Below are positions 1 through 35,164 of a DNA stretch of 35,164 bases, one piece after another (position 1 is the first letter of the stretch; each line of letters opens with the position of its first letter). A program made the position numbers and the translations under genes. The stretch is from Catenulispora sp. (GTDB lineage Bacteria; Actinomycetota; Actinomycetes; Streptomycetales; Catenulisporaceae), in NCBI GenBank assembly GCA_013361685.1, contig JABFXP010000874.1, positions 1 to 35,164 on the forward strand, read 5' to 3'. The notes under the pieces were generated by a model. That model did not search any database, was not told the DNA's origin, and saw only the letters and a program-made list of their open reading frames with translations.

Positions 1-151
1 TGTGCTGAAGATCTTGATGGAAACCGCCGGCCCGACCGCAGGTCAGGTCGCGATCGACCCTGGCCCGGGTACAAGCCGCAGCCAGCTTACAGGTTGGCGT
101 CGGCGTTCTTGAACTTCGTTTGCCAGGTGAGTCCGGGCCGCCGCTTCACCA

Positions 152-365
152 GCATGGCTGCTGAACCTGTCCTACGACGACCGCCACTGCACCACGCGCC
201 TGGTCGATCAGAACGGCGCGATCTGGTCACCGCGAGCGGTCAGGTGGTTCAGCACGTCGGGAACAAGGGGGCCGAGGACGCGGGCATGGTGGCATCAAGC
301 AGGGCGGTGGATCCTATGTGGTCGTCCCGCCGTGGACATCGGTCGATGATGCGGAGCGAAACGAG
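152..365 (+). pseudogene. possible decayed coding remnant at window start
   Basis: Bases 1-365 hold no intact gene. Three consecutive stretches look like coding DNA with G/C-rich third positions, each in a different frame: about 152-216 (translation contains LLNLSYDDRHCTTRLVDQNG), about 217-290 (DLVTASGQVVQHVGNKGAED) and 291-365 (GIKQGGGSYVVVPPWTSVDD), the last running in frame into the next gene. This is what a frameshifted gene would look like. I do not recognise the family, and the 5' part of any original gene lies outside the window. It could also be chance in GC-rich DNA. Confidence 0.22.
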
Positions 366-812
366 ATGACCTACTACCCAGACCTGACGCCCTATGTGTA
401 CTGGCCGGAGTGTGTGGTCGGCGACCAGCCGTATCCCGACGGTGTCGAGGTTCTCAATGTCGGCTGGCTCGAAGCCGGGCACGATTTCCCGACCTTCGAA
501 GGGGATCCGGATCCGCAGTTCCTGAAGAACTTGATCACACTGGTCGCCGACCACTCCGTCTGTGCCACCCGCGGTTTCCACGACTGCGACCAGCGGCACA
601 TGGACGGGGAGGATTTCCAGTTCCAGTCCGACGACGGCCGGGACCTGTTCCTCGGAAGCGCCGAGGTCCACGTGGTCACTCCCGACGGCCGCTGGCTCAT
701 CGCGCCCAACCTGGTCGTCCACTACGTCCGAGACCACGGCTATCGGCCACCGGAGGAGTTCGTCGAGGCGGTCGAGGCGATGCGGGTCGCGCCGGTCACG
801 CCGAGCCCTTAG
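366..812 (+). CDS. DUF7919-like small cytoplasmic protein
   Basis: This 148-residue acidic protein starts MTYYPDLTPYVYWPE and has neither a signal peptide nor a membrane segment. The opening, the following LNVGWLEAGHDFPTFEG stretch and the central CATRGFHDCDQ motif match my memory of a small actinobacterial family (DUF7919-like) of unknown function, often found near polymorphic-toxin or RHS loci. The family usually has a second CxxC-like pair after TRGFH, but here it is CDQR, so a metal-binding role is doubtful. ATG 366 is preferred because it opens the conserved core and has GGAG about 10 bases upstream. The frame stays open upstream to a GTG at 318, which may be part of a decayed gene. It converges on the next gene with only 10 bases between stop codons. 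Confidence 0.7.
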   Translation: MTYYPDLTPYVYWPECVVGDQPYPDGVEVLNVGWLEAGHDFPTFEGDPDPQFLKNLITLVADHSVCATRGFHDCDQRHMDGEDFQFQSDDGRDLFLGSAEVHVVTPDGRWLIAPNLVVHYVRDHGYRPPEEFVEAVEAMRVAPVTPSP

Positions 813-822
813 CTCCGTGGCC

Positions 823-3471
823 TCAGGGGCGCAGCTCCACCAATGCGGCGATCTGCTCCTCGACGAGGCCGGAGATCGCCGCCTGTCCGCCGAACAGGGT
901 GACGTTCGCCTTGCGCTTCCCGTCGACGGTCAGCTCGCGGGCGGTGTCGGCCGGCAGTGCGTTCGGGTCCGTGAGCAGCAGCGGCTGGCCGGCGGCGGCC
1001 ATCAGTGCGCCGCCGGACAGGGCGTCCGGGAACGTCGTCCCGGTCGCCACACCGAACATGCTCACGGCGCTCAAGTGGAAGAGCCGCACGGTGTTCGCCG
1101 CTGTGGCGTAACGGTCGTTGCCGACGGCGGTCTCGATCTGCTTGCCCGCGGCAGGGATCTGCTTCGCCACGGCGTCCCAGGCCGGCCCGCCGACCGCGAT
1201 CACGGTCTGGTGGGCCTGCACGAACGCGGTCGTGGCCGGATCCATGTGGTTCTTGTCCGAGAGCACCAGTACGGCGCCGCGGTTCGCCGCGAGTGGGCCG
1301 GCCGCCAGTGCGTCGGCGAAGTCGTCGCCGCGGGCCACCACGACCGTGGCCGTGGTGCCCATGCCGTCCTGGGCGATCTTCAGTGCGGTGTCGAAGCGGC
1401 TCGCGCCGCCGTAGCGGACGATGCGGTAGCCGAGCGCACGCACCTGCTTCTCGACCGCCGGGCTGATCGCGGCCTCCCCGCCCAGGAGGTAGACGGTGCG
1501 GGAATGGTCGTGGCCGAGTACCCGGTCGATCTCCGCCGCGGTCGCTGTGCCGAGGTCCTTGGGGTCGGTCAGCAGCAGCGGGCCGCCGACGCGGGCGGCC
1601 AGCGGTCCGCCGGCCAGAGCGTCGGCGAACGCGTCGCCGCGGGCCAGGACGACCGCCTTCGCCGTGCCGGCGGGAAACTGGCGGAGGGACGCGTCGATCG
1701 CGGTCTCGTAGCGGTCCCGGCCGCCGACGCGGGTGACGGTCCCGCCCCCGCCGGCCGGTGGCGGCGGCGGTGGCGTCTGGTCGGGGATGGTGACGGTCAC
1801 CTGCTTGGACGCGGTGCCTGTCCAGCCGTTCTGGTCGTGGACGGTGACGGTGACGGTGTAGGTGCCGGACGCCGCGTAGTAGTGCTGGGAGTATCCCTCG
1901 TAGTTGTTCTTGTCCGACTGCCCGTCGCCGAACTCGAAGTCGTAGGTCACCCCCGTAGCCCAGGAAGCGCTGATCGTGATCAAGTGCGGATCATCGGCAT
2001 TCGGCTGGAAGGACGACACCACCGGCGTCACCTTGGTGGGGGACGGGGAGGCGGTGAACTGCGCTGTCGCCGTCTCGCCGTTCTGGCCGGTGAACGTCAC
2101 GGTGCCGTGGTAGGTCCCGGCTGCGGGGTAGTGGTGAGTGCTCTGGCTCGTCGTGGGGGAGCCGTCGCCGTAGGAATACCGGGCCGACACCGGGCCGGAC
2201 CACTGGAACATCCCGTCGGTGGACACTGTGGCGTCCAGGTAGTTCTGCGGTGACAGGCCCAGTGCCGCGGTGGCGGTGAACGGCCTGGTCTGCATGCCCG
2301 TGAACTCGCGGGCGCCGCGGTCGGCGTAGCCGACCGCGCCGGAGCCGGTGTCCGCCACGTCGGGGTCGTCGACCCGGTCGACGGCCGGCTCACCCGGGGC
2401 GTCCGCGTCGGCGGCGTCGATGGCCGGGGATTTCCAGGTCAGCCGGTAGGAAGGTGCGACGAAGTACTCCTGAGGCGTGGCCGGCCAGTCCGGGTCGTTG
2501 GAGGTGTCGAGCTGCGCCGCGCCGTCCAGGTCCGCCGACCCCAGATGCGCGCTGTCGAAAGCCTGGCCGGTCGCGTAGGCGGTGGTTCCCCAAAGAACCG
2601 ACGTCGTCCGATAAGCGCTGCCGAAGAGGTTGTGTCCCACCAGGGTGTTGGTGATCGCCGTGGCGGCCACGGTGAGGGCCGGCTGCGGGCCGCCGTCGGC
2701 GAAGATGTCGTTCTCGACCACGGCGCCGGTCGAGGCTCCGGACAGGACGACGTCGGCGATGTCGCCGTCGGCCGTGTCCGAGACGAGGCGCACGTCTTTC
2801 GAGTCGGTGACCTGGATGCCGGTCCCGTAGACCTCGCCGATGATCGTGCCGCTGACCGTCGTGCGGTCCGACCCGTTCTCGACGAGGACGCCCACGGTCA
2901 GGGTGGTGGCGTCGGTGTTGTCGGCCTCGACGTGGCTGTCGGTGACGGTCGAGTCGGTCGTCGCGGAAAGCCGTATCCCGAAGGGAGCCGAGCGATCTGC
3001 GCCGGAGACGACGTAGTGCGGTGTGACCAGAACGTGGTTCACGGTCAGCGCCGACGAGCCGGAAGCGTCCAGGCCGCCCAGCCGGATGTCGCGGACCACG
3101 ACGTCGTGCTGCCCGGTCACGCTCACCACGGTCTGCCAGCTGTTGTCGGTGAACGTCTGGTCGGCGTAGTGACTGAAGACGGTGATCGGCTTGCCCGGTG
3201 CGCCCGATCCGGCGATCGTGTCCGTCGCTCCGAGTTTGCCCACCAGCACCGAGTCGCCGGGCTGAGCGGCGGCGGTCGCGCCGGCAAGCGTGCAGTACAG
3301 AGCACCGTCGGCGCGCGGCGCGGTGTCGGAGCACGTCCCGGTGAACCCGACGCGAAGCGTCACCGGCGCGGTCGGATCGGCGTCGGCGGCAGCCGCAGCG
3401 GCCAGCGGTGCGCCCAGAGCCGCGACAGAGAGTGCTGATATCGACATGGTTGTGATCCGGCGTGCGCGCAT
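823..3471 (-). CDS. secreted beta-helix/PKD protein with three CWB2 repeats
   Basis: This 882-residue exported protein is probably held in the cell wall. A signal peptide (RARRITT, then a hydrophobic run ending in an Ala-rich stretch, about residues 1-30) is followed by a parallel beta-helix-like region (about 40-345, with many short VxxxxI/VxN rungs). Two PKD domains follow (about 398-475 with YSYGDGS, 482-563 with FEFGDGQ), then a proline/glycine linker (about 566-577) and three CWB2 repeats (about 580-882). The repeats show [23 protein letters not shown] and [10 protein letters not shown]. In Clostridioides, CWB2 triplets bind an anionic wall polymer; the ligand here is unknown. The beta-helix suggests polysaccharide binding or cleavage, but I see no catalytic signature. 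ATG 3471 is chosen because GGGGG lies 5 bases upstream; a GTG at 3498 is the longer alternative. No terminator is visible in the 10-base gap to the convergent neighbour. Confidence 0.85.
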
Positions 3472-3646
3472 ACCGACCCCCGCTGACCGTGACGCCACCC
3501 TGATAAGCCGCGACGAGTCTCGCGGCGCGGAGGACGGCCGTCAACTCCGGCGGGCGCGCTGTATCCGTGTGGTGCAGGGTGTGCCGGTCGTGGGAGGCTG
3601 GCGGGGACAGCACATTCGTCACATCGCACATCATCAGGAGGCCGGT

Positions 3647-3874
3647 ATGGACACCACCGCGGCGGGATCGCAGTCGGAGCCCGGCGAGCCGGGGGGTGGG
3701 CCGGAGGCGGCTTCGGACGCTGAGGAGCAGAAGCGGAAGTTCCTTGAAGCGCTGGAAGCCAAGAAGGGGAACTCGGGCCGGGGGGCCGGAAGCGGGCCCG
3801 GGGATTCGAAGATCCACTCGGCTCATGGACGGGCCGGGGCCAAGCGGCAGTTCCGGCGCAAGAGTGGTGGGTGA
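3647..3874 (+). CDS. DUF5302 family small protein
   Basis: This 75-residue hydrophilic protein has a low-complexity acidic N-terminus, a short charged helix ([14 protein letters not shown], about residues 28-41) and a basic C-terminus ending [11 protein letters not shown]. The KRKFxEALExK helix, the SKIHSAHG motif and the FRRKSGG ending are typical of DUF5302, a conserved actinobacterial family of unknown function. There is no membrane segment. The start is well supported: a perfect AGGAGG lies 5 bases before ATG 3647, and the much longer upstream open frame lacks homology. It is divergent from the CWB2 gene on its left and converges on the exporter gene on its right, so it is probably transcribed alone. 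The basic tail could bind nucleic acid, but that is speculation. Confidence 0.85.
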
Positions 3875-3917
3875 CCCGCGCCACAGGCCGGCATATAAAT
3901 AGAGCGTAGAGCTGCTG

Positions 3918-3949
3918 GGGACGTTTCCAAGGGACCGCGGGAACGTCCC
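3918..3949. terminator. bidirectional hairpin between convergent genes
   Basis: GGGACGTT at 3918-3925 pairs with AACGTCCC at 3942-3949, and a further GG/CC can stack inside. It sits in the 114-base gap between the DUF5302 gene and the convergent exporter gene. There is no T-tract on either side, as is common for actinobacterial terminators. Confidence 0.55.
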
Positions 3950-3988
3950 TCAGTGCTGTCCGGGCAGGTCGGGCGGCGGTGCCGGTCG

Positions 3989-5365
3989 CTACTCCCCGCC
4001 CATCGCGCTGCCTCCGGAGCCCAGCCGGCGTCGGAAGCGTGACATCAGTTCCTTCTGTCCCCGCAGCCGGTCCATGACGCGGGCCACCTCGCCGCCGAGG
4101 TTCACGCCGGCGCCGATGCCCAGTCCGAGGGATACCGCCGTCTCCAGGGAGGCGACGCCGCGGCTGCTGTCTCCGCTGGTGATCTGCAGCATCGCGAAGT
4201 ACACCGCCGAGCCGGGGAGCAGGGGGCCGACGGCCGGGATCACGTAGGGCAGTGCCGAGGTGCGGTAGCGGCGGGCGATGCGGTGGCCGACCAGGCCCAC
4301 GGCCATGGCGGTGAGGGTGGTGGCGATCACCGGTGACAGGCCCCACTCCACGCCGTAGGTGGCGCCGGCCCAGCTGAACGCGGCGCCGACGGCGGCGAAC
4401 GGCAGTATCTGCCGGGGGGTGTGGACCGCTACCGCGAAGGACACGCCGAGTCCGGCCGCGACCAGGGCGTAGGCCGGTTCGGGGCGGATCGGGGTCAGCT
4501 GGTTGTCCACGATGAAGCCGGCCCCGACGTGCCGGCCCACGACCAGTACCAGGCTGATGCCGCTGACCAGGGCGGCGACCAGGAAGGCGACTTCCAGCAG
4601 CCGGGCGGAGCAGGTGATGTAGTAGCCCGTCAGGCCGTCCTGGATGGCGGCGACCAGAGCACGGCCGGGCAGCACCGTGAACACGCCGCCGACCACCACC
4701 GCCGAGCTGTTGATGTCCACGCCTATGCGGTCCAGGATGATCGCCGCGATGGCGCCCGGGGCGGCGGCGACCGCCAGCAGGTAGAAGGGCGGCAGGCCCA
4801 GGCGGCCGAGGCGGCGGTAGAGGAAGTCGCCGATGATGGCGCAGGCGAACGCCACCAGGGAGGCGCGGTAGCCGCCGCCGACGAGGATGGCCGCGGTGGC
4901 GGCGATGGCGCCGAGGCTGGCGACGATCACCCGGTGCGGATACGGGTACTTGTTGCGGCGGATCGCGGCGAGGCGGCCGTACGCCTCCTCCAGCGTCACC
5001 CCGCCCTGGCTGATGTCCACGGCCAGGCGGTGCAGTTCGGCCAGGCTGGTGTAGTCGACGGTGCGGTGGCGGACCACCCGCTCCAGGGAGATCGGCGTGT
5101 CGGTCAGGCTCGGCTGGAAGGTGAGCGTGATCACGATGAAGGTGACGTTGGTCTCGCAGCGCGGCAGGCCGTAGGCCTCGGTGATGCCGGCCATCGTGAC
5201 CTCGACGTCCTCGCTGCCCTCGCCGCTGGCCAAGAGGAGTTCGCCGATCCGCAGGGCGAAGTCGATGACGCGGGCCGCCGAAGACGGCTCGACGGTGCGC
5301 TCGTGGGGGCCGCCGTTGCCCGGTTCGCCGTAGCGGATCCGGGTGCGGTGCTCGTCGGACTGCAC
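3989..5365 (-). CDS. threonine/serine exporter family protein (ThrE-like)
   Basis: A 458-residue polytopic inner-membrane protein. The N-terminal half (about 30-270) is the DUF1212/ThrE domain: FALRIGELLLASGEGSEDVE, then ITEAYGLPRCETNVTFIVITLTF, followed by several hydrophobic helices. The C-terminal half (about 285-430) is the DUF3815/ThrE_2-like helical bundle, with NLGGEVARVMDRL near its end. Corynebacterium ThrE, the characterised member, exports L-threonine and L-serine using the proton gradient and is of similar length (just under 490). Both modules are present in one chain, as usual in actinobacteria. The start is a GTG at 5365 with no clear Shine-Dalgarno sequence, so translation could be leaderless. 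It is divergent from the polysaccharide deacetylase gene with a 121-base gap. Substrate specificity cannot be told from sequence. Confidence 0.88.
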   Translation of the reverse strand: MQSDEHRTRIRYGEPGNGGPHERTVEPSSAARVIDFALRIGELLLASGEGSEDVEVTMAGITEAYGLPRCETNVTFIVITLTFQPSLTDTPISLERVVRHRTVDYTSLAELHRLAVDISQGGVTLEEAYGRLAAIRRNKYPYPHRVIVASLGAIAATAAILVGGGYRASLVAFACAIIGDFLYRRLGRLGLPPFYLLAVAAAPGAIAAIILDRIGVDINSSAVVVGGVFTVLPGRALVAAIQDGLTGYYITCSARLLEVAFLVAALVSGISLVLVVGRHVGAGFIVDNQLTPIRPEPAYALVAAGLGVSFAVAVHTPRQILPFAAVGAAFSWAGATYGVEWGLSPVIATTLTAMAVGLVGHRIARRYRTSALPYVIPAVGPLLPGSAVYFAMLQITSGDSSRGVASLETAVSLGLGIGAGVNLGGEVARVMDRLRGQKELMSRFRRRLGSGGSAMGGE

Positions 5366-5486
5366 CCGACGAAGATATCGAATCGAAGTGTGTTGACCTC
5401 ATCACGCACGGTCACAGCATGATCCAGGCCAAAGCCCTGACCTGTGGAGTTTGGGAACATACGGACGATCAGTGGATGATTGTCGG

Positions 5487-6731
5487 ATGATTCGCCCGTT
5501 GATGTCCCGTTTCCCCGCTCGCAAGAAGGCCCTCGCCGTCCTCGCCGCCGTCAGCGCGGTCGGTGTGGCGGCCGCCGCTTGTGCCGGCGGGTCCAGCGGG
5601 TCCGGCGGGAAGCCCAGAGCGGCGGGCAGCAGTTCCCGGCCTTCGTCGTCGGCGTCCTCGTCGGCCTCGTCCTCGGGCTCGTCCTCAAGCTCGGCGACCG
5701 ACGGCTCGACCGGTTCCGCGGGGACCTCGGGCCACGCGGGCAGCACGACCCCGGGCACGTCCGGCTCGGCGAACGGCCCCTCCCCGTCCGGCAGCACGAG
5801 CGGCGCCACCGGCGGCAGCACCTCGCCGAGCGGCTCCTCCAGTTCCACGACGACCCCTCTGCCGCCGGTCCCCACCACGCCGGGCTACCGGCCCCCGGCC
5901 ACGCCCCGCACGAACGCCGACGTCGACTGCTCGACCGCCAAGTGCATCGCCCTGACCTTCGACGACGGCCCCGGCCCGGACACCGGCCGGCTGCTGGACC
6001 TGTTGCGGCAGGAGAACGTCCCGGCCACCTTCTTCGTCCTGGGCGACCAGGCCCAGAAGTACCCGGCGACGGTCCGCCGCGAGTACGCCGAGGGCCACGA
6101 GGTCGGCAACCACACCTACGACCACAAGGACCTGTCGACACTGTCCGCCGCCGCGGTCCAGGATGAGATCAAGCGGGGCGCCGACGCGATAGCCGCGACC
6201 GGCATACCGCGCCCGACCCTGGTCCGTCCGCCTTACGGCGCGGTCAACAAGACGGTCGACACGTACGCGGGCTACCCGTTCATCATGTGGCGCGTCGACC
6301 CGCTGGACTGGAAGTACCCGAACGCCGTGCGCGTCGCCGACCAGATCGTCGGTCACGCGCAGCCGGGACGGATCGTGCTGTCGCACGACATCCACAAGAC
6401 GACCATCGACGCGATGCCGTCGGTGATCCAGCGGCTCAAGCAGCAGGGCTACACGTTCGTGACGGTCAGCACGTTGCTGAAGGGCGTGAACCTGCAGAAC
6501 GGGCAGTCGTACTTCACGCGGCCCGCGTCGATGACGGGGACCGGCGAGGTTCAGGGACAGATGCAGAGTCCGCAGAGCCCTCAGTACTCGCAGAACCCGC
6601 AGAACCCGGGCTATCCGGGTGGCGGCAAGCAAACCGGCGGTTCGACCGGTTCGACCGGTTCGAGCGGCTCGAGCGGCTCGAGCGGCTCGAGCGGCGGCAG
6701 CGGCGACCCGGCTCGGCAGACGCAACACTGA
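5487..6731 (+). CDS. polysaccharide deacetylase (NodB domain), probable lipoprotein
   Basis: A 414-residue exported carbohydrate esterase family 4 protein. A hydrophobic leader ends in a lipobox-like AAAC (Cys32), suggesting a lipid anchor. A long Ser/Gly/Thr-rich tether (about 33-140) should reach through the wall to a NodB domain (about 150-335). All catalytic motifs are intact: TFDDGP (157-162), HTYDH (209-213, metal-binding histidines), RPPYG (247-251), DPLDW (271-275) and LSHDIH (298-303). The family removes N-acetyl groups from peptidoglycan, chitin or related glycans using zinc. The C-terminus is low-complexity, with QNPQNPGYPGGG and a run of SGS repeats. ATG 5487 is chosen because it precedes the basic N-region; ATG 5502 or a TTG at 5451 are possible. 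The site fits a wall-remodelling role beside the CWB2 proteins. Confidence 0.88.
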   Translation: MIRPLMSRFPARKKALAVLAAVSAVGVAAAACAGGSSGSGGKPRAAGSSSRPSSSASSSASSSGSSSSSATDGSTGSAGTSGHAGSTTPGTSGSANGPSPSGSTSGATGGSTSPSGSSSSTTTPLPPVPTTPGYRPPATPRTNADVDCSTAKCIALTFDDGPGPDTGRLLDLLRQENVPATFFVLGDQAQKYPATVRREYAEGHEVGNHTYDHKDLSTLSAAAVQDEIKRGADAIAATGIPRPTLVRPPYGAVNKTVDTYAGYPFIMWRVDPLDWKYPNAVRVADQIVGHAQPGRIVLSHDIHKTTIDAMPSVIQRLKQQGYTFVTVSTLLKGVNLQNGQSYFTRPASMTGTGEVQGQMQSPQSPQYSQNPQNPGYPGGGKQTGGSTGSTGSSGSSGSSGSSGGSGDPARQTQH

Positions 6732-6851
6732 GTAACTGATTCGAAAACCACAACTCTTTATCAATAGATCTAGCGGAACGCGGATTTCCCAGCTAGCGTG
6801 CCTGCACCCGGGCGATCACGACCGGGCTTCTTCTTGGGGAGGCAGAGGCCA

Positions 6852-7466
6852 GTGGGCTGGTACATAGGCGCGCTGAAGAAGTACGCGACGTTCGAGGGCC
6901 GCGCGCGCCGCAAGGAATACTGGATGTTCACCCTGTTCCTGTGGCTGTTCGGGATAGCCGCGGGGATCGTCGGTGGCGTCCTGACCGCGGTGACCAAATC
7001 GCCCGCACCGATCATCATCGTCATGGTCGTGTACTTCCTTGCGATGTTCCTGCCCGGACTGGCTGTCGCGGTGCGCCGCCTGCACGACACCGGCCGGTCG
7101 GGTGGCTGGTACTTCATCAGCTTCGTCCCGTGGGTGGGCGGCATCATCCTGCTCGTGTTGCTCTGCCAGGACAGCGCGCCGGACAACGAGTACGGCCCGA
7201 ACCCGAAGGGCCCCGGCGGCGGTTTCTACGGCAACGGCTACGACGCCCCGCCGTACGGGCAGCACGCGTTCGGGCAGCCGCAGGGATACGGCCAGCCGCC
7301 GCAGTACGGGCAGCCTCCGGCGTACGGACAGCAGCCCGGTTATGGGCAGCAGCCTCCGTACGGGCAGCAGCCTGGCTATGGACAGCAGCCTGGATACGGT
7401 CAGCAGCAGCCCGGCTACGGCCAGCAGCCGCCCTATGGCGACCAGCCGCCGTACGGAAGCCGGTAG
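6852..7466 (+). CDS. DUF805 membrane protein with Gly-Tyr-Gln-Pro tail
   Basis: A 204-residue membrane protein. Residues 1-115 form a DUF805 domain: [19 protein letters not shown], then hydrophobic segments including [19 protein letters not shown], a second near [15 protein letters not shown], the [14 protein letters not shown] loop, and a third ([12 protein letters not shown]). The family has no known biochemical function. The last 80 residues are a low-complexity tail of [16 protein letters not shown] repeats that is probably disordered and cytoplasmic. The start is a GTG at 6852, because it precedes the conserved WYIGALKKY opening and has GGAGG and AGAGG upstream; a GTG at 6798 would add an unsupported N-terminus. 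It lies 120 bases after the deacetylase gene, with an AT-rich stretch between, so it may have its own promoter. Confidence 0.85.
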
Positions 7467-7499
7467 CCGCCACAGAATCGGCACCGCGCCGTCTCGACG

Positions 7500-7545
7500 A
7501 AGGGCCCGGCTCGCAGCGACGGAAGTCGCAGCGGGCCGGGCCCTT
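7500..7545. terminator. strong bidirectional terminator hairpin
   Basis: AAGGGCCCGGC (7500-7510) pairs perfectly over 11 bases with GCCGGGCCCTT (7535-7545). Inside the loop a second stem, GCGAC (7516-7520) with GTCGC (7525-7529), closes a GGAA tetraloop. The flanks are A-rich on the left and TTT on the right. It separates the convergent DUF805 and PKD/CWB2 genes and can serve both. Confidence 0.85.
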
Positions 7546-7553
7546 TCAGCGCC

Positions 7554-9521
7554 TCACCCCACCCGGCCGTCCACCGCCGCGGCCACCGCCCCGAGCGTCC
7601 GGTCCGAAATCGCGACCGGCCCGCCGAATACGTAAGCCAGCTCGGTGCTCCCCTTCATCGTGTGGAGCGCGCGCGCCGTGGGCGGGTCCAGATAGTCGGG
7701 CTCGGCGAGCACCACCGGTGCGGACAACTCGGCCATGAGCGTGCCGCCGGTGAGCGCGTCCGGGAAGGCGTCTCCGTCGGCCACGCCGACCGGCGCGGTG
7801 CGCGCGAAGTACGGCACCACGCGGGCGGCGGTGTCGAAGCGGTCGGCGCCGACCAGGGCGTCGAAGCGGTCGGCGGGCAGGGTCGCGGCGAGTGCCAGGG
7901 CGCCGGGACCGCCGATCGCGACGACGGCCGGGTCCGCGTTCGTGGAGCCGGCGGCCTTGCGGGTCACGTAGGCCGCGACCGCGGGCGGCATCGTGCCGTC
8001 GTCGCTGAGCAGGATGGCTGCGGGCTGTCCGTTCACCGCGAACGCCGAGGCCGCGTACGGTCCGGCGGCCAGCGCGTCGGGGAAGTCGTCGCCGGTGGCG
8101 ACCACGACGTGGGCCGGGTCGCCGAGCCCCTGCTGCGCGATCGCCAGGGCCGTCGCGAAGCGGTCGGCGCCTGCGAGCCGCACGGTGTGGTAGCCGTCGC
8201 GCCGTAGCCGCGCCTCAACTTGGGGGCTCAACGCCGCGGTGCCGCCGAGCAGATACACCTGCCCGTGTGCGGGCAGGATGCGGGCCAGTTCGGCCTCGAC
8301 ACGCTCGTCCAGTGCGGTCGGGCCGGTCAGCAGCAACGGCGCGTTGTCGGCGACGGCCAGCGGGATCCCGGCCAGGGCGTCGGCGAACTGGTCGGAGCGG
8401 GCGAGCACCGCCGCGCCGGCGTGCCGCGCTCCCGGTGCGGTGTTCGACACCGGATCCCAGCGCAGCTGCGACACCGCGACGCCGGTCGCGATCCGGTCGG
8501 CGCCGGCGACCCGGTGCACCAGGGGGCCGTTGTGTCCGCCGCCCGGGCCGCCGGGCAGCACGGTGAGCTCCGCGGTGGTGGACGAGGTGAGTCCGCTGCG
8601 GTCCGTGACCAGCACCGTCGCCGTGTAAGAGCCCGCATTCGGGTAGGTGTGCCGTACCCGGCTGTCGCTCTGCGCACCGATGCCCGTTCCGTCGCCGAAG
8701 TCGAAGGCGTACGAGGCGATCGCCGACGTCCCCGCGACGCTCCCGGAGGCGTCCAGGGTCACCGCGAGCGGCGCGACGCCGGTGGCCGGCGTGAGGATCA
8801 GACTCGGGGTGGGTCCGGCGCCCAGGCCGACGTTGACCGCGAACGTCGCCGACGCCGTGTGGGCGGGCGTCTGGTTGTCGGCGACCGTGACGGTCACCGT
8901 GTACTTGCCAGGATTCGGATACACATGGTGCGCGGTGCCGCCGCTCTGCGGGCCGGTCGTCGACCCGTCGCCCCACGCGAACGTGTACGCCGCGATCGGG
9001 AAGGTCCCCGGACGGGACCCGGAGGCGTCGGCCGTCACCGGCAGCGGCGCCGAGCCGGCCGGCGGGGTCACCCGCAGCGCGGCGGTCGGCCCGATCACGA
9101 CCGGCACCACGGTCACCCCGGCCTGCGCCGTGGAGCTGGCCGGGAGCAGCAGCTCGTCGTCGGTGACCGTCACGGTGACGGTGTAGCTGCCGACGTCGGG
9201 GTAGCTGTGGGAGGCCGTCGCAGCGCCCTGTGGTCCCGTCGTCGGCGTCCCGTCGCCCCAGTCGAAGGTGTAGCCGCCGATCGGGCAGGAGCCGGGAGTG
9301 GAGGCCGAGGCGTCGGCGGTGACCGTCAGCGGCGCCTGGCCGGACGCCGGGTGCATCACGAGCTGCGCGGTCGGTGCTGTGCACACCAGGGCCGGGGCCG
9401 AGACCGAGGCGGCCGCCGCGCGCGCCGCCCCGCCCGGAACACTGACCGCGGCTGCCAACGCCACCGCCAGCGCGGCGACCATCCGGCCCGGACGACGGCG
9501 CTGCCCGCGTCGACCCCGCAT
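7554..9521 (-). CDS. secreted protein with three PKD domains and three CWB2 repeats
   Basis: A 655-residue exported protein. The signal peptide (GRRGQRRRPGR, then MVAALAVALAAAVSVPGGAARA) ends near residue 37. Three tandem PKD domains follow (about 50-143, 145-232 and 238-322), each with the (W/F)GDG signature and a YPxxGxYTxTVxVxD strand. A short Gly-rich hinge leads to three CWB2 repeats (about 333-655) with motifs VAGADRIATG, FADALAG, APLLLTG, YLLGGTAALS, FPDALAAG and VFGGPVAIS. PKD modules are extracellular spacers or ligand-binding beta-sandwiches, and no catalytic domain is seen, so an adhesin or scaffold is likely. ATG 9521 is strongly supported by GGGGGAGGTGGGGG just upstream; the longer open frame to 9620 is not needed. 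It is the last of the minus-strand CWB2 genes, separated by 514 bases from the one upstream. Confidence 0.87.
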   Translation of the reverse strand: MRGRRGQRRRPGRMVAALAVALAAAVSVPGGAARAAAASVSAPALVCTAPTAQLVMHPASGQAPLTVTADASASTPGSCPIGGYTFDWGDGTPTTGPQGAATASHSYPDVGSYTVTVTVTDDELLLPASSTAQAGVTVVPVVIGPTAALRVTPPAGSAPLPVTADASGSRPGTFPIAAYTFAWGDGSTTGPQSGGTAHHVYPNPGKYTVTVTVADNQTPAHTASATFAVNVGLGAGPTPSLILTPATGVAPLAVTLDASGSVAGTSAIASYAFDFGDGTGIGAQSDSRVRHTYPNAGSYTATVLVTDRSGLTSSTTAELTVLPGGPGGGHNGPLVHRVAGADRIATGVAVSQLRWDPVSNTAPGARHAGAAVLARSDQFADALAGIPLAVADNAPLLLTGPTALDERVEAELARILPAHGQVYLLGGTAALSPQVEARLRRDGYHTVRLAGADRFATALAIAQQGLGDPAHVVVATGDDFPDALAAGPYAASAFAVNGQPAAILLSDDGTMPPAVAAYVTRKAAGSTNADPAVVAIGGPGALALAATLPADRFDALVGADRFDTAARVVPYFARTAPVGVADGDAFPDALTGGTLMAELSAPVVLAEPDYLDPPTARALHTMKGSTELAYVFGGPVAISDRTLGAVAAAVDGRVG

Positions 9522-9640
9522 CGGACCCCCACCTCCCCCACAGTCGGCACCCGCCGGCACCGAGTGAAAAGACTCAGAGTTCTGCGCACGCCGGAGGCGG
9601 TCCAGCGCCGCCCCGCCCAATCACCCGATCGAGTGACCGG

Positions 9641-9831
9641 GTCGGGAGCGGCGCCGAACCGCCGTTCACGAACCAGAACCCCTGGTCTTCCAAAACCCCC
9701 TCACTAACACCATCCACGGACCGGGCCCGACCGCAAGCCCATCGGGAGCGGCGCCGAAGCGCCGTTCACGAACCAGAACCGCTGGTTTTCCAGACCCCCT
9801 CGCCAACCGTCCACAGTGCGGGCCCGACCGC
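9641..9831. repeat. imperfect 100-bp direct repeat, two copies
   Basis: Copy 1 (9641-9734) and copy 2 (9741-9831) share TCGGGAGCGGCGCCGAA, GCCGTTCACGAACCAGAACC and GGGCCCGACCGC in the same order, at an offset of 100 bases that falls to 97 at the end. Each copy contains a short inverted repeat, CCAG-N5-CTGG (AACCAG/CTGGTT in copy 2). They lie upstream of the minus-strand PKD/CWB2 gene. They could be a duplicated regulatory segment or a non-coding duplication. Confidence 0.75.
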
Positions 9832-9856
9832 CGGCCAGGCCGACCGCGGGGCCCGG

Positions 9857-10030
9857 TCAGGGGCGCCAGTGGATCCGGCGGCGCTCGGCGCGGCCCTCCG
9901 GGTCGACCTCCGGCTCGCGCTGACCACACCGCCTGGAAGCGGTGCGCCATCACCGCCAGCGTCTTGCCGGCGGCGACCGAGCGGGCCGGACAGGGCGGCG
10001 TGCGCGAGCACGCCTAGCAGCCGGCCGCCC
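9857..10030 (-). pseudogene. frameshifted gene remnant downstream of the beta-helix CWB2 gene
   Basis: Read on the minus strand, this stretch has G/C-rich third positions in successive frames: LLGVLAHAALSGPL (near 10018-9975), then VAAGKTLAVMAHRFQAVWS (near 9973-9914), then EPEVDPEGRAERRRIHWRP ending in TGA at 9859-9857. Joined, they read like the C-terminal end of one protein broken by two frameshifts. I do not recognise the parent family. The rest of the 514-base gap (9522-10035) holds the direct repeat described separately and no intact gene. Confidence 0.35.
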
Positions 10031-10035
10031 CGCCG

Positions 10036-12387
10036 CTACGGCAGCACGCGTCCGTGCGCCGAGATGGCGATCGCCGCCTCGACCCCGTCCGTCACCACCG
10101 CGGTCCCGCCGAACAGCTCGATGATCCCGTTGCCGATCGCCGCGCCGACAGCGGACAGCCGCACGGCGGTCGGGACGGGCAGGATGGAGCTCTCGGTGAG
10201 CAGCAGCGGTCCGCCGGCGTTGGCCAGCAGCGCCGCGCCGGTCAGCGCGTCCGGGAAGCGCAGGCCGAACGCCACGCCGGCGGTGCTGTAGTGGGTCGGG
10301 AACTTCCCGGCGACCTGCGCGGCGGTGTCGTACCGGTCCGCGCCCTTGATCGCCGGCTCGGTGTTGGTCAGCTTCGCCACCGCCCCGGCCGCCGGGCCGC
10401 CGACCGCCTGGATCGCCTTGGCGCCGGTCAGGTACGCCCGGACGCCGGGGTCCAGCTTGGTGTCGTCGGTGAGCAGCACCGCCGCGCCGCCGCCGTGGAA
10501 CACGTCGGCCGCGTAGGGACCGGCGGCCAGCGCGTCGGCGAAGCCGTTCATGTTCTTCCCGTCGTCGCCGCGCGCCACGACCACGTAGGCCGGGTTGTGC
10601 AGGGCCTCGGCGATCTTCAGCGAGGTGCCGAACCGGTCGGCGCCGGCCAGCCGGTTGACCGTGTATCCGGAGCCGATGGCCGCGACCACGCTGTCCGGCA
10701 GCGCATGGGTCCCGCCGAGCACGTAGACGGTGCCGCCCGGCTTCAGCACCCGCTTGATCTCGGCGATGACCCGCGCGTCGGGGCCGTCCGAGGGGTTCAG
10801 CAGCAGCGGTGCGCCGGCCTGCTTGGCCAGCGGCACGCCGGACAGCGCGTCCGGGAACCGGTCGCCGGTCGCGAGCACGACCGCGGGCGCGGATCCGTTG
10901 TGCGGGAAGGCTTTCTGCGACACCGCGATGCCGGTCAGGTAGCGGTCGGCGCCCGCCAGCCGTTCGACGCCGATGCCGGTGACCGGTCCGCCCGGCCCTC
11001 CGGGCCCCCCGGGCCCGCCAGGTCCGCCGGGGCCTCCGGGCCCCCCGGGTCCCGCCGGACCGGTCGAACCGGCGTTATAAGCACCTGAAGACCCGTTCGT
11101 GGCGTTGCCGTCCCGGTCCGTCGCCGGATACTGCGGCGCGGCGGGGTCGGCGAGCCCGGCGGCCCGGGACGCCGCACCGATGTGGAAGTCGCCCCCGCCG
11201 GCGAACACCGGGTCCCCGGCCTGATCGTGCGTCCCCTGACCGCTGCTGACCGTGGTGAAGGCGGCCACGGTCGTGGCGAACACGTTCTGCCCGCCGCCGG
11301 GCGGCTGACCGCTGGCGTTCTTGGAGTCCCAGTCGTAGAGCACCCCGCCGGCGACCGACTCGTGCACGAGGTTGTGGTCGACGCGGGTGGCGGCCGGACC
11401 GGGGTTGGTGGCGTCCTGCGCCAGCCGGATGTCGCCCTGCGAGCGGTTCGCGGGGTTGCCGGGGTAGGCGTTGTCGGCCGAGATGTTGTTCTCGATGACG
11501 TACCCGCTGGAGGTGCCCTCGACGTTGATGCCGGACGTGGCGTTGTGGGACACCGTGTTGTTGACGATCACGCCGTTGGTGACGTTCAGGTTGTCGATCC
11601 CGTGGTCGCCGTTGTTGTAGACCACGTTGTCGACCGCGACGCCGTCGTGGCCGCCGGTGCTGCCGCCGTAGAACTGGATGCCGGAGTCCTGGTTGTCGTG
11701 CGAGCTGTTGGCCGCGACGGTGACGTGCGGCGCCTTCACCGTGACGCCGGTGGCGAAGCGCGCGGCGGTGTCGGGGTTCTTGTCCAGGTTGCGGGCGACC
11801 TCGTTGTGGGAGATGGTGCCGCCGCCGGGGCCGGACGTCAGGATGCCGATGTAGTCGTTGTCGGTGACCTGGTTCCCGGTGAAGGTCACCGCGCCGGACA
11901 GCCACACCGCCGGGACGCCGTTGGAGCCGATCGCCGAGCCCTGCGGCAGCGTCGCGTCGTCGCTGGCCGCCCCGGAGTGGGTGATCACCGAGTTCCGGAC
12001 CACGGCGCCGTCGGACAGGTCGACCGCGACCGCCTGCCCGCCGTGGTAGCCGTCGACGGTGAACCCGTCGATGACCACCCCGGCGACGTGGTGCACGACG
12101 ATGTTGCGCACCTTGGCCGGGCCGGTCGCCTGGACCGTGACGCCGTTCTTGCCGTTCAGCGTCTCGGCGTAGGTGCCGGCCGCGACCTGCACGGTGTCGC
12201 CCGGCGCCGCGACCGCCATGGCCGCGGTGATCGTGGTGAAGGCGCCGTTCGCCCCGGAGGGGTCCACCTTGAGGATGCTCGCCGCGTGGGCGAGCGGGGC
12301 GCCGAGGGCGAGGCCGCCGACGGTGAGGGCGGAGGCTGCGACCGCCGCGACGGCGAGCCGGGGCCGGGGCCGGGAGAAGGCTTGCAT
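10036..12387 (-). CDS. secreted right-handed beta-helix protein with collagen-like linker and CWB2 repeats
   Basis: A 783-residue exported protein. The signal peptide (FSRPRPR, hydrophobic core, cleavage near AHAAS at 33-37) is followed by a parallel beta-helix (about 38-430). Its opening, VDPSGANGAFTTITAAMAVA then GDTVQVAAGTYAE, is typical of NosD/pectate-lyase-3-like domains, followed by rungs such as VRNSVITHSG, VIVNNTVSHN and YVIENNISADN. Residues 442-469 are an uninterrupted GPxG/GPG collagen-like linker. Three CWB2 repeats (about 474-783) carry RLAGADRYLTG, FPDALSG, APLLLN, YVLGGTHALP and LFGGTAVV. Beta-helix proteins of this type bind or cleave polysaccharides; I cannot identify active-site residues. 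ATG 12387 has AAAGG about 9 bases upstream. It lies 37 bases after the stop of the next CWB2 gene, so the two are probably co-transcribed. Confidence 0.86.
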   Translation of the reverse strand: MQAFSRPRPRLAVAAVAASALTVGGLALGAPLAHAASILKVDPSGANGAFTTITAAMAVAAPGDTVQVAAGTYAETLNGKNGVTVQATGPAKVRNIVVHHVAGVVIDGFTVDGYHGGQAVAVDLSDGAVVRNSVITHSGAASDDATLPQGSAIGSNGVPAVWLSGAVTFTGNQVTDNDYIGILTSGPGGGTISHNEVARNLDKNPDTAARFATGVTVKAPHVTVAANSSHDNQDSGIQFYGGSTGGHDGVAVDNVVYNNGDHGIDNLNVTNGVIVNNTVSHNATSGINVEGTSSGYVIENNISADNAYPGNPANRSQGDIRLAQDATNPGPAATRVDHNLVHESVAGGVLYDWDSKNASGQPPGGGQNVFATTVAAFTTVSSGQGTHDQAGDPVFAGGGDFHIGAASRAAGLADPAAPQYPATDRDGNATNGSSGAYNAGSTGPAGPGGPGGPGGPGGPGGPGGPGGPVTGIGVERLAGADRYLTGIAVSQKAFPHNGSAPAVVLATGDRFPDALSGVPLAKQAGAPLLLNPSDGPDARVIAEIKRVLKPGGTVYVLGGTHALPDSVVAAIGSGYTVNRLAGADRFGTSLKIAEALHNPAYVVVARGDDGKNMNGFADALAAGPYAADVFHGGGAAVLLTDDTKLDPGVRAYLTGAKAIQAVGGPAAGAVAKLTNTEPAIKGADRYDTAAQVAGKFPTHYSTAGVAFGLRFPDALTGAALLANAGGPLLLTESSILPVPTAVRLSAVGAAIGNGIIELFGGTAVVTDGVEAAIAISAHGRVLP

Positions 12388-12424
12388 CGAGATCGCCTTT
12401 CGTCTTGTTGGGCTGGCTGTTCCT

Positions 12425-14533
12425 CTACAGAGCCGTCCAGGGCTCCGACTCGTCGTTGCGGCCGGAACTCCCCGTACCGCCGGCGCAGCCGGCGGAGTCC
12501 ACCCCGTGTGTGTTGAGCGTCTGCCGCGTGTCGGTCATCGCCAGGCCGGCACCGTCCACCACCACGTGGACCACGGCCTTCGCGGGCGACGGGTAGGCGC
12601 ACAGGTAGCCGGGCGCGCCGTAGGCGCCGGCGTAGTTGGTGTCTCCCGGGTCGAAGCTGTTGGCGTTCAGCGATCCGCCGACGTACCGCTGCGCGAAGAT
12701 CACCGACTGGCCGGGGCGCACCACGACCGGCTGCCACAGGTCCCAGTCGCGGCCCTTGTTGCCCGCGGTCTGGCCGGGCTGCGGCGGCGAGGTGAGGGTC
12801 GATGCCGTGGCGCCGATGCTGACGGTGATGGTGACGGTCCGTGCGACGTTTCCGGTGTTGGTGAACATGATCCCCGGCGTGTCCCAGCCGCTCCCGCACA
12901 CCGCGCCGTCGTCGGAGTCGCCTTCGAAGATGATCGCGTTCGGGACCGTGGTGCCGCCGCCGGCCAACTGCGGATAGGGCACCACGTTCGCGCTGTCGCA
13001 CCACGGGTTCGGCTTCGTGCCGGTGGTGCCGCTGGTGTGGTGGTCGTCGTAGATGCCGGCCCGCGCGACCAGGCCGGTGGCGCCGACCGGAGTACCGGTG
13101 CCCGGTGGCGGGGGCGGCGGAGGGGGCGGCGGGGGCGTGGCCACGTAGACGCCGACGGCCGCGGTCGCGATGCCACCGTCGGCGGCGGTCACGCGGACGG
13201 TGGCGGTGAACTGGCCGGGAGCGGTGTAGGCGTGGGTGGCGGTCGGTGTGGTCGAGGTCTGCGTCACGCCGTCGCCGAAGTCGAAGGTGTAGGACGCGAT
13301 CCGGGAGCTGCCGGGCCGGGACTGCGACGCGTCGAACGTGACCGGCTGGCCCACCCCGGCGGCGCCGTGCGGCAGGTCGGTGGTCAGCACGGCGGTCGGC
13401 GGCGTGACGCCGGGCGGCTGGGTGACCGGCGGCTGGCCGCCTCCGGTGGCGGCGGCGAGCGCCTGATCGACCGCGGACTGCGGGAGCGCGGCGGGTCCGC
13501 CGAAGACGGCGAGCCGGGTCAGACCCCCGGCGTGCGCCCGGAACCAGGCGAGCACGGGGGCGGGCACGGCACCGGCGGAGGCCAGCAACAGCGGCGCGTG
13601 GTCGGTGCCGAGGAACGCCCCGCCGGCGAGCGCGTCGGGCCAGTGGCCGTCGTCGCCGGTGGCCAGCCCGGCGGTGGTCGGGTTCGGGTAGAGCTTGGTG
13701 TCCGCGGCGACTTTGGCGTCGGTCTCGTAGCGGTCGGCACCGGCGAGCGGGGTGAAGCGTCCGGCGAACCTCGGCTGGGTGCCGAGCGCGGCGACTGCTT
13801 GGCCGCCGACGCCGTAGACGTTCGTCGTCGCGGGATCCACGCCGGCGAGGTAGCGCGCGGTGGACGGCGGCACGACGGTGTCGTGGGTCAGCAGCACGAC
13901 GCCGCCGCTGGGGTCGGTGGCCGCGGCGGCGCCGGCGGCGAGGGCGTCGGGGGCGTTGTCGCCGGTGGCCAGGAGCACGGTGTGGGGGTGCGGCGCCACG
14001 GCGGCGGCGATCTTGGTCGCGGTCTCGTAGCGGTCGGCGCCGGCGAGGCGGACCGGGGTGAATCCGAGGGCTGCGATCCGGCTCTGGACCGCGGCGCTGA
14101 GAGCTTGCTCGCCGCCGAGGAGGTAGACGGTCGCGTGCGGCGGCAGCACTCTGGTCAGCTCGGCGGCGACTGCCGCGTCGAGGTTCGCGGTCGGCGTGAT
14201 CAGGAGCGGGCCGTTCCGCTGCGCGGCCAGGGCGTTGCCGGCGAGGGCGTCGGCGAAGCCGTCGGCGCGGGCGAGGACGGCGACGTCGGCGCGGGTGGCG
14301 GGGCCGAAGTGGGCGTCGGCGATCTGGACGGCGGTGGCTATGCGGTCGGCGCCGCCGTAGCGGGATGCGGCCGGGGCTTTGGGCGCCGGCGACTGCGTGG
14401 ATGCGGATGTGGATGTCGATATGGATGCGGTGGCGGATGCGGTGGCTTGGGGTGCCACCAACCCCCCGCATGTGACTGTCAGAAGTGTTCCAGTCACCAT
14501 AAGTGACGTTCGACGACGTGCGCGTTCGCTCAT
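12425..14533 (-). CDS. secreted CWB2 protein with PKD and an unrecognised C-terminal domain
   Basis: A 702-residue exported protein with its modules in reverse order. After a signal peptide (SERARRRTS, then LMVTGTLLTVTCGGL) and a Ser/Thr-rich stretch, three CWB2 repeats come first (about 58-361: [37 protein letters not shown] twice, APLLLAS, VFGGPAALP). A PKD domain follows (about 379-466, FDFGDG), then an eleven-proline run (467-477). The last 200 residues (about 480-683) form a domain I do not recognise. It contains Cys at about 512, 546, 645 and 683, DDGAVCGSGWDTPGIMFTNTGN and a RDWDLWQPVVVRPGQS segment, and is predicted to be beta-rich. Two disulfides are possible. ATG 14533 has GGGGGAGGG upstream. 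It leads an apparent two-gene operon with the beta-helix CWB2 gene. Confidence 0.85.
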   Translation of the reverse strand: MSERARRRTSLMVTGTLLTVTCGGLVAPQATASATASISTSTSASTQSPAPKAPAASRYGGADRIATAVQIADAHFGPATRADVAVLARADGFADALAGNALAAQRNGPLLITPTANLDAAVAAELTRVLPPHATVYLLGGEQALSAAVQSRIAALGFTPVRLAGADRYETATKIAAAVAPHPHTVLLATGDNAPDALAAGAAAATDPSGGVVLLTHDTVVPPSTARYLAGVDPATTNVYGVGGQAVAALGTQPRFAGRFTPLAGADRYETDAKVAADTKLYPNPTTAGLATGDDGHWPDALAGGAFLGTDHAPLLLASAGAVPAPVLAWFRAHAGGLTRLAVFGGPAALPQSAVDQALAAATGGGQPPVTQPPGVTPPTAVLTTDLPHGAAGVGQPVTFDASQSRPGSSRIASYTFDFGDGVTQTSTTPTATHAYTAPGQFTATVRVTAADGGIATAAVGVYVATPPPPPPPPPPPGTGTPVGATGLVARAGIYDDHHTSGTTGTKPNPWCDSANVVPYPQLAGGGTTVPNAIIFEGDSDDGAVCGSGWDTPGIMFTNTGNVARTVTITVSIGATASTLTSPPQPGQTAGNKGRDWDLWQPVVVRPGQSVIFAQRYVGGSLNANSFDPGDTNYAGAYGAPGYLCAYPSPAKAVVHVVVDGAGLAMTDTRQTLNTHGVDSAGCAGGTGSSGRNDESEPWTAL

Positions 14534-14643
14534 AGTAATCGCGCCCTCCCCCTGCGTTCACTTCACCATCGCTCCGCCACTACCCCGGCACCCCGGGCAG
14601 TTGGCGTAGATGGCCTACGGAAAACAGGGTTCGAACTGCATTA

Positions 14644-14679
14644 GTCGACCCCGCCGGACGGGTGTCCGGCGGGGTCGAC
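14644..14679. terminator. perfect 16-bp hairpin, terminator of the upstream CWB2 gene
   Basis: Bases 14644-14659 (starting GTCGACCCCG) and 14664-14679 are perfect inverted complements over 16 bases with a GGGT loop. It lies 38 bases downstream of the minus-strand gene ending at 14718 and before the promoter region of the next gene. There is no clear T-run on the minus side. Intrinsic termination is the simplest role. Confidence 0.75.
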
Positions 14680-14717
14680 AGAGCTTTGCTATTCAGTTGT
14701 CAGGACAGCGGTGGTGC

Positions 14718-16544
14718 TTAGAACTTGCCGATGGTGGTGACGCTGAACAGCTTGGCGATCGAGGTGGCGACGTCGTCGGAGACCGCAGCGGTGCCGCCGA
14801 AGATGTCGACCTCCGGAGCGGTGGTCTTGACCAGGCCCAGCGCGCCCGCCGTAGCGTCCGGCAGGGCGCTCGGGTCGGTCAGCAGCAGCGGGCCGCCGAC
14901 GGACGCCATGTAGGCACCACCGGTCAGCGCGTCCGGGAACTTCAGGCCGGTGGCGATGCCGACCTTGTCGGCCGCGCCGCTGGGCAGGAACGCCTTGGCC
15001 ACCATCGCGGCGGTCTCGTACCGGGTCGCACCGGCCGCCGGGGCGAACAGGCCGCCCGCACCGGGAATGCCGTTGACCGCGGCGACCGCCGGGCCGCCGA
15101 TCGCGGCCACGTTCATCGCACCGACGTGCAGCTTGCTCTGGACGTAGGCCTTGGTGTTCGGGTCCATCGTGTCGGCGTTGGTCAGCACGACGGCCGAGTC
15201 GCCGCCGCCGAAGACGTTGGCGGCGTACGGGCCGGCGGCAAGCGCGTCGGCGAAGCCGTCGTTGTTCTTACCCTGGTCGCCACGGGCCACGATGATGTGC
15301 GACGGGTTGCCCATGCCGTCCTGGGCGATCTTCAGCGCGGTGTCGTAACGAGTCGCGCCGGCCAGCCGGTCCACGGTGTAGCCGAGGTCGTTGAGCTGCT
15401 TCTCGATCCCGGCGCTGACGGCCGCCTCGCCACCGAGGATGTAGATCTTGGTCTGGTCCTTCGGCAGGACCCGCTTGATCTCGGTGAGCACGTCCGGGTT
15501 CAGGGTGGCGGCCTTGCCGTCCGTCAGCAGCAGCGGGCCCTGGGCCTTCTTGGCCAGCGGCACGCCGGCCAGCGCGTCCGGGAACGCGTTGCCGGTGGCC
15601 AGCACGACCGCCTTGGCCTGCTGCCGGTGCAGCGTGTCGGTGGCGGCCTTGCCGTTGTCGGCCCAAGCGTGCTGGGAGATGATCAGGCCGGTGTCGTAAC
15701 GCGTCGCGCCGGCCGCGCGCAGGACCTGCACGGCGCCCTTCGCGTTGACGGTGATGTCGTAGGCGACCTGCGTGGCCTTGTTGCCCTTGCTGTCCACCAG
15801 GTCCACGGTCAGGTGGTAGGTGCCGGCGGCCGCGTAGGCGTGGGTCAGCTTGGCGTCGGTGCTCAGGATCTTCGACGGGTCGCCGGTGATCACCGAGTCG
15901 GCGGTCTTGTCGCCCCAGCTGATGGTGGTCGTGGCCTTGGTGGGGTCGGTGGTCGGGTCGACCGAGGAGCCCTTCAGGTCCACGGTCACCGAGCCGCCGT
16001 AGGCGACGGTCTTGGAGGAGACGGCGGCAGCCAGGGTCGGGGCCTTGACCGTGACCGGCGGCGCGACGATGGTGATCGACTTGGAGGTCGAGACCTGGTC
16101 GGCGTCGTCCCCGTCGGTGAGCGTGAGGGTGATGTTGTAGGTGCCGGCCTTGTCGTAGGTGAAGTGCTGGATCGGCTCCACCGGCGTGCCTCCGGTGCCG
16201 ATGAGCACATTCTGCGGCGTGCCGCCGTCCTTCCAGGTGATCGTCGCGATCGCCGTGCCCCCGGAGGGCATCTTGGTCATGTCGAACTTGGTGCCGGTGA
16301 GGTCGACAGTCGCGTTGAGGTAGTCGTCGGCAGTGGTGCCGCTGGTAGCCGACGCGATCACCGGGGTGTGCGGGCTGGTAGTCGTCGGAGTACCGCTGTC
16401 CTGCGTCTGCGCGACGCCCGACGTCGTAGCAGCGTTAGCCGCGCCCGTACCGATGACGCCCACACCGACAGCCGCCAGGGTGGTGGTGACGGCCAGCGTC
16501 GACAGGCGCTTGCGAGCCAGCGAGGGCTTGTTCTGGATTCCCAT
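14718..16544 (-). CDS. secreted PKD-like protein with three CWB2 repeats
   Basis: A 608-residue exported protein. The signal peptide (ARKRLSTLAVTTTLAAVG, cleavage near ANAAT at 36-40) is followed by two PKD-like beta-sandwiches (about 60-160 with ITWKDGG and YDKAGTYNITLTLTDGD; 165-267 with ISWGDKT and YAAAGTYHLTVDLVDS). Three CWB2 repeats (about 272-608) carry [54 protein letters not shown] and IFGGTAAVS. The repeats are lysine-richer and more regular than in the other four proteins, so this may be the most highly expressed one. ATG 16544 is chosen because it precedes the signal peptide and has GGAGG 11 bases upstream; the 105-residue longer frame has no signal sequence and is probably leader DNA. 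A hairpin at 14644-14679 ends the transcript. Confidence 0.87.
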   Translation of the reverse strand: MGIQNKPSLARKRLSTLAVTTTLAAVGVGVIGTGAANAATTSGVAQTQDSGTPTTTSPHTPVIASATSGTTADDYLNATVDLTGTKFDMTKMPSGGTAIATITWKDGGTPQNVLIGTGGTPVEPIQHFTYDKAGTYNITLTLTDGDDADQVSTSKSITIVAPPVTVKAPTLAAAVSSKTVAYGGSVTVDLKGSSVDPTTDPTKATTTISWGDKTADSVITGDPSKILSTDAKLTHAYAAAGTYHLTVDLVDSKGNKATQVAYDITVNAKGAVQVLRAAGATRYDTGLIISQHAWADNGKAATDTLHRQQAKAVVLATGNAFPDALAGVPLAKKAQGPLLLTDGKAATLNPDVLTEIKRVLPKDQTKIYILGGEAAVSAGIEKQLNDLGYTVDRLAGATRYDTALKIAQDGMGNPSHIIVARGDQGKNNDGFADALAAGPYAANVFGGGDSAVVLTNADTMDPNTKAYVQSKLHVGAMNVAAIGGPAVAAVNGIPGAGGLFAPAAGATRYETAAMVAKAFLPSGAADKVGIATGLKFPDALTGGAYMASVGGPLLLTDPSALPDATAGALGLVKTTAPEVDIFGGTAAVSDDVATSIAKLFSVTTIGKF

Positions 16545-16886
16545 TAGCGGGGGGACCTCCGGATGTGGCCGGGCGCCTGGGACTGGCTCTCCGGCGTGCT
16601 TGCTTATCCATGTTTTGTTGTGAGGGCCCTCAGCCGCCCGATCGGAGACGGCCGAGGAAGCGTTCGGGGAGCTCGAGCTGCTGCGTAAGACATGCACTTG
16701 GCTATCTCCTACGACTGCTTGCGCGAGTCCCCACGACACCCTCACCCGGGGTCCAGCGTCTGCGCATCCTGCGATGTGCGTAGAAATCCTAGGGTCTCTA
16801 TACGTAGGGGCGATGGTTGCCCTGTCGCAGGTAAAGAGTTCTCTACAGCTTTGAAACAATCATCGGGAGTGCGGAACTTTTCCCGG
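16545..16886 (-). promoter_or_regulatory. 342-base upstream region of a CWB2 gene with palindromes
   Basis: This gap separates the Cds1-like gene from the minus-strand CWB2 gene and must hold the latter's promoter and leader. It contains a perfect 12-bp palindrome, TGAGGGCCCTCA (16621-16632), a 10-bp palindrome, AGCTCGAGCT (16670-16679), and an imperfect inverted repeat, GTAAAGAGTTCTCTAC (16831-16846). On the minus strand TCCGG at 16562-16558, which runs into the Shine-Dalgarno sequence, can pair with CCGGA at 16594-16590. I found no match to the c-di-AMP (ydaO) riboswitch core and could not fix a promoter. Confidence 0.4.
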
Positions 16887-18014
16887 TCACTCCGGCCATT
16901 TCCCGGTGCTGAGCGCCGCTCGCAGGCGTGCCGCGTACGGTGCCACATCGAGCCCTTGCTCCGCCAGCCACGTGTCCGACTTGTACGTGTTGCGATACCG
17001 CTCGCCGCCGTCGCACAGCAGGGTGACGATCGAGCCCCGGGCGCCGGCCGCGCGCAGCTCGCACATCAGCTTCACCACGCCCCAGAAGTTGGTCCCGGTG
17101 GAGCCGCCGGCGTCCCGGCCGGTCAGTTCGGCGACCACCCGCATCGCGGCGATCGAGCCGGCGTCCGGGACCTGGATCATCCGGTCCACCACGTCCGGCT
17201 GGAAGGACGGCTCCACGCGGGGGCGTCCGATGCCCTCGATCCGCGAGCCGCGCCCGGTCGCGTACTCCGGGTCCCGGCGCCGCCATCCCTCGAAGAAGGC
17301 CGAGTTCTCCGGGTCCACCACGCACAGCCGGGTGCCGTACCGCTGATACCGCAGGTAGCGGCCGATGGTCGCGGACGTGCCGCCGGTCCCGGCGCCCACC
17401 ACGATCCAGCACGGGCAGGAGAACCGTTCCTGCCCCATCTGCTCGAAGATCGACTCGGCGATGTTGTTGTTGCCCCGCCAGTCGGTGGCCCGCTCGGCGT
17501 AGGTGAACTGGTCCATGTAGTGGCCGCCGCCGGTCTCCGCCGGGGCTTCGGCCGCCAGCCGCCGCGCCTCCTCGTACAGGGCGCCGGGGTCGTCCACGAA
17601 GTGGCACTCCCCGCCCTGGAACTCGATGAGTTCGCACTTCTCTTTGGAGGTCGACCTCGGCATCACCGCCACGAACGGCAGCCCCAGCATCTTGGCGAAG
17701 TACGCCTCCGACACCGCCGTGGAGCCGCTCGAGGCCTCCACGATGGTCGTCCCCTGCCGGATCCAGCCGTTGCACAGGCCGTACAGGAACAGCGAACGCG
17801 CCAGCCGGTGCTTCAAGGACCCGGTGGGATGCGTCGACTCGTCCTTCAGATAGACGTCGATCCCCCACTCGGACCACGCCCCCGGCAGCCGCACCGGGAT
17901 CAGGTGCGTGTCCGCCGACCGGTTGGCGTCCGCCGACACCCGGCGGATCGCCTCATCCACCCAGGCCCGGCCGGACTGACAGACAGGGTCGGAGACATCC
18001 ATGGCTTGCTGCAT
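16887..18014 (-). CDS. PLP-dependent cysteine synthase family protein, Cds1-like L-cysteine desulfhydrase
   Basis: A 375-residue cytoplasmic fold-type II PLP enzyme. The PLP lysine is Lys68 in [29 protein letters not shown] (about 93-108) binds the substrate carboxylate, GTGGTSA (209-215) is the phosphate-binding loop, and [27 protein letters not shown] and [10 protein letters not shown] are further conserved blocks. The long conserved stretches [23 protein letters not shown] and [14 protein letters not shown] are those of the actinobacterial subfamily that includes mycobacterial Cds1 (Rv3684), which releases H2S, pyruvate and ammonia from L-cysteine. A biosynthetic role cannot be excluded from sequence. 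ATG 18014 (GTGAG upstream) is preferred; ATG 18002 or a TTG at 18083 are alternatives. It lies downstream of, and in the same direction as, the PF10118 gene, but a strong terminator separates them. Confidence 0.85.
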
Positions 18015-18081
18015 GAACTCACTGTAGATCGCAAGGGAAGGGCAAACACGTCCAAACCGGGCGACATGTGTCCAGGACGGC

Positions 18082-18124
18082 AAAAGGCGGGGCCGCGACA
18101 GCCCTGATCTGTCACGGCCCCGCC
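18082..18124 (-). terminator. intrinsic terminator of the PF10118 operon
   Basis: Read on the minus strand, a 16-bp stem with one mismatch (GGCGGGGCCG at 18086-18095 with CGGCCCCGCC at 18115-18124, then GACAG/CTGTC inside) closes a 7-base loop and is followed by TTTT (18085-18082). This is a classic rho-independent terminator 30 bases after the stop at 18154. Confidence 0.9.
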
Positions 18125-18153
18125 GTCCTTGGGGTGCGGATGCGGTTTCCGCC

Positions 18154-19101
18154 CTAGCCGCGCTCGGCGACCTCGTCCTTGCGCGCGGCCGCCAGTTCGG
18201 CCGCGTAGACCGCCGCCGGCGAGATCGCCAGATAGTCCAGCGCCGTCTGCGTGGAGCCGTGCCGCGAGGGGTGATACGAGGGCTTGAAGTACCTCGGCAC
18301 CTCCAGCACCAGGCTCGACATCGACGGCAGCCGGTCCCGCTTGTGCGCCGCGCGGAACCGCGCCATGAACTCGCGCTGGGTCATCCGTCCCCGCTGGCCG
18401 GTCCGCAGGCCGGCCGGGTCGGCCGCGACCATGAACTTGGCGCCGCGACCCCAGATCCAGGCGAAGGCCGTGGCGGTCACGACCATGGCGCGGACGCGGC
18501 GCGCGTAGGAACCGTCCAGGTGCATGAACAGGTCGTAGGCGACCGACCGGTGCTCGACTTCCTCGGCGCCGTGCCAGCGGAGCAGATCCAGCATCACCGG
18601 GTCGGCGCCGGCCTCGTCCAGGCCCCGGGAGTCGACGATCCACTTGCCGAGGACGGCGGTGAAGTGCTCGATCGCGGCGATGATCGCCAGCCGCTCGCGG
18701 AGCCACTTCTTGCGCGCGAACGGCGGCATGGTGCTGTCGCCGAGCAGTTGCTCGAACAGCCACTCCACCTGCTCGACGAACGGGTCCGGGTCCAGCCCCT
18801 GCACCTTCATGTGGTGCAGGACGTTCTGGTGCGCGACCGCGTGCGTGCCCTCCTGGCCCATGAAGCCCTTGACTTCGGCCCTGAGCTGCTCGTCGCGGAT
18901 GTAGGGCAGGACCTGCTTGTAGACGTGCACGAACCAGCGCTCGCCGGCCGGGAGCAGCAGGTGCAGGACGTTGATGATGTGCGTCGCGTACGGGTCGCCG
19001 GGGACCCAGTGCAGCGGGGTGTTCTCCCAGTCGAACTTCACGCGCCGGGGCTTCAGGTCCGGATGCCGTTCGGGGTCCCGGACCGCCGATGTGTCTGTCA
19101 T
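18154..19101 (-). CDS. metal-dependent hydrolase family protein (PF10118, ferritin-like)
   Basis: A 315-residue soluble, helix-rich protein. The sequence around [34 protein letters not shown] and the later [17 protein letters not shown] and [18 protein letters not shown] matches the family annotated as predicted metal-dependent hydrolases (PF10118). Its putative ligands are arranged as in di-iron four-helix bundles: Glu54, Glu84 with His87/His91 ([10 protein letters not shown]), Glu145-His146, and Glu181 with His184. No member's reaction is firmly known to me. ATG 19101 is preceded by GAGGAG 10 bases upstream and lies 14 bases after the stop of the EphD-like gene. It is the third and last gene of the M24-EphD operon, so it probably acts on the same lipid or epoxide-related substrate. 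Confidence 0.82.
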
Positions 19102-19115
19102 GGTCCAACAGCTCC

Positions 19116-20888
19116 TCAGCCGGTCGGGTCGATCTTGGCCATGCGGCGGGCCAGTGCCGGGGACAGCCGGGCGATGGCCCGCCCGGCCTTGGCCTCCAGG
19201 GCTACTGGGACCACCGGCTTGTCGCTGCGCACGGCGGCGACGATGCGGTCGGCCACCTTCTCGGGACCGAAGTTGCGGCGGCGGTACAAGCCCGTGATGC
19301 GTTGCCGGGTGCGCTCCTGTTGCTCGGCGCTCTGGCCGACGAACTTCGTGGTGCGGGTGATGTTCGTGGCGATGAACCCGGGGCAGATCGCCGAGACCCC
19401 GATGCCGTACCGCGAGAACTCCGCGCGCAGACACTCCGAGAGCATGAGCACGGCGGCCTTGGACGTCGAGTACGCGGACAACGTGCGCGACGGCGTATAG
19501 GCGGCGGCGGAAGCGAGATTCACTATGTGCCCGCCCTCGCCGCGCTCGCGCATCATCTCCCCGAAGCAGCGCGCGCCGTGGATGACGCCCCAGACGTTGA
19601 CGCCGAGGATGCGCTCCCAGTCCTTCACTTCGGTGGCCAGGAACGGCCCGGACATCCCGATGCCCGCGTTGTTGACGACGACGTCGGGCACTCCGGCCGC
19701 CGTCCGGACGTCCTCGGCGAACCGTTCCATGGCTTCGGCGCTGGCGACGTCCACCGTGTAGAGATACGCCCGCGCTCCGAGCAGTTCGACGAGTTCCACG
19801 GTGCGGGCTGCGGCGACGGCGTCGATGTCCGCCACCACGATGTCCGCGCCTTGCTCGGCGAACGCCAGCGCGGTGGCGCGGCCGATGCCGGAGCCGGCGC
19901 CGGTGACGACGACCAACTTGTCTTCGAACTCGCGGCGGTCCTTTGTGCCCTGCCGTGCTTCGGCGCGCAGGAGCGAGCGAACAGGCTCGGGGCCGCCGGG
20001 CGTCACGATGTCCGACAGGACGAACTCCTTCACTCGCTCCGCGATCAGCGCGGCCTTCTTGACGACGATCCAGTGGCCGCCGCTGACTTGGCGCACGTAT
20101 AGGCGCTCGGTCCATGGCGCGGGTGCCTGTGTGGCGAGTGCCGGCGTGACGAACCTGTCGCGGGTGGGAGTCAGCACCTGTACCGGTACGGACGTGGATC
20201 GCTCCTGCGGATGCCGCAGCTTGGGCAGCATGTTCGCTCGGTAGTAGAGGACGCCTCGCGAGCCGTCTCTTGAGAGGGTGGCGGAGGTCTCTACAGAGGT
20301 TCCCTCTATAGCTTTGACGATCCGTGGCCACTGCTTGGCGAGTCCGAGCCGCCACACTACGCGGGGCGCGACGGGCAGGTGAAAGGCGACGATGTACCAC
20401 GATGCCAGCGCTTGCTTCAGCGAGCGGACAGCCGCTTTGGGGGTGGGCTTACGAAGCCCGGAGCGGGTCCACAGAGCAGCGTGGTCCAGGCACGGTCCGG
20501 AGATGGAGGTATAGGAGAGGAACCGCTCTGCGGAGTCCGCGCGCGTAACGGCTTCCCAGGCCTGTACTGAGCCCCAGTCGTGTCCGACGAGGTGAACCGG
20601 CAGCCCCGGCGCTACTACGTCGGCGACCGCATAGAGGTCGTCGGCAAGTCGTTCCAGCGTGTAGCCGTGCTTGAACAGCGGCCCTTTGGAGGCTCCGATA
20701 CCGCGCGTGTCATATGTGACGACGTGGAAGTCGTCGACCAGTTCCGACACCACGCCGTCCCACACTGCCTGCGTGTCGGGGTATCCGTGGATCAGCAGTA
20801 CGGTCGGTTTCGAGGGGTCGCCATAGGTGCGGACGGAGAGCTTGCCGCCGTCCACCGTCACCGCGAAGCTGCGAACGTCCTGGGTCAT
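19116..20888 (-). CDS. EphD-like alpha/beta-hydrolase-SDR fusion protein
   Basis: A 590-residue two-domain enzyme. Residues 1-290 form an alpha/beta-hydrolase of the epoxide-hydrolase type: oxyanion-hole HGYPD (34-38), nucleophile Asp104 in GHDWG and catalytic His272 in SGGHW. Residues 322-590 form a classical short-chain dehydrogenase/reductase: TGAGSGIG (329-336) for NAD(P), NNAG (406-409), Ser460, and Tyr473/Lys477 in YSTSK. Length and domain order match mycobacterial EphD (Rv2214c, about 592 residues), studied as an epoxide hydrolase linked to mycolate metabolism. A mycolate role cannot be assumed here. ATG 20888 overlaps the stop of the M24 peptidase gene (ATGA), indicating translational coupling. 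The two activities could act in sequence, opening an epoxide and oxidising the resulting diol, but that is inference. Confidence 0.87.
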   Translation of the reverse strand: MTQDVRSFAVTVDGGKLSVRTYGDPSKPTVLLIHGYPDTQAVWDGVVSELVDDFHVVTYDTRGIGASKGPLFKHGYTLERLADDLYAVADVVAPGLPVHLVGHDWGSVQAWEAVTRADSAERFLSYTSISGPCLDHAALWTRSGLRKPTPKAAVRSLKQALASWYIVAFHLPVAPRVVWRLGLAKQWPRIVKAIEGTSVETSATLSRDGSRGVLYYRANMLPKLRHPQERSTSVPVQVLTPTRDRFVTPALATQAPAPWTERLYVRQVSGGHWIVVKKAALIAERVKEFVLSDIVTPGGPEPVRSLLRAEARQGTKDRREFEDKLVVVTGAGSGIGRATALAFAEQGADIVVADIDAVAAARTVELVELLGARAYLYTVDVASAEAMERFAEDVRTAAGVPDVVVNNAGIGMSGPFLATEVKDWERILGVNVWGVIHGARCFGEMMRERGEGGHIVNLASAAAYTPSRTLSAYSTSKAAVLMLSECLRAEFSRYGIGVSAICPGFIATNITRTTKFVGQSAEQQERTRQRITGLYRRRNFGPEKVADRIVAAVRSDKPVVPVALEAKAGRAIARLSPALARRMAKIDPTG

Positions 20889-21739
20889 GCGTGTGCGCCT
20901 TCCAGTTGCCAGCGCCGCACGTGCGGCAGATCGTCGTCGAGCCAGTAGGCGTCGTCGCCGGTGACGACGAGCAGTTCCTCGAACTTCACGCCCACGTTCC
21001 GGAATCCGATGTGCGGTTCGACGGCCCACAGGCCCGGGGTCGGCGCGTGCCGGGAGGCGCGCCCGCCGGCCCACAGCGGCGACCGTCCCTTGATCCCCTC
21101 GGTGACGATCTCGCGGCCCAGCGTCTCGAGCGTCCGCAGGCCGAATCCGAAGGCGTAGCGCCCCATGTTGCGCCGCTGGCTCATGTGGCCGACCTGGTGC
21201 CCGATGACGCGTCCGGGGTAGACCTTGTGCCGCGACTCGTAGCCCTGCTGGGCGATGAGGTTGTCCACTGCCGCGTAGACCTCGGCGAGCGTGTCCCCGG
21301 CTTTGATCCGTTCGGGGATCAGGGTCCGGTACTGGGCGAGGTCGCGCATCAGCGCTTCGAAGATCCGGTTCTCGCCGATCACCCCGGCATAGCCGATGTC
21401 TGATACGTAGCCGTCGACGACCGGAGAGCAGTCCAGGACGTAGGCCATGCCCTCCTGGAGCCGCTTGTTGGTCGGGAAGAAGTGCAGCGGTGTCCAGGGG
21501 CCCTTCAGCGATCGGAAGGCAGTCCGCTCCCCGAACCATGCGAAGGGGATGTGGAAGAAGTCCTCGACTCCGTTGTCCCGGAGGAAACCACGCATCCGGC
21601 GCGCGGCTTCGCGTTCGGTGACGCCGGGTTCCAGTCCCGCGCCGACGGTTTCGGCGCAGCGGTAGGCGAGCGCCTGGGCTTCGCGGTGGCGCTCCAGCGC
21701 TTCGGGGCCGGGCGGCGTGGGACCGGTTTTATTGGACAC
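20885..21739 (-). CDS. M24 family metallopeptidase
   Basis: A 284-residue pita-bread-fold protein with the metal-ligand pattern of methionine aminopeptidases and prolidases: two aspartates in LDCSPVVDGYVSD (Asp103, Asp114), a histidine in GHQVGH, a glutamate in AVEPHIG (Glu241) and one in VKFEELLVV (about Glu254). It lacks the N-terminal creatinase domain of Xaa-Pro dipeptidases. It resembles short actinobacterial M24 proteins of unknown substrate, some of which have non-peptidase activities. The GTG start at 21739 is chosen because a promoter (TTGTCC, 17 bases, TACATT) places the transcript start exactly there, giving a leaderless mRNA; a TTG at 21775 would overlap the -35 box. It is the first gene of a three-gene operon with the EphD-like and PF10118 genes. 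Confidence 0.83.
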   Translation of the reverse strand: MSNKTGPTPPGPEALERHREAQALAYRCAETVGAGLEPGVTEREAARRMRGFLRDNGVEDFFHIPFAWFGERTAFRSLKGPWTPLHFFPTNKRLQEGMAYVLDCSPVVDGYVSDIGYAGVIGENRIFEALMRDLAQYRTLIPERIKAGDTLAEVYAAVDNLIAQQGYESRHKVYPGRVIGHQVGHMSQRRNMGRYAFGFGLRTLETLGREIVTEGIKGRSPLWAGGRASRHAPTPGLWAVEPHIGFRNVGVKFEELLVVTGDDAYWLDDDLPHVRRWQLEGAHA

Positions 21740-21749
21740 GATGTCTAAT
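21731..21749. promoter_or_regulatory. 19-bp inverted-repeat operator, probable TetR site
   Basis: ATTGGACA (21731-21738) and TGTCTAAT (21742-21749) are inverted repeats matching at 7 of 8 positions around a 3-base centre. The site overlaps the -10 box, the transcript start and the first codons of the M24 gene, where a repressor would block RNA polymerase. A TetR-family gene lies just downstream in the divergent direction. Confidence 0.65.
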
Positions 21750-21775
21750 GTAAGCGCCGAACCCGTTCCGGACAA
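21747..21775 (-). promoter_or_regulatory. leaderless promoter of the M24-EphD operon
   Basis: On the minus strand, TTGTCC (21775-21770) and TACATT (21752-21747) are separated by 17 bases. Seven bases after the -10 box comes the G of the GTG start at 21739, the usual distance to +1, so the mRNA probably begins at the start codon. Confidence 0.65.
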
Positions 21776-21913
21776 GACCTCTCAACCCCGGTGTCACCTG
21801 CAGGCAGATCCCGGTTTTGCGGGGCAGAGTGAGGCACAGACCGGAAGTTGACGGGAATCGCCGCCGGAGCCTTCCCGATTCGCTCCCCGTCCCGGACGTG
21901 GCAGCATGGCGAT

Positions 21914-22570
21914 GTGCAGTCCGACTCCCGCAGCTCTCGACCTGTCCGGTCATCCTCGCCGTCGCGCACGGCGCCGCGCCGCCGCCTGTCCGTGGACCGC
22001 CGCCGCGACGAGCTGATCGAGGCCGCGTTGGACCTGCTGTCCCAGCGCGGCCCGGACGAGGTGTCGGTCGACGACGTGGCGCAGGCCGCGGGCGCGTCGC
22101 GGGCGCTGGTCTACCACTACTTCGGGACGAAGCAGGAGCTCTACGCGGCCGCGCTGTCCAAGGCGGCGGCCGAGCTCACCCGGCGGCTGGCGCAGGTGGA
22201 GCCGGGCGACACTCCGCTGGAGCGCCTGGACCGCGCGGTGCGGGCGTTCGTGGAGTTCGCCGAGGCGCACTCGGCCGGGTTCGTCGCGCTGCTCGGCGGT
22301 TCGGCGGCGTACGGATCCGGCGGCGAGTCCGCGGAGTTGGTGCACTCCGTCGAGGACACGGTTTACGAGCTGCTCGTGGAGGGGCTCGAGGAGCCGACCC
22401 CGGTGGATCCGCTGGTCCGGATGACGCTGAAGTGCTGGGTCGCGGCTGCCGAGACCGGCGTGCTGGACTGGCTGAAGCACCGCGATATGGAGCGTCAGGA
22501 GATCGAGCAGCAGCTGATCATCCAGCTCGGCGCGCTGTTGATGGCGATCGGGCACGAGCTGCCGGTGTGA
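21914..22570 (+). CDS. TetR/AcrR family transcriptional regulator
   Basis: A 218-residue regulator. After a Ser/Arg-rich, probably disordered N-terminus, the TetR helix-turn-helix spans about residues 30-75: RRDELIEAALDLLSQRGPDEVSV, DDVAQAAGASRALVYHYFGTKQELY. The C-terminal ligand-binding half (about 85-218) is alpha-helical, with FVEFAEAHSAGFVALLGG as in TetR_C_33-like members seen beside lipid-metabolism genes. The start is uncertain: GTG 21914 is the most plausible; a TTG at 21848 is the only longer option and no clear Shine-Dalgarno sequence precedes either. It is divergent from the M24-EphD-PF10118 operon and is the natural candidate to bind the inverted repeat at 21731-21749, possibly responding to a lipid, acyl-CoA or epoxide. 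Confidence 0.85.
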   Translation: MQSDSRSSRPVRSSSPSRTAPRRRLSVDRRRDELIEAALDLLSQRGPDEVSVDDVAQAAGASRALVYHYFGTKQELYAAALSKAAAELTRRLAQVEPGDTPLERLDRAVRAFVEFAEAHSAGFVALLGGSAAYGSGGESAELVHSVEDTVYELLVEGLEEPTPVDPLVRMTLKCWVAAAETGVLDWLKHRDMERQEIEQQLIIQLGALLMAIGHELPV

Positions 22571-22696
22571 GGCGGTGCGCCGTCCGGCGGCGGTGGCCGG
22601 CATGAGATCGTCCGCCTTCTGATTCACCGGGCCCCGGCGGCCGGCCGGCGGAAATCCGATTCCAACCGTCCGGCTCGAGGCCCGGTCTTATCTGTT

Positions 22697-23230
22697 GTGA
22701 GGACACTCAAGAACCCACTGGCCCGAGGCAGTTCGCCCGAAGCCCGCGACCGGTTCCGCGAGTACGCGGTGGCGGCCCAGCCGCACCTGCGGCGCAGCGC
22801 GTACCTGTTGTGCGGGGACTGGCACACCGCCGAGGACCTGGTGCAGACGACCTTCGGGCGGCTGTACCGGTCCTGGCCGAAGGTGGTGCGCGCCGACTCC
22901 GTCGACGCGTACGCCCGGACGGTTCTGTTCCGCGCGTTCCTGGACCTGAAGCGGAAGCAGGACCGGACGGTCCCGCTGGACGGCGTCCCGGAACCGGCCG
23001 CCGCTCCGGACGACTCCGACCTCCGCCTGGCGGTGCGCAGCGCACTCGACACGCTGCCGCCCCGGGCGCGGGCCGTCGTCGTCCTCCGGTTCTGGGAAGA
23101 CCTGTCCGTCGAGCAGACGGCCGACGCGTTGGGCGTGTCGACCGGGACGGTCAAGAGCCAGACCTCGCGGGCCATCGCCATGTTGCGGCAGCGCCTCGGC
23201 GCCGCCGTAGGCGAGCTCATCCACGACTAG
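22697..23230 (+). CDS. ECF RNA polymerase sigma factor, SigE family
   Basis: A 177-residue extracytoplasmic-function sigma factor. Region 2 (about 17-85) contains RSAYLLCGDWHTAEDLVQTTFGRLY and SWPKV, the hallmark of the streptomycete SigE-like subfamily. Region 4 (about 112-170) contains LDTLPPRARAVVVLRFWEDLSVEQTADALGVSTGTVKSQTSRAIAMLR with its DNA-reading helix-turn-helix. There is no C-terminal extension. The GTG start at 22697 has no Shine-Dalgarno sequence, so the transcript may be leaderless or poorly translated. Fourteen bases after its stop comes a gene for a membrane-anchored protein, likely co-transcribed and possibly an anti-sigma partner. Target promoters are not evident within the window. 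Confidence 0.9.
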   Translation: MRTLKNPLARGSSPEARDRFREYAVAAQPHLRRSAYLLCGDWHTAEDLVQTTFGRLYRSWPKVVRADSVDAYARTVLFRAFLDLKRKQDRTVPLDGVPEPAAAPDDSDLRLAVRSALDTLPPRARAVVVLRFWEDLSVEQTADALGVSTGTVKSQTSRAIAMLRQRLGAAVGELIHD

Positions 23231-23244
23231 CTGGAGGACGAACA

Positions 23245-24159
23245 GTGAACGACATGCACTCTCTGCTGTCCCGCGCCTTCCCGGAGCCGGACGACGAGCC
23301 GCATCCGCGGGACGTCGTCGGCCCCGCGATCCGGTGGGGAGACCGGCGACGACACCGGGACTGGGCCCTGACCGGGGCGGCGGCGCTGGCCGTCGTCATG
23401 GTCGGCGCCGGCGCCGCGGTACTGGGCGGCGGCGGGTCCGAGGTGCCGGCGTCGCCCGGATCCGGCGGGATCGCCGGCAGCCCGCCCGGCGCGGCCGATC
23501 AGAGCTGGACGCCTCCGAAGTGCACTCCCGCGGGAAGCGAGTACTGCAAGCTGATGCAGGAGGAGCAGGACTTCGGAGCCGACTACGCGAAGAAGTCTCT
23601 GCCGTACATCCAGGCGGCACTGCCCACCGGGTTCACGGTGAAGGCCACTGACACCTACGTCCTGGTGCTCACCGGGCCCGACGGGAAGACGAACTACTTG
23701 TTCCCCTCGGTGACCGGGGCCGACACTTTGGAAGGCCGGGCGCCGGAGTGCGGGACGCCGCCCCGTTCGGGGTGTCTGCAGACCAGCGAGGCGGGCGGCG
23801 ACGTCGTCGTGAACGGCGGGCCCACCGCCGGTCAGAGCGCCGGATGGGTCAAGGACGGCCTGAAGGACCCCCGGATCACCATCAACGTCGGCACGGCGCC
23901 CTCCGACTCGATCAACGGCCTTCCCAAGCCCACCGGGTCCCGGGCGCTGCTGACCAACCAGCAGTTGGCGGCGATCATCGGGGACGCGGCCTACGTCCAG
24001 TTCTCGGATCAGGAGTACGCACACCTCGTCGACATCAACCAGCGGCTGCACAACCTGCCGCAGCCGACTCAGAGCAGCCCTGTCGGAATGAGCCCCGGGT
24101 CCAGCCACCCCGTCGGATGGTCGAGTCCGGGGGCCACCGCTCCTTCCACCGGTCGCTGA
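23245..24159 (+). CDS. single-pass membrane protein, possible regulator of the adjacent ECF sigma factor
   Basis: A 304-residue protein with a short cytoplasmic N-terminus (MHSLLSRAFPEPDDEPHPRDVV, basic WGDRRRHRDW), one transmembrane helix (about 41-62, ALTGAAALAVVMVGAGAAVLGG) and a 240-residue extracytoplasmic domain with four cysteines (near CTPAGSEYCKL and CGTPPRSGC). The C-terminus is Ser/Pro/Gly-rich. I recognise no named domain, and the cytoplasmic part is shorter than a zinc-finger anti-sigma domain and lacks its HxxxCxxC motif. The arrangement next to an ECF sigma factor is nevertheless standard for an anti-sigma or sensor partner in actinobacteria. GTG 23245 has GGAGG 7 bases upstream, 14 bases after the sigma stop. 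The stop codon lies within a 15-base palindrome (24154-24168). Confidence 0.75.
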   Translation: MNDMHSLLSRAFPEPDDEPHPRDVVGPAIRWGDRRRHRDWALTGAAALAVVMVGAGAAVLGGGGSEVPASPGSGGIAGSPPGAADQSWTPPKCTPAGSEYCKLMQEEQDFGADYAKKSLPYIQAALPTGFTVKATDTYVLVLTGPDGKTNYLFPSVTGADTLEGRAPECGTPPRSGCLQTSEAGGDVVVNGGPTAGQSAGWVKDGLKDPRITINVGTAPSDSINGLPKPTGSRALLTNQQLAAIIGDAAYVQFSDQEYAHLVDINQRLHNLPQPTQSSPVGMSPGSSHPVGWSSPGATAPSTGR

Positions 24160-24176
24160 TCATCAGCGTGCCCTGC

Positions 24177-24200
24177 TACGTGCACTGATACGTGCTCTGA
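24177..24200. repeat. tandem 12-bp repeat
   Basis: TACGTGCACTGA (24177-24188) is followed directly by TACGTGCTCTGA (24189-24200), with 11 of 12 bases identical, and then by TAC again. It lies just after the sigma-factor operon and before a terminator. Function unknown. Confidence 0.6.
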
Positions 24201-24222
24201 TACCGGCCGAAGCACACCGAAC

Positions 24223-24256
24223 GGCCCCGGGACGCGCCCGCCGGCGTCCCGGGGCC
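24223..24256. terminator. bidirectional terminator between convergent genes
   Basis: GGCCCCGGGACGC (24223-24235) pairs perfectly over 13 bases with GCGTCCCGGGGCC (24244-24256) around an 8-base loop. It lies between the plus-strand sigma operon and the minus-strand purU gene and can serve both; there is no T-tract. Confidence 0.8.
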
Positions 24257-24264
24257 CGCGGGCG

Positions 24265-25140
24265 TCAGGGGAAGACGACCGTCCGCCTGCCGTTGAGCAG
24301 CACCCGGTGCTCCGCGTGCCACTTCACCGCGCGCGCCAGCACCTGGCACTCCACGTCGCGGCCGACGGCCACCAGCTGGTCCGGGGTGACGGCGTGGCCG
24401 ACCCGGGCCACTTCCTGCTCGATGATCGGGCCCTCGTCCAGGTCCGCGGTCACGTAGTGCGCGGTGGCGCCGATCAGCTTCACGCCGCGGGTGTGGGCCT
24501 GGTGGTAGGGCTTGGCGCCCTTGAAGCTCGGCAGGAAGGAGTGGTGGATGTTGATCATCCGGCCTTCCAGCGCCTTGCAGACCTCGTCGGTGAGGACCTG
24601 CATGTAGCGGGCCAGCACGACCAGTTCCACGTCGCGGGTCTGGACCAGCTCCAGCAGCGCCGCCTCGGCCTTCGCCTTGGCCTCGGCGTCCCCGGCGGCC
24701 ACCGGCAGGTGCACGAAGTCGACGCCGTAGGAGCGCGTCAGGTCCTCGAAGTCGCGGTGGTTGGACACCACGGCCGCGATCCGCACCGGCAGCGCCCCGG
24801 TGGAGGCGCGGAACAGCAGGTCGTTCAGGCAGTGGCCGAACTTGCTGACCATCAGCACGACCGGCATCCGCTCCTGGGCGTCGTGGAAGCGCCAGGTCAT
24901 CCGGAAGGTCGCGCCCACCGCCTGGAAGCTGCTGGTCAGCTGCTCCAGGGTGACTTCGTCGTGGACCCGGCTGAAGCTGACGCGCATGAAGAACAGACCG
25001 GTGTCGGGGTCGCCGTACTGCTGGCTGTCCAGGATGGTGCAGCCGGTCATGAGGAGGTAGTTCGCCACACCGTGGACGACGCCGGGCGTGTCCGGGCACG
25101 ACAGGGTGAGGACCCACTGCTGTTTCTTCTGCTCCGCCAT
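24265..25140 (-). CDS. purU: formyltetrahydrofolate deformylase
   Basis: A 291-residue cytoplasmic enzyme that hydrolyses 10-formyltetrahydrofolate to formate and tetrahydrofolate, balancing the one-carbon pool and supplying formate for PurT. An N-terminal ACT domain (about 8-90: WVLTLSCPDTPGVVHGVANYLL, FFMRVSF) is the methionine/glycine-sensing part of the family. The formyltransferase-fold catalytic domain (about 92-291) has VLMVSKFGHCLNDLL, VSNHRDFE, VVLARYMQVL, NIHHSFLPSFKGAKPYHQA with the catalytic Asn/His, and HYVTADLDEGPIIEQ with the catalytic Asp. Length and domains are standard. ATG 25140 is used; ATG 25149 (MAGMAEQ) is equally possible, as neither has a clear Shine-Dalgarno sequence. 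It appears to be transcribed alone. Confidence 0.95.
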   Translation of the reverse strand: MAEQKKQQWVLTLSCPDTPGVVHGVANYLLMTGCTILDSQQYGDPDTGLFFMRVSFSRVHDEVTLEQLTSSFQAVGATFRMTWRFHDAQERMPVVLMVSKFGHCLNDLLFRASTGALPVRIAAVVSNHRDFEDLTRSYGVDFVHLPVAAGDAEAKAKAEAALLELVQTRDVELVVLARYMQVLTDEVCKALEGRMINIHHSFLPSFKGAKPYHQAHTRGVKLIGATAHYVTADLDEGPIIEQEVARVGHAVTPDQLVAVGRDVECQVLARAVKWHAEHRVLLNGRRTVVFP

Positions 25141-25220
25141 GCCCGCCATTGTGGCTGATCGCGGGGCTTGGTCCCAGTAGCGTCCGGCTATCGACATCAT
25201 GCCGGGCCGGCGGCGGTGGG

Positions 25221-26402
25221 CTACCCGTCGATGACGTGCGGGACGAACCGCGCGTAGGTGTCGGTCACCAGGCCGTCGGACTCGCGGATGCCGAGCCCGG
25301 CGGGATTCCCGGCGACCAGCCAGGAGCCGAGGACGGCGCGGCCTCCCCCGTCCCGGCCCGGGAACGAGGGCAGCGGCGAGAACGCCTGGTAGACGTAGCC
25401 TTCCTCGCCGTATTCGCCGGGCTGCTCGAACCGCTCCCCGCCGGTGACGATCTGGATGGACGCGCCCTCCCGGCCCAGCAGCGGCTTGGCGACGTAGTCC
25501 GTCAGCTCGCGCGGGCCGTCGAGGTAGGCCGGCAGCAGGTTCGGGTGGCCCGGGAAGAGCTCCCAGAGCACCGCGAGCAGCGCCTTGTTCGACAGCAGCA
25601 TCTTCCAGATGGGCTCGATCCACTGGGTGCGGTCCAAGGTCTGGATGGCCGGCGGGCCGAAATCCTCGACGGTGAGCCATTCCCAGGGGTAGAGCTTGAA
25701 GACCGTCCGCATCCGGGTCTGGTCCAGGTCCACGAACCACTTCGCGGCCGCGTTCCAGCCGACCTGCTCGATGGGCAGCTGGATCGGGGTCAGGCCGGCC
25801 TGTTCGGCGGTCTCGGCGACGTAGGCGGAGGTCATGAAGTCCTCGCCGGTCTCGTCGGACTCGGCGTAGACGAAGTGCACCGGGCCGTGGGACAGCCGGA
25901 CCCGCATCCGCTGCCACGCCTCGACCAGCCGCTCGTGCAGCGAGTTCCACTGGTCCAGTTCCGGGTGGGTGTCCTGCAGCCAGTACCACTGGCAGATCGC
26001 GGACTCCAGCAGCATGGTCGGGGTGTCGGCGTTGTACTCCAGCAGTTTGGCGCCGCGGCCGTCGTCGCCGTCGTAGCGCAGGTCGAACCGGGAGTACAGG
26101 GTCGGCGGCTGCTGTGCCCAGGACTCGCGGACGGCCCGGATCACCGCCGGATCGGTGATACCCAGGTCGGCGAACCGGTCGTGGGCCACGATGTGCTCGG
26201 CCGCGGCCAGGCACATCACGTGCAGTTCCTCGGTGGTCTCCTCCAGGGCGTCGACCTCGGCCATGGTCAGCGCGTAGTACGCGGCCTCGTGCCAGTAGGG
26301 GACGACGCTGCCGTCGTCCAAGGTCGTGGTCGGGAAGACCAGCCCTTGTGATTCCACAGCTTTCTGCCAGCCGTCCCGGGGACGGCTCTGGAGTCTGCGC
26401 AT
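25221..26402 (-). CDS. glutathionylspermidine synthase family ATP-grasp ligase (YgiC-like)
   Basis: A 393-residue cytoplasmic amide-bond-forming ligase with a C-terminal ATP-grasp fold. Characteristic blocks are WHEAAYYALTMAEVDALEE near the N-terminus, SRFDLRYDGDDGRGAKLLEYNADTPTMLLESAICQW (substrate site), FKLYPWEWL, LLSNKALLAVLWELFPGHPNLLPAYLD, YVAKPLLGREGASIQIV (ATP-binding Lys and Gly loop) and the end GSWLVAGNPAGLGIRE. It matches the synthetase half of E. coli Gsp and the stand-alone YgiC/YjfC proteins (about 386 residues); the amidase half is absent. Actinomycetes generally make mycothiol rather than glutathione, so the substrate is probably not glutathione. Its ATG at 26402 shares one base with the stop of the preceding lipoprotein gene (TGATG), so the two are translationally coupled. 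Confidence 0.87.
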   Translation of the reverse strand: MRRLQSRPRDGWQKAVESQGLVFPTTTLDDGSVVPYWHEAAYYALTMAEVDALEETTEELHVMCLAAAEHIVAHDRFADLGITDPAVIRAVRESWAQQPPTLYSRFDLRYDGDDGRGAKLLEYNADTPTMLLESAICQWYWLQDTHPELDQWNSLHERLVEAWQRMRVRLSHGPVHFVYAESDETGEDFMTSAYVAETAEQAGLTPIQLPIEQVGWNAAAKWFVDLDQTRMRTVFKLYPWEWLTVEDFGPPAIQTLDRTQWIEPIWKMLLSNKALLAVLWELFPGHPNLLPAYLDGPRELTDYVAKPLLGREGASIQIVTGGERFEQPGEYGEEGYVYQAFSPLPSFPGRDGGGRAVLGSWLVAGNPAGLGIRESDGLVTDTYARFVPHVIDG

Positions 26403-26713
26403 CAGCCGCCGTGCCCGCCATGGCCGCCGTGGCCGCCGAACCCGCCGCGCACCACGCCGTGCTCCCCGGTCTCGCCGCCGCTGACCCGCGAGCCCATCTT
26501 GAAGCCGCTGCCGCCGCGGTACCAGTGCGCGTAGCTGGTGGTGGTGCTGGTGTCCTGGCAGTACTGGTCCGGGATCACCGTGTTGTCGCGGGTGTCGACG
26601 CACCGCTCGTGATCGTCGTGGCTGCACGACGTGACGCCCCACCCGATGACCGCGACGGACAACACCCCGCCGGCTAGAAGCTTGGCCCGATGCCGCTTCA
26701 TCTGGTCGCGCAT
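26402..26713 (-). CDS. small lipoprotein with Gly-His tail, coupled to the ATP-grasp ligase (YgiB-like position)
   Basis: A 103-residue putative lipoprotein. Basic KRHRAK, a hydrophobic segment (LLAGGVLSVAVIGWG) and the lipobox VTSC (Cys30) are followed by a short domain with two further cysteines (near 38 and 52), an acidic/polar HDDHERCVDTRDN stretch and WYRGGSGFKMGSR. The protein ends VVRGGFGGHGGHGGHGG: a Gly/His repeat that could bind metal and leaves a free Gly-Gly C-terminus. I recall that E. coli YgiB, the lipoprotein paired with YgiC, also carries an RGGFG motif and ends in Gly-Gly, but overall similarity is slight. ATG 26713 has GGGGAGGGG upstream; ATG 26701 is a weaker alternative. 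It overlaps the ATP-grasp gene by one base. Confidence 0.78.
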   Translation of the reverse strand: MRDQMKRHRAKLLAGGVLSVAVIGWGVTSCSHDDHERCVDTRDNTVIPDQYCQDTSTTTSYAHWYRGGSGFKMGSRVSGGETGEHGVVRGGFGGHGGHGGHGG

Positions 26714-26907
26714 AGCGCGCCCCTCCCCGTTTCCTCAAATTCCCCGACCTGCTTCCGCGTCGCAGATATGCAGGCTCTTCGAAGCGTACTCCTTTGGCGC
26801 AGCGTGGATCATCGGCCGAAACACTCCCGAATCGGACCGGTATCGGCCCGGAAATCTGCCTCGTCCATCGTGGAGACACGAAGCCGCCGACAGAAGGGAG
26901 AACCCCG

Positions 26908-27957
26908 ATGACGAGGAAGATCATCGTCGTCGGCTGGGGACCAGCCGCGCACCGCCTCGTCACCGGCCTGCTGTCCGACGACGCCGACGTCGCCGTGACC
27001 GTCTACGCCGGCGACGGCGCCGAGGCCCATGACCGCGACGCCCTGCCCGACACGCTTTCCGGCGGCCCGGCCGCGGCCGGCGCCGCGCTGCCCGCCGTGC
27101 ACGACCCGCGCCTGGACCTGCGCGTCGGCGTCCGCGTCACCGCGATCGACCGCATGCACCGCGTGGTCCACGGCACCGACCATCGGATCGGGCACTACGA
27201 CGCCCTGGTCCTGGCCACCGGCGCCAACCCGGTCCTGCCGCCGATCCGGGGCCTGCGCGCCGCCGACGGCGAGAGCCTGATGGCCGGCGTCCACCCCGCG
27301 CACTCCGCCGCCGACTTCCGCGCGCTGGCGCAGGCGGCCACGAAGGCGTCCCGCGCGGTGGTGATCGGCGGGAGCGCGATCGGGCTGCGTGTCGCGGCGG
27401 CCCTGCGCGCTGTGCGCACCGAGAGCCCGGAGCGCGCCCCGCTGCCCGTCGAACTCGTGGACCAGATGCCCGCGACCCCGGAGATAACTCCCGCCGACGC
27501 CTACTTCAGGCTGCGGCAGACCGGTGTGATCGCCTACCAGGACTGCCGCGTCCGCCGGCTCGAGGAAGGACCGGACGGCGCGCTCGCCGCGGTCACCCTC
27601 GCCGACGGCTACCGACTCACCACCGACCTCGCGGTGCTGACCTGCGGCACCGCCCCGAACGTCGCGCTGGCATGGACCGCCGGCCTGGCGGTGGCGCGCG
27701 GCGTGGTCGTCGACGACGCCCTGCGCTCGGTCTCCGATCCGGCGGTCTACGCCCTCGGCGGCTGCGCGGAGCACCGGCGCACGCTGTCCGGCCCCACCGA
27801 TGTGGCCCGGCTGCAGGCCGACGTCCTCGCCGACCGGCTGTCGGGCCGCGATGCGCTGCGGACCTACCGAGGGATACCGCCCACCCCCCGCCCCGCGCCG
27901 CGGATGAACACCGTGGTGGCCGAGGCGGAGCGGTTCCTGAAGGCTGCCGCGGCGTAA
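26908..27957 (+). CDS. NAD(P)/FAD-dependent oxidoreductase, NirB-like FAD domain
   Basis: A 349-residue flavoprotein of the pyridine-nucleotide-disulfide reductase fold. The N-terminal FAD site reads IIVVGWGPAAHRLVTGLL, with the trailing AHR recalling the GHR of assimilatory nitrite reductase NirB. Next come AIDRMHRVVHG, YDALVLATGANPVLPPIRG, then the NAD(P)-binding VVIGGSAIGLRVAAAL (about 151-166), and the second FAD motif VSDPAVYALGGCAEH. It lacks the redox CxxxxC of disulfide reductases and ends without a long dimerisation domain or the NirB siroheme/Fe-S parts, so it probably passes electrons to a separate partner or is a stand-alone reductase. The third glycine of the first GxGxxG is Ala. 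ATG 26908 has GGGAG 8 bases upstream. It is divergent from the lipoprotein/ATP-grasp pair and ends at a strong terminator. Confidence 0.85.
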   Translation: MTRKIIVVGWGPAAHRLVTGLLSDDADVAVTVYAGDGAEAHDRDALPDTLSGGPAAAGAALPAVHDPRLDLRVGVRVTAIDRMHRVVHGTDHRIGHYDALVLATGANPVLPPIRGLRAADGESLMAGVHPAHSAADFRALAQAATKASRAVVIGGSAIGLRVAAALRAVRTESPERAPLPVELVDQMPATPEITPADAYFRLRQTGVIAYQDCRVRRLEEGPDGALAAVTLADGYRLTTDLAVLTCGTAPNVALAWTAGLAVARGVVVDDALRSVSDPAVYALGGCAEHRRTLSGPTDVARLQADVLADRLSGRDALRTYRGIPPTPRPAPRMNTVVAEAERFLKAAAA

Positions 27958-27991
27958 AGGGACACCGGCCAACGACGTCCGGTGTCTCTTT
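27956..27991 (+). terminator. intrinsic terminator after the FAD oxidoreductase gene
   Basis: A 13-bp stem (AAAGGGACACCGG at 27956-27968 with CCGGTGTCTCTTT at 27979-27991, one G-T wobble) has a 10-base loop, starts within the TAA stop and ends in TTTAT. It lies between convergent genes, so it may also stop transcription from the acyl-CoA synthetase gene. Confidence 0.88.
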
Positions 27992-28006
27992 ATCTATATA
28001 TAGGTC

Positions 28007-29545
28007 TCAGTCTCGGTAGCGGCCGACCAGATCCCGCTTGATCACCTTGCCCGTCGGGTTCCGGGGCAGCACGTCCACGACCTCCAGCTGCTCGGGCAGC
28101 TTCTGCGTCATCAGGCCGGCGCCGCGCAGGAACTCGACCATCTCCACGAAGTCCGGCGCCGCCGCGCCCTCGCGCGCCACCACCACCGCGCAGACCCGCT
28201 CGCCCCGCTCGGCGTCCGGCAGTCCGATGACGGCCACGTCGGCCACCCGCGGATGGGTGAACAGCAGATCCTCGATCTCCTTGGCGCTGATGTTCTCGCC
28301 CTTGCGGATGATGATGTCCTTCAGCCGGCCGGTGATCCGCACGAAGCCGTCCCCGTCCACGGTGCCCAGGTCGCCGGTCCGGAAGTAGCCGTCGGCGTCG
28401 AAGGCCTCGGCGTCCAGCGCCGGGTCCACGTAGCCGAGCATCATCTGCGGCGCCTTCGCCCGCAGCTCGCCTTCCTCACCGGCCGCCGCCGCCTTCCCGT
28501 CCAGCGTCACCACCCGCAACCGCACGCCGGGCATCGGCCGGCCCTCGGAGTCGTCGAGGGCGGCCTGCGGGTCCCCGACGGTCGACATGGTCAGGATCGG
28601 CGCCTCGGTCAGCCCCCAGCCGGCGATCACGCCCAGGCCGCCGACCTCGTCGCGGATCTGCGCGTGCAGCGTCGCGGGGCGCGGCGCCCCGCCGCCGTTG
28701 CACAGCCGGAAGGTCGGGAACGCGCGCTCCCCCGGGTGTGTCAGCGCGAATTCCCGCTGCGCCTTCAGATACGCGAGGTGGAACGGCGTCCCCGAGCCGC
28801 CGAGGGTCACCTTCTCGCGGCCGAACAGCTCCACCGCCGCGGCCGGGTCGAACCGGTCCAGCAGCACGTTCGACGCCCCGGCCATCAGGGACGCGCCGAG
28901 CCAGATCGGCCCGGCTATGTGTGTCAGCGGGAACGCCATCCCGTTGATGTCGTCGGCGGTCAGCGCCAGGCACGAGTGCATCCCGCGGGCCGCGGCCAGG
29001 ATCGCCGCATCCGTGTGCCGCGCGCCCTTCGGATCGGCCGTGGTGCCCGAGCTGTAGAAGTACCAGCGCAGTTCACGTTCTTCAGGGGCCTGATAGGCGG
29101 GCAGGACCGCGGGATCGCCTTCGGGCAGCGTCCGGTCCGCCGCCACGTGGCGCGTCCCGGTCCCCACGGTCAGCCGCGCGATCATCGCGGCGAAGTCGAA
29201 GCCGCCGAACTCCGAGGGCGTGATCGCGACCTCCGGCCGGATCTGCCGGATGATGAAGCCGACCTCGCGGTCGCGGTAGATGGGGATCACCGGGTTCTGC
29301 ACGGCGCCCAGCCGGCACAGCGCGGCCATCAGCACGTAGCCGGCGTTCCAGGTCGGCAGCTGCCAGGTCACGACAGAGCCCTGACGCACACCGAGATCGT
29401 GCAGGCCGGCCGCCGTGCGCAGGGCCGCGTCCCGGAACTCGCCGTTCGTCATCCGCGATCCGCCGGAGTCCACCAGCAACTCCCGGCCGGGGTCGGCCTC
29501 GGCGCGCAGCTCGATGAGCTCCCACAGGCTGTGTGCGTCAAGCAT
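28007..29545 (-). CDS. acyl-CoA synthetase / AMP-dependent ligase
   Basis: A 512-residue adenylate-forming enzyme that should activate a carboxylic acid as acyl-AMP and then acyl-CoA. All core motifs are present: P-loop YSSGTTADPKG (164-174), LTHIAGPIW, GWGLTE (309-314), YFRTGDLG (387-394), GRLKDIIIRKGENIS (406-420) and the catalytic lysine in NPTGK (Lys500). It resembles medium-chain or cyclohexanecarboxylate-type CoA ligases more than long-chain FadD. ATG 29545 has GGAGGAGG about 7 bases upstream. A copy of the shared operator (29566-29584) lies 20 bases before the start, linking it to the divergent LLM oxidoreductase and the acyl-CoA dehydrogenase genes. It probably provides the first step of the catabolic pathway encoded here. 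Confidence 0.92.
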   Translation of the reverse strand: MLDAHSLWELIELRAEADPGRELLVDSGGSRMTNGEFRDAALRTAAGLHDLGVRQGSVVTWQLPTWNAGYVLMAALCRLGAVQNPVIPIYRDREVGFIIRQIRPEVAITPSEFGGFDFAAMIARLTVGTGTRHVAADRTLPEGDPAVLPAYQAPEERELRWYFYSSGTTADPKGARHTDAAILAAARGMHSCLALTADDINGMAFPLTHIAGPIWLGASLMAGASNVLLDRFDPAAAVELFGREKVTLGGSGTPFHLAYLKAQREFALTHPGERAFPTFRLCNGGGAPRPATLHAQIRDEVGGLGVIAGWGLTEAPILTMSTVGDPQAALDDSEGRPMPGVRLRVVTLDGKAAAAGEEGELRAKAPQMMLGYVDPALDAEAFDADGYFRTGDLGTVDGDGFVRITGRLKDIIIRKGENISAKEIEDLLFTHPRVADVAVIGLPDAERGERVCAVVVAREGAAAPDFVEMVEFLRGAGLMTQKLPEQLEVVDVLPRNPTGKVIKRDLVGRYRD

Positions 29546-29565
29546 CCCGCGGCCTCCTCCATCGG

Positions 29566-29584
29566 ATCTGACGGTGGGTCACTT
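29566..29584. promoter_or_regulatory. operator copy 1 (acyl-CoA synthetase side)
   Basis: ATCTGACG (29566-29573), GTG, then GGTCACTT (29577-29584). The left half is identical to the consensus half-site and the right half is degenerate. It lies 20 bases upstream of the acyl-CoA synthetase start. Confidence 0.6.
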
Positions 29585-29633
29585 CTACCTCGGACCGTCA
29601 CCAGTGGGAAGAGGCATACCCGGGCCGTACCCC

Positions 29634-29661
29634 TTGCGACCGCAAAGCCGATCAGTACGAT
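29634..29661 (+). promoter_or_regulatory. promoter of the LLM oxidoreductase gene
   Basis: TTGCGA (29634-29639) and TACGAT (29656-29661) are separated by 16 bases. The predicted transcript start falls inside operator copy 2, which begins at the next base. Confidence 0.65.
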
Positions 29662-29680
29662 ATCTGACGGTGCGTCAGAT
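29662..29680. promoter_or_regulatory. operator copy 2, perfect 19-bp inverted repeat
   Basis: ATCTGACG (29662-29669), GTG, CGTCAGAT (29673-29680) is perfectly symmetrical. It sits directly after the -10 box of the LLM oxidoreductase promoter and covers the expected +1, the classic position for repression. Confidence 0.8.
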
Positions 29681-29715
29681 CAAGACGCCGCCACGACGAC
29701 GACTAGGAGCCCACC

Positions 29716-30834
29716 GTGGAGTTCGGCCTCTTCAACAGCCTGTACGTACCCCGCGACCACCCGGAGATCTCGGAGGCCTCGCGTCTGAAGGACGAGATCG
29801 AGCTCGTCAAGGCGGCCGACCGCTCCGGCTTCAAGTACACCTGGGCCACCGAGCACCACTTCCTCGACGAGTACTCGCACCTGTCCGCCAACGAGGCCTT
29901 CCTGGGCTACCTCGCGGCCGCCACCGAACGCATCCACCTGGGCTCCGGCATCTTCAACATCACCCCGCCGGTCAACCATCCGGCGCGGGTCGCCGAGAAG
30001 GTGGCGATGCTCGACCACCTGTCCGGCGGCCGCTTCGAGTTCGGCGTCGGCCGCGGCTCCTCGACCACCGAGCAGCTGGGCTTCGGCATCGCCGAGTCCG
30101 AACTCACCCGGGAGATGGTCGACGAGACCCTGCCGGAGATCGTCCGGATGTGGAAGGAGACGGACTACTCCTACGACGGCCGGTTCTTCTCCATGCCGAC
30201 CCGCAACGTCCTGCCCAAGCCGTTGACGGATCCGCACCCGCCGCTGTGGGTCGCGGCCGGGTCGCCCGGCACCTTCAAGAAGGCCGCCGAGATGGGCATC
30301 GGCGTGCTCTGCTTCGCCCAGGCCTCCATGGACGACCTGGCCAAGCTGATCGCCGTCTACAAGGAGGAGATCGAGCGCTGCGAGAACCCGGTCGGCGGCT
30401 ACATCAACAACAACGTGATGATCACCTCCCAGCTGATGTGCCTGGAGGACGGGCGGCGCGCCCGCGAGGTCGCGGCGTCCATGGGCTCGGGCTACCACCA
30501 GACGCTGCTGTGGAAGTACCTGGACACCTTCCCGCGCCCGCAGTGGGTGAACGACCTCGGCGGCCGGATCCCGGAGATGGACGTCCCGACCCTGGACGCG
30601 ATCATCGCGGCCAGGCAGATGTGTGTCGGCACACCCGAGGAGGTGGCCGCCGCGGTCGAGGCCGTGCAGGCGATCGGCGCCGATCAGCTGGTGTTCGGGA
30701 TGCTGTCCACGGCGATGCCGATCGAGGTGGCGATCGAGTCGGTGGAGACGTTCGGCCGCCACGTGCTGCCACGGTTCGACACCGACCCGGTGCACTCGAC
30801 CACCCGCCAGCGCGTGGCTCAGCTCGGCGGCTGA
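29716..30834 (+). CDS. LLM class flavin-dependent oxidoreductase
   Basis: A 372-residue bacterial-luciferase-like monooxygenase using reduced FMN or F420. The TIM-barrel signature regions are MEFGLFNSLYVPRDHPE, YTWATEHHFLDEYSH (flavin and active-site region, about 36-50), RIHLGSGIFNITPPVNHPARVAEKVAMLDHLSGGRFEFGVGRG (about 75-117), PLWVAAGSPGTFKKAAEMGIGVL, and a late CVGTPEEVAAAVEAVQAIGADQLVFG. The EHH/NHP pattern resembles luciferase alpha-type FMN enzymes. GTG 29716 has TAGGAG 7 bases upstream. It is controlled by a promoter with a perfect operator and probably oxygenates the CoA-pathway substrate or its precursor. Its 3' end overlaps the convergent isochorismatase-fold gene by 16 bases. Confidence 0.9.
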   Translation: MEFGLFNSLYVPRDHPEISEASRLKDEIELVKAADRSGFKYTWATEHHFLDEYSHLSANEAFLGYLAAATERIHLGSGIFNITPPVNHPARVAEKVAMLDHLSGGRFEFGVGRGSSTTEQLGFGIAESELTREMVDETLPEIVRMWKETDYSYDGRFFSMPTRNVLPKPLTDPHPPLWVAAGSPGTFKKAAEMGIGVLCFAQASMDDLAKLIAVYKEEIERCENPVGGYINNNVMITSQLMCLEDGRRAREVAASMGSGYHQTLLWKYLDTFPRPQWVNDLGGRIPEMDVPTLDAIIAARQMCVGTPEEVAAAVEAVQAIGADQLVFGMLSTAMPIEVAIESVETFGRHVLPRFDTDPVHSTTRQRVAQLGG

Positions 30835-31505
30835 GGGGGCGTCGCGGACTCCTGCGGCCGGACGCCGGGCGAGGAGGGCGACCAGATCCGGGCGACCTCG
30901 CTGCTGGACGTCACCAGGGCCAGCAGCGAGAGGGTGTTGTCGATGACCGACTCGGCGTACGCGGCGGGGACGCCGGCGACCGCGTCACGGGGCAGCACCA
31001 CGTCGAACCCGGCGTTGACGGCGTCCATCACCAGGTTCGTGATCGCCACGTTCACCGACACCCCGACCGGGACGACGGTGCGCACCCCGAGGTTGCGCAG
31101 GACGGCGGCCAGCCCGGAGTCGTACATCGGCCCCAGGCCGTGGTAGCGCGGCAGCTCGATGTCGGTGTCCCGCAGACCGATCTCGTCGATGACCGCCGCC
31201 GCCGCCGATCCCGGCAGCAGGTCTTCGAAGCCCGCGCTGCGCGCCCGTTTCAGGGCCGCGCCGAACACCCCGGCGTTGGTGTTGGCACCGCGGGCGTCGG
31301 CCCGGCGACAGACGGTCGCGTGGACGACCGGGACGCCGGCCGCACGCGCGGCGTCCACCACCCGCACCATGGCCCCGATCCGGCCCCGCGCCACCGCGGC
31401 GAGCTCCGGGAACAGCGGCGCGGGCCCGAGCACGCCGTTCTGCAGCTCGGAGGTGACGACGGCGCAGCGCGCCGGCTCCAGCAGCGCTTTCCTGTCCAAT
31501 GCCAT
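30819..31505 (-). CDS. isochorismatase-fold protein with altered catalytic residues
   Basis: A 228-residue cysteine-hydrolase/isochorismatase-like protein. The Rossmann-like fold is clear: CAVVTSELQNGVLG (about 14-27), MVRVVDAARAAGVPVVHATV, TDIELPRYHGLGPMYDSGLAAVLRNLGVRTVVPVG, then VNVAITNLVMDAVNAGFDVVLPRDAVAG. In active family members the triad is Asp in VxDxQ, a middle Lys, and Cys in the DVCV strand. Here those positions are Glu20, apparently Arg/Pro near 119-120, and Ala154, so ordinary cysteine-hydrolase chemistry is unlikely. Subfamilies with the same E..Q and non-Cys pattern occur in actinobacteria near lipid- or terpene-degradation genes. ATG 31505 is placed 7 bases after a TACCGT -10-like box, suggesting a leaderless transcript, with operator copy 3 overlapping. 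Confidence 0.82.
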   Translation of the reverse strand: MALDRKALLEPARCAVVTSELQNGVLGPAPLFPELAAVARGRIGAMVRVVDAARAAGVPVVHATVCRRADARGANTNAGVFGAALKRARSAGFEDLLPGSAAAAVIDEIGLRDTDIELPRYHGLGPMYDSGLAAVLRNLGVRTVVPVGVSVNVAITNLVMDAVNAGFDVVLPRDAVAGVPAAYAESVIDNTLSLLALVTSSSEVARIWSPSSPGVRPQESATPPQPPS

Positions 31506-31517
31506 GCGGGGCACGGT

Positions 31518-31536
31518 AGCTGACGCAGCATCAGAT
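31518..31536. promoter_or_regulatory. operator copy 3 (isochorismatase-fold gene)
   Basis: AGCTGACG (31518-31525), CAG, CATCAGAT (31529-31536) is an imperfect match to the shared 19-bp repeat. On the minus strand it lies just upstream of a TACCGT box (31518-31513), which is 7 bases before the ATG at 31505. Confidence 0.6.
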
Positions 31537-31548
31537 GGGCAGCGGGTC

Positions 31549-31577
31549 TTGTCCGCCGCGATCTCCGGCAATACGCT
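31549..31577 (+). promoter_or_regulatory. promoter of the acyl-CoA dehydrogenase operon
   Basis: TTGTCC (31549-31554) and TACGCT (31572-31577) are separated by 17 bases. Operator copy 4 begins two bases later, the same layout as at the LLM oxidoreductase promoter. Confidence 0.65.
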
Positions 31578-31578
31578 C

Positions 31579-31597
31579 AACTGACGGCCCGTCAGAT
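31579..31597. promoter_or_regulatory. operator copy 4 (acyl-CoA dehydrogenase operon)
   Basis: AACTGACG (31579-31586), GCC, CGTCAGAT (31590-31597): the CTGACG/CGTCAG core is perfectly symmetrical and covers the expected transcript start. Confidence 0.75.
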
Positions 31598-31626
31598 TTC
31601 TCTGGGCAGAGTCCAAGGAGCCCGCC

Positions 31627-32853
31627 TTGCAGCTGCGTGACACCCCGGCCCAACAGCGGTTCCGCGAGGAGCTGCGCGCCTGGCTCCGAGAAGTGCTCCC
31701 GACCTTGGACCCGCAGCCCTCCCAGGACGACTGGCAGGCCCGCCGCTCCTACGACTCGCACTGGCAGGCGCTGCTGCACCAGGCCGGATACGCCGGGCTC
31801 AACTGGCCGGCCGCATACGGCGGGCGCGGCGCCACCCCGACCGAGCACCTGATCTTCCTGGAGGAGTCGGAGCTGGCCGGCGCCCCGTACGTGGGCGTGA
31901 ACTTCGTCGGCCTGCTGCACGCCGGCCCCACGCTGATCGCCGAGGCCTCGCCGGACCAGCGCGAGCGGCACATCCCGGCGATCCTGCGCGGCGACGAGAT
32001 CTGGTGCCAGGGCTTCTCCGAACCCGACGCCGGCTCGGACCTGGCCGCGCTGCGAACCCGCGCGGTGCTCGACGGCGACCACTACGTCGTCAACGGCCGC
32101 AAGATCTGGACCTCGCACGCCGAGGTCGCCGACTTCTGCGAACTGCTGGTCCGCACCGGCCCGCCGGACGGCCCGAAGCACCGCGGCATCACCTGGCTGA
32201 TCATGGCTATGGACACCCCGGGGATCACGCTGCGGCCGCTGATGACGGCGGGCGGGTCGACCGAGTTCTCGGAGATGATCCTCGAGGACGTCCGGATCCC
32301 GGCGGCGAACCGCGTCGGCGCCGAAGGCGACGGCTGGCGGATCGCGATGGTCACGTTCGCCTTCGAGCGCGGCACCGGCTTCGTCTCCGAGGTGGTGTGG
32401 GCGCGGCGGCGGCTCGCCGAGATCGCCGCGCTGGCCCGGGAGAACGCGACCTGGGAGGACGCTGAGATCCGCCGCCGGATCGCACGACTGGCGGCGGAGT
32501 TCGATGCGCTTTGGGCACTTGTCAAACGTAATGTCTCGGAAGCCGAACATTGCGCGGGCGGCATTCCCGGCCCCGGTTCCTCAGTTTTCAAATTGAGGTT
32601 CTCCGAGGCCCGGCAGCATCTCGACGATCTGCACGCCGAAGTGCGCGGACGGGAATCGCTGGCCTTCGACGACGAACACCACACCTTTGACGGCGAACCG
32701 GGTTACGAACGGCTCAGGTCCCTGGCTTACACGATCGCCGCGGGCACCTCGCAGGTGCAGCGCAACATCATCGGCGAGCGGATCCTCGGCTTGCCGAAGG
32801 AACCGGCGGCGCCGACTGCTGCGGCGGCGACGGCGAAGGGAGGCGGGCGGTAA
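31627..32853 (+). CDS. acyl-CoA dehydrogenase, first subunit of a probable heteromer
   Basis: A 408-residue FAD-dependent acyl-CoA dehydrogenase. Features include the N-terminal helical domain (FREELRAWLREVLP), GYAGLNWPAAYGGRGATPTEHLIFLEE, the FAD/substrate motif CQGFSEPDAGSDLAALRTRA (about 126-145), KIWTSHAEVADFC, GITWLIMAMDTPGITLRPL and the C-terminal AAGTSQVQRNIIGERILGLPKE. The position of the MCAD catalytic Glu (YEGTSQ) is Ala here, as in subunits of the heterotetrameric acyl-CoA dehydrogenases of steroid side-chain degradation. The start is a TTG at 31627, supported by AAGGAG 6 bases upstream and by the conserved opening. Its stop overlaps the next ATG by one base (TAATG), so the two subunits are translationally coupled. 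Confidence 0.92.
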   Translation: MQLRDTPAQQRFREELRAWLREVLPTLDPQPSQDDWQARRSYDSHWQALLHQAGYAGLNWPAAYGGRGATPTEHLIFLEESELAGAPYVGVNFVGLLHAGPTLIAEASPDQRERHIPAILRGDEIWCQGFSEPDAGSDLAALRTRAVLDGDHYVVNGRKIWTSHAEVADFCELLVRTGPPDGPKHRGITWLIMAMDTPGITLRPLMTAGGSTEFSEMILEDVRIPAANRVGAEGDGWRIAMVTFAFERGTGFVSEVVWARRRLAEIAALARENATWEDAEIRRRIARLAAEFDALWALVKRNVSEAEHCAGGIPGPGSSVFKLRFSEARQHLDDLHAEVRGRESLAFDDEHHTFDGEPGYERLRSLAYTIAAGTSQVQRNIIGERILGLPKEPAAPTAAAATAKGGGR

Positions 32854-33884
32854 TGGACTTCCGGCCGACTGAAGACCAGCTGGCACTGGCCGGCGCGGTA
32901 CGCGACGTGCTGGGCAAGCACCGCTCGCCGGGCACTCCGGGCGAGGAGGTCCCCGAGACCGGCGCGGGCGGCGTGGACGTGGCCCTGTGGCGGGACCTGG
33001 CCGAACTCGGCGTCTTCGGGCTCCGGACGCCGGAGGACGCCGGCGGGCTGGGACTCGGGCACGCCGAGTCGGTACACGTCTTCGAGGAACTGGGCCGGGC
33101 CCTGGCGACCGGCCCGTACACCGCCACCGCACTGGCCGCGCCGCTGCTGCCGGAGTACGCGAGCGGCCGACACCGCGTCGGACTCAGCGATCTGACCAGC
33201 GGCGCGCCGTATTACCTGGAGCATCTGGACGCCCTCGACGCGCTGCTGGTGGTCGAGGTCGTCGACGGCGAGACCCACGTCTTCCATGGACACAGCCAGG
33301 TGCTGCGCGTGGAACCGATCGAGCTGCGCGCCGAACCGGTGCCCCATCCCGTGGACCCGTGCGTCCCGCTGCACCGGCTGTGCCAGAAGCCGCTGCGCGG
33401 CGAGATCATCGGCGACGCCGCCACGGCCGACGCGTTACTGCGCGAAGGCGCTCTGCTCACCGCCGCGTACCAGACCGGTATCGCGGCGACGCTGACCGAG
33501 CGCGCCGTGGCCTACGCCAAGCAGCGTACGCAGTTCGGCCGCGCCATCGGCTCGTTCCAAGCGGTCAAGCACCTGTGCGCGGACATGATGGCGCGCGCCG
33601 AGCTCGCGCGCGCCGCCGTCCACTCGGCCGCAGTTCTGCTCGACGACGAGCGCGCCGACCGCGGCGAGGCCGACCTGCCGGCCGCCGCGACCGCGGTGTC
33701 CGCGGCGAAACTGCTCGCCGACGACGCGGCGGTGGCGAATGCGAGGGCTGCGATCCAGGTCCACGGCGGGATGGGCTGTACGTGGGAGATGGGTCTGCAC
33801 TACTTCCTCAAGCGGGCCTGGGCCCTGTCCCTGGCCTACGGCCGCGCCGCGGAGCACGCCGACCTGATCGCCGAAGCCCTCTAA
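32853..33884 (+). CDS. acyl-CoA dehydrogenase, second subunit
   Basis: A 343-residue acyl-CoA dehydrogenase-like protein, shorter than the usual 380-400. The N-terminal helices (FRPTEDQLALAGAVRDVL, LAELGVFGLRTPEDAGGLGLG) and C-terminal bundle (ERAVAYAKQRTQFGRAIGSFQAVKHLCADM, then AIQVHGGMGCTWEMGLHYFLKRAW) are clear, but the middle beta-domain (about 95-190) is compressed and lacks the S(E/D)P.aGSD motif. Glu312 in GGMGCTWE is the likely catalytic base of such small subunits. This is the pattern of alpha2beta2 dehydrogenases such as FadE26-FadE27 or FadE28-FadE29. Translation is coupled to the first subunit through TAATG. No further pathway gene follows; the next 200 bases lead to an unrelated lipoprotein. 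Confidence 0.88.
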   Translation: MDFRPTEDQLALAGAVRDVLGKHRSPGTPGEEVPETGAGGVDVALWRDLAELGVFGLRTPEDAGGLGLGHAESVHVFEELGRALATGPYTATALAAPLLPEYASGRHRVGLSDLTSGAPYYLEHLDALDALLVVEVVDGETHVFHGHSQVLRVEPIELRAEPVPHPVDPCVPLHRLCQKPLRGEIIGDAATADALLREGALLTAAYQTGIAATLTERAVAYAKQRTQFGRAIGSFQAVKHLCADMMARAELARAAVHSAAVLLDDERADRGEADLPAAATAVSAAKLLADDAAVANARAAIQVHGGMGCTWEMGLHYFLKRAWALSLAYGRAAEHADLIAEAL

Positions 33885-33950
33885 GAGGAATCCCGCCACC
33901 GGCCGGACCGGTCACGCCTTGTCGACGCCCGGACACCTGGCGTGGCGCGA

Positions 33951-33964
33951 GTACGTGCTCGTAC
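33951..33964. repeat. short inverted repeat after the dehydrogenase operon
   Basis: GTACG (33951-33955), TGCT, CGTAC (33960-33964) forms a small perfect hairpin between the dehydrogenase operon and the next promoter. It could contribute to termination or be a regulator site for the downstream lipoprotein gene; the evidence does not decide. Confidence 0.35.
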
Positions 33965-33992
33965 ACACTCAGGCGTTGACTGATTACGAATA

Positions 33993-34021
33993 TTGACACT
34001 CCGCCACGCTGCGCCTATACC
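33993..34021 (+). promoter_or_regulatory. near-consensus housekeeping promoter
   Basis: A perfect -35 box TTGACA (33993-33998) and TATACC (34016-34021) are separated by exactly 17 bases, about 65 bases before the lipoprotein start. It is the best match to a sigma-70/HrdB promoter that I found in the window. Confidence 0.75.
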
Positions 34022-34088
34022 TGGATCCCTAGCGTAACGAAGACGACTTCCCAGCTCAGCAGCAACCGCGACCCCTGGAGCACCGGTG

Positions 34089-34976
34089 ATGACGGCGCGT
34101 CGCAGCAGCGCAACGGAGCGTCGCGGCGTCGGCACCACGCCCCGCCCGGCGGCTCTGTCCGCCGCCGTCCTGGCGGTGCTGCTGGCCGGTTCCGGCTGCG
34201 CGTCGCGCAACGCTAACACGGTGGGGGAAGCCGCGCCGGTGAATCAGGACACGGCCGCGGCGGCGAAGGACGCGGGGTTACCGCCGACGCCGGCCGCGGC
34301 GCGGATGCTGGCGCAGCCGAGGATCTCCGAGCTGCCGTCGGCGACGTCCACGGCGCCGACGAGTACGACTCCGCCGAGCACCATCGAGACGACGGGCGCC
34401 CAGACCATCGTCGATCAGATCACCAAGAATCCGCTCAGCATCGGCCTGACCCCCCTGAAGAATCCAGCAGGCCCGAACAAGCCCGTGCTGGAAGTGGTCG
34501 GGATGCCGACGTGGCTGTGGATCGAGGGACTGCCGCCGGTGCTGGAGGAGACGACCACGAGCGCGGGCGTGTCGACCACGGTCCGGGTCTGGGCAGCGCT
34601 GGATCAGGTCACCTGGAAGACCGGTGCCACGAGCGGACCGACGTTCATCTGCGGGAACGGGGCGGCGGTACCGACTCCGGGCCAGGGCTACGGCATCCCC
34701 TACCAAATCGTCGCGGACCCGGCCGGCACCGACGCTCCGAACTCGTGCGTCAACACGTTCAGCTCGCCGTATTACTCCGGGCCCAGCACAGCACGGACAG
34801 CGGGGAGCTACACGCTGACGGGGACGGCGTCGTACCACATCGCTTACACGGAGACCCCCAGCGGCGGAACGACACCGCAGCCGAAGTCTCTGGCCGGCTT
34901 TATCAACCTGACCGCGGATACCACAGCCACTCCGATAAGAGTGGGTGAAATCCAGGCATTGGCCACCAGCCCGTAA
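34089..34976 (+). CDS. putative lipoprotein with PKD-like domain
   Basis: A 295-residue exported protein. The signal peptide (TARRSSATERRG, then ALSAAVLAVLLAG) ends in GSGC (Cys37), a lipobox. A low-complexity Ala/Thr/Ser/Pro stretch (about 38-105) follows, then a globular domain (about 130-295): VVGMPTWLWIEG, STTVRVWAALDQVTWKTG, FICGNGAAVPTPGQGYGIPYQIV, CVNTFSSPYY and SYTLTGTASYHIAYT. The WLW opening, the VTWxxG strand and the Cys pair resemble the PKD-like secreted proteins found with Flp pilus genes in actinobacteria, but no pilus gene is in the window. ATG 34089 is directly preceded by a GTG (34086); GGAG is 8 bases upstream of the ATG. It is transcribed from the strong promoter at 33993-34021. 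Confidence 0.8.
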   Translation: MTARRSSATERRGVGTTPRPAALSAAVLAVLLAGSGCASRNANTVGEAAPVNQDTAAAAKDAGLPPTPAAARMLAQPRISELPSATSTAPTSTTPPSTIETTGAQTIVDQITKNPLSIGLTPLKNPAGPNKPVLEVVGMPTWLWIEGLPPVLEETTTSAGVSTTVRVWAALDQVTWKTGATSGPTFICGNGAAVPTPGQGYGIPYQIVADPAGTDAPNSCVNTFSSPYYSGPSTARTAGSYTLTGTASYHIAYTETPSGGTTPQPKSLAGFINLTADTTATPIRVGEIQALATSP

Positions 34977-35164
34977 CCAATCGGTGAAAATATCAGAGGA
35001 CTGAAATAGTCGCCGAGTGGTTAGAACACATAAGCACCCTGCAATAGCGTCACCGCCCCGCAAGCCCGGCACAGCCTTGTTCCGCCCCCGCCCCACAGCA
35101 CGGCACCGACCGTCCCGGCCCCCGAACCCCACCGGCGGCCGGCGGTCCGGCCCATCGGGAAAGA
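34977..35164. other. non-coding end of window, no feature seen
   Basis: These last 188 bases follow the lipoprotein stop. I see no intact reading frame with coding bias, no strong hairpin and no RNA gene. The first 80 bases are relatively AT-rich and the rest is C-rich. Any downstream gene starts beyond the window. Confidence 0.4.

What the first reader, a model, noticed from the sequence alone, without database searches (positions are those of the whole stretch)
25221..26713. YgiB/YgiC-like pair: an ATP-grasp amide ligase coupled to a lipoprotein ending in Gly-Gly
The sequence shows a glutathionylspermidine-synthase-type ligase whose ATG shares one base with the stop of a small lipoprotein gene. 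The lipoprotein ends in a RGGFG motif and (GGH)n-GG. Characterised relatives join the carboxylate of a C-terminal glycine to an amine. Actinomycetes generally lack glutathione, so the real acceptor is open. My inference is that the lipoprotein's Gly-Gly end is the substrate, making this a peptide-modification system that adds a polyamine or other amine to a surface lipoprotein. As I recall, E. coli YgiB, partner of YgiC, also has RGGFG and ends in Gly-Gly, which would make this a distant version of the same design.
Basis: partly seen in the sequence, partly recalled or inferred. Interest (0 to 1): 0.72.

Follow-up and report, generated by a model that had tools for sequence, protein, structure and literature searches.

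The report
Ligase paired with Gly/Ser-ended surface protein
Next to a gene for an enzyme related to ones that glue amines onto peptide ends, this soil bacterium carries a gene for a small membrane-anchored protein whose tail looks made for that enzyme; the same partnership recurs in other bacteria and in phages, so the enzyme's natural target can now be tested directly.

Summary
A 393-aa GSP_synth ATP-grasp ligase overlaps by one base the stop of a 103-aa lipoprotein gene ending RGGFG-GHGGHGGHGG. The nearest solved structures are E. coli YjfC and YgiC, which RefSeq names peptide--spermidine ligases. E. coli YgiB and YjfM carry the same kind of tail.

In 296 sampled genomes of the class, 61 have the ligase, 61 match the partner profile and 60 have both; the one ligase-only genome has a motif-bearing partner downstream. 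All 61 adjacent partners end in Gly (46) or Ser (15). Of 103 distinct tails, 81 end Gly-Gly (25 expected from shuffled tails), also where the ligase start is far away. Best explanation: the ligase amidates the partner's C-terminal carboxylate.

The end is Gly or Ser, not always Gly-Gly. A polyamine acceptor is unproven in actinomycetes: AdoMet decarboxylase occurs in 6 of 61 ligase-bearing genomes (6 of 235 others) and in 0 of 10 genomes of this genus. The actinobacterial partners tested match no named family. Phages carry the pair, and two enterobacterial phages carry a YgiB-like protein with no ligase within 1.5 kb. No modification has been shown.

The parts
26402..26713 (-). Small lipoprotein gene, 103 aa; predicted substrate of the ligase
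   Evidence: matches in 7 of 10 genomes of the genus, one of them partial
26624..26713 (-). Signal peptide through lipobox cysteine (VTSC, Cys30)
   Evidence: sequence; position nearly invariant in a 24-row alignment of actinobacterial partners. Lipobox called by pattern, no signal-peptide program run
26435..26449 (-). RGGFG motif (residues 89-93)
   Evidence: G90 and G91 invariant, G93 nearly invariant in 24 rows
26405..26410 (-). C-terminal Gly-Gly (residues 102-103), predicted site of amide formation on the last carboxylate
   Evidence: C-terminal residue Gly or Ser in 61 of 61 class-sample partners
26402..26404 (-). Stop TGA of the lipoprotein; its last base is the first base of the ligase ATG
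25221..26402 (-). ATP-grasp ligase, 393 aa, YgiC/YjfC-like (GSP_synth PF03738)
   Evidence: E 3e-147; YgiC 7uk8 E 4.2e-84; YjfC 7uk6 TM 0.90/0.90
25284..26090 (-). Stretch of the ligase with the catalytic residues R105, D107, E122, N124, K273, K306, R373
   Evidence: each identical in 145 of 145 aligned actinobacterial ligases (some rows duplicate); their roles in Gss are recalled

Best explanation
A two-gene cassette for C-terminal modification of an exported, membrane-anchored protein. The cytosolic ATP-grasp ligase recognises the newly made partner, probably through the RGGFG motif, activates the carboxylate of its last Gly or Ser with ATP, and joins it to a small primary amine. The amide-capped protein is then exported and anchored by its N-terminal lipid (or, in some relatives, a transmembrane segment), so that its outer end carries an amine-derived, probably cationic, group. 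Shown by computation: the strict pairing, the Gly/Ser end, the conserved catalytic residues and the YgiC/YjfC fold. Inferred: that the partner is the substrate, that modification precedes export, that RGGFG is the recognition site. Open: the amine. It is reported as spermidine for the E. coli enzymes (paper title and RefSeq names only); for Catenulispora it is unknown.
For: Ligase family, fold and catalytic residues. E. coli relatives named peptide--spermidine ligases; title of Pederick 2023 in reference lists; a paper calls them 'peptidylpolyamine synthetases'. Coupling: ligase in 61 and partner profile in 61 of 296 class genomes, 60 shared; the same 7 of 10 genomes within the genus match both, 3 match neither. 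End under selection: 103 of 103 distinct tails end in G or S against a shuffled mean of 78 (maximum 94 in 10,000), GG 81 against 25 (maximum 44); not a ribosome-binding-site effect, as 18 of 22 tails that stop 20 nt or more before the ligase start still end GG. In 16 non-actinobacterial tails GG 12 against a shuffled mean of 1.5, maximum 6. Amine supply beside the pair: in phage Motura an annotated homospermidine synthase, a lipoprotein ending AGG and the ligase are consecutive genes.
Against: No modification has been observed. No ligase residue was found that follows the Gly/Ser difference once relatedness is allowed for, among those whose result I could see, as might be expected if the ligase reads the last residue closely. 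Three cases outside the class break the pattern: a Sphingomonas partner ends in Ala; an Azospirillum ligase (28% identical to YgiC) and the phage DSS3_VP1 ligase have no partner among the genes translated. Two enterobacterial phages have a partner-like protein with no ligase within 1.5 kb. A C-terminus must be made before it can be modified, so export has to be post-translational. The spermidine route is absent from most ligase-bearing actinomycetes.
Confidence: 0.72

Rival explanations
1. The lipoprotein is not the substrate but the ligase's membrane anchor, sensor or pseudo-substrate inhibitor; the ligase acts on other peptides, and the Gly/Ser tail is conserved only because it sits in the active site.
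For: Would also give strict co-occurrence and a conserved tail. DUF1190 sits in PspA/YjfL envelope-stress operons (PMC11237479, passages).
Against: The partner is predicted to end up outside the membrane, the ligase inside; the free C-terminal carboxylate of a small residue is what this enzyme family uses. A bare inhibitor would need no free C-terminus, yet the very last residue is the constrained one.
Confidence: 0.17
2. An ordinary glutathionylspermidine synthetase working on a small thiol peptide; the neighbour is unrelated.
For: Pfam name GSP_synth; structural similarity to Gss, TMq 0.84.
Against: NCBIfam Gss model 129 bits against a cut-off of 882; positions of Gss S335, S337, T441, T446 (glutathione site, recalled) are T, T, L, W here and similar in YgiC/YjfC; no amidase domain; actinomycetes use mycothiol rather than glutathione (established knowledge, not tested here); the neighbour is anything but random.
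Confidence: 0.04
3. The Gly-Gly ends are a by-product of Gly-rich tails or of the ligase's ribosome-binding site lying in the last codons; no functional end.
For: Tails are 41% Gly and 27% Ser; the genes overlap or are within 20 nt in 45 of 61.
Against: Shuffled tails, distant tails, partners separated from the ligase by a DUF350 gene, by other genes or lying downstream, and two enterobacterial phage partners with no ligase nearby keep the end.
Confidence: 0.03
4. The tail is a metal-binding or other structural element of the envelope; the ligase link is metabolic (polyamine and membrane stress) and not covalent.
For: DUF1190 is described as a metal-chelating lipoprotein in PMC11237479 (passage); the Catenulispora tail has GGH repeats.
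Against: His is 6% of tail residues overall, and the His-rich tail is confined to this genus and a near relative among the 24 rows aligned; does not explain the fixed last residue.
Confidence: 0.04

Closest known systems
E. coli YgiC/YgiB and YjfC/YjfM
   Same: Ligase fold and catalytic residues; gene order lipoprotein-ligase; RGGFG or RGGYG and a GG end.
   Different: Ligase about 41% identical to the E. coli YgiC copies; window lipoprotein is half the length and outside DUF1190; no DUF350 gene in 10 genomes of the genus; no AdoMet decarboxylase there.
E. coli Gss / trypanothione synthetase
   Same: GSP_synth ATP-grasp fold and catalytic residues.
   Different: No amidase domain; glutathione-site residues (recalled) replaced; far below the NCBIfam cut-off.
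PspA - YjfL - DUF1190 - ATP-grasp operons described in PMC11237479 (passages)
   Same: Lipoprotein plus GSP-like ligase; DUF350 lies beside the pair in the 4 actinobacterial loci tested and in Deinococcus.
   Different: In Catenulispora the pair stands alone; the passages seen do not name the lipoprotein tail as substrate.
Phage hss-gss cluster of PMC9992855 (passages)
   Same: The same Motura genes.
   Different: There read as a potential route to glutathionylhomospermidine; the passages found do not discuss the lipoprotein between them, which ends RGGFGSTGSSFSAGG.

Membership tests
YgiC/YjfC-type peptide--amine ligase | Full-length GSP_synth domain without amidase domain | tested here: met
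   profile 1-371/371 in a 393-aa protein, no other Pfam hit
YgiC/YjfC-type peptide--amine ligase | Catalytic residues conserved | tested here: met
   seven positions identical in 145 of 145 actinobacterial rows and in YgiC/YjfC (Gss numbering recalled)
YgiC/YjfC-type peptide--amine ligase | Nearest solved structures are YgiC/YjfC | tested here: met
YgiC/YjfC-type peptide--amine ligase | Adjacent exported protein with RGGFG-like motif and small C-terminal residue | tested here: met
YgiC/YjfC-type peptide--amine ligase | Ligates spermidine to a peptide carboxylate | not testable with these tools
   needs enzyme assay; spermidine supply in doubt
Glutathionylspermidine synthetase (Gss) | Glutathione-binding residues | tested here: not met
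   (site recalled)
Glutathionylspermidine synthetase (Gss) | NCBIfam equivalog cut-off | tested here: not met
   129.3 against 882 bits
DUF1190 (YgiB/YjfM) lipoprotein | Pfam PF06693 or NCBIfam model | tested here: not met
   no hit for the window protein; the other actinobacterial partners scanned (3; 5) have no hit or only hits below cut-offs
DUF1190 (YgiB/YjfM) lipoprotein | N-terminal lipobox and RGGFG...GG tail | tested here: met
DUF1190 (YgiB/YjfM) lipoprotein | Common descent of the body | tested here: inconclusive
   profile match covers 34 columns, signal/lipobox and the next cysteine only
Psp/Yjf envelope-stress operon | DUF350 (YjfL) present | tested here: not met
   0 of 10 genomes of the genus

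The most novel reading that the evidence does not exclude
In most actinomycetes the amine is not a polyamine at all. An ATP-grasp ligase caps the outer end of a membrane-anchored protein with another cytosolic amine (for example a mycothiol precursor such as GlcN-Ins, or the free amine of diaminopimelate in a wall precursor, which would tie the protein to the wall). That would be a C-terminal protein modification that I know of from no other system, and phages that carry a YgiB-like protein without an adjacent ligase would be borrowing the host's enzyme for it.
Probability: 0.2. Interest if true: 0.88.

Novelty: new variant of a known kind. Interest (0 to 1): 0.62.

Why it matters
The E. coli enzymes have a reported activity (title seen) but, in the text I could search, no named natural protein substrate. 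The co-occurrence and the Gly/Ser end single out one candidate that a mass-spectrometry experiment can test at once in E. coli. If right, bacteria and their phages use a dedicated C-terminal amidation of surface proteins. The missing spermidine route in most ligase-bearing actinomycetes makes the identity of the attached amine a real open question.

Tried and rejected
Glutathionylspermidine synthetase: rejected. Gly-rich composition or ribosome-binding site as the cause of the Gly-Gly end: rejected. A ligase residue that reads Gly versus Ser: the 20 best column associations were listed uncorrected; twelve positions were then tested with independent pairs on a FastTree tree, and of those whose result I could see none supported it (385, 390, 327, 337, 304 flat; 192 same way 4.2, other way 0.6 of 10, median p 0.219). 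The output was cut, so the other positions tested there were not seen. Body homology of the actinobacterial partner with DUF1190: not shown. AF2 of the lipoprotein: mean pLDDT 61, not used for a fold search. Modelling the tail in the active site was not possible: the tool folds one chain. No named-family hit for the partner.

Data dropped or set aside: of 149 loci, five had no tail by the rule (L063, L071, L078, L079, L152). L071's partner was seen; L063's lies downstream; L078 and L079 hold ligase remnants; L152 is cut by the contig end. L090 and L095 were dropped as duplicates. In one search L063 and L071 were added by hand after looking. Of 16 plasmid and phage loci fetched, chosen by eye from the listings, 14 gave a tail and two (L179, L189) none. 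A1, used, was built partly from the same genomes, so its sensitivity there is favoured; its silence in 234 of 235 ligase-free genomes is not. Fisher tests are not corrected for relatedness.

Papers: Pederick 2023 (only its title, in reference lists), Iyer 2009 (only its title, in a reference list) and Pai 2006 (nothing; recalled) are not held, so I cannot say whether they already propose YgiB/YjfM as substrate. Searches whose listings, and the passages I opened from them, showed no such statement.

Full report
What is there. On the minus strand a 103-aa gene (26402-26713) with a lipobox-like signal and the end RGGFG-GHGGHGGHGG is followed, with one shared base, by a 393-aa ATP-grasp ligase (25221-26402). 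The ligase fills Pfam GSP_synth (E 3e-147). Its AF2 model (mean pLDDT 90.8) is nearest to E. coli YjfC 7uk6 (TM 0.90/0.90) and YgiC 7uk8 (0.86/0.88), then Gss. The window genome is G000; G005 of the same genus has a 16,837-base contig that fits a Catenulispora MAG contig of that length, so the genus is Catenulispora by inference.

Is the pairing real. In 296 genomes drawn evenly from the class, 61 have the ligase and 61 match a profile of the actinobacterial partner; 60 are the same genomes (Fisher 1e-60, not corrected for relatedness). The ligase-only genome, G213, has a lipobox protein ending TGGFG...SVGG downstream of the ligase; the partner-only one, G232, is a weak match (E 5.9e-6) that stops before the tail. 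The profile was built partly from these genomes, so its sensitivity is favoured, but its silence in 234 of 235 ligase-free genomes is not. Within the genus, the same 7 of 10 genomes have ligase and partner matches and 3 have neither (one of the 3 is 77% complete). In two of the seven the ligase is a remnant (G004 lacks the middle, G008 keeps only the end), and in G008 the partner match stops before the tail. As an in-locus control, the motif ORF is upstream of the ligase in 106 of 115 loci and downstream in 2.

Is the end itself under selection. Partners were chosen by the RGGFG-like motif, not by their last residue. In the class sample all 61 have a partner whose tail ends in Gly (46) or Ser (15), 43 of them Gly-Gly (two rows added by hand). 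Over 142 loci and 103 distinct tails, 83 end in Gly, 20 in Ser, none otherwise; Gly-Gly 81 against a mean of 25.2 and a maximum of 44 in 10,000 within-tail shuffles; Gly or Ser 103 against 78.0, maximum 94. A ribosome-binding site in the last codons cannot be the cause: 18 of 22 tails that stop 20 nt or more before the ligase start end Gly-Gly, 20 of 22 in Gly. In 16 non-actinobacterial tails chosen by eye, 14 end in Gly, 12 in Gly-Gly against a shuffled mean of 1.5; the other two end in Ala (Sphingomonas plasmid) and Ser (Trichormus). On the ligase tree Gly and Ser exchange at least 13 times, and no ligase position whose result I could see follows the change, so the ligase probably takes either.

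What the ligase is likely to do. Seven catalytic positions of Gss (numbering recalled) are identical in 145 of 145 actinobacterial rows, while the positions I recall as glutathione-binding are replaced much as in YgiC and YjfC. RefSeq names YgiC and YjfC peptide--spermidine ligases; Pederick 2023 (title only) reports that activity; PMC12568646 calls them peptidylpolyamine synthetases (passage). YgiB and YjfM carry the same kind of tail. The simplest reading is that the ligase amidates the partner's own C-terminus. The ligase shows no hydrophobic N-terminus by eye, so it should act in the cytosol before export; short exported proteins can be exported after synthesis (established knowledge). The partner need not be a lipoprotein: in some Nocardia- and Nonomuraea-type loci no lipobox was found by my pattern, and where printed a hydrophobic segment precedes the conserved part.

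Which amine. In the class, AdoMet decarboxylase was found in 12 of 296 genomes, 6 of 61 with the ligase and 6 of 235 without (p 0.02, an enrichment that speaks mildly for polyamines). Carboxynorspermidine decarboxylase passed its cut-off in 0 of 296 (21 had weaker matches); a homospermidine-synthase query matched 8 of 296, none with the ligase. In the genus AdoMet decarboxylase is 0 of 10, while 8 of 10 have one partial Spermine_synth match over the Pfam cut-off (28 to 39 bits against 22.9). Streptomyces coelicolor has been reported to hold low amounts of several polyamines, and Mycolicibacterium smegmatis none detectable (passages of PMC9397018 and PMC8503589). So uptake, a diamine or another amine are all possible.

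The partner family. The window protein and the other actinobacterial partners scanned match no Pfam or NCBIfam model at cut-off, while YgiB, YjfM and two of three phage partners scanned pass for DUF1190 (Motura's falls just short, 20.9 against 22 bits). Profile comparison joins the two groups only over the signal and the next cysteine. A DUF350 (YjfL) gene lies beside the pair in the four actinobacterial loci tested and in Deinococcus but nowhere in 10 genomes of this genus: the Catenulispora cassette is the barest form.

Phages. YgiC-like ligases are found in 136 of 50,697 records of the phage collection, a few of them bacterial contigs. Of six phage loci first opened, five have the partner within about 1.2 kb upstream; in DSS3_VP1 the two genes translated upstream are not partners, and the genes at its other end were listed but not translated. 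LAh_8, opened later, has the pair, its partner ending in Ser. In Motura an annotated homospermidine synthase, partner and ligase are consecutive. Cronobacter phage CR3 and Citrobacter phage Moon carry YgiB-like proteins ending FGG with no annotated ligase within 1.5 kb; Cronobacter and Citrobacter are not among the ten names shown in the ligase tally, which leaves two more unnamed.

Verdict. A new variant of a known kind: strong comparative evidence that a YgiC-type ligase and a Gly/Ser-ended membrane-anchored protein form one system, with the covalent step and the amine still to be shown. The association of DUF1190 with such ligases is already in print (PMC11237479, passages).

Noticed in passing
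L178:803-3628: Achromobacter phage Motura: annotated homospermidine synthase, lipoprotein ending RGGFGSTGSSFSAGG and ligase are consecutive genes: amine maker, candidate substrate and ligase in a row.
   Followed up: partly
L198:1441-2055; L199:1453-2031: YgiB-like proteins of Cronobacter phage CR3 and Citrobacter phage Moon end FGG with no annotated ligase within 1.5 kb; they may use the host's ligase.
   Followed up: partly
L078 (G004) and L079 (G008): Ligase remnants in the genus: G004 matches only profile 1-65 and 283-371 beside an intact partner; G008 keeps only 317-371 and a partner match that stops before its tail. Assembly error not excluded.
   Followed up: no
L036, L119, L121, L140: Micromonospora-type partners have a tail that is not Gly-rich (RGGFGTHLASCGG), yet end Gly-Gly.
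   Followed up: no
L186:2127-2504: Sphingomonas plasmid partner has RGGFG but ends SIHA, the only Ala end seen.
   Followed up: no
L064, L061, L072, L158: DUF350 (YjfL-like) membrane protein beside the pair, in L064 between partner and ligase, in L158 on the other strand.
   Followed up: partly
window 24265-25152, minus: Formyltetrahydrofolate deformylase (PurU) lies about 70 bases after the ligase on the same strand; the same neighbour is seen in L081. No functional link is suggested.
   Followed up: no
window 26794-27957, plus: Divergent FAD-dependent NAD(P) oxidoreductase-like ORF (NirB/NorW-type matches below cut-off).
   Followed up: no
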